64,000 nucleotides of DNA from Ignavibacteria bacterium (lineage in GTDB: Bacteria > Bacteroidota > Ignavibacteria > Tepidaquicellales > OLB5): assembly GCA_020852705.1 (NCBI GenBank), contig JADZAP010000021.1, positions 87,121-151,120 of the forward strand, in the 5' to 3' direction. The number at the start of each line of letters is the position of its first letter. Within the stretch, counting starts at the first letter, position 1. This document shows positions 1-64,000 of this stretch, in pieces. The notes under the pieces were generated by a model. The model did no database searches, was not told the DNA's origin, and was given only the letters and a program-made list of their open reading frames with translations. The position numbers and the translations under genes were made by a program.

Positions 1-93
1 TAATTATCTTAAAATAGACTTTTTTGGGTATTATTAAAGACTTGCAGATAAATTCTATGGTTAATACATTTATAAAAACTTATTTAAATTTTA

Positions 94-1080
94 ATGAGAA
101 AGACTAGTTATATAATTCCAGTTTTATTCATTTTTTTCTGCAGCATGTTATATTTCGGCTGTGATGATTCGGGAACTTTACCCGAAGAACTTACTGCCGG
201 ACAGGTAATTTTACATCAAAAGATTAAACTTCTTCCGCTTGACCCGGTTCTTGATGGTTACTATAATTTATTTCTTGTATTAACAGATTCTATAGGCACC
301 CCGAGAACAGTTCATTTAGGGAGATTTAATGTAACAACAGCCGGTGAGATTATTGACGAAAGCGGAAACCCCAAGACACTTTCAGTTCCCGCCAATGACA
401 CAATTGATCTTGGAAGATCGCTTTATTCAATTATCAGCATAGATCCTTCACCTGTAATATTTCCTGGACCAACAAGAATTTTAGCAGGTCCGGTATCAAT
501 TTACAGGGATTCTGTAACTGCAGTTATGTTAATGAATGATACTCTAGCAGTAGGTAGCTCAATAAATTCATTACTTAGTTCCAATAGCGTATTATATCAT
601 ATTAATACCCCAACAGGACTTTCAGGTGATTGCAGCAAGGGGATTTGGTTTTGCCAACCAGGCGGGGTTTCTTCATGGAATCCAGGAAGTGCATTGACCC
701 TAAACAGGGGATGGATTTATCAAGGATTTGTTAGGAATAAAACAACTGGTCAAGTATATTCAACCGGAAGATTTTATGACCCCGAAATGTCGGATATGGA
801 TGGCGCAGGTTCTTGTGCAGATACATTTGGGGTTGCATATTCAAAACCAGGACAGGATTGGGCAAAAGCAAACTGCAGTTCGATTACAAAAATTGATGAC
901 GGCAACCACGAAGCATTTGTTACCTTGCAGCCCGAAGGTAGATCTGAAACATTAGCTCCGTTTGTTTTAAAGATATATTATCAAAATAATATAATAACTG
1001 ATTTAGGATGTAACAGAGTGGATAATTTATTTACGCAAAGGCAAAATATACCGGATGTAACATTAAGGATAACAAGATAG
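94..1080 (+). CDS. putative lipoprotein of unknown function
   Basis: ORF with signal peptide and lipobox (SMLYFGC|DD); followed by a hairpin terminator. Confidence 0.6.
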   Translation: MRKTSYIIPVLFIFFCSMLYFGCDDSGTLPEELTAGQVILHQKIKLLPLDPVLDGYYNLFLVLTDSIGTPRTVHLGRFNVTTAGEIIDESGNPKTLSVPANDTIDLGRSLYSIISIDPSPVIFPGPTRILAGPVSIYRDSVTAVMLMNDTLAVGSSINSLLSSNSVLYHINTPTGLSGDCSKGIWFCQPGGVSSWNPGSALTLNRGWIYQGFVRNKTTGQVYSTGRFYDPEMSDMDGAGSCADTFGVAYSKPGQDWAKANCSSITKIDDGNHEAFVTLQPEGRSETLAPFVLKIYYQNNIITDLGCNRVDNLFTQRQNIPDVTLRITR

Positions 1081-1090
1081 TAATTTAACA

Positions 1091-1120
1091 AAAAGCCGTT
1101 TTTTTATAAACGGCTTTTTT
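1091..1120 (+). terminator. rho-independent terminator
   Basis: AAAGCCGTTTTTTTATAAACGGCTTTTTT: stem AGCCGTTT/AAACGGCT plus T-tract right after the 94-1080 CDS. Confidence 0.8.
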
Positions 1121-1161
1121 GATGATAAATTCTAATTATGAGTAATTAATTCAACTAAATT

Positions 1162-2118
1162 TTATTCATAAATATTTTCAATAACATAAGCCTGCCTTCG
1201 TCTTACTTCGTCCAGGGTTCGCCACAGATATTCACCAATAATACCAAGCATAAGCATTTGAAAACCGGATAACAGCAGAACAATAATCATAAGAGGTGCC
1301 CAGCCTTGAAACGGGACATTACCTGTAAATTTAGCTATTACAATAAAAATTGCATATAAAAAGCCAGAAAGCGAAATAATTATACCAAGTATTGAAATTA
1401 TTCTTATAGGCAAAAAACTGTAACCCAAAACACCATCAATAAGATATTTCATCTTTTTGGAAAAAGTCCATTTGGACTCTCCCAGTTCTCTTTTTTGCCT
1501 GGTGTAAGGAATATATTTAACTCTGTATCCAGTCCATAAAATTTGTCCCTGCCAGAAAGCATTAGCTTCCATATTATTCAGAAGCAGGTTTTTTACTTTG
1601 GCATCAATGAGCAAAAAATCAAAACCGCCGGAAGGCATATCACTGAAACTTAGTTTTCGCATAGCCGCATAAAACAATTTTGATGTTGTTCTTCTTGCAA
1701 AAGTTTCTTCTCGGTCAGACCTTGTGCAAATAACAATAGGATAATTTTCTTCGTAAAAATATTTGAACATATCATTAATAAGTTCGGGGTTATCCTGAAG
1801 ATCTGCAGAAATATTAACAATGCACTTACCTTTAGCCTTTGAATAACCGGCATATATTGCATTTACCTGTCCAAAATTACGAGTAAGTTTTATAATTTTT
1901 ATTAGGTCGTTATGATTTTCTTTAAGTTTAATAAGTTTTTCCATTGAATTATCATACGACCCATCATCAACAAAAATTACTTCAAAGGTCATACCTGGAT
2001 TTTGTTTTATTACAACCTCATATATTTTGTTAAAAGTTGGCTCAACATTCAGCTCATTACAGTAAACAGGTATGACAATTGAGCAGTTTATTTCCGGTTT
2101 GCTATACTGTAATTCCAT
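1162..2118 (-). CDS. family 2 glycosyltransferase (DPM1/ArnC-like) with C-terminal TM helices
   Basis: SIVIPVYCNELNVEPTF, FVDDGSYDNS, KLTRNFGQVNAIYAGY; two hydrophobic C-terminal segments. Confidence 0.9.
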   Translation of the reverse strand: MELQYSKPEINCSIVIPVYCNELNVEPTFNKIYEVVIKQNPGMTFEVIFVDDGSYDNSMEKLIKLKENHNDLIKIIKLTRNFGQVNAIYAGYSKAKGKCIVNISADLQDNPELINDMFKYFYEENYPIVICTRSDREETFARRTTSKLFYAAMRKLSFSDMPSGGFDFLLIDAKVKNLLLNNMEANAFWQGQILWTGYRVKYIPYTRQKRELGESKWTFSKKMKYLIDGVLGYSFLPIRIISILGIIISLSGFLYAIFIVIAKFTGNVPFQGWAPLMIIVLLLSGFQMLMLGIIGEYLWRTLDEVRRRQAYVIENIYE

Positions 2119-2139
2119 AATATTTTAAATTTTTGGAGG

Positions 2140-2847
2140 TCAATTATTCTTTTTAGTTTCAATAACTTTTGCAGGCATACCAACAGCAACCGAGTAAGGC
2201 GGAATATCATTTGTAACTACAGCACCAGCTCCAATAACAGACCATTTTCCAATATGGATACGCGGAAGCACTATTGCTCCGGTTCCGATATTTACGCCTT
2301 CTTCAAGATGAGCTCCTCCGGTTATGTGTACGCCGGGAGATAAATTGCAAAAATCTTCAATGATAACATCATGTGCAATTGAGCAGTGATGATAAATATT
2401 TACCTGTCTGCCAATTACACAGTTAACAGTTATGGTACTTAATGAAAATATTATAGTCCCATCACCAAAAGTATTGTCAAAGCCAGTTTCTGCAGAACGG
2501 TGAATAACAGGACCAGGTAATTTACATTTAGAAGCTAACAATCTTTCAGTAAATTTTTTTTTGCTCTCCGTAGAACCAATAGCAGGTAAAATATAGTCAA
2601 ATTCTATATTTTTTAAGTTCAAAATGTGATCAAGACTACCAAGAATTTTAAATCCACTTGTAATTTTACCATTATTTTCAGGAAGTACAGGTGTGCCAAT
2701 TTTGTTAATATCATCATCCAGAAAACCAACAACTGAATATTTACCAAACTCCTCTTTATTTTCACTTATAGCCCAAAATGTTTCACGGGCAAATGCACCG
2801 GCTCCCATTAATATTATTCTGCCTGTGTTTTTATTTTTCGTAAACAT
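2140..2847 (-). CDS. NeuD/PglD-like sugar O-/N-acyltransferase (left-handed beta helix)
   Basis: IILMGAGAFARET N-terminus, hexapeptide repeats, C-terminal GAGAVVTNDIPPYSVAVGMPAKVI. Confidence 0.85.
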   Translation of the reverse strand: MFTKNKNTGRIILMGAGAFARETFWAISENKEEFGKYSVVGFLDDDINKIGTPVLPENNGKITSGFKILGSLDHILNLKNIEFDYILPAIGSTESKKKFTERLLASKCKLPGPVIHRSAETGFDNTFGDGTIIFSLSTITVNCVIGRQVNIYHHCSIAHDVIIEDFCNLSPGVHITGGAHLEEGVNIGTGAIVLPRIHIGKWSVIGAGAVVTNDIPPYSVAVGMPAKVIETKKNN

Positions 2848-3926
2848 TACACCCCAGAAACTTTATTAACAATATTGCAAACCCGTTTAACCTGTGAAAC
2901 AGTAATATGAAAAGAAAGCGGCAGGCAAAGTATTCTTTGAGAAATATCGTAAGTTACCGGACAAGTAATTTTGCTTCCAAATACCAGTTCTAAACTCGGA
3001 CTGAAATACTCCCTTGGGAAAATGTGTTCTTTGTTTAATTTATTTACGACTTTTTCTTTTAGTGATTTGGTTGAAAATAAAACAGGGAAATATGAATAAT
3101 TCTGCTCAGCATTAAATTTTTGATATTTAATGAATTCATTACTTAAAAGGAGTTTTTTATAAAGCAAAAACACTTTTTTTCTTTTTGTAAGGTTAACACT
3201 AAGATATTTCATTTCAGCAATTCCAAGAGCCGCATTAAGCTCGCTCATTTTAGCATTAACACCCAATGAACGTATGACATAGTTTTCGTATCCAAAATTT
3301 CGTTTAAGACGGATCTCATTTGCGATATTATTATTGTTGGTAAATAGCGCTCCCCCTTCTGCGGTATTGATGATCTTTGTAGCATGAAAGCTTGTGGTAG
3401 AAATATCACCAAAATAGAATAATGACTTATTTTTATAATTTATACCCAATGCATGAGAAGCATCATAGATTACTTTTAAATTATATTCATTTGCAATCTT
3501 TTGTATCTCTGAAATATTACACGGATTTCCATAAACATGAACAGCCATAATAGCTTTTGTTTTACTTGAAATTTTCCTTTGAATTTTAAACGGGTCTATG
3601 TTAAACGTATCGGGTTCAATATCTGCAAAGACTGGTTTACAATGTTCCCAGATTATTGATGATGCTGTTGCAATAAACGAAAATGGTGTTGTAATAACCT
3701 CACCATTAATTTTAAGTGATCTTAGTGCCAGCTGTAAAGCCAAAGTCCCATTAGAAACACAAAGAGCATACTTACATCCCGAATTTTTACGAAGTTTTTT
3801 TTCAAAAAGCTTTAAATATTTACCATCATTAGTTAATACGCCGCTTTTCCATATATCTTTTAATAATTCGGTATATTCATTTAATGGAGGCAGAAATGAT
3901 TTAGTTACATAAAGAGGTTTTTTCAT
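2847..3926 (-). CDS. DegT/DnrJ/EryC1/StrS aminotransferase
   Basis: CKYALCVSNGTLALQLAL, VIYDASHALG, SFHATKIINTAEGGALFTNN (PLP Lys region). Confidence 0.9.
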   Translation of the reverse strand: MKKPLYVTKSFLPPLNEYTELLKDIWKSGVLTNDGKYLKLFEKKLRKNSGCKYALCVSNGTLALQLALRSLKINGEVITTPFSFIATASSIIWEHCKPVFADIEPDTFNIDPFKIQRKISSKTKAIMAVHVYGNPCNISEIQKIANEYNLKVIYDASHALGINYKNKSLFYFGDISTTSFHATKIINTAEGGALFTNNNNIANEIRLKRNFGYENYVIRSLGVNAKMSELNAALGIAEMKYLSVNLTKRKKVFLLYKKLLLSNEFIKYQKFNAEQNYSYFPVLFSTKSLKEKVVNKLNKEHIFPREYFSPSLELVFGSKITCPVTYDISQRILCLPLSFHITVSQVKRVCNIVNKVSGV

Positions 3927-4034
3927 TAAAAAATTATCTTAGTTTATCATCACAAAATGTAAATAAATCAAAAACTTACAACAATATAATTAAAATTAAA
4001 CCCTTAAAACAGGAATTTACATTCAGCAAAAATC

Positions 4035-5786
4035 TTATTTAGTTAGGCGGTAGAGTTCATGTTGATTTGTTTTAAAAACCAATTCTTTTTTTATGCCAAG
4101 GGAATCTATTTGAGTATATATTTTTTCAAAACCTAAGGGGTATAAATCTCTTGTTACCAATATGAATTTAGGAGCGGGGTTTGCAATAAGTGATTCTTTC
4201 AGTTTATCAAACGTGCATATAGGGTTAGTTAAATAATACTGAGATACCCATGTACCGTTATAAATTGTATCTGCAGGAGTTACATATTGCTTTAAACCGG
4301 AATAAAATTTTTTTTGAGATGAATTATATTCTATTTTATCAAATAATCTGTTTTTGTATCCGTCTAAATCAAATTGTACCCCATCATTATAACCAATGTA
4401 TGCATATATTAAATTTGCAGAATAACCGTATCCCATTAGAGTTATTATAGAAAAAATAGAAATTAGTTTAATTGAGTTTTTATATAAAGGATATTTAGTT
4501 TCAAGGATTTGGTATGCTTTAACTGCCAGAAGAGATGCCATTAAGCAAACTGAAATTATGCCCATAAATGGATTACGGTATGTGGATAAAGGGTAAAGAG
4601 TTATCCACCATACTGCAGTTACTACTGAAAAATAAAGTATTGCCCGTTCAAAAAGATTTTTTGAATAAAAAAAGAAACTGCTGCAAATCAATAAGAAGAG
4701 TGAAATGGGAAAAAATCTGTTAAAAAGTTGAATTTTTTCAATTATTAAATTTATTGAAGCAGTAGGCGGACCTGCAAATATATCTGTAATTATAATCATC
4801 TTTCTGAGGAGTGTATAATCAAATAAAATAACGGGTATAGTTCTTATTATTGTAAACAACGCGGAAATAAGAATAGTAAAACCAAGCAGCTTTAACACTT
4901 CTTTTTGATGAGTTGTTATGTAGAGAATAAGAAGGGTGATGGTAACTAAAACTGCAACTTGAAATTTTGTTTGAACAGCTAAACTTAGTAATAAGGAGCC
5001 ATAAATTGTATTTTTTATAGGAATCTTATTATTGCTGATTGGGAATGCAATATAGAGTCCATAAATCAAAAAAGCTGATTGCAATAATTCTCCAAAAAAA
5101 GAAGATGAAATAAATCCAAATCCCGGCTGTATGCAAAGAAAAAACAGAAATAAAACTGCAGTTTCTTTTCCGTATTTTTTATTAGTTACTAAGAATATTA
5201 CTATCAGTGTAAAAATTGAAATAATTGATGAAATTAATTTAAAACTCCATACATCTGTAAAGTTAAATATAAAATTTGGGACTGCAAAAATATAATGAGG
5301 CAACATTGCAATTGTATCTATTAAAAATATTTTTTCATTAAGCGTTATAAAAGAAATTCCGGTATTAGCAAAATTTTTTGCATATTCAATATATACCGCT
5401 TCATCATATCCCAAATCATAATGTACAATTGAAATTGGGAACAGAATTAATAAAAATAAAATTAAGAAAAACAGTAGTGTATTTATTGTAAAATAACGCA
5501 GCACTCCATTAAAAATATTTTTTAGATAATTTAATACTGAGTTATAAAACGAGCTGAAATAAATTGAATAAAATATAAGAGAAAGCAAAGATAAACAGGA
5601 CAGTATTAAGAGCTGCTTGTTAATAATTTTGTTAATCTTTTGGGGATTATTAAAACTAAAACTAAATACTTTAAATAAAACTAAATGAGGTGGTATTATA
5701 TTTGAAAGCAGCAACAATATTAAAAAAAATACAGATGTACCTGTAAATACTAAAATTTGTTTTTTTTTCAAAAACCCATTTTTCAT
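4035..5786 (-). CDS. polytopic membrane glycosyltransferase (GT39/ArnT-like)
   Basis: many TM segments; DLGYDEAVYIEYAKNF motif near the N-terminus typical of GT-C enzymes. Confidence 0.65.
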   Translation of the reverse strand: MKNGFLKKKQILVFTGTSVFFLILLLLSNIIPPHLVLFKVFSFSFNNPQKINKIINKQLLILSCLSLLSLIFYSIYFSSFYNSVLNYLKNIFNGVLRYFTINTLLFFLILFLLILFPISIVHYDLGYDEAVYIEYAKNFANTGISFITLNEKIFLIDTIAMLPHYIFAVPNFIFNFTDVWSFKLISSIISIFTLIVIFLVTNKKYGKETAVLFLFFLCIQPGFGFISSSFFGELLQSAFLIYGLYIAFPISNNKIPIKNTIYGSLLLSLAVQTKFQVAVLVTITLLILYITTHQKEVLKLLGFTILISALFTIIRTIPVILFDYTLLRKMIIITDIFAGPPTASINLIIEKIQLFNRFFPISLFLLICSSFFFYSKNLFERAILYFSVVTAVWWITLYPLSTYRNPFMGIISVCLMASLLAVKAYQILETKYPLYKNSIKLISIFSIITLMGYGYSANLIYAYIGYNDGVQFDLDGYKNRLFDKIEYNSSQKKFYSGLKQYVTPADTIYNGTWVSQYYLTNPICTFDKLKESLIANPAPKFILVTRDLYPLGFEKIYTQIDSLGIKKELVFKTNQHELYRLTK

Positions 5787-5829
5787 TTTGAATTGTTAAA
5801 TATTATAGAATTTTATTAATTCTGCAAAA

Positions 5830-7224
5830 CTATAACTCATATTTTTTATTCAAGTTTTCATACTTGTAAACCAGGGCAGCTAAATAAAACGTAGTTGACC
5901 AGAAACCCCACAGACCCACAGATAACCCGCCATAAGAATAATTTATTGCCGAATCAAAAAATAACCTGGAAATAAATACCAGGATAAAAAATATTAAAAG
6001 ATCATTGAACTCTGTTTTTTTCAGTATTTTAAACGAAATAATAAAATAGTATAATTGGTAAGTAACCCCAAGTAAAAAGCCTACAATACCGTAAGCAGCA
6101 AGTAAAGATGCCCATCCAACATCAGAAAAGCCCCAGGCATAAATAGTTTCCTCTTCTGTTTCTGGTCTTATAACCCAAAGCGGATGCATACCGATTCCCA
6201 TTATAATATTTCCATCTCTCCAAAGCCCTATTAAAGCAGCAATATTTGCAACCCGGGTTCCGTAAGTGCCTTCTTTATATTTATAATCAGTCTGCCCCTG
6301 CTCAACTCTTGCCTTAATAGCTTCAAAAATATAATCAGATTGCGGAACAAATTTTATGAAAGCGTAAAATAAAGCTCCGGCAAAAACGGTAAGAATAACA
6401 ATTTGTCTGAAAACCAGTCTGAATTTTTTGTTTTTTACAGAATACCATATAAACATAATTAAAATTATAAGAGCAATATTTAACCATGCGGCTCTTCCAA
6501 ATGCAAGAATATGTGGAGTTATAAACAGAATTGCTAAAAAAAGCTGGTAAACCCGGAATTTCTTTACCATCCACTGATAAATGAATCCAAGGAAGAATAA
6601 TTCACCATAAAATGTGCCACCATAAACCCTGAATACTTTTAAATCTCCGGGTAAATTCTGCTCTGCAATGCCAATATCGGGAAGAAAAGCAATTCCTGTT
6701 AACGCACTTAAGATATAAAGTATATTAGAAACAATTGCAACAGGGAGCATAATTTTTATAAGGTATCCCAGTGCTCTTCGCTTTATAAGCAGCAGAAATG
6801 GAAAAAGCAGAAAACACATCCAGATACCTTTTAATCTGAAGAAAAGCTCAATAAAATTATATTCATATTTTATTGTGCTTATAACAAATTGCAGCAGATA
6901 GAATACCAGCAGCAGCTTTGCAATAATCATAGCCCGGCTTGAAAAAAGTTCACGGTACTCTTTTACATTGTAAAAAGAATATAAAGTTAATCCATAGAGC
7001 AGAAAATCAGAAATCCTCATATTTCTGTAAACAAAATAAAACTGTTTGGGTATCAAACCAAGAGTTCCGTTTTCTATAAAGAAAATTAAAAATATTCCCC
7101 ATGCAAGTAGTTTTGCATTAAGAGTTAAATAATTTTTTTCTTCCAGAATTTCACTGAAGTTATGATTGCGGGAGTTATTTTTACCCGATGATATTCTGAA
7201 GTTATTAGTTAGTTTAACTACCAA
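5830..7224 (-). CDS. O-antigen ligase/polymerase-like membrane protein (copy 1)
   Basis: multi-TM; Wzy/WaaL-like; closely similar to the neighbouring 7249-8679 ORF. Confidence 0.7.
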   Translation of the reverse strand: MVVKLTNNFRISSGKNNSRNHNFSEILEEKNYLTLNAKLLAWGIFLIFFIENGTLGLIPKQFYFVYRNMRISDFLLYGLTLYSFYNVKEYRELFSSRAMIIAKLLLVFYLLQFVISTIKYEYNFIELFFRLKGIWMCFLLFPFLLLIKRRALGYLIKIMLPVAIVSNILYILSALTGIAFLPDIGIAEQNLPGDLKVFRVYGGTFYGELFFLGFIYQWMVKKFRVYQLFLAILFITPHILAFGRAAWLNIALIILIMFIWYSVKNKKFRLVFRQIVILTVFAGALFYAFIKFVPQSDYIFEAIKARVEQGQTDYKYKEGTYGTRVANIAALIGLWRDGNIIMGIGMHPLWVIRPETEEETIYAWGFSDVGWASLLAAYGIVGFLLGVTYQLYYFIISFKILKKTEFNDLLIFFILVFISRLFFDSAINYSYGGLSVGLWGFWSTTFYLAALVYKYENLNKKYEL

Positions 7225-7248
7225 TCTATTAAAAATTATTATTTAAAA

Positions 7249-8679
7249 TTAATTTAAAATTCCCTGCTTTTTATAATTATCATATATATAAACCAAAACA
7301 GGTATATATATGTTTAACCCGGAAAAAAAGCCCCATAAACCAGTGGAAACAAAAACGATAGAAAAACCTACAGTTAAATCAAAAATTAGTTTTGCAAACA
7401 ATAAAATAATTAAAAAAGTATAAATATTTACCTGGGATGATTTCTTAATAATTTTAAAACTATAGAAAATAAAATAAAACTGAATAAAAACAGCTAAAAA
7501 TATTCCAATTCCTCCGTAAGCAGCAAGTACCGAAGGCCACGTTACATCGCAAAACGCACTGTATATAATAACTTCTTCTTTTGAGTCCGGTCCAATAACC
7601 CACATTGGATGAAAACCTACGCCAAGGAAAATATCAGAATTACGCCATAGATTTACAAGTGCGTTGTTTTGCATTATTACCCGCGTACCATAGGTACCTT
7701 CATCATGTTTAACATCCTCTTGACCTTGGAAAATCCTTGCGCTTAAAGCATCTATATAAAAGTCGGATTCCGGGATAAATTTCATAAAAATTATAGTAAT
7801 ACCAATACCCATTATGATAAGTATAACAGCTTGTTTAAAAAGGATTTGATAATTTCTTTTGTTAAGTGAATTAAGGAGAATCATTAAAATAATAGTGAAG
7901 GCAAAACCAATCCATGCAAGTCTGCCAAAAGCAAGAATATGCGGAATAATAAAGAGGGCAACCAACCCAATTTGCCAGAATCGGAATTTTTTTGTTATCC
8001 AATAGTAAACAATACCCAGAAAGTACAGCTCCCCGTAGAAAGTACCGCCAAAAACCCTGTAAACTTCAATGTCACCGGGTAATCTTTGTTTTATAATAGA
8101 TACATCAGGCAAAAAAGGAACCCCGGTTAATGCTGTAATAATATAAAGCAGATTGGATATTAGTGCAACCGGAAAAATAATTTTTATTAAGAAAGGCAGT
8201 CCGCCTCTTTTTAAAAGGAGTAAATAAGGGAAAATTAAAAATGATGTCCAGATACCTTTTAAGCGGAAGAAATATTCAATTGGGTTAAAATCATACCTTA
8301 AATAGCTTACAAAAAACTGAAACAATAAATAAAAAAGATATATTTTAATTATGATTAATAATTTGCTGTTGAATAAATTTTTATACTCTTTATATTTAAA
8401 AAAAGAATATATAATTAATGCATACAGCAGCAGGTCTGATAATCTCATACTGCGGTAAACGGTATAATATTTCTGAGGAATAATTCCCATTGTACCGTTT
8501 TCAATGAAGTAGAAAAGAAAGATGCCGAGAGCTAAAATACGCGCTTTTAAACTTAAAACCAGATCTGCTTTAATGTAATTTTCGCTGTATAAAATGTTTT
8601 GCCTATCTGCCTTAACAGCAGAATTGCCAATAACCGGCATTCTTTTACCTTTCCAGTTATTTACAGCGGCTTTAAGCAA
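7249..8679 (-). CDS. O-antigen ligase/polymerase-like membrane protein (copy 2)
   Basis: multi-TM; shares FFRLKGIW, LPGD..V(Y/F)RV(Y/F)GGTFYGEL, PHILAFGR with the 5830-7224 product. Confidence 0.7.
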   Translation of the reverse strand: MLKAAVNNWKGKRMPVIGNSAVKADRQNILYSENYIKADLVLSLKARILALGIFLFYFIENGTMGIIPQKYYTVYRSMRLSDLLLYALIIYSFFKYKEYKNLFNSKLLIIIKIYLFYLLFQFFVSYLRYDFNPIEYFFRLKGIWTSFLIFPYLLLLKRGGLPFLIKIIFPVALISNLLYIITALTGVPFLPDVSIIKQRLPGDIEVYRVFGGTFYGELYFLGIVYYWITKKFRFWQIGLVALFIIPHILAFGRLAWIGFAFTIILMILLNSLNKRNYQILFKQAVILIIMGIGITIIFMKFIPESDFYIDALSARIFQGQEDVKHDEGTYGTRVIMQNNALVNLWRNSDIFLGVGFHPMWVIGPDSKEEVIIYSAFCDVTWPSVLAAYGGIGIFLAVFIQFYFIFYSFKIIKKSSQVNIYTFLIILLFAKLIFDLTVGFSIVFVSTGLWGFFSGLNIYIPVLVYIYDNYKKQGILN

Positions 8680-8726
8680 ACGGAATGTAATAAAAATGAA
8701 TTATCAAAAGTTTTATTATAATTATA

Positions 8727-11180
8727 TCAGCCGTGGTATTTTTTAATTTTAGCTGAATACTCCTTAACAAGCTGTTCTGCTTTTTTACGTGTACGGGCTT
8801 CTGAATTAACGTGGAAAATTTCTCTTTCACTATCGGGAATGCACAAAACCCATGTATATTCATCAAAATATATCTTTATGCCATCTATCAATTGGCGTTT
8901 CAAGCCTTCTGAATCCTCGACAAGTTTTCTCATTATCTTTCCTTTCATATCAAGGGTACAGAAAACATTATTTTTTGCCATGTGAAGAACAGGGGTTTTC
9001 TTTTCTATTTCATTAAACTTTTTGCGTGACCGCGCAGCGAGTTCCAGTATTTTCATAATTGAAAACATACCATCGGTTGCAAAGGAAAATTGCGGAAAAA
9101 TTACTCCTCCCTTTGTACCGCCTGCAAGCTCAACATCGGGATCATCAGTAGCGTTCATTATTGCAAAATGAGAATCCTTTACTCTTACAATTTCAGTAAA
9201 ATATTTTTTTGCTGCAATATCAATTTCGCCTGATGCCTGAATAGGGACGGCAATTTTTTTTGTTTTGGGGTAAAGAGTTAAATACATAAATACAACTAAG
9301 CTTAAAAAGCGGTCATAGCTTAATATTTTTCCGGTATCATCAACTAAATAAATTTTTTCTCCTCCTGCATCAATCAAAAATCCTGCATCATATTTTAATG
9401 AAGTAACTATATAAGAAAGCTGCTGAAGGTCATTACGGAATTCTTCAGGCGAACGGGTTTGTTTGGACGAATCTAAATGAGAATCAAGGGTAACAAGCTC
9501 AATATTAAACTCACCGAGTATTTTATTTAATATTGTTGATGTAATTCCGTGGGAGTAGTTTATGGCAATTTTAAATTTTCTTTGATTTATCACATCCTTG
9601 TTAAGCATAGAAATAAACCGTTCACTATAGCTTTCGTATGTACGCTCCGCATAGCTTATACTGCCAATTTTATCAAACGGTATAGGACGAGCATCATTTG
9701 AAATTACCAGCCGTTCAATGGATTTTATCTTTGCAGATGAAAGATCCTTACCGTTTGAATCAAAGAATATAATATCACACCTTGATGAATCAAACGGAGA
9801 TTTACGTACAAATATTCCGCCTTCTGCTTTTCCGCCAGAAAGCTCCTGCCTTAATATTGGGATAGGCGTTGTTTGGTAATCAAGCACATTTACACCGCTT
9901 GAAAGCAAACCGCTTGTAATAGACCCTTTTATCATGAGCGAAACATTATCAATATCGCGGGAGATAAATATTTTTGAACCAAGTCCCGCAAACACTCCGT
10001 AAGCCATACCAAGTTTTGCACTGAACTCCGGAGTAATTTCAATGTTAGAAATGCCGGTTATTCTGGAATCAGTAAACATTGTATCTTTCCAGCGCTCTTC
10101 CCAGATGAGATTTTTGGTAACAATGGAATTGCTGTCAACATTTTTTTGGGGCCATATCTTAACATCGCTGCGAACCTGTACATTATTGCCTATAACAACA
10201 TTAGACCCTATAAAGACATTTTCATTTATTCTGCTTCCTGATTTTATTTTGACGTTATTGCACAAAACGGAATAATTTACCTTTGCGTTTTCTTCAATAG
10301 AAGTATTATTCCAAATCACAGAATCTTTTATAACAGTGCCGGACGCAATGTAACATTTATTCCCAATTATAGAATTAATTATTTTTGCAGACCTAGAAAC
10401 CTTAGCTGAGGGAACAATTATGTTTCCATTTTTAATAACATTTTTTGCAACCTTTAGTTCAACTTTGCCTTTTAAGGCCTCAAGGTTTGTTTTAATATAA
10501 TCATCCAGCGAGCCAACATCACGCCAATAACCGGAAAGAGTTGCACCGTAGAGAGGCATCTTATTGCGAAGCAAATAAGGAAATAGATTTTTGGAAAAAT
10601 CACAATCAGACTTATTTCCTCTTGCTTTTGGAACAAGCCCAAGGGTTTCTTTTTCGAGCACGTAAATGCCTGTATTAATTGTATCACTGAAAACCTCGCT
10701 CCAGGAGGGTTTTTCTAAAAACTTGGTTATTTTGCCCTCTTTATCGGTTAAAACAATACCAAATTGCAGCGGATATTTAGCACGGGTTAAAACCAAGGTT
10801 GAAACTGATTTTCTTTTTTCATGAAACCTGATTGCCTGTGAGAGGTCAAAATCAGTTACAACATCGCCGCTTATGATAATAAAACGGTCTTTTATTAAAT
10901 CATACCCGCAATAAACCGCGCCTGCAGTGCCATAGTCGGCATCAGGTTTAACGTATTGTATCTTTACCCCGAATTTCTTTCCGTCTTTAAAATAATCACG
11001 GATAATTTCTGCCTGATGATAAAGTATAAGGATAAGATCTGAAATTTCATGTTTTTTTAAAAGCTCTATTATATGTTCTATAATAGGTTTATTTAAAAGC
11101 GGTGTCATAGGTTTCGGGATATTTGCTGTAAGCGGTCTAAGCCTTGTTCCGAAACCGCCCGCCATTACTACTGCCTGCAT
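8727..11180 (-). CDS. sugar-1-phosphate nucleotidyltransferase + hexapeptide + degenerate phosphomannomutase-like fusion
   Basis: MQAVVMAGGFGTRLRPLTANIPKPMTPLLNKP; central hexapeptide repeats; C-terminal phosphohexomutase-like region. Confidence 0.85.
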   Translation of the reverse strand: MQAVVMAGGFGTRLRPLTANIPKPMTPLLNKPIIEHIIELLKKHEISDLILILYHQAEIIRDYFKDGKKFGVKIQYVKPDADYGTAGAVYCGYDLIKDRFIIISGDVVTDFDLSQAIRFHEKRKSVSTLVLTRAKYPLQFGIVLTDKEGKITKFLEKPSWSEVFSDTINTGIYVLEKETLGLVPKARGNKSDCDFSKNLFPYLLRNKMPLYGATLSGYWRDVGSLDDYIKTNLEALKGKVELKVAKNVIKNGNIIVPSAKVSRSAKIINSIIGNKCYIASGTVIKDSVIWNNTSIEENAKVNYSVLCNNVKIKSGSRINENVFIGSNVVIGNNVQVRSDVKIWPQKNVDSNSIVTKNLIWEERWKDTMFTDSRITGISNIEITPEFSAKLGMAYGVFAGLGSKIFISRDIDNVSLMIKGSITSGLLSSGVNVLDYQTTPIPILRQELSGGKAEGGIFVRKSPFDSSRCDIIFFDSNGKDLSSAKIKSIERLVISNDARPIPFDKIGSISYAERTYESYSERFISMLNKDVINQRKFKIAINYSHGITSTILNKILGEFNIELVTLDSHLDSSKQTRSPEEFRNDLQQLSYIVTSLKYDAGFLIDAGGEKIYLVDDTGKILSYDRFLSLVVFMYLTLYPKTKKIAVPIQASGEIDIAAKKYFTEIVRVKDSHFAIMNATDDPDVELAGGTKGGVIFPQFSFATDGMFSIMKILELAARSRKKFNEIEKKTPVLHMAKNNVFCTLDMKGKIMRKLVEDSEGLKRQLIDGIKIYFDEYTWVLCIPDSEREIFHVNSEARTRKKAEQLVKEYSAKIKKYHG

Positions 11181-11304
11181 ATTGTTTTTATTTATTTAAC
11201 CTCATCTCAAACTTCTCTTCTTAAATAGAAGATGAATAAAAATTTTTAATCTTTTATATGAGATAAGTTTCTTATTAGATATTTTAACTTTCGCATTAAA
11301 ATAC

Positions 11305-11922
11305 TTACTTATTTTCTTTCTTTTTATCAAAATCAAAATTTACATCAGGAGCTTTATCTGTGCCCGGGGCTGATTTAAAGTACTGCTTTTCCTTAAAGCC
11401 CATTATTTTTGCAGTTATTATAGTTGGAAAGCTTCTGACAGATGTGTTGAACTCTTGTACAGCTTCATTAAATTTTTTCCGTTCAACCGATATACGGTTT
11501 TCAGTACCTTCAAGCTGTGATTGCAGCTGCAGGAAATTCTCGTTTGCCTTTAACTGCGGATAATTTTCAGCAACAACTAGTAATCTAGAAAGCGCACCCG
11601 ATAATTTATCCTGGGCGTCCTGAAACTGTTTAAATTTTTCTTCATCACTTAAATCATCTGAAGAAAGCTTAATTTGTCCCACGCGTGAACGCATTTCGGT
11701 TACTTCCGTTAAAACACTTTTTTCAAAATCAGCGTAACCCTGAACAGTTTTAACAAGATTTGGGATAAGATCTGCTCTTCGCTGATACTGGTTTTCAACC
11801 TGTGCCCAGGCTTGATTAACGTTTTCATCCTGCTGTACCAGCGAGTTATAACCGCATCCTGAAAACGCTGATAGAAATATTAAAAGCAACGAAAAATTGA
11901 AGAATAATTTTAATTTGGACAT
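11305..11922 (-). CDS. LemA family protein
   Basis: NVNQAWAQVENQYQRRADLIPNLVKTVQGYADFE; lipobox FSGC. Confidence 0.93.
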   Translation of the reverse strand: MSKLKLFFNFSLLLIFLSAFSGCGYNSLVQQDENVNQAWAQVENQYQRRADLIPNLVKTVQGYADFEKSVLTEVTEMRSRVGQIKLSSDDLSDEEKFKQFQDAQDKLSGALSRLLVVAENYPQLKANENFLQLQSQLEGTENRISVERKKFNEAVQEFNTSVRSFPTIITAKIMGFKEKQYFKSAPGTDKAPDVNFDFDKKKENK

Positions 11923-12049
11923 ATTTATAGTATAAATTTAAGGAAAATTACGAAAGTTAGTAATTAAATACAATTTGAAAAAAATTACGGAATTATTATT
12001 TAAAAATATTATCAATTGATATAAATCTATTCTATATGTATAATTGTAA

Positions 12050-13144
12050 ATGCGATTAAAACATCTTGATTTTTTGAGGGGAATTGCAGTTCTTCTGGTA
12101 CTTTTCAGACACTATGCCTTATCAATTGTATTATTTAATATTGGGTGGATTGGAGTAGATCTATTTTTTGTACTGAGCGGATTTTTGGTTTCAGGATTAC
12201 TGTTTAAGGAATACATTAAATATGGTAACATTAAACCAATCTTGTTTTTAATCAGAAGAGGATTAAAAATATATCCACTGTTTTATTTTGCACTTATTTT
12301 GAGTTTAATAAGTATTTCTGTTTTTAATTATTTTAAATGGGATCAAAATAATATTTTCAGGGGGGGGGTAATTGCAGAATTTTTATTTTTACAAAATTAT
12401 TTTGGACATATTTGGGATCATACATGGTCTTTAGCGGTTGAAGAACATTTTTATTTTACATTAATTTTGTTAATATTTATTTTAACAAAAACAAAAACTC
12501 TGCAAAATAAAAAATTATTTATTACCCTATGTATTGCTGTTAGCTTAGGTTGTTTATTGCTGCGCTTCCATAACTACACAACAAATATATTTTCAACATA
12601 TACTCATGTATTTGCGACTCATTTAAGAATAGACTCTTTAATGTTCGGTGTCTTATTATCTTATTTTTACCATTTTCACCGGGAGAAGTTTGTAATATTT
12701 TTTACAAAATACAGAGTATCTTTATTGGTTTTATCAGGAATTATTTTAATTATTCCGTTTATTTTTTTAATTGATTCATTCTTTATGAATACAACTGGAT
12801 TAACATTATTATATACTGCTTTTGGCATCATTTTATCGGTTATGGTTGTTAGCGAAAACACGATACAAATTCTAAATAAGATATTAGGGCAAAAGATTGT
12901 AAATCTGATTTCTAAAATAGGTTTTTATTCGTATTCAATATATCTTTGGCATATAATTGTATTATATATAATTACAATTATTATTAAAAATACTGTTAAA
13001 CCTGAAATACCTATTTATATAGTGTTTACGATATATTTTTTATCATCAATATTCATTGCTATTGGTGCATCTAAATTAATTGAACAAAGAGCATTAAAAT
13101 ACAGAGATAAAAAATATCCCAGCAGGTCAAAAAATGTAATGTAA
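12050..13144 (+). CDS. acyltransferase family 3 (OafA/YrhL-like)
   Basis: LKHLDFLRGIAVLLVLFRHY, GVDLFFVLSGFLVSGLLF, HTWSLAVEEHFYF. Confidence 0.92.
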   Translation: MRLKHLDFLRGIAVLLVLFRHYALSIVLFNIGWIGVDLFFVLSGFLVSGLLFKEYIKYGNIKPILFLIRRGLKIYPLFYFALILSLISISVFNYFKWDQNNIFRGGVIAEFLFLQNYFGHIWDHTWSLAVEEHFYFTLILLIFILTKTKTLQNKKLFITLCIAVSLGCLLLRFHNYTTNIFSTYTHVFATHLRIDSLMFGVLLSYFYHFHREKFVIFFTKYRVSLLVLSGIILIIPFIFLIDSFFMNTTGLTLLYTAFGIILSVMVVSENTIQILNKILGQKIVNLISKIGFYSYSIYLWHIIVLYIITIIIKNTVKPEIPIYIVFTIYFLSSIFIAIGASKLIEQRALKYRDKKYPSRSKNVM

Positions 13145-13286
13145 AATTCAGTTCAACATTTTAAAGGTATAATTTATTATAGAAATACTTAACTTTAGTT
13201 CGTACATATATTATTACTTTGAAATAAAACAGCGAAGGAATTACAGATTTTCATAAAAAATTTATTAGCTAAATTAATATTTATTT

Positions 13287-14165
13287 TTATGGAAAACCAA
13301 AAATTAAAATACTGATAATTCCTGAAAGCATCATTAATCCGTCAAGATATAAATAAAACCATAAATCTGACCGGGTTTTCAGACTATATTGATAACCGGC
13401 TGCCGATAGTACAGCAGGCAAAAGCATTATTATTGTATCAGTCAGCCCGGTACCTTTAGTAAATAAAACTACAACACATGCAGCTGATATAATTAGACTT
13501 GTATAAAATAATATCTTAATGCCTCTATAGCTTAGCGTTGTTATTAGACTTTTAATGCCAATCAATGTATCGGCTTCCTTATCCCGCAGGTCAAATAGAA
13601 TGCAAATAGCAAAAAGCATGGTAAACCTGTTTACAAAAAATAAATATGAAGAAATATCCCATTGTAAATTGCTGAAAGCAAGCGGCAGGTAAACGGTTAC
13701 CAGCGCCCACATAATTGAAAGATAAATAGTTTTGCCAAAAAAATATTTACGAAGATATAAAAATGGTCCTTTAGGAAGCTTTCCGGAAGAATACAGAAAA
13801 GTTAAGAATATTAAAGGAATTAGTTTTAATAAATGTTCCTTTAATATGAACATTGAGTAAATTGTTCCGGCAGAACCCAGAACAAGCAAGAGTAAAAGCA
13901 GCAATCTGTATTTTTTGCTCCAAATATCTCTGGGAGAAAGCTCTCTGTGCCCCGAAGGCAGTAACCAATGGAATGAATAACTTGTCAATGTTCCGGAGGC
14001 AATAAATATCAACGGATAAAAACCGGTTTTAAAAGAAAAAAGCTTTGCAGTATAAAGTGTCATAATGATACTGCAAATTACAATGTATATATTTGAAAAA
14101 ATTAGGGAAAGCAGAATCTTTTTCAGTATGGAAAATGAGTTATTTTGGTAAGTATTATCAGTCAT
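13287..14165 (-). CDS. UbiA prenyltransferase family-like membrane protein
   Basis: 8-9 TM segments; ILFDLRDKEADTLIGIKSL resembles the second Asp-rich UbiA motif. Confidence 0.6.
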   Translation of the reverse strand: MTDNTYQNNSFSILKKILLSLIFSNIYIVICSIIMTLYTAKLFSFKTGFYPLIFIASGTLTSYSFHWLLPSGHRELSPRDIWSKKYRLLLLLLLVLGSAGTIYSMFILKEHLLKLIPLIFLTFLYSSGKLPKGPFLYLRKYFFGKTIYLSIMWALVTVYLPLAFSNLQWDISSYLFFVNRFTMLFAICILFDLRDKEADTLIGIKSLITTLSYRGIKILFYTSLIISAACVVVLFTKGTGLTDTIIMLLPAVLSAAGYQYSLKTRSDLWFYLYLDGLMMLSGIISILIFGFP

Positions 14166-14233
14166 TGTTAACCGATCAATTAGGACGGATGATATTATTT
14201 TTTGAGAGAGTAAAAACTTAATTCAGCGTTAGA

Positions 14234-14569
14234 TTAACTTCCGTATTTAATTATCTTTACCTTTTCTTCAGTAATTAATGAACTACCAATCATATTTGTT
14301 TCTTCAAAAACAGCTTTAAGTTTTTGGATATTTTCATCGGTATCTGCAATTTCAATTACAATTGGTAAATCACTAGAAAGTTCTAAAAGGTCGCTGGAAT
14401 GTATCAAACTGGCTTTTCCAAATCCCGTAATACCTCTAAGCACAGTAATGCCTGCATATTTGTGCTCTCTTAAATAATTGGTTAAGTATTTGTATAGATT
14501 TTTTCCCTCATACTTATCGCTTTCACCAATAAATATCCTCAGCAGAGTTCCAGTGGATTCTTTTTGCAT
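14234..14569 (-). CDS. DUF190 domain protein
   Basis: LLRIFIGESDKYEGKNLYKYLTNYLREHKYAGITVLRGITGFG; adjacent to crcB. Confidence 0.88.
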   Translation of the reverse strand: MQKESTGTLLRIFIGESDKYEGKNLYKYLTNYLREHKYAGITVLRGITGFGKASLIHSSDLLELSSDLPIVIEIADTDENIQKLKAVFEETNMIGSSLITEEKVKIIKYGS

Positions 14570-14622
14570 AATTATTTTTTAATTCAATCTTATATAAAAT
14601 AACAATTATAAATGATATTAAA

Positions 14623-14997
14623 TTACTTCGTAACAATTAAGGCAAGCTCCCTGCCTGCATATACAGCCATAATACATAGCACAACGTTAAGCACTATGTT
14701 TAGAGTAAACAATATTACCTGATTAAGTTCTGCAATCCTAAATGATTCATAAGCAAAAGATGACATTGTGGTAAATCCCCCAAGTATTCCAATAGTGATA
14801 AAATCACGAAGTTCAGGTGAAATGTTTCTGCCGGCAGTAACGGAGTACATAACGAAGCCAAGAATAAAACTTCCAATTACATTTACTGTAAGTGTTCCAA
14901 GAGGAAATGACGGTAAAAAATTATTAAGCCAGCGCGAAAGCAGGTATCTTGAAATTGCCCCAATAAACCCGCCTATGCCAATATAGATAATTGTCAT
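14623..14997 (-). CDS. crcB: fluoride channel CrcB/Fluc
   Basis: GGFIGAISRYLLSRW, PLGTLTVNVIGSFILGF, GILGGFTTMSSFAYE. Confidence 0.95.
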   Translation of the reverse strand: MTIIYIGIGGFIGAISRYLLSRWLNNFLPSFPLGTLTVNVIGSFILGFVMYSVTAGRNISPELRDFITIGILGGFTTMSSFAYESFRIAELNQVILFTLNIVLNVVLCIMAVYAGRELALIVTK

Positions 14998-15069
14998 TTT
15001 GTTATAAAATAATGTATAAAATATATTTTATAAAGGTATAACAACATAACAGATTAATTATAACTTTAT

Positions 15070-16158
15070 TTATGCTGAAGATTGCAATTTATTTACAGAA
15101 AAATTATCTTTTGGTTTTGTAAAAACCGCAATTGCAATTATATTCACAAAAAACCCTAAAATGGCAATCCCGTTTATCATACCAGCCCAATCTTTATAAG
15201 GGGTAGCTGCAGGAAACACTGCAAGGATACGCATTATTAAAGAAATGTTGAGAATTGCATACCACACATAAAGCGATTTTCCGAATGGAGATAATTTAAA
15301 CTTAAGAACTGCCGGAAGAATTACGGGAGCATGAGCAAAAATCATCATGAATACAAATCCCAAAAAGAAAGCATGAAGAGACGCATCATAAAATAAACCG
15401 AAAAGAATTCCAGCAGCAAATAAAATTCCGGAAATAATAAGCCATATATATCCTGTGGTAAGCATTAAACCTGAATAAAAACTTTGCCCGGGTTTTTTAA
15501 GGGAGTGTTTAGCCATATCAAACTTTAAGAGCCATATTGCACATCCTATAAGAGAAATTGCGGATGCGGCTCCTCCCCAAGTGTGGAACGGCTGGAAAAT
15601 TCCTGCTATAAGTAATGCAAGTAATATCAATAAAACATTTTGCTTCAGCTTTACATTTTTTAAAATAACAAATCTGGAAAGCTCCAGCCTTTCACCGGTA
15701 ATTGTAAAAAATAAAAATGCAATCCACCACATAACAGCATTAGGGTAAAATGAAGTACTGAATAAAACTGCATTCCCAATTAGATAACACATTGCACCCG
15801 CAAGCATTATTAATATATGAATACCGCCATGCTTCATGTAAATAATATAATATATTGTGCACATTCCCAATCCGCCGAGCATTAGAAATACATAAGCAAT
15901 TTTGGGAGTTTCTGCAATAAAGAATATTATACTTAATGAATTTATTACCGGAACAAGAAGAGCAGCTTTGTTTGGAAAACTTACAGAGCGCTCAAGCGCA
16001 ATCAGTGTTCCGAGAAAAGAGCCAATCATTAAAGCTCCGTGCTCACCCGAGGGTACTACAAAAGGAAGATTCCATCCAATTCTGAACCAGCCGGTTAAAA
16101 TACCGGTTAGCAGACCAATAAAAACTAACGGGAGAATAAGTAAATTTTTATTCTTCAT
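15070..16158 (-). CDS. polytopic membrane protein, possibly NnrS-like
   Basis: about 12 TM segments; GEHGALMIGSFLGTLIALERS; family by general resemblance only. Confidence 0.4.
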   Translation of the reverse strand: MKNKNLLILPLVFIGLLTGILTGWFRIGWNLPFVVPSGEHGALMIGSFLGTLIALERSVSFPNKAALLVPVINSLSIIFFIAETPKIAYVFLMLGGLGMCTIYYIIYMKHGGIHILIMLAGAMCYLIGNAVLFSTSFYPNAVMWWIAFLFFTITGERLELSRFVILKNVKLKQNVLLILLALLIAGIFQPFHTWGGAASAISLIGCAIWLLKFDMAKHSLKKPGQSFYSGLMLTTGYIWLIISGILFAAGILFGLFYDASLHAFFLGFVFMMIFAHAPVILPAVLKFKLSPFGKSLYVWYAILNISLIMRILAVFPAATPYKDWAGMINGIAILGFFVNIIAIAVFTKPKDNFSVNKLQSSA

Positions 16159-16210
16159 AATTATATATAATGCGATACCACAAATTTACAAATTTTTATA
16201 TCAGTATGAA

Positions 16211-16224
16211 TTGACTTAAATCAA
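16211..16224. promoter_or_regulatory. CRP/FNR-family binding-site-like palindrome
   Basis: TTGAC-TTAA-ATCAA, one mismatch from TTGAT-N4-ATCAA, about 55 bp upstream of the 16158 start. Confidence 0.5.
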
Positions 16225-16470
16225 AGCAAAAAATAGAATCAGACAGAAAAACATCAGATATAAACTAAGGATATAACATTTATTTAGGATATTAACGTTT
16301 CTCAGAAAATTAAATCTAAAAGTGATGTGTGCAAATTATATCTGATAAAATTTTTTATCCCTTATTCATTTTATAATAGCGTTGTAAATATAATATTTCA
16401 GTTATTCCCTTTAACTTGGATTGCAACACTTCCCAATAATCCTTAAACTTGCAAATATTAATTTTTTAAT

Positions 16471-17349
16471 ATGAAAACAACAGCTTCAATTTTTTTTATA
16501 TTTAATATATTTTTAAGCATTCACATATTTTCACAATGCAGTGATGCAGGTGTTTGCATTATTGGCAAACATACCCTTAGCGAATCAATAAAAAATAAAA
16601 ATCTTATTTATTTTGGTGCCAATTACGGATATACGGGTAAAGACCCTGATATAAACGGCAGTTTTAATGATATAAGTATTGTTACATTCAGAGTTGAAAC
16701 AGATTTTTCTCTTGGCAAAGAATTCAGATTTAATGCTTCAGTACCATACTCTTTTATAAACGGACCTTTGGGAGAAAACAACGGGCTTGGAGATTTTGAA
16801 GCAGTTATTTCAAAAACATTTAATATTCACAAAAAACTTAAGCTTACATTTTTACTTGGAGGCAAACTTGCTTTGGGTAAAGTAAACTCAAAAGATTCAC
16901 TTCCGCAGAGATATATGCCGGGATTAGGGACAAATGATCTGATAGCAGGGGCAATGATTACCGGGGTGAATTATTATTTCGGCATAGGATATCAAAAACC
17001 TTTTGGGCGAAGCGCTAACTATGTTACAAGACTGAAGCGGGGAGATGATGCGTTCTTTAGAGCAGGATTTTATGAAGTGTTCAATAAAATTAGCATTAGA
17101 GCTGAGATACTGACGATACTTAGAGTTCAGCCATCAAGTGTATTAACAGCATACACGCCAGAAACATTTACAAAAATTTCAAACAGCAACGAAACGCAGG
17201 TTAATCTGCTGGCTAATTTAATATATCAGGCAAGTGAAAATATTTCGCTTACTGCAGAGGCGGTACTGCCATTATTAAAGCGAGATTATAACATTGACGG
17301 ACTAAAACGTAAACTTAGCTTTAGGGGAGCTGTTGGTTATAATTTTTAA
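16471..17349 (+). CDS. secreted/outer-membrane beta-barrel-like protein of unknown function
   Basis: signal peptide, amphipathic strands, C-terminal aromatic (GAVGYNF). Confidence 0.55.
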   Translation: MKTTASIFFIFNIFLSIHIFSQCSDAGVCIIGKHTLSESIKNKNLIYFGANYGYTGKDPDINGSFNDISIVTFRVETDFSLGKEFRFNASVPYSFINGPLGENNGLGDFEAVISKTFNIHKKLKLTFLLGGKLALGKVNSKDSLPQRYMPGLGTNDLIAGAMITGVNYYFGIGYQKPFGRSANYVTRLKRGDDAFFRAGFYEVFNKISIRAEILTILRVQPSSVLTAYTPETFTKISNSNETQVNLLANLIYQASENISLTAEAVLPLLKRDYNIDGLKRKLSFRGAVGYNF

Positions 17350-17386
17350 ATTGTTAGATAAATAGATATTAAATCTTCATCAGAAA

Positions 17387-18079
17387 GTGAAATATATTTT
17401 ATTGATATTTTTGTTTTATTTTCTTTCCTGCTCCAAACAGGATCTTAAATCAGATAATTCAGAAAAAAGCAGCATAACAGATTCACTTAAACCCGAAAAT
17501 GTTTTATTATCAGAAAACCAGAAGAAAGTTCTTGCCGGTGCAAAAGAATGCCTTAGCACAGGATTTAAGTATGATATGACAATGGGTTATTATGTTTGTA
17601 CGTACAAAGATGGCGAAAACACCGGCTCAAAGGTTTTCCCCGGGGGAGATATTGATCCAAGCATTGGCGTTTGCACAGATGTAATAATTCGCGCCTCGCG
17701 TCTTGGCGGGGTTTGCGATCTGCAGGAAGAAATTTACAATGACCTTAAAGCTCAATGGAGCGACTATCCAATGTCCCGTTGGTCTGCCAAAAAACCTGAC
17801 CCCAACATTGATCAGCGAAGAGTACCTGTACTTATGGTTTGGTTCAGTAAATACTGGCAAAAGCTTGATGTATTGAATGAAATTGAATACCAGCCCGGTG
17901 ATATTGTTGCATGGGATATGAATGATGACGGATGGGGTGACCATATAGGGATTGTTTCAGATAAATCGGTAAATAGTATTCCGTATTTAATTCACAACTT
18001 CCCCAATCCCGGTTACGTTGCCGAAGAAGATGTGCTGCACGAATGGACAATAATTGGAAGCTACAGAGTAAAGGATTAA
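17387..18079 (+). CDS. DUF1287-like lipoprotein (NlpC/P60-like fold possible)
   Basis: GTG start, lipobox FLSCS, GVCTDVIIRASR, QPGDIVAWDMNDDGWGDHIGIVSD. Confidence 0.8.
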   Translation: MKYILLIFLFYFLSCSKQDLKSDNSEKSSITDSLKPENVLLSENQKKVLAGAKECLSTGFKYDMTMGYYVCTYKDGENTGSKVFPGGDIDPSIGVCTDVIIRASRLGGVCDLQEEIYNDLKAQWSDYPMSRWSAKKPDPNIDQRRVPVLMVWFSKYWQKLDVLNEIEYQPGDIVAWDMNDDGWGDHIGIVSDKSVNSIPYLIHNFPNPGYVAEEDVLHEWTIIGSYRVKD

Positions 18080-18234
18080 AAATTTTTTTTGTATATTAAT
18101 ATTTCCGGTACACGTTTTGAACAAAAAATGAAACAGTTGTTGAATATATTTACCAACCGCTATATTGCTTAACGACCATGATAAAATTTTCATACAGTAA
18201 CAAATCATATTTTTATCAAAATAAATAAAAAACA

Positions 18235-20637
18235 ATGAGAACTGTTTATCATTGGGGTACTTTTCCATTATTTTTATTATTAATTTTAACCACCACAACT
18301 ATAAGCCAGTCATTACGCTCTGTTAATTATCAGGGAGCGGGCTGGGTAACTGCAGTTAAATATACATCAAACGGAGCAAGGCTTTATGCAAGAACAGATG
18401 TAGGCGGTGTATTCCGAAGTGATAATGGAGGCAACAGCTGGCAGTTTATTTCAAGCTATGCAGCAACATTTTCGGGTTTGTATATACAAGGTCTTGCACT
18501 TCATCCTTCAAATAACAATATTATTTATATTGCCTGCGGTACTTCATACAGACCTGCAGATGAAGGACGAGGAGTGTGGAAAACAACTGATGGGGGTTCA
18601 ACTTGGTTACATGTTTTGCAGAATGTAAACTTTAGCGGCAATGATGATATACGGTGGGGAGGAGAGTGTATTGCAATAGACGAGGGAAATCCTGAAATAG
18701 TTTATGCAGGCGGCAGAGAGAGCGGGATATACAAATCAACTAATGGCGGAGCAACATGGAGTATTGTTGCAGCGTCAAACGTTGTTACAGGAAATATTTC
18801 TACCATAACTATCAGACCCGGTACCTCAGGTAACTCAGCTGAAATTTGGACAGGTTCACAGGGTAATGCAGGTGTGTGGAGATCTGTAAACGGAGGTTCA
18901 ACCTGGACACAACTTAGAAACTCTGGGGATGTAGAGGGAATTGTTTTCAGGATTGCTGTAAAAACAGATGGAACAGCTTTTGTTGCATATAATGAAAGTC
19001 TTGCAAGATATAACGGTACATGGACAAATATTCCCGGATTCAGCGGTGCAGGAAGTCTGGCAGCAGTATTTTTTATGGGTACTGAAAATAAAATCATAGC
19101 AAGCCGTATGAATTATACAAAGCTTTCTATTGACGGAGGTCAAACTTTTCCGCAGGTTCTGCCAATGACCATGCAGGGACCTCTGCCAAAACATTCTTAC
19201 AACTGGGTAGTTGTTGACTGGGCAAGGAATCATTTTATGCAAAATCCGGTAAATTCAAATGAGTGGTATATGTCAGGGGGATTTGGATGCCTTAAATCTA
19301 CCGATGCTGGACAAAACTGGAGATATAAGACAGATGGTATTAATATTCCTGTTATGTACCGGACACATTTTCATGTAACAAATCCTAACTATGTTTATTT
19401 ACCTATGGGTGACCTTACAATGGGCAGATTAACTGATGGGGGAGCAAGCGGAGAAATTACAGATTATGCATTTTATTCATTTGCTGTACTTCAGGATTTT
19501 TCTAATGCAACAGCTGTATTAACAACAACAGCAAACCCCAATAAGAATTATATTGTTGGGGGAAATATTTACAGCGGAGAAATATCTGGGGTATTTGTAA
19601 CAAATAACAACGGTGCAAATTATACAAAAGTAATAACAAATGGTTTGCCTGCAGGTAATAATAGAGCAATAATAAATGGTGTTGCAAGTGATGCAAATGA
19701 AAACCAGCTAATAGTATTTGTAGGCGGGGATTATTCAAACGCCGGTACAGAGGGCGGAATATACTGGAGCTCTAATGGCGGACAAAACTTTACAAAATCA
19801 AACGGCATACCGCAAAACATTATAGCACCCGGAGTATTTTATTCAAATTATGGGCTGGCAAAAGATCCGGCAAATACTTCAAAACGGTATGGATACTTTG
19901 AAGGTGACGGAGGAGGATTTTATGAAAGCGGAGATGAAGGCAAAAACTGGACTTTAAAAAGCAATATAATTTCGGGATACAAGCCATCAGGAACGCTTAG
20001 CGTTCACCCCTCAACTCCAAATCTTTTTTATCTTGCTCTATCATATACAGGTCTCTATAAATCTGTTGATGGAGGAAATACATGGAACAATATGGATGGC
20101 TGGATAAGTGCGTGGCAGGTTGATTCCCGCGGAAATGTGATTGTAGCTTTTGGACAAAGAACAGGCGATACTTATGATAAGATATACAAATCAACTAATA
20201 ATGGAAGCACATGGGAACTTATTACAACAGGAGTATATAAACTGCCTAACACAACAAGTCTTGTTATAAATCCGCATAATATTAATCAGCTTTGGATTGG
20301 CACAACAGGTAACGGTACATTTATTTATGACGGTTTGACAATTGGTATTACAAATATTTCAACTGAAGTACCTGCAGAATACAAACTCGAGCAGAATTAC
20401 CCTAACCCGTTTAACCCGACAACTAATATCACCATTGATATCCAAAAGTCGGCAAACGTAAAACTCGTGGTCTATGATATAAGAGGTAAAGAAGTTGCTA
20501 CCTTGGTTAACGAAGAAATAAAGCCCGGAACCTACAATGTAGATTTCAACGCTTCAAACTTAACCTCAGGCACTTACTTTTACCGCATGACTGCCGGTTC
20601 TTTCTCTGAAACTAAAAAAATGGTTTTAATTAAATAA
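18235..20637 (+). CDS. GH74/BNR-repeat (sortilin-like) secreted protein with T9SS C-terminal sorting domain
   Basis: signal peptide; ARTDVGGVFRSDNGGNSW and repeated KSTNGGATW motifs; C-terminus YKLEQNYPNPFNPTTNI...GTYFYRMTAGSFSETKKMVLIK. Confidence 0.88.
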   Translation: MRTVYHWGTFPLFLLLILTTTTISQSLRSVNYQGAGWVTAVKYTSNGARLYARTDVGGVFRSDNGGNSWQFISSYAATFSGLYIQGLALHPSNNNIIYIACGTSYRPADEGRGVWKTTDGGSTWLHVLQNVNFSGNDDIRWGGECIAIDEGNPEIVYAGGRESGIYKSTNGGATWSIVAASNVVTGNISTITIRPGTSGNSAEIWTGSQGNAGVWRSVNGGSTWTQLRNSGDVEGIVFRIAVKTDGTAFVAYNESLARYNGTWTNIPGFSGAGSLAAVFFMGTENKIIASRMNYTKLSIDGGQTFPQVLPMTMQGPLPKHSYNWVVVDWARNHFMQNPVNSNEWYMSGGFGCLKSTDAGQNWRYKTDGINIPVMYRTHFHVTNPNYVYLPMGDLTMGRLTDGGASGEITDYAFYSFAVLQDFSNATAVLTTTANPNKNYIVGGNIYSGEISGVFVTNNNGANYTKVITNGLPAGNNRAIINGVASDANENQLIVFVGGDYSNAGTEGGIYWSSNGGQNFTKSNGIPQNIIAPGVFYSNYGLAKDPANTSKRYGYFEGDGGGFYESGDEGKNWTLKSNIISGYKPSGTLSVHPSTPNLFYLALSYTGLYKSVDGGNTWNNMDGWISAWQVDSRGNVIVAFGQRTGDTYDKIYKSTNNGSTWELITTGVYKLPNTTSLVINPHNINQLWIGTTGNGTFIYDGLTIGITNISTEVPAEYKLEQNYPNPFNPTTNITIDIQKSANVKLVVYDIRGKEVATLVNEEIKPGTYNVDFNASNLTSGTYFYRMTAGSFSETKKMVLIK

Positions 20638-20649
20638 ATTTAAAATAAA

Positions 20650-20826
20650 ATGGGGTATTTTGATAAACTTTCTGAATATTATAAATCAGAACAATTTGAT
20701 AAAGACGGAAAAAGATTTGAAAATCAGGTAAAAAACTCTTTTTTATCAACATTTATCATAATTGGAATTGTCTTTTTCCTAATAATAATTCTGGTTGCTT
20801 ATTCATTTATTTCATCTATTTTTTAA
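20650..20826 (+). CDS. small single-TM protein (58 aa)
   Basis: Not in supplied track; ATG..TAA reads MGYFDKLSEYYKSEQFDKDGKRFENQVKNSFLSTFIIIGIVFFLIIILVAYSFISSIF; 12 bp after the T9SS gene. Confidence 0.6.
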   Translation: MGYFDKLSEYYKSEQFDKDGKRFENQVKNSFLSTFIIIGIVFFLIIILVAYSFISSIF

Positions 20827-20841
20827 TGATAACCAAGACCG

Positions 20842-22320
20842 TTAACTTTTAACGGGCTTTTGCTTTACAATTTCAAAGTATTTACTTTTAAGCCAGTTTT
20901 TGCTTATTAATTCTTCGTTTTCTGTTATCAATTGATGTATAGACCCGTCATCAATAGATATATTCTCTCTCATATCAAACAATTTATTAACAATATTCAA
21001 AAATTCTTGTGCTCGTTGCCTTAAATAACTGCTTATAAGTTCGGTTGTTCTAATAAACTGCCGGGTTGAATCTATAAAAACTGAAAATTCTTCCCACCTG
21101 TTAAGTTCAAAAAGCAGCATAAGTTTGGTTATACGGAAGTTCACTTTGTCATAGGCAAGGAAAGGTTCATGTCTGTTTATAATTTCCAGCGCTTTTTCAA
21201 ACTCTTTTTTTGCAAACCAAAGGTTTGCATAAGTATAGTTAATTGTATAATCGGAATTCTCACCCTTTATCCAAACAGAATATTTGGTTATAAACTTCTC
21301 AACTTTATCAAACTCACCCGCATTTGTATGTGCTTCTGCGGCAACAAGAAAATTTGCAGGTACTATTATATTTGTAACCGGGTGTCTTATTATATCAAAC
21401 TCATCAGCCTTATCAAATATAACGCTTAATTCCTTAACAAAATTGTATTCAGTGCTGCCTTCAAATTTAAGGCAGTAATTTATAAGAAATATAAAGAAAA
21501 AATATGCAACGCGCCGCGGCATTTGTGAGCCGTTTAGAAAGAGAAAATCACGGTAAATAAAATAATCTTCATATCCGCGAGTTGATCTGTACATATTCAT
21601 CATGAAAATATTTACTTTAAGAGTAGGGTTATAGCGATAATCTTTTTTATTTAGAATTGCCGTAAATTTTTCAAGATCAATGCAGTTTAATAATTCGTTT
21701 ACGATATTGAATTTTGATGAATTGTTATAGATATTTGTTTCAACCCAAATCCTTGCAGTTTCCTGAATAATAATGCACAGAAAATAAAATATGCCGTACT
21801 CATAGTAACGCATTCTTGCTTCAAAATTCTTATGGCTGTTGCCGGTATCTGTAGCATAATTCATCCACTGAACCTGCAGAAGGTGGCGTTCATTTAAGCT
21901 CTGGAAATCATAAACTGAAATCTCATCAAATATTTTCTCTAGGGCTTTTGCTTTATTTTCAAACATGCGGTTAAGTCCTCGCTCACGCAGCTCAGCTGCC
22001 AAGAAAATATCAAAATTAAGTTTATACCCCGAATCAAGTTTTTTCATAGCAAGGAATTTTTCAGTCATCTTTAAAAATACTGAAGATACTTTTCTTATTA
22101 TGGTATCGTCATATTCCCTGCCGGGATAAACTGCTGAAAATATTTTTCTTTTTTCAATTTGTTTTTCTCCTAGCTCAGGGGAATATTTTTTAAGCTCACG
22201 CCAAAAGTTATAAACATATTTGCCTCCTCCAAAGTAGGGAGATTTTGTCATTTTTCCGAATTCTTTTATCTCTTGCTTTGAAAAAGTTCGGATAATTTTA
22301 ATGAACGCGAAATTATTCAT
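20842..22320 (-). CDS. hypothetical protein, helical-repeat-like
   Basis: long ORF with Lys/Asn/Phe-rich helical composition; family not recognised. Confidence 0.6.
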   Translation of the reverse strand: MNNFAFIKIIRTFSKQEIKEFGKMTKSPYFGGGKYVYNFWRELKKYSPELGEKQIEKRKIFSAVYPGREYDDTIIRKVSSVFLKMTEKFLAMKKLDSGYKLNFDIFLAAELRERGLNRMFENKAKALEKIFDEISVYDFQSLNERHLLQVQWMNYATDTGNSHKNFEARMRYYEYGIFYFLCIIIQETARIWVETNIYNNSSKFNIVNELLNCIDLEKFTAILNKKDYRYNPTLKVNIFMMNMYRSTRGYEDYFIYRDFLFLNGSQMPRRVAYFFFIFLINYCLKFEGSTEYNFVKELSVIFDKADEFDIIRHPVTNIIVPANFLVAAEAHTNAGEFDKVEKFITKYSVWIKGENSDYTINYTYANLWFAKKEFEKALEIINRHEPFLAYDKVNFRITKLMLLFELNRWEEFSVFIDSTRQFIRTTELISSYLRQRAQEFLNIVNKLFDMRENISIDDGSIHQLITENEELISKNWLKSKYFEIVKQKPVKS

Positions 22321-22504
22321 TTATTATTCACTTTAAAAACATAATTATTGCAGAATTTATTTGTTTTAAGCAAATTTTTAATTTTAATAATAAAATTCAA
22401 TTCACAAATTTGTTAATTCATTTGTTATTAAATTATTTATAAATAACATTTTTATATAAATTTGCAAATACTTAAGGCATATTTGTTGTTTCGTTTTCTT
22501 TACC

Positions 22505-22533
22505 TTGCATCCAATTTTAAAAATTGCTATAAT
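22505..22533 (+). promoter_or_regulatory. sigma70-like promoter upstream of nusA
   Basis: TTGCAT (22505-22510), 17 bp spacer, TATAAT (22528-22533). Confidence 0.45.
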
Positions 22534-22565
22534 TGTAAGATATTTAATGATTATGAATTGAAATT

Positions 22566-22589
22566 GACGCTCCTAAAAGCGTCTTTTTT
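22566..22589 (+). terminator. terminator-like hairpin in the nusA leader
   Basis: GACGC-TCCTAAAA-GCGTC-TTTTTT about 100 bp upstream of nusA. Confidence 0.6.
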
Positions 22590-22685
22590 GTTCTATATAA
22601 GCCCTGTGGTAAATAAAAAATTAACAGGGAGAGTAGAAATAAGCATTTTTATTTAGAAAATAATACATACTATGAGGCTTAACAA

Positions 22686-23987
22686 ATGAAATCTGATATA
22701 GTTGAATCCTTTTCACAAATGGTGAAAGATAAGAAGATTGACAGAGACCTTCTTGAAAGTATTATCAAGGAAGTTTTTGGAATGATGATTAAGAAAAAAT
22801 ACGGACAGAATGCAAACTTTGATGTAATTGTGAATATGGATAAAGGTGATATTGAAATGTATCTTTCGAAAGCTGTTGTTGAAACTGTTGCGGACCCCGA
22901 AACAGAAATTAGCGTTGAAGAAGCAAATGAACATTCCGGAGAAGAGCTTGAAGTTGGCGATGATTACACCGAGGTTCTTGATTATGTAACTTTTGGAAGA
23001 AGGCACATTGTGAATCTGAAACAAAACCTGAACCAGAAAATTCGTGAAGTAGAAAAGGAAATTATTTATAATGACTACAAAGACCTTGTAGGTGAAATTA
23101 TTGTTGGTGAAATATATCAGATAAAACCACACAGCATACTTCTGATACATAACGGTCACGAAATACAGTTTCCCAAAGGTGAGCAGATTGCAAGGGAAAG
23201 GTATAAAAAAGGTGAATCAATAAGAGTATATGTTAAAGAAGTATCCAAGAAACAATCAGGTCCGCCTGCTATAATCGTTTCCAGAGCTGCTGATGATTTC
23301 TTAAAAAAACTGTTTGAGCTTGAAATACCAGAAATTTATGACGGAGTAATTGAAATTAAAGGCGTTGCACGCGAGCCGGGAGAGCGGGCAAAAGTCGCGG
23401 TATATTCTTATGACGACAGGATTGATGCCGTTGGTGCATGCGTTGGAATGAAGGGTATAAGAATTCACTCAATTGTCCGTGAGCTTGCTAATGAAAATAT
23501 TGATGTTATTAACCATAGTGATGATATAGGATTGTATATAGCACGTGCTTTAGCTCCGGCTAAACTTAAAGATATTTATCTTGATAAGGCAAATAAGGTT
23601 GCTAAAATAATTGCAGATGAAGATCAAATTTCATTAATTATTGGAAAGAACGGTCAAAATATTAAGCTTGCCAGCAAGCTTACTGATTACGAAATAGATG
23701 TTGAGCGTAACAGCGGCAGACCAAAAGATATTGAAGAAGCACTTGAAAGAGAACTTGAGGCACAGGCAGAGCAGGAAGAAGATGAAGATATTGATGAAAC
23801 ACCTGAAACCTCGAATGACGATGATGAAAATACTCAAGAGGAACCAAAGGAAATAAATGATAACGATGAAAGCAGTGATGAAGACGAAGAAAACGAAGAA
23901 GAAGATGATGGAGATGAAGAAGAAGAAGATGGAGAGGAAGAAGAAGAGGGACAAGATGAAAAAGAATCAAAAAAAGAAAAGAAATAA
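22686..23987 (+). CDS. nusA: transcription termination/antitermination factor NusA
   Basis: S1 and KH domains (CVGMKGIRIHSIVRELANENIDVI, IIGKNGQNIKLASKL); upstream of infB. Confidence 0.97.
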   Translation: MKSDIVESFSQMVKDKKIDRDLLESIIKEVFGMMIKKKYGQNANFDVIVNMDKGDIEMYLSKAVVETVADPETEISVEEANEHSGEELEVGDDYTEVLDYVTFGRRHIVNLKQNLNQKIREVEKEIIYNDYKDLVGEIIVGEIYQIKPHSILLIHNGHEIQFPKGEQIARERYKKGESIRVYVKEVSKKQSGPPAIIVSRAADDFLKKLFELEIPEIYDGVIEIKGVAREPGERAKVAVYSYDDRIDAVGACVGMKGIRIHSIVRELANENIDVINHSDDIGLYIARALAPAKLKDIYLDKANKVAKIIADEDQISLIIGKNGQNIKLASKLTDYEIDVERNSGRPKDIEEALERELEAQAEQEEDEDIDETPETSNDDDENTQEEPKEINDNDESSDEDEENEEEDDGDEEEEDGEEEEEGQDEKESKKEKK

Positions 23988-24030
23988 TGTAAAACTAGGT
24001 AATTAATAATAGAAGGTAAAATAATTTTTA

Positions 24031-27009
24031 ATGCCCGAAAGTACAAATAAAGGATTAAAGGGAATACAGGTTTCTAAGATTGCAAAGGAAGTGAACAGGC
24101 AATCAACAGAAATACTTGAATACCTGAAGCGTATAGGTGTTGAAGTAGGCAGTGTTATGTCTAAAGTTGATGAAACCGCATATCAAAAAGTTTTAGGGCA
24201 TTTTAAAAGCGACCTTGAAGAAGCCGAAAAACATAAGAAGAAACTCATTGACCTGAAGAAAAAGCATAAAGGAATTGAAATAAGTGAAATAGAAGATGAA
24301 GTAAAGAAAGAAAAGGAAAAGAAGCTTAGAGAAGAAGAAGAAAAGCAGAAAAAACGAGATGAAGAAGAAAAGATCAGACAAGAGAGGGAGTTTCAGCAGC
24401 AGAAAGAACTTGAAGAAAAGCGAAGACAGTTAAAAGAAAAAGAAGAACAAGAAAATAAAGGACAGATAGTTCCAGAAGCAAAGAAAAGAACTAATCGGGA
24501 GGAAAAGAAACCTGAAGATCAAAAGCCAAAAGAAAAAAAACAGGTATCTGAAGAGGTTAAAACCGATGAAAAGACTCCAGAAAAATCTGCTGCAAAAGTA
24601 ACACATGAAAAGAAGATACCAGAAAGGGTAGATATTTCCAAACCGATAACTACAAAAACCGGAATTTTCCAGACACCTCATTTAATGAAGGGCAGACAGT
24701 ATGGAGAATCACGCGGCAAAAAGGATAGTAATAAAGCCAAAGGCGAGAGAGTAAGAGGAAAAGGCGGTGTTAAACCGGATGGCAAGCAGCAAGACGATGC
24801 AAAAAAAAGCGGATTTCAGAGAAAAACAGGCGGAACTTTTGAACGGGTTACAATAAAAGACGATTTCAGAAAAAATAAAAAACCTGTACATGGACAAAAA
24901 GCACCGTTTAAAAAACCATTTACTTCACGTGAAGATGAAAAGAAAAAAGATGAGAAATCAAAAGATACAAAACAAGTAACTGAAAGCGCCGGCTCAATTG
25001 CCAAGAAACGCGATATTGACAAGAGTTTAAAATCAAAGAAACAGAAATATCAAGACGGCGCGGAAGCAAAGAAAAAGAAAAAACAGGCTGACGAAGAGAT
25101 AACACAGGAAATAGAAGAAGCTATACGTGAAACTATGGCTAAGATGGATGAAACCGGCTCAGCAACCGCAAGACAGCAGCTTAGAAAAAAGAAAAAGAAA
25201 GAACGTTTAGAACAGGAACAAAAAGAAGCCGAAGAAAACCTAGCAAGAGCCAACATTATTCAGGTTACAGAATTTGTTTCTACCAGCGAGCTTGCTGCTT
25301 TAATGGGTATTGAAGTAAGCGAGCTTATCCAGAAATGTTTTGAACTGGGAATGATGATAACTATAAACCAAAGGTTAGATAAGGACCTGATAACTTTACT
25401 AGCAGATGAATTTGGATATAAAATAGAATTTCAGAAAGAATATGAAGTTGATGCCCTTGCAGATACGATTGACGATACCGATAAACTTCTGCACAGACCC
25501 CCTGTGGTAACAATTATGGGTCATGTAGATCACGGAAAAACATCACTGCTTGATTACATAAGAAAAGAAAGTGTAGTTGCAGGCGAAGCAGGCGGAATTA
25601 CACAGCACATTGGAGCTTATCAGGTGAAACTTGAGGATGGGAGATTAATAACATTTCTTGATACACCTGGTCACGAAGCATTTACGGCTATGCGTGCCCG
25701 CGGAGCACAAATTACAGATATAGTAGTGCTTGTTGTTGCCGCAGATGACAGCGTGATGCCGCAAACAATAGAAGCTATAAATCATGCACTTGCAGCTAAT
25801 GTGCCAATAGTGGTGGCCATTAATAAGATTGATAAACCAAATGCAGATCCTAATAAAATTAAAACACAGCTTTCGGAAAAAGGTGTGCTTGTTGAAGAAT
25901 GGGGAGGCAAATATCAATCAGTAGAAATTTCTGCAAAAGCAGGCACCAATATTGATCAGCTGCTGGAGAAAATTCTGGTTGAAGCAGAAGTACTTGATCT
26001 TAAAGCTAACCCTAACAGGAATGCAAGAGGAGCTATTGTTGAAGCTAAACTTGATAAAGGTAAAGGTATTACAGCTACAGTACTTGTACAAAAAGGTACT
26101 CTAAAAACAGGTGACCCGTTTGTTGCAGGTAACTTTAACGGAAGAGTTAAAGCAATGTTTGATGAACGCGGAAAAAAAGTTGAACTTGCAAAACCTGCGG
26201 TACCGGTACAGGTGCTGGGTTTTGACGGCATGCCTCAGGCAGGTGATGTAATGGTTGTTATGGATAATGAACGTGAAGCAAGGGATATTGCCTTAAAACG
26301 CCAGCAGCTTAAACGAGAACAGGAATTCCGGCAGGTTAGATTTATTACACTTGATGATATTTCAAAGCAGATAAAAGAAGGAAAACAAGTTGATCTGAAT
26401 GTTATTATTAAAGGTGATGTTGATGGTTCCGTTGAAGCCCTTTCAGATTCTTTATTAAAGCTTGGAACAAGCGAAGTAAAAGTAAGCATTATTCATAAAG
26501 CAATTGGCGAAATTACCGAATATGATGTGCTGCTTGCTGCAGCATCAAGTGCAATAATTGTTGGTTTTAATGTCAGACCCAATCTAAAAGCAAGAAAGCT
26601 TGCTGAGGCTGAAAAAGTTGATATAAGGCTGCATAACATCATATATGATGTGATAAACGAAATAAAACTTGCGCTAGAAGGTCTTTTAGAGCCGGAAAAA
26701 TCAGAGGAAATACTTGCTACTGTTGAAGTTAGAGCAACGTTTAAAGTACCTAAGATCGGAACAGTTGCGGGATGTTATGTACTTGACGGAAAAGTTGGGA
26801 GAAACAATAAAATTAGGCTGTTAAGAGATGGTTTTGTTGTTTTTGATGGAAGCATCAATGCACTAAAAAGATTCAAAGATGACGTTCGCGAAGTAGAACA
26901 GGGATTTGAATGCGGTATAAGTCTTGAAAATTACAATGATATTAAAGTTGGTGATATTATTGAATCATATACAATAATAGAAACTAAAAGAAAACTTGAA
27001 CAGAAGTAA
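24031..27009 (+). CDS. infB: translation initiation factor IF-2
   Basis: [39 protein letters not shown]; long charged N-terminal linker. Confidence 0.98.
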
Positions 27010-27043
27010 TATACAGTAACAATATACAGTGTATTGAAAAACT

Positions 27044-27424
27044 ATGTCTATAAGAACAGAAAAAGTTGCAGAAGAATTAAAGCATCAGTTAGCAAATATA
27101 TTAACCAGAGATCTGGCGGAACTGCATTTAGGGCTTGTAACAGTAACACGAGTGCGTATAAGCAAGGATCTTAAGAATGCTAAAATTTATTTGAGCTTTA
27201 TAGGAAATAAAGAACCCGCCGAAGTATGCATTGAAAAAGTGAATAACAGGAAAAAACAAATAAGAATGCACCTTGCTCAAAATATACATTTAAGGTTTGT
27301 ACCTGAAATTGAATTTTATTTTGATGATACAATTGAATATGCCAGCAGGATTGATGAGATAATTAAGGATATTCATAAAGATGATGAAAATACCGGTGTA
27401 CCAAATACCGAAGAATCAGAATAA
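27044..27424 (+). CDS. rbfA: ribosome-binding factor A
   Basis: RTEKVAEELKHQLANILTRDL, synteny infB-rbfA-truB. Confidence 0.95.
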   Translation: MSIRTEKVAEELKHQLANILTRDLAELHLGLVTVTRVRISKDLKNAKIYLSFIGNKEPAEVCIEKVNNRKKQIRMHLAQNIHLRFVPEIEFYFDDTIEYASRIDEIIKDIHKDDENTGVPNTEESE

Positions 27425-27440
27425 TTTTTTTCCGCCTTTT

Positions 27441-28244
27441 ATGTCAGCAGAAATTAATGATACAGATTTAAAAACTGACCAATATAATACAGGCATAAAT
27501 GAAGCGGACTTAAATGAATTTAAAATTGTCGGAAGTGATTTTTGGAAATTAAACTGGCAGGAACGAAGCGAAGCTGCAAACAAACCGGGTATAACACTGC
27601 TCTTTGATAAACCAAAGGAATACACAAGTGCAAGAGTTGTAAATATTGTAAAAAAATTTCTTGATGTAAGTAAAGCAGGACACAGCGGAACACTTGACCC
27701 TAAAGCAACTGGTTTAATGGTTATTTGCACCGGAAAAAAAACCAAACTGCTTAATAATCTGCTGAACTGCGATAAGGAATATGAAGGGATCCTTGTTCTT
27801 GGTGAACGAACCCGAAGCTATGATTCAGAAACTGAAGTGTATGAAAAAAAAGATATTTCATATATCACTAGCAAAGATATTTTAAAAGCTGTAAAAGAGC
27901 TAACAGGTCAAATTAGCCAAGTACCGCCAATGTACTCGGCAGTTAAGTATAAAGGCAAGCCTCTTTATAAACTAGCACGTAAAGGTCATACACTCGAGCG
28001 TAAACCTAAAGAAGTTCACATTAAAGAGTTTGATGTAAGTCCATTAACTAAAAATGAATTAAATTTCAGGGTTGTATGTTCAAAAGGTACATATATAAGG
28101 TCTCTTGTGAGCGACCTTGGAGATAAACTTGAAGTTGGGGCATATTTAAAAGAGCTTCGCAGAACTAAGATAGGTTCATTAGATATTATTAATGCACTAA
28201 AAACAGATGATTTTATTAATATGAATATGAACAGACAGGTATGA
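27441..28244 (+). CDS. truB: tRNA pseudouridine(55) synthase TruB
   Basis: AGHSGTLDPKATGLMVICTGKKTK, CSKGTYIRSLVSDLG; start placed at ATG 27441 (track ORF from 27381 overlaps rbfA). Confidence 0.95.
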   Translation: MSAEINDTDLKTDQYNTGINEADLNEFKIVGSDFWKLNWQERSEAANKPGITLLFDKPKEYTSARVVNIVKKFLDVSKAGHSGTLDPKATGLMVICTGKKTKLLNNLLNCDKEYEGILVLGERTRSYDSETEVYEKKDISYITSKDILKAVKELTGQISQVPPMYSAVKYKGKPLYKLARKGHTLERKPKEVHIKEFDVSPLTKNELNFRVVCSKGTYIRSLVSDLGDKLEVGAYLKELRRTKIGSLDIINALKTDDFINMNMNRQV

Positions 28245-28268
28245 ACAGACAGGTATGAACAGACAGGT
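28227..28268 (+). repeat. three perfect tandem copies of a 14-bp unit
   Basis: ATGAACAGACAGGT x3 spanning the truB stop codon. Confidence 0.95.
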
Positions 28269-28326
28269 ATAAATAACAGAAATTTTTGGGGTAAGAGAAA
28301 ATTATAAAAGACCGCAACTATAATTA

Positions 28327-29289
28327 ATGAATATTTACAGGGATATTAAAGATGTTACAAAGGATAAAAAAACTGTTGTTACAATAGGCACTTTTGACGG
28401 GCTTCATAAAGCACATAAACAGATTATAGATAAAGTAACATCATTAGCCCGGCAAAACGAGCTGCGTTCTTTTATAGTTACGTTCGAGCCGCATCCGCAG
28501 GAAGTTTTAAAGAATAAAACTCCTGATATCAAACTGCTTACATCAATAGATGAAAAACTAAGACTGTTTGAAAAAGCAGGGATTGAAAATGTGCTGGTTT
28601 TAAAATTTACCATTGAGTTTTCAAAAACCGACGCAAATGAATTCTATGAGAGTTATGTAGCAGGTGCAATAGGTTTAAGCGATTTGGTAATTGGTTATGA
28701 CCACCTTTTTGGAAGAAACCGTGAAGGCAGCTTTGAAACATTAATGGAGCTTGGAAAAAAATACGGATTTACCGTACACAGAGTGGAAGAAATTGATATT
28801 GAAGGCAAACCGGTTAGCTCAACCCGTATTAGACTTGCCCTTGCCGAAGGTAATATAGAAGAAGCCAACAGACTGCTTGGATATGAATACGGATTTGACG
28901 GAATTGTGGTAGAAGGCGATAAAGTTGGAAGAACAATTGGTTACCCGACAGTTAACTTAAAGCCCGTTAAAGAAAACAAAGTAATGCCCCGCGAAGGTAT
29001 TTATTGTGTGAAAGTGGAATATAACGAAAATAATTATTATGGAATGATGTATCACGGTTACCGCCCAACATTAAGTGAAGGGATCCAGCGGGCACTTGAA
29101 GTTCATATTTTTGATTTTAATAAAAATGTTTACGGCGAAAAAATTACAATAGGTTTTTTAAAACGGCTGCGTGATGATATGAAATTCAGCAGCAAAGAAG
29201 AGCTTATTAAACAGATAGATAAAGATAAGAAAGATTCACTTAGTTATATAAAAGAATTTGAAAGCAGAAAGCAAATAAATCAGAATTAA
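28327..29289 (+). CDS. ribF: bifunctional riboflavin kinase/FAD synthetase
   Basis: VVTIGTFDGLHKAHKQII, GRTIGYPTVNL, REGIYCVKV. Confidence 0.96.
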   Translation: MNIYRDIKDVTKDKKTVVTIGTFDGLHKAHKQIIDKVTSLARQNELRSFIVTFEPHPQEVLKNKTPDIKLLTSIDEKLRLFEKAGIENVLVLKFTIEFSKTDANEFYESYVAGAIGLSDLVIGYDHLFGRNREGSFETLMELGKKYGFTVHRVEEIDIEGKPVSSTRIRLALAEGNIEEANRLLGYEYGFDGIVVEGDKVGRTIGYPTVNLKPVKENKVMPREGIYCVKVEYNENNYYGMMYHGYRPTLSEGIQRALEVHIFDFNKNVYGEKITIGFLKRLRDDMKFSSKEELIKQIDKDKKDSLSYIKEFESRKQINQN

Positions 29290-29331
29290 TATAAAATATA
29301 ATTATCACTTTAAGGAGATAAAATAAAAAAG

Positions 29332-29601
29332 ATGTTAACAAAAGAAGCAAAACAGGAAATTGTATCAAAGTACGGAACGAGTACTAAGGATTCAGGTAAA
29401 GCAGAAGTGCAGATAGCAATTCTGACTGAAAGAATTAACACTCTAACTGAAAGCCATTTTAACACAAATAAAAAAGATAATCACTCCAGGCTTGGATTGT
29501 TAAAAATGGTTGGAAAAAGAAGAAGACTGCTTAAATATCTTGAAAACAAGGATATCAGCAGGTACCGCACAATAATTAAAGAGCTTAACATAAGAAAATA
29601 A
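29332..29601 (+). CDS. rpsO: 30S ribosomal protein S15
   Basis: 89 aa, [43 protein letters not shown]. Confidence 0.98.
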
Positions 29602-29631
29602 TTTTCAACAGGGCTGTTTTATTGAAAAGCT

Positions 29632-29751
29632 GTTATTCTGTTAAGTCAGGGCGACGAAAATACTTTCTCAGTTTGTATTTTAATATGATTTGAGGCAGCT
29701 TTTTCGCCATCCTGCTTACGGCATGTTGTAAATGCCATCCAACAGAGTAAC
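29632..29751. repeat. nested inverted-repeat element in the rpsO-pnp intergenic region
   Basis: P1 GTTATTCTGTT/AACAGAGTAAC, P2 CAGGGCGA/TCGC-cat-CCTG, P3 AAAATAC/GTATTTT, P4 GGCAT/ATGCC. Confidence 0.65.
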
Positions 29752-29803
29752 TTCTTAAAATTTCAGCAGCCTTTAATTAATTTAAGGAGAAATATTAAAA
29801 AAG

Positions 29804-31927
29804 ATGGTAACAGTAAAAGAGCTTTCACTAGGCGGAAGAACGCTGAGGCTTGAGGCAGGTAAACTTGCCAAACAGGCAAGCGGTGCAGTACTGGCAACAT
29901 ACGGTGATACTGTAGTGCTTTGTACAGTAGTAGGAGCAGATGAACCTAAAGAGGGCATGAATTATTTTCCGCTGCAGGTTGAGTTTCGTGAGAAAACCGC
30001 ATCAGTTGGAAAAATTCCCGGTGGTTTTTTTAAACGCGAAGCAAGACCAAGTGAAAAAGAAATTTTAACAGCAAGACTTATTGATAGACCAATTCGTCCG
30101 CTTTTTCCTGAAGAATATATGAACGAAGTGCAGGTTGTATGCACTGTGTATTCAAGCGATAGAGAAAACGATGCTGATGTTGTAGCTGCCGTTGGCGCTT
30201 CAGCAGCACTTATGATCTCTAAAATTCCCTTTGAAGGACCGGTGGGTGAGGTAAGAGTAGGAAGGATAAATGGTGAATATGTTGTTAACCCTACTCATTC
30301 ACAGCTTTTAGAAAGTGATATGGATATGGTAATAGGCGGCACAACTGATTCTATTGTGATGGTTGAAGGTGATGCAAAAGAGTTAAGCGAGGATATTGTG
30401 CTTGGAGCTATAAAGTTTGCACATGAAAATATTAAACAACTTTGTATGATGCAAACTGAATTTGCAGCTGAGCGAAATGCTGTTAAACAAAAAGTTGTAC
30501 CTGCTGAAGTAAATAAGGAACTTAAAGATGAAGTGTACGAAAAAGCTTCAAAAGTAATCAGCGAAATTCACAGAAGCGATGTTACAAAAGATGAAAGAAG
30601 CCAGAAATACAAAGAGCTATACGAATCAATTTCTGAAGCATTAAAAGATAAATATCCCGAAGAGGAAAAAGTTATTGCAAAGCATTTTGATGATATCCAG
30701 TATTATGACATGCGAGAAATGATACTTAGCGAAAACCGCAGACTTGACGGCCGTACTACAACACAAATAAGACCTATCACATGCGAAGTTGGTTACCTGC
30801 CAAGAAACCACGGCTCTGCATTATTTACACGCGGAGAAACACAGAGCTTAACCAGCATGACATTGGGTACAGCAAGCGACCAGCAGATAATAGACGGGTT
30901 AATGCCGGAGGAAAAAAAGCGTTTTATGCTTCATTATAATTTCCCTCCATTTTCAACCGGTGAAGTCGGGCGTTATGGCTCAACAGGCAGGCGTGAAATT
31001 GGTCATGGTCATTTAGCAGAAAGATCACTTAAAGGAATGCTTCCTGTGGAAGCAGATTTTCCTTACACTATCCGTTTGGTAAGTGATATACTTGAATCCA
31101 ACGGATCTTCATCAATGGCAACAGTATGTGCAGGTACGCTAGCGCTGATGGATGGCGGGGTACAGATAAAACGCCCTGTTGCAGGAATTGCAATGGGTTT
31201 AATTAAAGAAGGCGATAGAGTTGCAGTTCTAAGCGATATACTTGGTAATGAAGATTTTCTTGGGGATATGGATTTTAAGGTTTGCGGAACCTCCGAAGGT
31301 ATAACAGGGCTGCAGATGGATATTAAAATAAAAGGTGTATCATTTGAAATAATGCAAAGAGCTTTAGCGCAGGCTAAAGAGGGAAGAATGCATATACTTG
31401 GTATTATGAAGGAAACTATTGCTGAACCAAGACCTAATATTTCGCAGTTCGCTCCGCATCTATATACTATGACAGTACCTGTTGATATGATTGGTGCAGT
31501 TATTGGACCCGGAGGGAAGAACATAAGGCATATAATAGAAATGTCTGGTGCAGAAATTAATATTGATGATGATGGGACAGTTGTAATTGCTGCTGTATCT
31601 GGTGAATCAGCCAGAATAGCTCAGTCAATGATTGCAAAAATAACTGAAGTGCCTGAAAAGGGTAAGACCTATGACGGCAAGGTCGTAAAGACAACTGACT
31701 TTGGTGCATTTGTTGAGATACTCCCCGGCAAAGAGGGTTTGCTGCATATTTCACAGATAGATAAAAAACGTGTTGCAAAGGTAGAAGATGTACTTAAGCG
31801 CGGTGATAAAGTTACTGTAAAAGTGCTTGAAATTGATAAGCAGACTGGAAAGATATCGCTAAGCCATAAGGCAGTGATGGAAGACGAAGAAAAAGCTAAG
31901 AACGCACCAGACGCTGAGAATAAATAA
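29804..31927 (+). CDS. pnp: polyribonucleotide nucleotidyltransferase
   Basis: GRYGSTGRREIGHGHLAERSL, IGPGGKNIRHIIEMSGAEINIDDDG (KH), C-terminal S1 domain. Confidence 0.98.
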   Translation: MVTVKELSLGGRTLRLEAGKLAKQASGAVLATYGDTVVLCTVVGADEPKEGMNYFPLQVEFREKTASVGKIPGGFFKREARPSEKEILTARLIDRPIRPLFPEEYMNEVQVVCTVYSSDRENDADVVAAVGASAALMISKIPFEGPVGEVRVGRINGEYVVNPTHSQLLESDMDMVIGGTTDSIVMVEGDAKELSEDIVLGAIKFAHENIKQLCMMQTEFAAERNAVKQKVVPAEVNKELKDEVYEKASKVISEIHRSDVTKDERSQKYKELYESISEALKDKYPEEEKVIAKHFDDIQYYDMREMILSENRRLDGRTTTQIRPITCEVGYLPRNHGSALFTRGETQSLTSMTLGTASDQQIIDGLMPEEKKRFMLHYNFPPFSTGEVGRYGSTGRREIGHGHLAERSLKGMLPVEADFPYTIRLVSDILESNGSSSMATVCAGTLALMDGGVQIKRPVAGIAMGLIKEGDRVAVLSDILGNEDFLGDMDFKVCGTSEGITGLQMDIKIKGVSFEIMQRALAQAKEGRMHILGIMKETIAEPRPNISQFAPHLYTMTVPVDMIGAVIGPGGKNIRHIIEMSGAEINIDDDGTVVIAAVSGESARIAQSMIAKITEVPEKGKTYDGKVVKTTDFGAFVEILPGKEGLLHISQIDKKRVAKVEDVLKRGDKVTVKVLEIDKQTGKISLSHKAVMEDEEKAKNAPDAENK

Positions 31928-31980
31928 CATGTTCATCGGATGACTTAAGGGCTCATCCGGTGAATTATAAATTAATTAGA

Positions 31981-32010
31981 GCCTGCTCAAAAATTTGAGC
32001 AGGCTTTTTT
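31981..32010 (+). terminator. rho-independent terminator of the nusA-pnp operon
   Basis: GCCTGCTCAAAAATTTGAGCAGGCTTTTTT. Confidence 0.9.
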
Positions 32011-32084
32011 ATTACCATATTAAACATTGTTTGTTTCTTTAAAATTCACTAACTTGGGTTTAACACTAATTTATCATTACTAAT

Positions 32085-32735
32085 ATGATTAAATTAATTA
32101 TACTCATTTCTGCCTTTATCTTTTCACTGCCAAATTACGGACAAATTATTGTAAGCGTTGGATTAAAAGGAGGTATCACAATTACGGATTATACTCAATG
32201 GAATTCTTCAGATACCATAATAAATAAATTATATGTCAACCGGCCTGAAAGCAGGATACTGGTAAATATTGCATTGTATGCTGAAGGATTAAGCACAAAA
32301 TATTTCAGCACTGTAGGCGAAATTGCCTATAATCCAAAGGGTGTTTCATTCACTTATAATGCGCTTAATGGTAATGGCAATATTATCGGAACGGAATCTG
32401 TTGATAACCGGACCGGATACCTTTCAGTATCCCTATGTGAAAAGGCAAGGGTAAACTGGAAGAAAATGAACCTATTTATCTATGCCGGACCAAGGCTGGA
32501 TATGCAGATAAATGAAAACAGGGGTTTGGATTTTTACGAAACTTATAAAAAATTTGAAACAATGATATTCGGTTTATCTGCTGGTTTTGGAATAGAGTTT
32601 GTTGACAGGAAATACCGTTTTATAACTGAGGTACAGTTTGAGCCTGACCTGACATTTACTTTGAATAACACAATTGGAAAAGTAAAAAAAAATACATGGT
32701 TGGTAAGGATAGGAGTAGCCTTAAATGAAAAGTAA
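32085..32735 (+). CDS. outer-membrane beta-barrel-like protein (PorT-type possible)
   Basis: signal peptide, VGLKGGITITDY, C-terminal strand WLVRIGVALNEK. Confidence 0.55.
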   Translation: MIKLIILISAFIFSLPNYGQIIVSVGLKGGITITDYTQWNSSDTIINKLYVNRPESRILVNIALYAEGLSTKYFSTVGEIAYNPKGVSFTYNALNGNGNIIGTESVDNRTGYLSVSLCEKARVNWKKMNLFIYAGPRLDMQINENRGLDFYETYKKFETMIFGLSAGFGIEFVDRKYRFITEVQFEPDLTFTLNNTIGKVKKNTWLVRIGVALNEK

Positions 32736-33147
32736 AAAATTAATTTACAGGTTATTTCCATTAATTGCACTTACAGCACTATATTATTTTTCGTCATGCT
32801 GGTACCTGGATTCAACTGATACTCTTTTCAGGATCCAGGTGGACAGTATTTCAGTACCTGCTTATATAAATAATAACAGTGATTCTCTTCCGGTAAAATT
32901 TTGGGGCAAAATTGGAGAGGATTCATGCTATTCGTTCTCGCATTATCAGGCTTCACAAGATTCTGCCGGATTAATAATTGCTGCGTGGGGACTTATACAT
33001 ACTGTTTACCGGCAGATATGTGCGGATGGAGATATTCAGCTAAACGGCAGGGAGTATAAAATTTGGCCGCTAAGGAATGGTGTTTATACCGTTTCTGTTC
33101 TTCAGCCCGATGGAACTATTTTAAGAAAATATATTCAGGTTAACTAA
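32725..33147 (+). CDS. hypothetical secreted protein, possible lipoprotein
   Basis: N-terminal hydrophobic segment followed by Cys (YFSSCW); overlaps the upstream ORF by 11 bp. Confidence 0.5.
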   Translation: MKSKKLIYRLFPLIALTALYYFSSCWYLDSTDTLFRIQVDSISVPAYINNNSDSLPVKFWGKIGEDSCYSFSHYQASQDSAGLIIAAWGLIHTVYRQICADGDIQLNGREYKIWPLRNGVYTVSVLQPDGTILRKYIQVN

Positions 33148-33153
33148 TTAATT

Positions 33154-34629
33154 TTAATACTTCACTACTTTTTCACCTTCATACTTCAGAATTAAAACAC
33201 CCGGTTTGATAAATTTCTGAATTTCATTTTCTTCAATAACCTGCAGCTTAAAATCATTCCTTTCTGCTAAATGATACAGCATAAATTCAGTATAACGCAT
33301 TGGCTCAAATCCCGGCTGCTTAAATGCGGAATATCGCAGCTCATCCGTTTTGGGGTTCACAAGCACCAGCGACCCGTTATGGCTAACTTGCGGCAGAAAT
33401 TTTTCTATCTGATCTGTCATACCCTTTGCCCGCCAGCCAAGCTCGCCGATCATACGCGTCTTATCCATCACAGAAAAAGCATTCATAACGAGCAGGATTG
33501 CAGCAAATACAAAAAATACGGTTTTAATTGATCTCCGGTTGTTATTAATATAGTATTCAGAAGCCAAAGCTATTATCAGGATAAAAAACGGCAGGGAGTA
33601 ATAAGTATATTGCTCGTTCACGTGATTGAGTATTGCCGGCGGAAAAAATCCGGCTATCATAAAACATCCAAGCACTAAAACTTCTTTTATCTTTCTGCCC
33701 CTCCAAATCCCCCATAACAATACTAATGCAAATACTGCCGTAACTGCAAGCACAGGCAGTAGTATTTTCAGATCCCTGAAGTGCACTGCTTCAAACACAC
33801 GTACACTTGAAAATGGCAGCAATAATGAGAATATCAGCATGCCGATATTTTTAGGAATGTTAATACCGATGTTAAAGTCATAAACTCCTGTACCAATGCC
33901 GGGCTTATATGTTACAATCTTAGAGCGTATTAGGAAGAATATTGCAAAAATTATTAAATATGGAATTAACATAAGAATGATCTTTTTTACATCATTAAAT
34001 GTACGGTTTTTGAAAATAGGAATTTTAACAAGCAGCAGCATAAATAATAGAGGGATAAATGTTGCGCTGGTTTCTTTTGTAAGCAAACATACTGCAAAAA
34101 TAAAAACACTAAATGCATAATATTTGTAATTAATAAATTTTGCATCACCTGCAGTTTCAATCGAGCGGTAAATTATCCATAAATTCAGAAATGTTAAAAA
34201 GGATGTGATTAACTGTCCCAGCGTATCATTTCCACCTACCGCAGTTACGCTTACTTGAGAAAGGAGCATGTATAAAGCTGCAATAAGTGCTGATAACTTA
34301 GAAAATTTAAGTTTCAGCATTACATAAAATAAAAATACAGAAAATGATGAATGAAGCAGAATAAATAATATGTGTGTCGGCAGAGTATTCCACCCGAAAT
34401 TAAAGATAAAGAGAGTTGTTATTGTATCTTCTATTGGCCTGTAGAACATCAGCCTTTGGTAAGTGCTTGTCCAAATCTTTTCAAATACAGCATTGCTGTT
34501 TTCGGGTACAATTGTATAATCATCACCGTAACGCGGGGCATCAATGCCAGGCGAATAAATGATAAAACCAATTATTATAAAGCAAAACGCAGTTATCCAA
34601 AAGTTCTTATTAATGCTATATGTATTCAT
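33154..34629 (-). CDS. polytopic membrane protein, GT-C glycosyltransferase-like
   Basis: about 10 TM segments, N-terminal APRYGDDYTIV-like loop, soluble C-terminus. Confidence 0.55.
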   Translation of the reverse strand: MNTYSINKNFWITAFCFIIIGFIIYSPGIDAPRYGDDYTIVPENSNAVFEKIWTSTYQRLMFYRPIEDTITTLFIFNFGWNTLPTHILFILLHSSFSVFLFYVMLKLKFSKLSALIAALYMLLSQVSVTAVGGNDTLGQLITSFLTFLNLWIIYRSIETAGDAKFINYKYYAFSVFIFAVCLLTKETSATFIPLLFMLLLVKIPIFKNRTFNDVKKIILMLIPYLIIFAIFFLIRSKIVTYKPGIGTGVYDFNIGINIPKNIGMLIFSLLLPFSSVRVFEAVHFRDLKILLPVLAVTAVFALVLLWGIWRGRKIKEVLVLGCFMIAGFFPPAILNHVNEQYTYYSLPFFILIIALASEYYINNNRRSIKTVFFVFAAILLVMNAFSVMDKTRMIGELGWRAKGMTDQIEKFLPQVSHNGSLVLVNPKTDELRYSAFKQPGFEPMRYTEFMLYHLAERNDFKLQVIEENEIQKFIKPGVLILKYEGEKVVKY

Positions 34630-34766
34630 TTTTTAAATAGAATAATCAAAAATATATCAATTAACCAATAGGAACTATATAAAAATATATATACGAAATA
34701 TGGTTTCATTTAGCAGGTTTATTTAAGCAATTAAATTATATATTTGCAGATAAATTTATATTAGTA

Positions 34767-36251
34767 ATGAATTTTTCTTATCTGGATATAGCTATAGTTA
34801 TTATTTACCTTGCGGGAGTAACTGCATACGGTATAATAAAAGGAGGCAGGCAAAGCTCTGCACGTGATTATTTTATCAGCGATAAAGCTATTCCGTGGTG
34901 GGCAGTATGTTTTGCAATTGTTGCCACTGAAACCAGTGCTCTTACATTCATAAGCGTTCCCGGTGTAGCTTATGCCGGTAATCTAAATTTTCTGCAAATA
35001 GCAATTGGGTATATATTAGGCAGAATAGCCGTTAGTTATCTTCTGCTTCCAAAATATCATGAAGGTGAGCTTCTTACAGCTTATGCATATCTTGGGAAAA
35101 GATTTGGAGCAACGACCAAAAATTTTGCATCTGCCGTATTTATGATAACAAGAGTATTTGCAGATGGAGTACGATTGTATGCTACGGCAATTCCTTTAGC
35201 ACTGCTGTTAAAAGGATGGGATCTGTTTCCAAATGCTGCAGATTGGAAGATATATTCATATTCAATAATTATTATAGCAGTAATAACACTTGCATATACA
35301 TATCTTGGCGGAGTGCGTGCAGTAATATGGACAGATGTAATTCAGATGTTCATTTATATTGGCGGAGGGATTTTAGCAGTATATATACTAAGCAGTAATT
35401 TAACAGTTCCTTTAAGTGAAACAATTTCACAGCTTTCAGCTAAGGGTAAGCTTAATTTTTTTGATTTCTCAATTGATTTTACTAAACCATATACTCTTTT
35501 GGCAAGTGTTATTGGCGGGGGATTTTTAAGTATGGCGTCACATGGTACCGATCAGCTTATTGTTCAGAGACTATTAACAACCGGTTCATTGAAATCATCA
35601 AAAAAAGCATTAATTACCAGTGGTGTAATAGTATTTTTTCAATTTGCATTATTCCTTTTTATCGGATCATTACTTTACATTTTCTTTAATGCTCAAACCA
35701 TGAAAGCTGATGAAGTTTTCCCTACGTTCATTATAAAGTATATGCCAACAGGGGTATCGGGATTCATAATTGCGGGGCTGCTTGCCGCGGCAATGTCAAC
35801 ATTATCAGGTTCAATATCGGCACTATCCTCCACACTTGTTGAAGATATTTACAAACCGTATTTTGGGAAAGAAAAAACTCCGCAGCAGCTTCTGAAAGTA
35901 TCAAAACTTATAGCTTTAATATGGTGCGGAATACTTATATTATCTGCATTTTTATTTATGAATTCATCGCAATCAGTTGTTGTGCTTGGTCTTTCTATTG
36001 CTTCGTTTACTTATGGCGGGCTGCTTGGTACATTTTTACTGGGTATTTTATTCAGAAATATAAAACAGGTATCTGCAATTATTGGTTTTGCATTTGGAAT
36101 ATTGGGGATGATATTAATTATTTATTATACAAAGATTGCATGGACATGGTACACTATTATTGGGGTTATAATTTCAATTGTGACTGCTAATGTTATTAAT
36201 TTATTTGTTCCTTCCCCAAAACCCGGAATTTCAGAAAAACATTCAGATTAA
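34767..36251 (+). CDS. sodium:solute symporter (SSS family)
   Basis: ARDYFISDKAIPWWAVCFAIVATETSALTFISVPG, SMASHGTDQLIVQRLLT, AAMSTLSGSISALSSTLVEDIY. Confidence 0.93.
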   Translation: MNFSYLDIAIVIIYLAGVTAYGIIKGGRQSSARDYFISDKAIPWWAVCFAIVATETSALTFISVPGVAYAGNLNFLQIAIGYILGRIAVSYLLLPKYHEGELLTAYAYLGKRFGATTKNFASAVFMITRVFADGVRLYATAIPLALLLKGWDLFPNAADWKIYSYSIIIIAVITLAYTYLGGVRAVIWTDVIQMFIYIGGGILAVYILSSNLTVPLSETISQLSAKGKLNFFDFSIDFTKPYTLLASVIGGGFLSMASHGTDQLIVQRLLTTGSLKSSKKALITSGVIVFFQFALFLFIGSLLYIFFNAQTMKADEVFPTFIIKYMPTGVSGFIIAGLLAAAMSTLSGSISALSSTLVEDIYKPYFGKEKTPQQLLKVSKLIALIWCGILILSAFLFMNSSQSVVVLGLSIASFTYGGLLGTFLLGILFRNIKQVSAIIGFAFGILGMILIIYYTKIAWTWYTIIGVIISIVTANVINLFVPSPKPGISEKHSD

Positions 36252-36290
36252 TTGATCATTATTTAATCTACAAATTCAAATTATTTTCAG

Positions 36291-36319
36291 GGCAGGAAGT
36301 AATATATCCTGCCTTTTTT
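36291..36319 (+). terminator. rho-independent terminator
   Basis: GGCAGGA-N9-TCCTGCC-TTTTTT after the SSS transporter. Confidence 0.85.
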
Positions 36320-36553
36320 ATTTATTTCATTAAGCTTTTAATATTCTATAATTTAAAAATATCTAAAATCCAAATTATTAAAAAAATCTCTAAATATCTG
36401 TAATTATAAGATTTTATATAGGTATTGTTTGTAAATTTTCGTAAAATCTCATTAAACTTTTTTACCGCAGTGTTGTCTTATTAACACTGAAGGTTATAAC
36501 CACCTGAAAACTAAATAAAAATTTTAACAAATAATAATTAAAAGGAGAAAATA

Positions 36554-37558
36554 ATGTTTAACGAAATAAAATCCCACAAGGGATATTTTTTAAAACGATC
36601 AAAAAATTTATTGATACTTTCCGTATCTGCTTTATTCATGCTGTATTTATCTGCATGTAATGAAAATTCAGTTGAAGATAACGAAACAGATGATCAATTC
36701 ATTACCAATGTTATCAATGGCGGATATTCAGGATTAAACGGCGAAGATGATGACCTTATGTATTCCATGGTCAGTGATTTCCAGGATGATGGACCTGTTG
36801 GTGATTTTGATGGAGATACTCCGGTTGACTCTCTGCTTAAATGGGGCAGACTTGTAACAGGGAGCAGCGTTACTGTTACTATAACAAATGAAGGAGACTC
36901 AATTAAAAATGCTGATATTACCAGAACAATTACAGGTAACTATGTTATTGTTGGTGTTGTAAGCGGAATTGTTGATACAATATTTAAACCATACACTCAG
37001 GTATTTCACCGTACAGCGGTATTTAAAAGAATTAACAATACCCCGCACCCACGGATGAACTGGAGACTTTACAAGGTATCAATGGTTGATGGACGCACAA
37101 CTTCTCCGCAGAATAGTGATGACTACATTCAGATGCAGCAGATTCAGGTTTATAAGAACGGAACACTGTGGAATACTTTTAACGGACCGGATTTTACTCA
37201 GAATATTTTTACCACAAGAAAATTTGACGGCGCAGGAATTCCAGAAGTAAATATTGGTGATCAAATAAAAATTGTGGTAACTACTTATTCAGCACAGTCA
37301 GAGCAGGATATAGTGGCATGGCACTGGGGCAAACGTAACTTTGGTTTCCACAGAGAACCGTTTGCAATGACTAACCAAACACCCAGCGGTGCAGGTTGGA
37401 TGAGGACATTTGAAAAAACATTTAATATTGGCACGCATCATCTTCGCGGAAGATTTAACGGTTTCATTAGTGCATCCACAAGAAAATCATTATACGATGA
37501 CTCACCGGTAGAATTTGCAAGCGATGCAGTTGGAACACCATACAGAGTTTTACCGTAA
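36554..37558 (+). CDS. putative lipoprotein of unknown function
   Basis: AAGGAG RBS; lipobox LYLSAC|NENS; followed by a terminator. Confidence 0.6.
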   Translation: MFNEIKSHKGYFLKRSKNLLILSVSALFMLYLSACNENSVEDNETDDQFITNVINGGYSGLNGEDDDLMYSMVSDFQDDGPVGDFDGDTPVDSLLKWGRLVTGSSVTVTITNEGDSIKNADITRTITGNYVIVGVVSGIVDTIFKPYTQVFHRTAVFKRINNTPHPRMNWRLYKVSMVDGRTTSPQNSDDYIQMQQIQVYKNGTLWNTFNGPDFTQNIFTTRKFDGAGIPEVNIGDQIKIVVTTYSAQSEQDIVAWHWGKRNFGFHREPFAMTNQTPSGAGWMRTFEKTFNIGTHHLRGRFNGFISASTRKSLYDDSPVEFASDAVGTPYRVLP

Positions 37559-37616
37559 CATCAAAATAAAATGCTCTGTTAAATATATGCAGCTTAGTTC
37601 TGCAAATAATAAAAAT

Positions 37617-37649
37617 AAGCCTTCCCAATTCCCCAGGGGAGGCTTTTTT
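37617..37649 (+). terminator. rho-independent terminator
   Basis: AAGCCTTCCC-AATTCCCCA-GGGGAGGCTT-TTTT. Confidence 0.85.
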
Positions 37650-37703
37650 ATTTTTTTAAACTTATAAAATTCAATTAAATATACAATTTAATACTGTGTT
37701 TAT

Positions 37704-37763
37704 GCTAATTATATTAGCTATTATTTTCCTATTTATTTAACTTATATCACTAACTATATTAGT
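37704..37763. promoter_or_regulatory. twin palindromes upstream of a T9SS-cargo gene
   Basis: GCTAATTATATTAGC (37704-37718) and ACTAACTATATTAGT (37749-37763), shared core CTAAYTATATTAG. Confidence 0.5.
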
Positions 37764-37806
37764 TTGGTTTTACATTAAAAAATTTTTCATATCAAAGGGG
37801 GATATT

Positions 37807-39156
37807 ATGAAAAACAATTTACTAAAGCTATTAGCAGTATTAATTTTACTTTTCTTTCTAACATTTACTACCACTGATCTTATTTCGCAGAACTGGACAG
37901 CACTTGGTACGGGTGCAAATAATTCAGTTAATTCTATGATTGTATATAACGGTGAGCTTATTGCTGCGGGTGATTTTTCATCAATTGGCGGAATAAGTGC
38001 TAACCGAATAGCAAAATGGAATGGATCAATTTGGTCACCATTGGGACTTGGTACCAACGGCAGTATTTTTGCAATGGCAGTTTTTAATGGTGAGCTTATT
38101 GTTGCGGGCAGCTTTACTCAGGTTGGAGGAGTTACTGCAACTCGCATTGCAAAATGGAATGGAAATAACTGGCTCTTGTTTGGTTCAAACAACGGATTTA
38201 ATAATGAGGTACTTGCGCTTGCTGTATATAACAATAATCTTTATGCAGCAGGCAGATTTACATCTTCCGGCTCAACAAGCCTTAACAGAATTGCAAAATG
38301 GAATGGAAATTCATGGGAGCAGTTAGGTCTTGGTTTAAATGACCACACTCACTCACTTGCAGTATATAACGGTGAACTTGTTACAGGGGGCGGATTTACT
38401 ACCGCAGGCGGCGTAAGTGCAAACCGTATTGCAAAATGGAATGGAACTGCATGGAGTAATTTAGGACTTGGTATGAATAATGAAGTATATGCACTTGCTG
38501 TTATGAATAATTCTCTTTATGCAGGTGGTATTTTTACACAAGTTGGCGGAGTAGGGGTTAACAGAATAGCTAAATGGACGGGGAGCTGGAGCAATCTTGG
38601 TACAGGTGTAAATAATTCCGTTGAGGCATTATATAGCTACGGAAACATTATTTTGGCAGGGGGAAATTTTACAAGTGCTGGCGGAATTGGTGCAAACCGC
38701 TTTGCATCTTGGAACGGTTCAAACTGGTCTCAATTTGGAAGCGGTATGAATAACGATGTTCTGGCTATTTCTGTTTACCAGAATGTTATTTATGCAGGAG
38801 GGGATTTTACTACAGCAGGCGGAACTACCGTGAACAGAGTTACAAGATGGTCAATACCTGTAGCAATTGAACCCGAAGGCAGCGAGATTCCTTCAGAATA
38901 TAAGCTGTATCAAAATTATCCCAATCCATTTAATCCTGTAACTAAAATTAAATTTACAATTCCAACCGGTGGAATTACCACTCTAAAAATTATTGATAAT
39001 ACAGGCAAGCTGATAAAACAGATTTTAAATAAGCATTTAAGCCCCGGTGCTTATGAGTTTAACTTTGATGCTTCGGGATATTCCAGCGGTGTATATTACT
39101 ATGAATTAATTTCTGGAAAATTTAAACAGGTTAACAAGATGATTTTGATAAAATAA
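37807..39156 (+). CDS. secreted propeller-like repeat protein with T9SS C-terminal sorting domain
   Basis: signal peptide; about 7 repeats of RIAKWNG..W..LG.G.N..V.ALAVYNG.L.AGG.FT.AGG; C-term YPNPFNPVTKI...KMILIK. Confidence 0.85.
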   Translation: MKNNLLKLLAVLILLFFLTFTTTDLISQNWTALGTGANNSVNSMIVYNGELIAAGDFSSIGGISANRIAKWNGSIWSPLGLGTNGSIFAMAVFNGELIVAGSFTQVGGVTATRIAKWNGNNWLLFGSNNGFNNEVLALAVYNNNLYAAGRFTSSGSTSLNRIAKWNGNSWEQLGLGLNDHTHSLAVYNGELVTGGGFTTAGGVSANRIAKWNGTAWSNLGLGMNNEVYALAVMNNSLYAGGIFTQVGGVGVNRIAKWTGSWSNLGTGVNNSVEALYSYGNIILAGGNFTSAGGIGANRFASWNGSNWSQFGSGMNNDVLAISVYQNVIYAGGDFTTAGGTTVNRVTRWSIPVAIEPEGSEIPSEYKLYQNYPNPFNPVTKIKFTIPTGGITTLKIIDNTGKLIKQILNKHLSPGAYEFNFDASGYSSGVYYYELISGKFKQVNKMILIK

Positions 39157-39220
39157 GATTGATTTAATGTTTAAATTATAATTATTTTAACATATTACTT
39201 AATTTTATTTCTGTTTATAA

Positions 39221-39250
39221 AACCCGGTTTATTGTTAAGCCGGGCTTTTT
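39221..39250 (+). terminator. rho-independent terminator
   Basis: CCCGG...CCGGG hairpin followed by CTTTTTATTTTT. Confidence 0.7.
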
Positions 39251-39372
39251 ATTTTTCTACCCTTAATTTAGAAGAATTTTTTGGTATTTAATGAAAATAT
39301 TCAAAAACGTATATTTATTTGTTATTTTTAAAAATTTTATCAATAAATCAAATTATATTTAGTAAGGAAAAT

Positions 39373-39978
39373 ATGCCGAATTTAGTACTTATCAGACACG
39401 GGCAGTCACAATGGAATCTTGAGAACCGTTTTACAGGATGGATAGATATTCCCCTTTCTCCTAAAGGAGAAGAAGAAGCTTCTTCAGCAGGTGAAAAAAT
39501 TAAAGGTATGACCTTTGATAAAGCATTTTCATCTGTGCTGCAGAGGGCAACCAAAACTTATGAAATAGCAGCACAAAAAGCGGGATTTAAACACTTAGTC
39601 TGCGAACGCGATGAAGCGTTAAACGAAAGAATGTACGGCGACCTGCAGGGATTGAACAAGGATGAATGCCGTGAAAAATTTGGTGCGGAGCAGGTTCATA
39701 TCTGGCGAAGAAGTTTTGACGTTCCACCTCCGGGAGGGGAAAGCCTTAAGAATACCGCTGAAAGAGTTCTGCCGTATTTTTACAAAAAAATTGAGCCGAT
39801 GCTCCGCGAAGGTAAAAATATTCTTGTAGTTGCACACGGCAACAGCTTAAGGGCTTTGATAATGCATCTGGAAAAACTTTCAGGTGAGCAGATTGTAAAA
39901 GTTGAGATACCAACAGGGGTGCCAATTTTATATGAACTTGACAGCAATTTGAATATAGTTTCAAAAAAGGAATTGTAA
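39373..39978 (+). CDS. gpmA: 2,3-bisphosphoglycerate-dependent phosphoglycerate mutase
   Basis: LVLIRHGQSQWNLENRFTGWIDIPLSPKG, ALNERMYGDLQGLNK; start set at ATG 39373. Confidence 0.94.
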   Translation: MPNLVLIRHGQSQWNLENRFTGWIDIPLSPKGEEEASSAGEKIKGMTFDKAFSSVLQRATKTYEIAAQKAGFKHLVCERDEALNERMYGDLQGLNKDECREKFGAEQVHIWRRSFDVPPPGGESLKNTAERVLPYFYKKIEPMLREGKNILVVAHGNSLRALIMHLEKLSGEQIVKVEIPTGVPILYELDSNLNIVSKKEL

Positions 39979-40039
39979 GTTTTTTGCGTGCTTGGCGGTT
40001 AAAAAGCTAAAAACCGCTAAGTCAGCAAGGATTAAAGAA

Positions 40040-40594
40040 ATGATATTATACAACAAAGCATTGGAAACTGTTCACGAATTTGTGAAGAATGAAAATCTTC
40101 GTAAGCACATGTATGCGGTAAGTGAAGCTATGAAACAGTATGCTCAAAAATTTGGCGAGGATGAAGATAAATGGTCAGCAGTTGGATTACTGCATGATTT
40201 TGACTGGGAAATTCATCCTACAGCAGAAGAGCATCCCGTAAAAGGCAGTGAAATACTTAAGGAGCGCGGATGGAGCGATGAAATCATAAGAGCAGTACTT
40301 TCACATGCTGATTATACCGGTGTAACCCGCGAAAGCATGATGGAAAAATCACTGTTTGCAGTAGATGAACTTTCGGGATTCATAGTTGCCTGTGCATTAG
40401 TACAGCCAACAAAAAAGCTGGCTGATGTTAAAACGGAATCTGTTATTAAAAAAATGAAGAAGAAGGAATTTGCGCGCAATGTTAACCGTGAAGATATAAT
40501 AAGCGGCGCTGCGGCGCTTGGCATACCGCTTGAAGAACATATTGAATTTACTAAAAATGCAATTACAGGAATTGCAGGTAAGATGGGGTTGTAG
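40040..40594 (+). CDS. HD (HDIG) domain hydrolase-like protein
   Basis: WSAVGLLHDFDWE, HPVKGSEIL, AVLSHADYTG; start set at ATG 40040. Confidence 0.85.
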   Translation: MILYNKALETVHEFVKNENLRKHMYAVSEAMKQYAQKFGEDEDKWSAVGLLHDFDWEIHPTAEEHPVKGSEILKERGWSDEIIRAVLSHADYTGVTRESMMEKSLFAVDELSGFIVACALVQPTKKLADVKTESVIKKMKKKEFARNVNREDIISGAAALGIPLEEHIEFTKNAITGIAGKMGL

Positions 40595-40709
40595 ATGATT
40601 TCGGATTTTGGATTGTTGATTACGGAATTTGGATTACAGGTTGCAAGTTTTTGTCATCCCTGTTTACCATGATGCTTAGGCTAAAGCAGGAATCTAAAAA
40701 AATTATATA

Positions 40710-41648
40710 ATGGATCTATTTAACAATACAGACACAATCGAAAAAGTAAAAGCTAAACCTTTCATTAAATGGGCTGGAGGTAAATCAAAATTACTTCCGC
40801 TTTTCAAACAATATTATCCAAACGAGTTAAAATCTGGTTTAATTGATTATTATTTTGAACCTTTTTTAGGTGGGGCATCAGTTTTTTTTGATATAGCACA
40901 AAAGTATGAAATTAAAAAATCATACCTTTCCGATAGCAATATAGAAATAGTGTTGGTTTATAAAGTTATTAAGGAAAGGGTAGAAGATTTAAGATCAGCA
41001 TTAAATGAACTTAAGAAAGATTATTGTAAAAAATCTGAAACAAAAAAGGAAAATTTCTTTTATAACATAAGAGATAAATATAACAATTATAAAATCAGTT
41101 ACTTAAATGGATTAAACGATATTTATGTGTACCGTGCCAGTCAAATGATTTTTTTAAACAAAACCTGTTTTAACGGTTTATATAGATTAAATCGTTCCGG
41201 TGATTTTAATGTACCGTTTGGTAAATATATTAAACCTGGAATTTACAGTGAAGAAAATTTATTAGCCGTATCAGAAGTTTTACAAAATACCGAAATTGAA
41301 CATGGAGATTTTGAATTTTTTAAAAATAAAATTAACAGTAAATCCTTTGTATACTTCGATCCACCTTATAGACCAATTAGCAATACTTCAAGTTTTAATT
41401 CATATAGTAAAGAAGGATTTAACAATGATGAACAAATCAGATTAGCTGAATTTTACAAAAAATTAGATGAAAAAGGTGCGAAATTAATGTTAAGCAACTC
41501 AGATCCCAAAAACATTAACAAACAAGATAATTTTTTTGATGAATTATATTCAGGTTTTAACATTAATAGGATTGATGCAGTGAGAGTAATAAATTCAAAT
41601 GCAGAAAAAAGAGGTAAAATAAAAGAATTATTAATAACTAATTATTAA
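40710..41648 (+). CDS. D12-class (Dam/DpnM-like) adenine-N6 DNA methyltransferase
   Basis: PFIKWAGGKSKLLPLF, FEPFLGGASVFF, VYFDPPYRP. Confidence 0.95.
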   Translation: MDLFNNTDTIEKVKAKPFIKWAGGKSKLLPLFKQYYPNELKSGLIDYYFEPFLGGASVFFDIAQKYEIKKSYLSDSNIEIVLVYKVIKERVEDLRSALNELKKDYCKKSETKKENFFYNIRDKYNNYKISYLNGLNDIYVYRASQMIFLNKTCFNGLYRLNRSGDFNVPFGKYIKPGIYSEENLLAVSEVLQNTEIEHGDFEFFKNKINSKSFVYFDPPYRPISNTSSFNSYSKEGFNNDEQIRLAEFYKKLDEKGAKLMLSNSDPKNINKQDNFFDELYSGFNINRIDAVRVINSNAEKRGKIKELLITNY

Positions 41649-41666
41649 ATTTAAAGGAGAAGTATA

Positions 41667-41810
41667 ATGAATTACAAAATTATTATTCCAAAAAACGATA
41701 TAATCAGCGAAAATGGTAAACTTAGTATAAATGAAATTGTCAATTTACTACGAAAATACAGGAATGAACCAAACAAAGTACGGTTTATTGCTGATATGAT
41801 GGAAGAATAA
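41667..41810 (+). CDS. 47-aa small ORF inside the R-M cassette
   Basis: Not in supplied track; AAAGGAGA RBS then ATG..TAA: MNYKIIIPKNDIISENGKLSINEIVNLLRKYRNEPNKVRFIADMMEE; 5 bp before the next ORF. Confidence 0.75.
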   Translation: MNYKIIIPKNDIISENGKLSINEIVNLLRKYRNEPNKVRFIADMMEE

Positions 41811-41815
41811 ATAAT

Positions 41816-42571
41816 ATGAAAAGTGAATCTTGGAAAGCTATTTTTGATTTATATAAAATTAGTAGCTATGATTTTACTAAATCACCGTTCATAATAACTG
41901 CAGAACAAATTAAAAATGCTACTTCTCATTTTAAGAAAACAACAGAAAAAGAGGTAAGAATATTATGCAAACAAGATAGTCGTGAAAAAAGACCACAAGT
42001 TTTTATTGAAAATGAATTATTTCTATTGCCAATAAAAAATGGTACTTTTGCAATTGTAAAAGGTGAGGGTTATATTGATATTCCCGATATTACAACTATT
42101 CAAGAAATATATAGTTCAAAATTAGAATTTGAGTTAGTTAGTTCTAAAGTAGGTGATTCAGAGATGCAACATTTAGATTTTGCCTATGCTGTTAGTTTAA
42201 TACGCACTTTTATTGGTGATCAAAGTTTAGTGTTAACAATTAGGGGTCGTAAATATACACCAGAGTTTTCTTTTAATGTGGGAAAGCAAAAAATAAATGT
42301 TTCAGGTGTACAGACCGAAGTAGATGCTGGTTACGAAGGTAGAGATAAAATTGTCTTAATCGAAGCAAAAAACCGACTAACTAAAAACACAATTATTAGA
42401 CAACTATATTATCCCCTAAGGCTATGGACAGAGCGTACTAATAAAAAAGTTATTACATTATTTTTTGAGAAAAGGAATAACGAATATTTATTTTGGAAAT
42501 TTGATTTTGCTGATATTAACGATTATAATAGTATAATATTATCAGATTCGAAGAAATATATAATTAAATGA
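41816..42571 (+). CDS. putative type II restriction endonuclease (PD-(D/E)XK-like)
   Basis: VQTEVDAGYEGRDKIVLIEAKN (candidate D..EXK core); between two DNA methyltransferases. Confidence 0.75.
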   Translation: MKSESWKAIFDLYKISSYDFTKSPFIITAEQIKNATSHFKKTTEKEVRILCKQDSREKRPQVFIENELFLLPIKNGTFAIVKGEGYIDIPDITTIQEIYSSKLEFELVSSKVGDSEMQHLDFAYAVSLIRTFIGDQSLVLTIRGRKYTPEFSFNVGKQKINVSGVQTEVDAGYEGRDKIVLIEAKNRLTKNTIIRQLYYPLRLWTERTNKKVITLFFEKRNNEYLFWKFDFADINDYNSIILSDSKKYIIK

Positions 42572-43362
42572 AACTAAATCCAGAAGATTTTCAATCAGAA
42601 CTTACTTCAGTTTGGTCATTTCCAGAACGAGGTGATTGGGCAACACATAATTCTAAATACAGGGGTAATTTCGCACCTCAAGTAGCTCGTAATTTAATTG
42701 AGAAATATACTAAAGAAGAGGAAAATGTTTTAGACCCCATGGTAGGTTCTGGTACAACATTAATAGAAGCAAAACTATTAAACAGAAATGCACTTGGAAT
42801 AGATATTAATCCAAATGCTATTGAATTAACAACAAAAGCATTAGAATTTGAATTTAAAAGCAAATCAAAGCAAAAAGCATTACTTGGCGATGCAAGGAAT
42901 CTTGAATTTTGCAAAAATGAATCTGTAGATTTAATTATTTTTCATCCACCATATTTAAATATTGTTGAATATTCAAAAGGTTCAATCGAAGGAGATTTAT
43001 CAAATATTAGTAACATTGAAAAATTTTGTGTCGAAATTGAAACAATAGCTAAAGAATTATATAGAGTTTTAAAACCCGGTAAGTATTGCGCTGTATTAAT
43101 AGGTGACACTAGAAAAGCTCAACACTATATTCCTTTATCATATTATGTTTTTAATAAATTTCTTGAATCAGATTTTATATTAAAAGAAGAAGTAATAAAG
43201 GCGCAGCATAATTGTACATTTTCAAGAAAATGGGCTGATAGTGCTCAAAAATATGGTTTTTATCTAATAATGCATGAACATTTATTTATATTTCGTAAAC
43301 CTAAAAATGGTGAAGTTTTATCAAAATTTAAATGGAGCATGAAACAAAAACCTAAGAAATAA
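42568..43362 (+). CDS. second DNA methyltransferase (N4/N6 amino-methyltransferase, HPPY motif IV)
   Basis: NLIEKYTKEEENVLDPMVGSGTTLIEAKLLNRNALGIDINPNAIEL, DLIIFHPPY; ATGA overlap with endonuclease stop. Confidence 0.9.
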   Translation: MKLNPEDFQSELTSVWSFPERGDWATHNSKYRGNFAPQVARNLIEKYTKEEENVLDPMVGSGTTLIEAKLLNRNALGIDINPNAIELTTKALEFEFKSKSKQKALLGDARNLEFCKNESVDLIIFHPPYLNIVEYSKGSIEGDLSNISNIEKFCVEIETIAKELYRVLKPGKYCAVLIGDTRKAQHYIPLSYYVFNKFLESDFILKEEVIKAQHNCTFSRKWADSAQKYGFYLIMHEHLFIFRKPKNGEVLSKFKWSMKQKPKK

Positions 43363-43365
43363 TCT

Positions 43366-43845
43366 TTGCACACAACAATAAACATATCGCAAAACCTATC
43401 CAAGGCTGAAAGGTACGGGCAGTTATTAACGCAGATTAAGATTTTAATTACAGGGGAAAGTGATTTGATTGCAAACCTTGCAAATATCTGTGCTGTTTTA
43501 AAATATAATATTCGGGATTTTTTCTGGGTTGGGTTTTATTTAATAAAAAATGGTGAACTTGTTCTGGGTCCGTACCAGGGTCCATTAGCATGTACCCGAA
43601 TCAGCATGGGTAAAGGAGTCTGCGGTAAAGCGGCATCCCAAGGCGAAACAATAATTGTGCCTGATGTTAATAATTTCTCCGGGCATATTGCCTGCAGTAA
43701 TTTATCAAAGAGCGAGATTGTTGTGCCAATAATAAACAACGGAAATGTTTGGGGCGTGCTTGATGTTGATTCCGACAATATTAATATGTTTGATGAAACA
43801 GATAAAAAATACCTGGAAGAGTTGTGTTCATGGATAAAACCATAA
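43366..43845 (+). CDS. GAF-domain free methionine-(R)-sulfoxide reductase
   Basis: FFWVGFYLIKNGELVLGPYQGPLACTRISMGKGVCG, DVDSDNINMFDETD; start (TTG) uncertain. Confidence 0.88.
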   Translation: MHTTINISQNLSKAERYGQLLTQIKILITGESDLIANLANICAVLKYNIRDFFWVGFYLIKNGELVLGPYQGPLACTRISMGKGVCGKAASQGETIIVPDVNNFSGHIACSNLSKSEIVVPIINNGNVWGVLDVDSDNINMFDETDKKYLEELCSWIKP

Positions 43846-43929
43846 TCACAAATTATTGACCACACACCAAAAAATGGATGCCCGTTTTTTGTCCCTCCCC
43901 GAAAGTGAGGGGGCAGTTATTAAAAGAAT

Positions 43930-46461
43930 TTGAAATATTCAATAATAATATTAATTATATTTGCAGTTTCAAATATTTACTCACAGCAAACAGGTGATTC
44001 ATTGCTTTATATCCCTATCAATGATTCACTAAAAAAATCAGTTGATTCAACCCAAAGCAGTGATATTAATGCAATTATTGAATACTCCGCAAGTGATTCA
44101 GCAATATTTGATATTAAAAATGATAAACTGATGCTTTATAACGATGCACAGCTAAAATATAAGGAGTATGACCTTAAAGCAGCAAGAATAATTCTTTTCA
44201 GGGAAAGCTCAATAATGGAGGCAAACGGAATACCTGATACCGCAGGAAGCGGAAAGATGATAGGCACACCGATTTTTATGGAGGGTTCTAAAAGATATGA
44301 TGCATCTAAACTGCGGTATAACTTTGAAACCCGGCAGGGTGTAATTGATATGGGCTCTACTGAACTTGAAGGCGGATTTTATGTTGGCGAGAAAATTAAA
44401 AAAGTTGACGAGGACATATATTTTATAAAAAACGGCAGATATACCACCTGCGATAAAGCTGACCCTGATTATTATTTTGGCAGTCCAAAACTTAAAGTTA
44501 TTCAGGGAGATAGAGTTATTGCTGAGCCGGTTTATCTTTTTATTGATGATGTTCCGATATTTGCGCTGCCGTTCGGGTTATTCCCAAATCACTCGGGGCG
44601 CTCAAGCGGAATTATTCCACCTGCATACGGTGAAGACCCGACTTATGGCAGGTATCTTTCACACCTTGGTTACTTTTGGGCTATTAATGATTTTTTTGAT
44701 TTGGCTTTGAAGGGTAATTACTATACTAAAGGCAGAATTGATTTGAACTCACGCTTCAGATATGTTTTAAGGTATAAACTTTCCGGTAGCGCAGAGCTTG
44801 GCGGCAGCCGTATTAGACTTGGTGAAGAAAATGATAATGATAAGATTTTCAGTGATGAATGGAGAATTGGTGTTTATCATAATCAGACAATTAACCCAAC
44901 TACATCACTTACAGCAAATGTAAATTTTTTAAGCAGCAAGAATTACTACAATACTTCAACCAATAATCTGGATGACCTGTTAAGGCAAAATGCATTATCA
45001 AATATTACATTAAACAAATACTGGGAAGGTACACCTAATTCAGTAAGTATAAATTATTCCCGTGATCAAAACCTTTCAACCGGCGAAATAAGCCAGACAG
45101 TTCCTAATGTTACTTTTAACCGGACTCAGACGTATCCTTTTAGAGGCAAAAACACATCACTTTTTGAACTAAAATGGTATGAACAATTTTCTTATTCATA
45201 CAGCTCACAGCTTAAATATATTGATGAAAAAAGACTTGTTAACCCCGCTTTTATTAACGGAAGTTTTAACCGCAATACAAGAGGCGGTATTCTTCAGCGG
45301 GTAAATTTAAATGCGCCTGTTAAAATTGGTGAATTCAGTTTTGCACCTTATTTTAACTACAATGAAGTTTGGTATAATAAATCAATTGAAAAGGTATTAA
45401 ATTCTGCTGATAGCACCGTAATTACCAGTGATATTAAAGGATTTAAAGCATTCAGGTATTTTAATACAGGTATATCACTAAATACTAGGTTGATAGGATT
45501 ATTTAATACAAATATTCTTGGAGTTAAAGGGTTAAGACATACCATTACCCCTTCATTAAATTACACTTATACCCCGGATTTTTCCAAGCCTGAATGGAAT
45601 GCCTATAAGTCTTACATTAATCAGTTTGGAGAGGAAGTAAAGTATTCAATATTTGAACGCGAGGTATTTGGAGGAGCGCCAATTGGTGAACAGCAATCAC
45701 TTAATTTATCAATTGGCAATATATTTGAAATGAAAGTAAAGGATACAGACAGTACTGATAAAAAGTTTCAATTACTTAATATAACAGCAGGCTTGGGATA
45801 CAACTTTGCTGCTGATAGTCTTAAATTCAGTGAAATTGGTTTGAGTTACAGGACAGAAATCGGCAGTTTTTTAAGTGTATCAGGTGGAGCATCTTTTAAT
45901 TTATACAAATATATCAGCGGCGTTGGAAGAATTAATAAGTTCCTTTGGAAGGATGAAAAAAAGATTGCACAGCTTACAAGATTTAATATTTCACTTTCAT
46001 CATCTATTGCGGGTGGTGAGATAGTTAACGAAACCACTGACTCCACCAAGGAACAGGAAGACCTGAGTGAAGGCAGTACACATGAAAGCGAATATGTTGG
46101 GGTATATGGAGATAAACCTGTAAATTTTTCTATACCATGGTCAGTTACGCTGAATTATAATTACAGTTTAAGCAAGCCTGATCCAAGTGTTATAACAAAG
46201 TATTCCAATTTATCAGGAAACCTGAATTTTAATTTAACCCGTAACTGGAAAGTTTCGTTTTCGGCATCTTATGATATATTTGCAAAACAATTTGCAGCGC
46301 CATATATTACAATATACCGAGACCTTCATTGCTGGGAAATGAGTTTTAACTGGGTGCCAACAGGGATATACCGCGGATATAAGTTTGAGCTTCGCATTAA
46401 AGCTCCTCAGCTTCAGGATGTTAAAGTTACCAAACAGACTAATTACAGGGGAGTGTTTTAA
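43930..46461 (+). CDS. lptD: LptD-like LPS assembly outer-membrane protein
   Basis: OstA-like N-terminus (LMLYNDAQLKYKEYDLKAARI), YLFIDDVPIFALPFGLFPN, long beta-barrel; TTG start. Confidence 0.8.
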   Translation: MKYSIIILIIFAVSNIYSQQTGDSLLYIPINDSLKKSVDSTQSSDINAIIEYSASDSAIFDIKNDKLMLYNDAQLKYKEYDLKAARIILFRESSIMEANGIPDTAGSGKMIGTPIFMEGSKRYDASKLRYNFETRQGVIDMGSTELEGGFYVGEKIKKVDEDIYFIKNGRYTTCDKADPDYYFGSPKLKVIQGDRVIAEPVYLFIDDVPIFALPFGLFPNHSGRSSGIIPPAYGEDPTYGRYLSHLGYFWAINDFFDLALKGNYYTKGRIDLNSRFRYVLRYKLSGSAELGGSRIRLGEENDNDKIFSDEWRIGVYHNQTINPTTSLTANVNFLSSKNYYNTSTNNLDDLLRQNALSNITLNKYWEGTPNSVSINYSRDQNLSTGEISQTVPNVTFNRTQTYPFRGKNTSLFELKWYEQFSYSYSSQLKYIDEKRLVNPAFINGSFNRNTRGGILQRVNLNAPVKIGEFSFAPYFNYNEVWYNKSIEKVLNSADSTVITSDIKGFKAFRYFNTGISLNTRLIGLFNTNILGVKGLRHTITPSLNYTYTPDFSKPEWNAYKSYINQFGEEVKYSIFEREVFGGAPIGEQQSLNLSIGNIFEMKVKDTDSTDKKFQLLNITAGLGYNFAADSLKFSEIGLSYRTEIGSFLSVSGGASFNLYKYISGVGRINKFLWKDEKKIAQLTRFNISLSSSIAGGEIVNETTDSTKEQEDLSEGSTHESEYVGVYGDKPVNFSIPWSVTLNYNYSLSKPDPSVITKYSNLSGNLNFNLTRNWKVSFSASYDIFAKQFAAPYITIYRDLHCWEMSFNWVPTGIYRGYKFELRIKAPQLQDVKVTKQTNYRGVF

Positions 46462-46462
46462 A

Positions 46463-47326
46463 TTGAAATACGAACTATACAGCGGAGCAGGAAATGATTT
46501 TGTTATAATAAATAACTTTCCTAAGGGTATTTCCAAAAGTGAGCAGAAAGAGTTGACAATAAAGCTTTGCAGTGAAAGTTTTCCTGAAATTGATGGTATA
46601 ATATTTGCCGAAAAACCAGTTTTCCAAAGCAATGATGTTAGAATGACCTATTATAACCGTGACGGCAGTTTTGGTGCTATGTGCGGCAACGGGGCAAGAT
46701 GCACAGCAATGTTTGCCTATAAACATGGAATAATAAATAAAAAGGATTTTCTGCTGGAAGCAGTTGATGATATATATACTGTAAAAATAATAAATGAGGA
46801 AATTGTTAATATTGGTTTTCCTGAGCCAAAAGAAATTATAACAAATATTGCAATTAATGCTGAATTAAACGCAATAATTAAAACCGCAAATGTAAGTTAT
46901 GCTGATGTTGGAAGTAACCATATTGTAATTTTTATTGACGAAGAAATTAACAAACTTTTTTTGGATAACAAAAGTATTGAGCACATTGATGTAAACGGAA
47001 TTGGCAAAGTTCTTCGTTTTCATAAAAATTTCAGCCCAAGAGGTGCAAATGTTAATTTTGCTGAAATTGAATCCGGAAATTTGATAAACTTAAGGACATA
47101 CGAGCGGGGGGTTGAGCGTGAAACACTTGCCTGCGGTACAGGGATAATTTCAACTGGAATAGTTGCCATGCTCGAAAAAGGGTTCAGTTCACCTGTAAAT
47201 ATTAAAGTCCAAAGCGGTGAGGTGTTGGAAGTTACCGCAAGTATAAACGGGAGGAAAATTTCCGAGTTAAGTTTAATGGGCAGTGCAAAAAAATTTGGTG
47301 AAGGAGAAATTAAAAATTTACAATGA
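46463..47326 (+). CDS. dapF: diaminopimelate epimerase
   Basis: YSGAGNDFVIINN, MCGNGARCTAMFA, ERETLACGTG; start set at TTG 46463 just after lptD. Confidence 0.95.
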   Translation: MKYELYSGAGNDFVIINNFPKGISKSEQKELTIKLCSESFPEIDGIIFAEKPVFQSNDVRMTYYNRDGSFGAMCGNGARCTAMFAYKHGIINKKDFLLEAVDDIYTVKIINEEIVNIGFPEPKEIITNIAINAELNAIIKTANVSYADVGSNHIVIFIDEEINKLFLDNKSIEHIDVNGIGKVLRFHKNFSPRGANVNFAEIESGNLINLRTYERGVERETLACGTGIISTGIVAMLEKGFSSPVNIKVQSGEVLEVTASINGRKISELSLMGSAKKFGEGEIKNLQ

Positions 47327-48009
47327 TATTTCTAAAGCGAATTTTAGCAAGAATAAACAGGATTATTCACCCTCCTGAAAATATTGAAGATGAATTCCAT
47401 TCCAAGTATTATTACAGCAAAGTTTGGGCAGATACATACTTTATGGGCAAAAAGGTTTTTAAATGCCCAAACGATCTGTGGATATATCAGGAAATTTTAT
47501 GGAAAAACCGACCGGATGTAATTATTGAATGCGGTACATTTCATGGAGGAAGTACACTTTATTATGCAAAATTATTTGATATTTTGGAAATTGAAGGAGA
47601 AATAATATCTATAGATGTTGACCCAATGCCGGATATGCCTGAACATAAAAGAATAAAATATCTGCTAGGTTCAAGTATTTCTGCTGAAATAATTTCACAG
47701 GTAAAAGAGCTTATTAAAGAGAAAAGGAGAGTTATGGTTATTTTAGATTCCGACCATAGCTGTGACCATGTTTATAAAGAACTGGAACTTTATCATAGCT
47801 TTGTAACTCCGGGACAATATTTAGTTGTTGAAGATTCAAATATTAACGGGCATCCTGTATATTCAGGTTTCGGGCAGGGTCCCGGACCGATGGAAGCTAT
47901 GGAAAAATTTCTTCCAAATCATCCGGAGTTTGAAGCAGATAGAACAAAAGAAAAGTTTTTAATGAGTTTTAACCCCAAAGGATACTTGAAAAAAAACAAT
48001 AATTTTTAA
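47323..48009 (+). CDS. CmcI-like (cephalosporin hydroxylase/rhamnosyl O-methyltransferase) family protein
   Basis: VIIECGTFHGGSTLYYA, IISIDVDPMP, VMVILDSDHSCDHV, YLVVEDSNINGHPV. Confidence 0.88.
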   Translation: MIFLKRILARINRIIHPPENIEDEFHSKYYYSKVWADTYFMGKKVFKCPNDLWIYQEILWKNRPDVIIECGTFHGGSTLYYAKLFDILEIEGEIISIDVDPMPDMPEHKRIKYLLGSSISAEIISQVKELIKEKRRVMVILDSDHSCDHVYKELELYHSFVTPGQYLVVEDSNINGHPVYSGFGQGPGPMEAMEKFLPNHPEFEADRTKEKFLMSFNPKGYLKKNNNF

Positions 48010-48018
48010 TTAAACGAT

Positions 48019-48046
48019 AAAAACCCCTCAATATATGAGGGGTTTT
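48019..48046. terminator. bidirectional rho-independent terminator
   Basis: AAAACCCCTCAATATATGAGGGGTTTT between convergent genes. Confidence 0.85.
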
Positions 48047-48084
48047 ATTTCCTTGGGGGTTTTGTTTATTAATGGTGATGTATT

Positions 48085-49236
48085 TTAATTTTCTGCAATC
48101 ATAGCTAGTTGATCCTGTACTATCCCGAAATCCTTATCATCCACTTGATAATTCCAGTTTATATATGATATCTTTCCTGTTTTATCAATTATAAAGAGGG
48201 TTCTTTTAAAATAGCCAAAGCTGCTGTTGCTGGCATATTCAGATGAAATTAAACCGGAGTTATCACTTACAAGTTTAACATTTTTAAGCTGCATATCTTT
48301 TTTCCATTTGTTTAAAATTTCTATTCCAGAATTGCTTACCATAAGTATTTCAACATCATTTTTAGCTCCTACGTTGCTGCTTGATAATTTATTTAGAGTC
48401 TGGTTTTCTGCATAAGCATCAAATGTTTTTACTTCTGCAGCGCAGCTCATGCTGTATGGTGCAGGATAAAATGCTATAATAACATTTTTAATTCCAAAAT
48501 AATCAGAAAGGCTTGCAGTGCTTTGTGTACCCGAAGAAAAATCTGTGTAGGTAAATTTAAAATCAGGCGCATTATCACCGGTAAATAATATTTGATTATT
48601 TTCTTTTAAAATATACGCTGGGTCAGTAATATTCAGCTGTGCAAAAAGTTCTTTTTGAATTGTACGGAGTTTTTCTCCTTCGCCTTTATAATCGTGGTTT
48701 GCAAATGTTATTTTATTATTTTTATCTACAACATATACATACGATGCTTCGGTTTGCGAATCCCAGGAATTTATACCAAATGAGTTAGCAAGCTCTAAAT
48801 TTATATCCGGAACAATATCAAAAGAAAAATTTTTCTGATTCAAAAAATCTTTAACTTCTGCCTGATCATTTTTTGTAACTAACAGCACTTTGATATTATC
48901 TTTATATTTATTCCATTCGTACGGACGCCCAAATGCCATGCCTTCTGAAAAATATGTTTCAAAAGCAGATGTAATTATTTCAGAATATTTATTTTTATTT
49001 CCGATTTCCGGTAAAAATGCTATCAGCATTGTTTTATTTTCTTTATAATCATAAATATTTACTGTATTTCTTTGGCTTAATGATTGATTATAAATACTCT
49101 CAAATAAAAATTCAGAGTTGGGGCAGGTGTCGCCGGAGTTTAAACCGTTTCCCCCTGTATAAATATCTTGGTTTATTATAGCAATCATTAAAATTAACAC
49201 AACAAATATGCCGGATTTTATATGAAATTTTCCCAT
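48085..49236 (-). CDS. two-domain redoxin (AhpC/TSA-like) protein
   Basis: two peroxiredoxin-like halves; second half GDNAPDFKFTYTDFS...VIIAFYPAPYSMSCAAEV. Confidence 0.75.
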   Translation of the reverse strand: MGKFHIKSGIFVVLILMIAIINQDIYTGGNGLNSGDTCPNSEFLFESIYNQSLSQRNTVNIYDYKENKTMLIAFLPEIGNKNKYSEIITSAFETYFSEGMAFGRPYEWNKYKDNIKVLLVTKNDQAEVKDFLNQKNFSFDIVPDINLELANSFGINSWDSQTEASYVYVVDKNNKITFANHDYKGEGEKLRTIQKELFAQLNITDPAYILKENNQILFTGDNAPDFKFTYTDFSSGTQSTASLSDYFGIKNVIIAFYPAPYSMSCAAEVKTFDAYAENQTLNKLSSSNVGAKNDVEILMVSNSGIEILNKWKKDMQLKNVKLVSDNSGLISSEYASNSSFGYFKRTLFIIDKTGKISYINWNYQVDDKDFGIVQDQLAMIAEN

Positions 49237-49345
49237 TTTTAAAATTATTTGGATTAGCTGTTGATATGATTAATATGTATGTTTTAAGAGTTTTACTGAA
49301 AACTAATTAAATTTGTTCCCAAAAGTTACAGTAATTATAGACAAT

Positions 49346-51661
49346 TTAGAAATATGTAAATACAATATCCAGCATGTGGTCTCCTTGATAACGGTTAAGA
49401 AAGGGCAGCATAAAACCATTTCTGATAATTACTTTTGAGAGATCAGAAGATTTTTTCATCACTGCACTGTAATTTACATTAGGAAACATAGCTATGATTC
49501 TGCCGATAGGATAGTATGGTCTTTTTAAAAAATTGTTTCTGTGTTCTTTTGCCTTTTTAGTAATTACTGTTGAATCAACTTTTATGCTGTCGTTTTGTTT
49601 TACGAATTCATATTTATGTATATATAGACTATCTCCAATATAAACAGGAAGTTCATCTTTTTTAACTTCATCATACACTGAAAGTCTTACATCATATAGT
49701 CCGCTTTCAAAAGGTGAAGTTTTGAACTTTATTGAATAATTAAGCATTGCAAAGGGTTTAATGATTAGAATGTTTTTTATCTCTTCGGTATCAAAAAATT
49801 CTTCAACATTACGTTCGGAAAAAATATTAGCATAAGTATCAAATGCAGCAGAATCATTATCTATAGGAGTTAATTCCAGATGCGCCTTATACCTGCCGAA
49901 CTCTTCGATATCAGTATTCAAGCTATCAAGTATAGAGGCATCGGCTATCTGCCATTTTAAAGTAACGGTTTGCGGATTCACTCCGAAATTAGAGTTATCT
50001 ATTCTAAACTCGCTTAATACAAGTTTTCTGTCAAACGATATTTCATCTTCCCCAAGCTGTTTGCTGCCGTTTGATATTTTTTTTAAGTCACCAGTGGAAT
50101 CGTTTTCACCTGATCGTTTATAGTATATTTTACGGTCAGAAATATAAAAGATCCTGTAGTCACCAATTGTTTCTGATTTATAGCTTAATTTAGTAAGTTT
50201 ATCTATAAGAAGATCGCTTCGCACAATGAACAGTTTTATCTTTTTCTGTTCAATAAATTTTCTCACTTCTAATATATTAAGCTTAAGCTGTTCTTCTTCG
50301 TTTTTTTTCTTTGATGTTTTTTTTGAAACAGGGGGTTCAACAGCAAAGTAAGTTGGTATTGTATCTGTATTAAATCTTGATGGGTCATTTGAAATTACCT
50401 GTAAAGGGTAAATATCATAATATCCCTGTACCATTTCAAAATAAATTTTATCACCCGGCTCAAGATATTTAATATCGATTAACTGACGGGTTAGTTCTGC
50501 AACTTCATAAGTGTCATCCCGGTATGCCTGCTGGTAATAAAAACTCCAGATTATATTAACAATAACAAGTACAGCAGCTCCGATGTAAAAAATATACCAT
50601 TTTAAATCGCATAGCTGCCATACTGCAAAAGGGAAAAACAAAATTGCATTAAGCACAATATAGCGTGAAATCATATTAGTGCCTCCAGAGCCGACAATAC
50701 CGCTGAACATCAAAAGTAAAAGCTCTAAGATATTAAGTAATAAAAAAATCCTCAGCAGATAAAAACTTCCTTTAAAACCATTATGTTTTTTTCTTATGGT
50801 TTGAACTGCTTTCCATAATCCCAATATAGTTGTAAGAGGGGCAATATAAAATATGAAGAAGGGATATTGTATGCTTCTTTGAATAAGCCCTGCACTGCTT
50901 AAACCAGTATATATTTTGGTGGTTTCTTTAATAAAATAGAACATATCATTATAATCATGATAGTTCTGCCAAATCCACCAAAAAATACCTATAAACGAAA
51001 TACAAGACCATGCGAAATTTATGTAAAGCTCTTTTTGAAACCTGAATTTACGGTATGATAAAAGTACTACCATTATAACAAAAGCAATTGTAAAAAACCA
51101 TCCTTCATAACGCAGAACATTAGCAAAGTTTAACAATACCGCTGAAACAATAAGATATTTGTGACTTTTACTTCTTCTGTTCAAACCATCATACCACAGG
51201 AGGAAATAATAAATTGATGCAGTAATAAAGAAGAAAAAAGGAAACTCAGGCATAGCCGAAGTGCTTAACCATACCTGAAAAGGAAATACAGTATAAATTA
51301 AACACGAAATTACAGCAATTTGATGGGTAAATATCTTTTGGAATATTAGGTATAAATAGATAAGAGTTAAAACTGAAAAAACTGTACTTGTTATAACAGG
51401 AGCTAAAGTAAGGTCTTTAAATATCCATATCATAATTCCGTTTAACCAAAAATGCGGGCTTAGCCAAACACCGGAATAAATATGCGGGTGCTGAAGCCAA
51501 TCCCATGATATGACTGTTCTGCTGTAATCATCAGCAGTAAGCCACTTTAGCCCGCTTTTTATTACGATAAGCTGGAATATAAGTTTAAACAGAATAAGAG
51601 AAAAAATAACTGCAGTCTTATTATTTAAAATTTTCTTTATTTGTTCGGTGTACTTATTCAA
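49346..51661 (-). CDS. large polytopic membrane protein, GT39/GT-C-like
   Basis: about 10 TM segments, LTADDYSRTVISWDWLQHP acidic loop, extended soluble C-terminus. Confidence 0.6.
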   Translation of the reverse strand: MNKYTEQIKKILNNKTAVIFSLILFKLIFQLIVIKSGLKWLTADDYSRTVISWDWLQHPHIYSGVWLSPHFWLNGIMIWIFKDLTLAPVITSTVFSVLTLIYLYLIFQKIFTHQIAVISCLIYTVFPFQVWLSTSAMPEFPFFFFITASIYYFLLWYDGLNRRSKSHKYLIVSAVLLNFANVLRYEGWFFTIAFVIMVVLLSYRKFRFQKELYINFAWSCISFIGIFWWIWQNYHDYNDMFYFIKETTKIYTGLSSAGLIQRSIQYPFFIFYIAPLTTILGLWKAVQTIRKKHNGFKGSFYLLRIFLLLNILELLLLMFSGIVGSGGTNMISRYIVLNAILFFPFAVWQLCDLKWYIFYIGAAVLVIVNIIWSFYYQQAYRDDTYEVAELTRQLIDIKYLEPGDKIYFEMVQGYYDIYPLQVISNDPSRFNTDTIPTYFAVEPPVSKKTSKKKNEEEQLKLNILEVRKFIEQKKIKLFIVRSDLLIDKLTKLSYKSETIGDYRIFYISDRKIYYKRSGENDSTGDLKKISNGSKQLGEDEISFDRKLVLSEFRIDNSNFGVNPQTVTLKWQIADASILDSLNTDIEEFGRYKAHLELTPIDNDSAAFDTYANIFSERNVEEFFDTEEIKNILIIKPFAMLNYSIKFKTSPFESGLYDVRLSVYDEVKKDELPVYIGDSLYIHKYEFVKQNDSIKVDSTVITKKAKEHRNNFLKRPYYPIGRIIAMFPNVNYSAVMKKSSDLSKVIIRNGFMLPFLNRYQGDHMLDIVFTYF

Positions 51662-51700
51662 TCAGTATATAACAAAAGATCTAATAATTTGAATTTCATT

Positions 51701-52195
51701 TTACATCCCGGATTTAGTAAGTTTCTGCATAAGTAATTTATTTTCTTTGTACAGCTCTTCAAGCTTCCCTCCAAAAAATTCCAGAAACTTAAGAAGAGTT
51801 TTATTACCTAGACGCGGCTCTTTTTTAACAAGAGCTTCAAAATCTGGTTTTGCAAAAACTATTAACCTTGTTATTTCTCCTGCAAGAGCACTAACGGTAT
51901 GGGTAGTTTCGCTGAATAGGTGTACTTCAGAAAAATATGCACCTTCGGTTAGTTCTCTTAACACTAAAAATGAACCGTTATTTTCTGAAATAATTTTCAC
52001 AGAACCTTTTACAATAATATAAAAACATAATCCTATAGAAGATTGTGAAAAAATGGTTTCATTTTCTGAATAATCTCTGATGTGTGAAATTTCAAGAAGT
52101 GATTTAAGTTCACTGCCTGAAAAACCGTTAAAAAGAGGACATTCTTTTAGTCTTTTAGCAAGAAGCTCCCCATCAAAATTTTTTTTACCAAACAT
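51701..52195 (-). CDS. cyclic nucleotide-binding (CAP_ED) domain protein
   Basis: CPLFNGFSGSELKSLLEIS, YIIVKGSVKII, GAYFSEVHLFSE; no obvious HTH. Confidence 0.85.
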   Translation of the reverse strand: MFGKKNFDGELLAKRLKECPLFNGFSGSELKSLLEISHIRDYSENETIFSQSSIGLCFYIIVKGSVKIISENNGSFLVLRELTEGAYFSEVHLFSETTHTVSALAGEITRLIVFAKPDFEALVKKEPRLGNKTLLKFLEFFGGKLEELYKENKLLMQKLTKSGM

Positions 52196-52285
52196 AGTTT
52201 AAACTTTCCTGTCCGGCAAAAGCCGGATATCCCTATTATAACAGGATATATTTAAAATTATAGATTTAAAATAATTCTTAACACC

Positions 52286-53578
52286 CTACGAACTCTTTAT
52301 GCCTTTATCAAGTCTGATACTGAATGTGGTACCTTTACCCGGTGCAGATTCTTTTATAAAGAGTTTGCCTTTGTGATATGTTTCAATAATTCGTTTTGAA
52401 AGACTTAGACCCAGACCCCATCCACGCAGTTTTGTACTGTAACCGGGACGGAAAATATCTTTTTTAAAACGCAAATCAATTCCTTTTCCGGTATCTGTAA
52501 CATCTATAAACACATGGCTGCCTTTTTCTTCAATATCAAATTTAATTGCACCGGCAGAATTTTCAATGGCATCTAGGGCATTTTTAGTTAAATTTTCAAT
52601 AACCCACTCAAACAAGTCGCTATTTATAAGTGCAATAGCCGATTTTAAACCATTGATTTCAAGATCAATTTTTTTACGGCTGGTAGCTTCAAATGTTCCT
52701 GTGTTTAAGCGTGGTATTCTTACTTTAAAATATTTAACAACTTTTTCAATTATATCATTAACATTTTCCGGTTTAAGATCTGGTTTAGAACCAATTTTAC
52801 TGAAACGATTGGCTATTTTACTTAATCGATCAATATCATTACTCATTTCTCCCGAAAGCTGAGTTACCTTTAGGGGGTCATTTGCGCTTGATTTTATCAG
52901 CTCATTCCAGCCCATAAGTGATGATAGCGGTGTGCCAAGCTGGTGAGCTGTTTCTTTAGAAAGCCCTACCCAGATATTACTTTGCTCCGTGCGCTTAATA
53001 TAATTAAAACCAAAGTATCCAAGAAAAATAAAGATCCCTGCTACAATAAACTGGATTATTGGCAACTGTTTTAACCTTGTTGCCAGAACAGATTGTCCAT
53101 AGTGCACATAACTTAACGGAACGGTATCCTGAAACGAAACTTTTATTGGCTGGTTGATACGGTCCATTTCAATAACTATTTCTTTTATCTTTTCATTCTG
53201 TTCTTTTTGAGGCAATGTAGTATCAATATCTAAATTTCTTGTAAATGTTGGCTCTTTTGATTTAGCATCAGTTACAACAATAGGAAAATTAATGGAGTTT
53301 GAAGTTACAACATTGCTTAAAATAAAATTATATTCACCGGACTGACTTTGGTCAGTGGCAATAAATTCAATTGCTTTTGCATAAAGATTAGCTATATCAC
53401 GCTCTCGCTCTAGAATATCAGAAACAAGAACCTGTGTATAAATTAGAGTTGCAATAATTATCACCACACCTGTGATAAGCAGAGCAATTTTTATATTTGC
53501 AGAGCCGTAACTTTTCATATTTATCTCAAAAAATAACTGATAAGCATAAGAATAAAAATATAAAATTGATTGCCACAA
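52286..53578 (-). CDS. membrane sensor histidine kinase
   Basis: two TM helices, KETAHQLGTPLSSLMGW (H-box), NLTKNALDAIE (N), DTGKGID, GWGLGLSLSKRIIE (G). Confidence 0.93.
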   Translation of the reverse strand: MWQSILYFYSYAYQLFFEINMKSYGSANIKIALLITGVVIIIATLIYTQVLVSDILERERDIANLYAKAIEFIATDQSQSGEYNFILSNVVTSNSINFPIVVTDAKSKEPTFTRNLDIDTTLPQKEQNEKIKEIVIEMDRINQPIKVSFQDTVPLSYVHYGQSVLATRLKQLPIIQFIVAGIFIFLGYFGFNYIKRTEQSNIWVGLSKETAHQLGTPLSSLMGWNELIKSSANDPLKVTQLSGEMSNDIDRLSKIANRFSKIGSKPDLKPENVNDIIEKVVKYFKVRIPRLNTGTFEATSRKKIDLEINGLKSAIALINSDLFEWVIENLTKNALDAIENSAGAIKFDIEEKGSHVFIDVTDTGKGIDLRFKKDIFRPGYSTKLRGWGLGLSLSKRIIETYHKGKLFIKESAPGKGTTFSIRLDKGIKSS

Positions 53579-53779
53579 ATGATGAATTTTTTGTACTTCT
53601 AGTGAATTTAACTTATAAAAACAACTATTAAATCAAAGAAGAATAAAAATTTAGCAAAAAGATGAATATAATACAAGTTATGAGTTATATGTTTTAAAAC
53701 TTAGATTAAAAATAAGTTAAAACTTTAAATTACTGTTATTAAATAAAATAAAAATCAAATTTTTAGTTAGTTATTAGAC

Positions 53780-53808
53780 TTGACAAGATAAGAAATTAAG
53801 CGTATAAT
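53780..53808 (+). promoter_or_regulatory. consensus sigma70-type promoter
   Basis: TTGACA (53780-53785), 17 bp, TATAAT (53803-53808). Confidence 0.75.
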
Positions 53809-53809
53809 T

Positions 53810-53829
53810 GCCGTAGTATAAAGTACGGC
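53810..53829. promoter_or_regulatory. candidate operator palindrome at the trmB transcription start
   Basis: GCCGTA-GTATAAAG-TACGGC starting 2 bp after the -10 hexamer. Confidence 0.65.
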
Positions 53830-53837
53830 AAAAATTA

Positions 53838-54689
53838 GTGAAAGAAATTATTCAAAATCTTGAGGCATTAGGGTTTACAAATTATGAGAGTCGTGTATTC
53901 TGTGTTCTGTTTGAAGGAAATTTACATACAGCAAGTGAGATTGCCAAGAAAAGCGGAATTGCACGTTCATCAGCATACGATATACTTAAATCATTTACTG
54001 AAAAAGGAATATGCAACGAGATTCAAACAAGCAGTGTAATTAAGTATGAAATTATTGATCCGAAAGTTGTACAGGATAAGATAGAAAAAGAAATACACGA
54101 TACTTATTTAAATAAAACAACAAAGTTAAAGGACTCATTTGATAAGCTTACACCGATCTTTAAAGCTAAAGAGCTTGAGGGGGAGAAGGTTGATGTGGAG
54201 CTTATCAAAGGGTTTAACAAACACCGCTCAGCAAAATTTATGCAGCTTTGGGAAGCATCATCAAAAGAATTGCTGCTAATGAACAAGCTGGAAGCAATGG
54301 CTGATACAACAATAGATAAGTTTACAGCAAATTTTGTTAAGAAAGGCGGTATTGTGAAAACAATATATGAGGTAAGTGAGAATTTCAGGATTAATGAAGG
54401 CGGAAAATGGATTGTTGTAGGAATTGATAAGTTTATAGAAATATTTAAAGGAACAGAAGGTGAGGGAGGTGAGGTTAAACTTACCAAAAAAGTTTATCAG
54501 AATATGGCTATATTTGACAGAAAGATAGTTTATATAAGTCTTGTTGATCCTACAATTTCGAGATATAACAGAAGTGATATTATAGTTAAAAACCAGAACT
54601 TCGCGGAAGCAATGGCATTATTTTTTGAACAATCATGGCTTGAAGCAGAACTTCCCGGTGTATTTAGGGATAAATATTTAAAGATGTAA
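53838..54689 (+). CDS. TrmB-family transcriptional regulator
   Basis: GTG start; LEALGFTNYESRVFCVLFEGNLHTASEIAKKSGIARSSAYDILKSFTEKGI (wHTH). Confidence 0.88.
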   Translation: MKEIIQNLEALGFTNYESRVFCVLFEGNLHTASEIAKKSGIARSSAYDILKSFTEKGICNEIQTSSVIKYEIIDPKVVQDKIEKEIHDTYLNKTTKLKDSFDKLTPIFKAKELEGEKVDVELIKGFNKHRSAKFMQLWEASSKELLLMNKLEAMADTTIDKFTANFVKKGGIVKTIYEVSENFRINEGGKWIVVGIDKFIEIFKGTEGEGGEVKLTKKVYQNMAIFDRKIVYISLVDPTISRYNRSDIIVKNQNFAEAMALFFEQSWLEAELPGVFRDKYLKM

Positions 54690-54708
54690 ACAAAGAGTAA
54701 TAGGGAAA

Positions 54709-56727
54709 ATGAATTTGAAGACAATATACAGGATACTATTAGTCATCATAACATGCTCGGCATCATTATATTCACAAGCAACTTGGGTACCTATGGGGAG
54801 CGGACTAAATAACGGTACCAACGGAGAAGTTCATGCTGTAACATCTTACAATGGCAAAATTATAGTTGCCGGAGAATTTTTAATGGCTGGGGGAATTAGC
54901 GCACAGAATATAGCCGCTTACGACCCTGTTTCCTATACATGGTCAGTTTTAGGAAGCGGTATAAATGGTGATGTATATGCCCTCACAGTCTTTAATAATG
55001 AACTAATAGCAGGGGGATTTTTTAATGAAGCTGGCTTAAACAATGTTGAAAACATTGCAAGGTGGAACGGAACTTCATGGCAAGGACTTGGAAGCGGTAT
55101 TAAAGATGAAGTACTTGCATTAACGGTTTATTCGGGAAATCTAATTGCAGGTGGTAATTTTTCCAGTGCTGGCGGAATTACTGCAAACAATATAGCAAAA
55201 TGGAATGGTAACAATTGGAGTGCATTAGGCAGCGGTTTAACCGGCAGTTCAGATAAAGTAAATGCATTGACTGTATATACAGGCGGACTGGTTGCAGGCG
55301 GATGGTTTTCGCACTCCGGTTCAACAGATATTAACGATATAGCAAAATGGAACGGCAGCAACTGGAGTTCTTTTACAGAGGATGATTTTAATGGTGAGAT
55401 AAATGCATTAACTGTATTTAACGGTAATTTATACGTCGGAGGTGATTTTACACAAATAGGTTCAAATAACAAGGATTATTTGGCAAAATGGAACGGTTCT
55501 TCGTGGTCAAGTGTTGGCAGCGGTCTTCAGGATGGAGAAGTTACAGCTTTGACGGTGTATAAAAATCAGTTAATAGTTGCAGGTGATTTTAGAAAAACAG
55601 GAACAGGATTATTTGTTGATCGAATTGCAAGCTGGAACGGAAGTCAATGGAGCAGATTGCTAACAGGACATAACGATAATACAAATGCAGTTTTTACTTA
55701 TTTCGGAACAGATACAATACTTGTTTCAGGCGGCGAATATTCAAGTGCAGGCGGCAAATGGATTTATAATACTGCTATGTGGAAAAATCAACCGGCAATA
55801 ACAATTTCTGGAACTGTAAGGTATGAGAACAATACACCGGTTACATCGGGCAGGGTAAGACTTGTAAGAATGGATGTTGTTACCAGAGAAATAATTGTAG
55901 TTGATTCTGCCAATGTTGGTACAAATGGAAATTTTTCTTTATTAAAAGTACCTCAAAGAGATAGTACTTTAAGAGTTATGATATTTCCGGATGATGAACT
56001 TAATGATAATCCGGCTGATACAGGTTATGTACCCACTTACTATCCTTCAACTATACAATGGATAAATGCAGGTGTATTATATGCTGATAATAATTTAACC
56101 AATATTAACATATATGTTATACGCAGAAACTCTGTAATATCAGATGGCAGTATAGCGTCAAATGTTTCAGGTCATGTTTATCTAAATATCTCACCTCCTC
56201 AAGGTTCATATCCTTTTCTTAAGGGTTCAATATTGTATCTTAAAAAAGATACATCATTTGTAAAAGCGGTTCAAAGCAACAATGCACAACAATACAATTT
56301 GGGTACATTAATTCCGGGGACGTACACTCTTACCGTTCAAAGACTTGGATATGTATCAGAAACCCGACAGCTGGATATTGGCACATTAAATCAGGACACT
56401 GTAAATTTTTATCTTGATACATTTAATATAACCGGAATAGTAAATATAAATTCAAACATTCCAAAAGATTTCAAACTGTATCAAAATTTTCCAAATCCAT
56501 TTAATCCTTCAACTAAGATAAGATTTGCCTTAAAAAGAACAGCATTTACAGAACTTGCTGTGTTTGATATACTTGGGAAAGAGGTAAATATTCTTGTTAA
56601 TGAAAATTTATTGCCGGGTGAGTATGAAGTTTCTTATAATGCATCAGTTTTACCTAGCGGAGTATATTTTTACAGGCTTAAAGCCGGCAACTTTATCAAA
56701 ACAAAAAAAATGGTTTTGATAAAATAG
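54709..56727 (+). CDS. secreted propeller-like repeat protein with T9SS sorting domain
   Basis: signal peptide; AKWNG..WS.LGSGL..VNALTVY.G.L.AGG.FS.AGG repeats; C-term FQNFPNPFNPSTKI-type; paralog of 37807-39156. Confidence 0.88.
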   Translation: MNLKTIYRILLVIITCSASLYSQATWVPMGSGLNNGTNGEVHAVTSYNGKIIVAGEFLMAGGISAQNIAAYDPVSYTWSVLGSGINGDVYALTVFNNELIAGGFFNEAGLNNVENIARWNGTSWQGLGSGIKDEVLALTVYSGNLIAGGNFSSAGGITANNIAKWNGNNWSALGSGLTGSSDKVNALTVYTGGLVAGGWFSHSGSTDINDIAKWNGSNWSSFTEDDFNGEINALTVFNGNLYVGGDFTQIGSNNKDYLAKWNGSSWSSVGSGLQDGEVTALTVYKNQLIVAGDFRKTGTGLFVDRIASWNGSQWSRLLTGHNDNTNAVFTYFGTDTILVSGGEYSSAGGKWIYNTAMWKNQPAITISGTVRYENNTPVTSGRVRLVRMDVVTREIIVVDSANVGTNGNFSLLKVPQRDSTLRVMIFPDDELNDNPADTGYVPTYYPSTIQWINAGVLYADNNLTNINIYVIRRNSVISDGSIASNVSGHVYLNISPPQGSYPFLKGSILYLKKDTSFVKAVQSNNAQQYNLGTLIPGTYTLTVQRLGYVSETRQLDIGTLNQDTVNFYLDTFNITGIVNINSNIPKDFKLYQNFPNPFNPSTKIRFALKRTAFTELAVFDILGKEVNILVNENLLPGEYEVSYNASVLPSGVYFYRLKAGNFIKTKKMVLIK

Positions 56728-56848
56728 TGTTTTAAAAATTAATAAAAAAAATAATATTTAAAGATTATTAGTATTTAATTTATATATGTAAATAGAATTA
56801 AAAAGGTTCATCTGAAATTAATAATAGTTCAAAAGGGGGGATACTATT

Positions 56849-56998
56849 ATGGATATAGGTTCATTAATTATTAAATCGTTTAAAAACATTTTGTTTGCAC
56901 TTGCTGTAGTTGTTACACTATTACCGATAATGCTTTCAATGCCGGGGTTTACAAACTACCTGTACAGTTTTTTAAACATACTGGGGATTGGAGAATAA
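56849..56998 (+). CDS. 49-aa hydrophobic microprotein
   Basis: Not in supplied track; purine-rich AAAAGGGGGGA upstream; MDIGSLIIKSFKNILFALAVVVTLLPIMLSMPGFTNYLYSFLNILGIGE. Confidence 0.55.
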   Translation: MDIGSLIIKSFKNILFALAVVVTLLPIMLSMPGFTNYLYSFLNILGIGE

Positions 56999-57004
56999 AA
57001 TAAA

Positions 57005-57196
57005 ATGACTTTAAAAGCTAAATGGGAAAGTCTTCATTTTAATTCAGCAAAAAATTGTTTATGGGTTTTTGTTGCCGGGAAAATGTATGTTATAAACGAA
57101 ACTGCATGTGCAAAGATGCAGGTAAAATTATCCGATAGAAAAAGTCCGGAAAATTCAATTATATTTAAAAAAACGAGGATAAACGAAGATTTTTGA
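57005..57196 (+). CDS. 63-aa small protein
   Basis: starts 6 bp after previous ORF; A/T-biased third codon positions; no family recognised. Confidence 0.45.
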   Translation: MTLKAKWESLHFNSAKNCLWVFVAGKMYVINETACAKMQVKLSDRKSPENSIIFKKTRINEDF

Positions 57197-57335
57197 AAAC
57201 TAGTAAAGCAATAACGCAAATTATTCTATATGAAATACTATTAATAATTTTACTGGTATTTACTGTATAAAACTATTTTTAAAGATTGTTTCAAAGAACT
57301 TGCTGTTTAAGCAAGATTCTCCTCTAATATCCTGT

Positions 57336-57374
57336 GGGATGCAGTAGATTTGGGCTGCATCCCTTTATTTTTTC
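57336..57374 (+). terminator. rho-independent terminator
   Basis: GGGATGCAG-TAGATTTGGG-CTGCATCCC-TTTATTTTTT, 9-bp perfect stem. Confidence 0.88.
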
Positions 57375-57381
57375 ATTAAAA

Positions 57382-58599
57382 TTATTCCTCATTGTTTATA
57401 GTATGGCAATGATAAAACATTTTTTCTTTTCGATCTGTTAATATAAAGAAAAAATATTCACTCCCGCCATCTTTTAAACCGAAAATTTTCTTTATATCAT
57501 CCGGTTTAGTATAAAAACCTTTGCAAGATATATTTGCTTTAAACAATTCCCGCTCAGAAATATATTTTCTAAATACTGATTTTGAAAATTCATCAAAGTG
57601 TAAAATCCTGAAAGCTCTGCCGATAAGTTTTGCAGGTAATTTATCAGCAGTAAAATAAGGCGAGGTTTTATTCAATCTGCAAAAACCATTCTCTTTTCCA
57701 TATTCATTCAATACCCCGGCTTTTATTATTGCAGCACCGGCTGCAATAAAATAAATATTATTAATTGAAGAGGATTTATACTTACCTGTATGCAGGTATT
57801 CTGTATATCTGCCTGTGGGTTTTACATCGACTGCAATAATATTTGTTTTTCCTGAGTATAGCGAATTAAGCAAAACGAGAATTTCCTTTACTTCACCTGC
57901 CAGAGAAACAACACGAATCCATTGAATATTTTTTAGTTTGTTTTTAATGTATTTAATATCAATCAGCGGTGAGAGTTTGAGCAGTATAACCGAAGATATT
58001 TCAAATAGGCGGTTAAGTAATAATAAAATGTCCGGTGATGAATTATGCAACGTAACTGCTCTATTTTCATTATTTGAAATTCTTCTGTCGGGGTCAATAT
58101 AAATAATATCAGCTTTAAAGTCATTTTTAATATATTCATCAGCCTTACTTGTAAACCGTTGAATATTGGAAATACCAAGTTTAGAAAAATTTATTTCTGA
58201 AAGTAAATTAAGTTCCTGATCAGGATCAACTGAAATTACTTTTTTAAAGTTTTTTGAAAAGGCAATATCATCAATACCTAAACCAGCAGTCAAATCTATT
58301 AATATATTCCCGTTTATTAACATTGATTTATATTTTGCAAGAGCTTCACCACTGGATTGTTCATAACTTTTAGAAGTTAAATAACAGTAATTTGCAGTAA
58401 AAATTGGCATTTTTTTAAATGCTTTGGGGTAATTTTTAATCTGCTCTGATAGTATTTTATACATTGAAGGGAATTTATTTTTAAGATTCAACACAGCAGA
58501 ACCTTTATATTTTTCTAGAAAAGATTGTAAATCAAAAGTTAACAGCTTATTTTTGTATTCTTCATGTGAAATCATCAATGTAATAATTGCGAAAACCAA
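57382..58599 (-). CDS. THUMP-like/class I SAM-dependent methyltransferase family protein
   Basis: ILIDLTAGLGIDDIAFSKNFKKVISVDPDQEL, ADIIYIDPDRR. Confidence 0.8.
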   Translation of the reverse strand: MVFAIITLMISHEEYKNKLLTFDLQSFLEKYKGSAVLNLKNKFPSMYKILSEQIKNYPKAFKKMPIFTANYCYLTSKSYEQSSGEALAKYKSMLINGNILIDLTAGLGIDDIAFSKNFKKVISVDPDQELNLLSEINFSKLGISNIQRFTSKADEYIKNDFKADIIYIDPDRRISNNENRAVTLHNSSPDILLLLNRLFEISSVILLKLSPLIDIKYIKNKLKNIQWIRVVSLAGEVKEILVLLNSLYSGKTNIIAVDVKPTGRYTEYLHTGKYKSSSINNIYFIAAGAAIIKAGVLNEYGKENGFCRLNKTSPYFTADKLPAKLIGRAFRILHFDEFSKSVFRKYISERELFKANISCKGFYTKPDDIKKIFGLKDGGSEYFFFILTDRKEKMFYHCHTINNEE

Positions 58600-58627
58600 T
58601 TAACTTTTAAATACATAAATTTTTATC

Positions 58628-59395
58628 ATGAAAATATTTATTATATTGATTTTATTTATTACATCAACATTAAATGCACAAGATATAAAGAAATATTTTG
58701 ATGAATATGATGTAAATGGTTCTTTTATGGTATATGATATGTATGGCAATAAATATTATTATTATGATTCAGCCCGTTGTTTTATCAGATTTACACCTGC
58801 ATCAACCTTTAAAATTCCTAACAGTATTATTGGGCTGGAAACCGGGGTAATAACGGATGAAAATTTTGTGATTAAATGGGATAGCGTTAAAAGCAGAGAG
58901 GTATGTGAAAAGGATTTGAATTTAAAGGAAGCAATAAAATATTCATGTGTATGGTATTACCGCGAGCTTGCAAGGCGGGTTGGTGCAGAAAAAATGCAGG
59001 AAATGGTTAATAATTTTAATTATGGAAATAAGGATATTTCAAGCGGTGTTGATAATTTCTGGCTGGAAGGAAGCATGAAAATATCACAGGCAGAACAAAT
59101 AGAATTTCTTAAAAAGTTAAATAGTTATAAACTGCCGGTATCTAAAAGATCAATTGATATATTAAAAAGTATTATTATGCTTGATTCCACAGGTGAATAT
59201 ATAATGCGCGGTAAAACAGGCTGGGGAGTTGTTGATAAGAAAAATATTGGCTGGCTGGTTGGATGGATAGAGAAAAGTGATAATATATATTATTTTGCGT
59301 TAAATATTGAAACAGAAAAAGATAATCCCCGGTTTGCTGAATCTAGAAAGGCAATTACCGAAAATATTTTCAGAGATTTTGGAGTGATAAAATAA
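58628..59395 (+). CDS. class D (OXA-type) beta-lactamase-like protein
   Basis: signal peptide; PASTFKIPN (SxxK), YSCVWYY (SxV), YGN, RGKTGW (KTG), VDNFWLEGSMKIS. Confidence 0.88.
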   Translation: MKIFIILILFITSTLNAQDIKKYFDEYDVNGSFMVYDMYGNKYYYYDSARCFIRFTPASTFKIPNSIIGLETGVITDENFVIKWDSVKSREVCEKDLNLKEAIKYSCVWYYRELARRVGAEKMQEMVNNFNYGNKDISSGVDNFWLEGSMKISQAEQIEFLKKLNSYKLPVSKRSIDILKSIIMLDSTGEYIMRGKTGWGVVDKKNIGWLVGWIEKSDNIYYFALNIETEKDNPRFAESRKAITENIFRDFGVIK

Positions 59396-59415
59396 AAACA
59401 GGTGCTGAAAATCGG

Positions 59416-60318
59416 ATGCCTAAAACTTTTCTTATTACTGGTGCTACCGGTATGGTTGGAGATTATTTAATTAATGCAATAATTTACAGAGGAGATGAAT
59501 ATATTGCACTCACTTCAGACCCGATAAAAGCAAAAAAAAAGCTCCGCGGATATAAAATAATTATTGCTTACAATGAAATTGAGAATTTGAGTTCGGAAAA
59601 AATTGATGCAGTGATAAATTTAGCAGGGTCAAATCTTGGCTCTAAAAGGTGGACAAAAACAGCCAAAAAAGACTTTTATGATTCAAGAATAAATACAACA
59701 ATCAGTCTTATCGAACTTTTCAGTAATATGGTTAATAAACCCAATGTTTTTATAAGTGCTTCAGGGGTTGACTACTATGGAAATACCGGTAATAAAGCAA
59801 TGTATGAAGATGCTCCGCCGGCGGATTCTTTTTTAGGGAAATTAGTAAATGATTGGGAGCAGGCAGCTTTAAAAGCAAATGACCTTGGTATAAGAACAGT
59901 TATTCTGCGAATGGGGTTTGTGCTGGCAAGGAATTCTGATGCAGTATATAAGCTTTTAAAGCCGGTGAAATATTTTGTTGGCGGATCTCTTGGTTCAGGG
60001 AAACAATATGTTTCATGGATACATATTGATGACCTGATAAATATATATTTATTTGCAGCAGATAATAAAAAACTGAATGGAATTTATAATGCAGCAGCTC
60101 CTGAGCCGGTTACAAACAATGAATTTATTAGGCATGCAGCAAAGCTGCTGGGAAGACCGGCGTTTTTAGGAACCCCTCCTTTTATGATAAAGGCAATAAT
60201 AGGAGAGATGAGCACAGTTATACTAGATGGAAGAAGAGCACTTCCCGATAAATTAATAAAAGCTGGTTATAAATTTAAGTTTTCAAATGATGTTGATGCA
60301 TGGAAGGATATTTTATGA
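59416..60318 (+). CDS. TIGR01777/SDR39U1-like NAD-dependent epimerase
   Basis: FLITGATGMVGDYLINAII, INLAGSNLGSKRWTKTAKKDFYDSRI, ISASGVDYYGN. Confidence 0.92.
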   Translation: MPKTFLITGATGMVGDYLINAIIYRGDEYIALTSDPIKAKKKLRGYKIIIAYNEIENLSSEKIDAVINLAGSNLGSKRWTKTAKKDFYDSRINTTISLIELFSNMVNKPNVFISASGVDYYGNTGNKAMYEDAPPADSFLGKLVNDWEQAALKANDLGIRTVILRMGFVLARNSDAVYKLLKPVKYFVGGSLGSGKQYVSWIHIDDLINIYLFAADNKKLNGIYNAAAPEPVTNNEFIRHAAKLLGRPAFLGTPPFMIKAIIGEMSTVILDGRRALPDKLIKAGYKFKFSNDVDAWKDIL

Positions 60319-60350
60319 ATTATTTAAAATGCGGAAAATAACCATCCTAA

Positions 60351-61301
60351 TTAAAATGGCAGCTTGTTCAGATCAACATTACCTCCTGATAAAATTACTG
60401 CAATGTTTTTACCCTTAAACAACTCTTTGTTTTTAATCAAAGCTGCAAATGCAACAGCACCGGAAGGTTCGGTTATAATTTTTAATCTTTCCCAAATTAT
60501 TTTCATCGCAAAAATTATTTCTTCTTCGGTAACAGTGAAAATTTCAGTTACCATTTCTTTTATTATTGGGAAAGTTACATTACCGAGTGATGTTTTCAAC
60601 CCGTCTGCAATGGTATTTGGATTATTAACAGGAATAATTTTTCCAGACTTAAAACTACGGAAAGCATCATCAGCATTTGCAGGTTCGCCTGCAAAAATAG
60701 CTGTATCTTTGGAAAAATTTTTAAATCCAAGTGCAATTCCGCTAATTAATCCACCGCCTCCAACAGGTGCTATTACGGCATCAAGTTTTTCTGAATCATT
60801 AATAAGCTCAATTGCACAGGATGAATGTCCGTGTATGACATTAATATCATTGGAGGGATGAATAAATACAGCACCTGTGTTGTTTTTGATTTCTTCACAC
60901 TTATTTTCACGGTCAAGCGGCTGGTTTCCGGAATATATGATTTCAGCACCATAACCCAGAACTGCATCGCGTTTTGATGCAACAACACCATGCGGCATAA
61001 TTATAGTAGCTTTAATTCCTGTTTTATTTGCCGTATAAGCAAGCGCTTGAGCAAAGTTTCCTGAGGAATGTGTTATTATGCCTTTTTCTTTTTGTTCATC
61101 ACTTAACTGAAGAACAGCATTCATTGCTCCGCGTACTTTAAACGAACCAGTTTTCTGAAACATTTCGCATTTAAAAAATATATGGGCATCAGCTATTTTA
61201 TTAATCTGCTCAGAGCTTAATACAGGAGTTCTGTGAATATAGGGTTTCAGATTATCTGCAATTTTGTTCAGTGTTTCTTTTCCTGCAAAATCATGTATCA
61301 T
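60351..61301 (-). CDS. PLP-dependent threonine dehydratase/serine racemase-like enzyme
   Basis: FKCEMFQKTGSFKVRGAMNAVLQL, THSSGNFAQALAY, VGGGGLISGIALG. Confidence 0.92.
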   Translation of the reverse strand: MIHDFAGKETLNKIADNLKPYIHRTPVLSSEQINKIADAHIFFKCEMFQKTGSFKVRGAMNAVLQLSDEQKEKGIITHSSGNFAQALAYTANKTGIKATIIMPHGVVASKRDAVLGYGAEIIYSGNQPLDRENKCEEIKNNTGAVFIHPSNDINVIHGHSSCAIELINDSEKLDAVIAPVGGGGLISGIALGFKNFSKDTAIFAGEPANADDAFRSFKSGKIIPVNNPNTIADGLKTSLGNVTFPIIKEMVTEIFTVTEEEIIFAMKIIWERLKIITEPSGAVAFAALIKNKELFKGKNIAVILSGGNVDLNKLPF

Positions 61302-61304
61302 TAT

Positions 61305-61574
61305 TTAGTCAGTATTTTCAGAAGATTTATATATATTATACAATGCGTATATAGCAATTGCAAGCCACACTATATTTACAAATGTTGAAGGATATGCGCT
61401 ATAGAAAAATGTATTAAATATCAGGCATACGCTCCCCGCAATATTTAATATCTGATAAATTTTTGAGTTTGCTTTAAGTTTATGAGTACTAAGTAAGCCA
61501 TAAGCAGCAAGAACAAAAACAGATCCAGCCCAGCCGGTAATATCTATTAAAATTTTTTCGATGGTTTTTTTCAT
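61305..61574 (-). CDS. small CBU_0592-like membrane protein
   Basis: 89 aa, three TM segments, GWAGSVFVLAAYGLLSTHKLKANSKIYQILNIAGSVCL. Confidence 0.7.
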   Translation of the reverse strand: MKKTIEKILIDITGWAGSVFVLAAYGLLSTHKLKANSKIYQILNIAGSVCLIFNTFFYSAYPSTFVNIVWLAIAIYALYNIYKSSENTD

Positions 61575-61624
61575 TAATAATTCTTATAAAATAACCAAGT
61601 GTATAGACTGATTAAATGATAAAA

Positions 61625-61649
61625 AAAGAGAGCATTTATTGCTCTCTTT
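61625..61649. terminator. hairpin terminator
   Basis: AAAGAGAGCA-TTTAT-TGCTCTCTTT flanked by A/T runs. Confidence 0.75.
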
Positions 61650-61796
61650 GAAAAAAAACTGTATATAAATTGAAATTTTACATTTTGTTTAGAATTATTT
61701 ATTTTTGCTTCCTGCAGGAAAATATGTTTCTATATATTTTTACAAATTAAACAATAATAAAAGCATATATTGTCAATATAAACAACTAATTATAAA

Positions 61797-62288
61797 TTAG
61801 TTATCCTCGTCATCTTCTTCAAGTTTTTTCAATTCAATTTCTATCCATTGACATAAAATATCTTTATCTGCCTGCGAAAGTTTTGCATCTGTATGTATAT
61901 AAAGATATTTTTCAAGCGGCATTTCTCCGGAATTTACCTGTTCACAAATTTCATTAAGCCTTGCTTCACGCTTCGACGCGGAGATCTTATCCCATTGACT
62001 GAAATTCATTTTTTTTCTGCCTCGTATAACATCATCTGCTACCAGCCAGGAAACCGGCGCTACATTGCTATACCATGGCCATACAGTATGATCGCTATGG
62101 CAATCATAACAAGAACGTTTTAAAATGTTTTCAACATTTGAAGGAACACTCATAACTTTTGTTATATGACCCGGCATTATTTCTGTTGTAGTGATTTTAA
62201 CCGGCCTGTTAATGAACTGAATACCGATAAATGCAATTATAATTACTACTACAGAAAATTTTAGTACCTTTTTCATAATTTTAATCAA
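61797..62288 (-). CDS. heme-binding domain protein
   Basis: NILKRSCYDCHSDHTVWPWYSNVAPVSWLVADDV (CxxCH). Confidence 0.88.
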   Translation of the reverse strand: MIKIMKKVLKFSVVVIIIAFIGIQFINRPVKITTTEIMPGHITKVMSVPSNVENILKRSCYDCHSDHTVWPWYSNVAPVSWLVADDVIRGRKKMNFSQWDKISASKREARLNEICEQVNSGEMPLEKYLYIHTDAKLSQADKDILCQWIEIELKKLEEDDEDN

Positions 62289-63496
62289 ATTTCCATTTCA
62301 AGAATTTTTTTGCCAGATAATAGATCAAATCCTATAATACCAACTCCTTTTAATGTAAGCAGAACTAAGTTTCCTTCACGCCTAACTGATATGTTATCTT
62401 TTGTAAAGAAAAGACTTGAAAAAGTATCATCTTCTTCATCTATGCGCATTTCCTTAAAAAGAATATCCTTATCGGCTGTCCAAAGCTCTTTTCCTGATTT
62501 CAAGTCTATACAAGCTAATATACGGTTTGATTTCTTTCCGAGTTGGTCAAGATAAACAATAAATGCATAATCTTTATCAGCATAATATAATATTCCCTCA
62601 AGGTAAACTTTATCTGTAGTTTGTGAAATATTAATATGATAATAATCTCTAAGTTGATCATCACCTCCGGTATAATGCTCAAGGGATGAAATATTGTATT
62701 CAATATTATTTTTAGGTCCGGTTGCAATCATAAGTTTTTTGCGGGGACTTGATGAATTGTCCTCTGGTGCAAGTATTGCTAAAGTAGTTATAGTTGAATC
62801 TTTCTCACGTGATTTATTAAATTCTGAATTATCCTTATATAATTTATTATCAGCTATTCCGTATATACCTTCTCTGCCATCTCTGGTTTTAAGCCGTATT
62901 GTAAAATCATCTTTATCATAATGTGCTTCGGTTAACCCTGCTGAAAGCTGGGGAAATTTTGCAATAAATGCCTTTGTATCCATGACTTTTTCACCGGATT
63001 CAGAATCAAATGCTTCTATTCTCGGTTCATTTTCACCATATTCACGGGTAATTGACCATACTTTACCATCATAATAAATCAGATCAATAATTGTAATAAT
63101 ATCCTCATAAGGTGTTTTTATTTTTGATATAACTTTTTCTGTTTTAGGATCAACAATGTATGTATATGTTTTGCAAAAATAGCATTCTCTTCCGGTAGAA
63201 GTTCTTCCCGGGGATTTGGTAGTTTGAATGAAATTAAACGAGCCATCTGTTAGAATCCAAACTTTCTCACCACCGCTTTTAGATGGTACAATCACAGCAT
63301 TCAGAAAACTTCCGCTTATACTGTTTGGTCTTAAAGCGGGAATAGCAAATTCATAAATAATAAAACCAATTACAATAAGAACAACTAAAGCTCCCACAAT
63401 ACCAAAGCAGCTGAATTTTGCACAGCCTTTTTTTCTTCCGTAAATTTTTTTACCCTGATAGGTTTCGCCCTGAGGATAATTTACAGGTGGTTCCAT
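62285..63496 (-). CDS. membrane-anchored protein, possibly PA2928-like
   Basis: one N-terminal TM, repeated beta-rich segments, ECYFCKTYTYIVDP; overlaps the downstream heme-binding ORF by 4 bp. Confidence 0.45.
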   Translation of the reverse strand: MEPPVNYPQGETYQGKKIYGRKKGCAKFSCFGIVGALVVLIVIGFIIYEFAIPALRPNSISGSFLNAVIVPSKSGGEKVWILTDGSFNFIQTTKSPGRTSTGRECYFCKTYTYIVDPKTEKVISKIKTPYEDIITIIDLIYYDGKVWSITREYGENEPRIEAFDSESGEKVMDTKAFIAKFPQLSAGLTEAHYDKDDFTIRLKTRDGREGIYGIADNKLYKDNSEFNKSREKDSTITTLAILAPEDNSSSPRKKLMIATGPKNNIEYNISSLEHYTGGDDQLRDYYHINISQTTDKVYLEGILYYADKDYAFIVYLDQLGKKSNRILACIDLKSGKELWTADKDILFKEMRIDEEDDTFSSLFFTKDNISVRREGNLVLLTLKGVGIIGFDLLSGKKILEMEI

Positions 63497-63644
63497 AACT
63501 TATTTATTTAAATGTATAAATATTTTTGTAAATATAGGTATAATTATTCGTTTTTTGTGTGATGAATTACTTAAACTCAGGCGAAATTTTTTTGTAATTG
63601 TTTTAAATAATTTATTTTGTAAAAATATCCAGAATATGATTCAA

Positions 63645-64000
63645 TTAATAGTAAAATGAAATACCAACACCAAGAGAAATATCGTTAATATCGGAGCTTA
63701 TCTTTTGGGAAATGAAGGTATGCCGGTATCTAAAATAAGGTATAAATACAAAAGGCTCCCCCGGACCCATTAAAGCGCCTATTGAACCATGCAAAAACCA
63801 GCCGTTATTCTTTGTATCTGTAAAGTTCCCTGCACCGGGCGTAGCAATAAATGCAACGAAATCAGATGCAGAAAGAATAATATCATAATTGTATGAAAAT
63901 CGTAAATGATTTTTATTATAATTTCTAAATATATACGAATACTCAAAAGCAACTCTTCCGTAGGGAATAATTCCTATTGAGATTTCTTTTGTCAGTCCAA
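63645..64000 (-). CDS. 3' end of an outer-membrane beta-barrel protein (5' end outside window)
   Basis: Open frame read from 64000 down to TAA at 63645: ...GPGEPFVFIPYFRYRHTFISQKISSDINDISLGVGISFYY*; absent from the track because the start is outside. Confidence 0.6.
   Translation of the reverse strand, partial: GLTKEISIGIIPYGRVAFEYSYIFRNYNKNHLRFSYNYDIILSASDFVAFIATPGAGNFTDTKNNGWFLHGSIGALMGPGEPFVFIPYFRYRHTFISQKISSDINDISLGVGISFYY

Follow-up and report, generated by a model that had tools for sequence, protein, structure and literature searches.

A very likely GATC-specific restriction-modification operon in an Ignavibacteria bacterium, with a DUF6996/DUF6997 nuclease between a Dam-like and an HPPY methyltransferase

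Judged from their sequences, the four ORFs at positions 40,710 to 43,362 of the window (the whole stretch of 64,000 nucleotides that was analysed) form a Type II restriction-modification (R-M) operon. It is very likely that this operon was horizontally acquired and is GATC-specific, with the build of the DpnII/MboI systems but with two of the parts replaced. Its layout and its predicted site are already familiar; what is new is the family of the nuclease, the methyltransferase (MTase) with the motif HPPY and the finding of different nucleases at one locus. Our analysis gives a likely site (GATC) for a widespread nuclease family that is still named DUF6996/DUF6997, and a likely role for a class of HPPY MTases that occurs in R-M operons, in phages and, more distantly, in hundreds of conjugative plasmids. 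The features of the region are as follows.

40595..43365, strand not assigned: the whole insertion, between the end of the HD-domain gene (40594) and the start of the GAF-domain gene (43366)
40710..41648, + strand: D12 MTase of the Dam/DpnM family, alpha class (PF02086, TIGR00571 and a PDB match to DpnM)
41653..41659, + strand: Shine-Dalgarno-like AAAGGAG for the 47-aa ORF, read from the sequence
41667..41810, + strand: 47-aa ORF of a phage/prophage small-protein family, extra to the standard cassette
41816..42571, + strand: predicted DUF6996+DUF6997 restriction nuclease, with a PD-(D/E)XK-like core (D170, E183, K185)
42568..43362, + strand: second MTase, with the motif order X-I-IV and HPPY at residues 126-129
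41646..42574, + strand: nuclease slot (47-aa ORF and nuclease), delimited by DNA alignment with the congener G374 (L229)

All four ORFs lie on the + strand with a gap of 18 bp, a gap of 5 bp and then a 4-bp ATGA overlap, exactly the coordinates and spacing that an earlier, sequence-only reading of this DNA had given. The three large ORFs are genuine and not chance frames, as indicated by their matches in Pfam and NCBIfam: PF02086 (E=6e-57) and TIGR00571 (dam; E=5e-82) for ORF1, PF22518 (E=2e-51) and PF22515 (E=9e-20), together DUF6996+DUF6997, for ORF3, and PF01555 (N6_N4_Mtase; E=1e-29) for ORF4. In PADLOC, ORF3 was classed with the Type II restriction enzymes, and ORF1 and ORF4 with Type II or orphan MTases. 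These assignments support the earlier interpretation as an R-M operon, and the MTase and nuclease genes, predicted to be cognates, adjoin each other as in Type II systems.

The cassette had also been suspected to be an insertion between ordinary genes. This view holds, because the site is empty in most of the congeners: in seven of the nine that carried both genes on one contig, the HD-domain gene and the GAF-domain gene were separated by only 11-157 bp. The G+C content of the cassette was about 24-30%, compared to about 33-42% on both sides. The HD-GAF site is an insertion hotspot, and one congener (G315) had an unrelated insert of 1.5 kb at the same place. Within that insert (L230, G315:C95:17500-21200), an ORF of 245 aa at 1262-1996 had no Pfam match.

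In the congener G374 (L229), the same site was occupied by 3.1 kb containing a D12 MTase, an ORF of 200 aa, a nuclease of the MutH/Sau3AI family (PF02976, E=5.9e-12; Sau3AI, E=2.9e-7, and MutH, E=5.8e-5, in the PDB) and an HPPY MTase. The DNA alignment between the window and G374 extended from the HD gene through the D12 gene up to its end (41645), resumed at 42575, seven bases into the HPPY gene, and continued into the GAF gene; only the stretch with the 47-aa ORF and the nuclease differed. The 200-aa ORF (L229 2286-2885), which lies between the D12 MTase and the nuclease of G374, had no match in Pfam or PADLOC. We infer from these sequences that the nuclease was replaced in G374 or in the window, and that the two operons do not represent two insertions. 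It is conceivable, though rather unlikely, that both operons arrived independently at a receptive site and that no nuclease was swapped in place; the unrelated insert of G315 indicates such receptiveness, and the D12 MTases of the two operons were only 70% identical in amino acids. However, the alignment was continuous from HD to D12 and from HPPY to GAF and was broken solely around the nuclease, and the HPPY MTases (89% identical) were no less similar than the HD (84%) and GAF (73%) genes on the flanks. In addition, the last 36 bp of the D12 gene differed by one base, against an overall identity of 74% in the D12-containing alignment. A swap of the nuclease accounts for the unbroken alignment of the flanks better than two independent insertions would. 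Among the loci compared, the nearest D12 and HPPY MTases after those of G374 were in a D12-DpnII-HPPY cassette from a genome of the same class (L231; 59% and 65%), and the nearest nuclease was that of L013 (71%). Because the nearest relatives of the MTases and of the nuclease belong to different cassettes, the nuclease and the MTases seem to have had different histories.

The D12 class that had been assigned to the first MTase was borne out by its family matches and by its structural relatives. Its top PDB match was DpnM (2dpm; 192 bits, E=1.3e-55, over the full length), followed by E. coli Dam, and its recognition segment NGLYRxN...FNVPFGKY is common to DpnM and E. coli Dam. The relatives of D12 enzymes include ones of other specificity, e.g. 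EcoRV. The D12 MTase is predicted to place m6A on GATC in duplex DNA. A second D12-family MTase was located elsewhere in the genome of the window (G000:C6:77575-78288, 125.6 bits).

DpnII, Sau3AI and MutH are GATC enzymes. The D12 and HPPY pair of the window surrounds a MutH/Sau3AI-type nuclease in G374 and a true DpnII in other cassettes, and for this reason the recognition site of the operon is predicted to be 5'-GATC-3'. Apart from L231, an HPPY MTase followed a true DpnII in Fusobacterium vincentii (L138; D12-DpnII-Mrr_cat-HPPY, with PF04556 at E=5e-109) and in the viral or prophage contigs L171 and L172. Thus, three sequence-unrelated families, DUF6996/DUF6997, DpnII and MutH/Sau3AI, use one slot between D12 and HPPY MTases. 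In the F. vincentii cassette, the Mrr_cat nuclease lies between DpnII and the HPPY MTase (L138 3154-3981). Two HPPY homologues (L173 and L174) had no recognised nuclease beside them. Since the nuclease of the window stands in the place of GATC enzymes, and elsewhere only Dam/DpnM-like or DpnA-like protectors were detected with it, it most likely cuts unmodified GATC. A recognition site that is longer than GATC or differs from it, yet includes or overlaps it (e.g. RGATCY or GATATC), is quite improbable for the nuclease. Several specificities are served by D12 and beta-class MTases, and the PDB sequence search found no characterised relative of the nuclease; these points would agree with such a site, but between the same MTases the nuclease is exchanged for DpnII and for nucleases of the MutH/Sau3AI type, and its partners are DpnM-like and DpnA-like. 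Avoidance of the site was also considered as a test of specificity and was not decisive. GATC occurred in the window at 0.65 of expectation, the third lowest of 16 palindromes, a mild depletion that does not discriminate. In the same count, GGCC was very rare (10 seen against 62.5 expected from trinucleotides, a ratio of 0.16), a hint of a system directed at GGCC or of a bias in the genome.

The nuclease had been read from the sequence as a candidate PD-(D/E)XK enzyme that does not obviously resemble DpnII, and both parts of this reading gained support. The DpnII family PF04556 had no match in the nuclease or anywhere in the genome of the window (G000), and Pfam gave no MutH match; DUF6996 and DUF6997 were found instead. 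In an alignment of 37 homologues, 65 positions were invariant, including D170, E183 and K185, which fall in the segment that the sequence-only reading had quoted. In the AlphaFold model (mean pLDDT 91), the predicted strands 171-174 and 178-186 carry or adjoin these residues, so that conserved acidic residues and an E-x-K lie on a central sheet, as in a PD-(D/E)XK core. Foldseek returned only local matches, the best of them to PD-(D/E)XK nucleases such as ACE1/Cas4, RecU and Holliday junction enzymes (best E=1.8e-3, none below E 0.001), and the PDB search by sequence returned no relative but one chance match. The literature library searched had nothing on DUF6997, and no characterised DUF6996/DUF6997 enzyme appeared in the resources searched. 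The family is nevertheless common in sequence data: one scan of genome contigs found 221 relatives, the best 80 of which were 60-71% identical and came from many phyla. The PADLOC model REase_II (PDLC03513) matched the nuclease with E=1.2e-32; the model has 426 positions, whereas the window has a short form of 251 aa that does not include the C-terminal part, and plasmid relatives of about 430 aa adjoin a DNA adenine methylase.

The partners of this nuclease differed widely among the 86 nuclease loci, with the reservation that some of the counts come from contigs ending near the cassette: a DpnA-like MTase upstream in 30, a D12 MTase alone in 19, D12 upstream with HPPY downstream in 14, D12 with a DpnA-like MTase downstream in 12, HPPY upstream as the sole detected MTase in two (L059 and L066), and a few other sets. 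On the nuclease tree, the set of partners changed about 20 times; the sets were clustered compared to shuffled labels, yet they had been exchanged many times. When the DpnA-like partner (query from L014) was compared to the DpnA of L126, a canonical D12-DpnII-DpnA cassette, the score was 240 bits. In the locus L191, a D12 MTase, DpnII and the DUF6997 nuclease follow one another.

Motif IV is usually DPPY or NPPY in m6A enzymes and SPPY in m4C enzymes. In the second MTase it is FHPPY, the unusual motif noted earlier, and HPPY was kept in all homologues with a readable motif IV. Motif I precedes motif IV (order X-I-IV), unlike in the beta class, and the structural model resembles Trm11-type MTases. 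A literature search on HPPY DNA methyltransferases gave nothing relevant. More distant relatives were found in 861 plasmid records, of which 779 were conjugative; among those inspected (e.g. L139, L140 and L141), some keep HPPY and one has HAPY. The single-strand MTases M.EcoGIX and M.BceJIII, which are carried by conjugative plasmids, belong to the beta class and have DPPY (PMC7736820), and a relationship of the HPPY MTase with M.EcoGIX was rejected on account of its motif and motif order. What they share is limited to an analogy, in that those plasmid MTases protect entering DNA and the distant HPPY relatives are mostly on conjugative plasmids.

In the DpnII system, the second MTase is DpnA, which works on single strands (PMC3573125). 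In sister cassettes, the place of the HPPY MTase is taken by DpnA-like MTases, and the two kinds occurred together in only one of the 31 D12 cassettes that had a further MTase (p about 0.006 by Fisher's test, uncorrected for relatedness of the sequences). From this arrangement we favour a DpnA-like task for the HPPY MTase. In the mechanism that we propose, the D12 enzyme would place m6A on GATC of the duplex host DNA, and the DUF6996/DUF6997 nuclease would cut unmodified GATC of incoming DNA. The HPPY MTase would modify the same sites, and perhaps protect newly entered or single-stranded DNA. The host encodes a ComEC-family protein and could therefore take up single-stranded DNA; that the HPPY MTase acts on single strands is only a possibility. 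It is also possible, though doubtful, that this enzyme makes another mark (e.g. m4C on the C of GATC) or reads another motif, such that the operon would write two kinds of marks and have no equivalent of DpnA. Its motif IV is neither DPPY/NPPY nor SPPY, its motif order differs from that of DpnA, and in L042 and L176 it stands alongside a DpnA-like MTase; against these stand its occupation of the DpnA-like place, the rarity of such co-occurrence, and L059 and L066, where it is the only MTase detected beside the nuclease. In L176, the two MTases accompany a D12::DpnII fusion, which reads as a single frame of 639 aa (5066-6982).

The nuclease slot between the two conserved MTase genes would be open, with unrelated isospecific nucleases exchanged by recombination. 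Our fullest proposal is a tentative one: that the HPPY MTase evolved independently into a DpnA-like enzyme which protects GATC in incoming single-stranded DNA, and that the slot exchanges unrelated GATC nucleases by recombination at the 3' end of D12 and the 5' end of HPPY. The presence of different nucleases at a single locus, with the same two MTases on either side, suggests that nucleases of one specificity serve as modular parts. This bears on how restriction systems may diversify without killing the host, as the protecting methylation stays while the nuclease changes.

The likeness to DpnII/MboI systems suggested earlier needs some adjustment. It was correct that the nuclease is not DpnII, but the systems are less distant than was thought, because D12 and HPPY MTases also flank true DpnII and the MutH/Sau3AI-type nuclease of a congener. 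A DpnM-like D12 MTase, one nuclease, a second MTase, a single operon and a predicted GATC site are shared. The differences are the DUF6996/DUF6997 nuclease in place of one matching PF04556, the HPPY enzyme with the order X-I-IV in place of a beta-class DPPY DpnA, the gene order MTase-nuclease-MTase and the extra 47-aa ORF. With two defining features missing (PF04556 and the DpnA-like MTase), we regard the operon as one that would work like a DpnII system and not as a member. Compared to the LlaKR2I-like GATC systems with Sau3AI/MutH nucleases, a nuclease of that family fills the same slot in G374, whereas the nuclease of the window has no MutH match.

The description as a compact four-gene cassette does not apply to a conserved unit. 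D12 and nuclease genes were adjacent or overlapping in nearly all D12 cassettes compared, and the 47-aa ORF was in the window only. The ORF lies just upstream of the nuclease and is preceded by a good ribosome-binding site (AAAGGAG, 7 nt ahead of its ATG); that of the nuclease is poor, and translational coupling of the two is conceivable. Searches against Pfam, NCBIfam, PADLOC and PHROG gave no match, single-sequence searches gave chance matches only, and the idea that it is a conserved component of R-M systems or a control protein was rejected, since there was no family match and the ORF is missing from other D12 cassettes. However, when viral contigs were scanned with a motif, small proteins about 46 residues long came up that also agree in PxN, G and LLR, which lie outside the motif scanned for, and a profile search for the family found 15 loci. 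By its sequence, the ORF is a phage-type small ORF, a member of a real small-protein family (PxN...G...LLR...FIADM[ML]E) on phage and prophage contigs. Among 297 sampled genomes of the phylum, the family was absent from the 296 other than that of the window, and its phage and prophage proteins had no PHROG match. The loci of the family are L217, L218, L224, L225, L227 and L233-L247, some of which are near DNA MTase or terminase genes.
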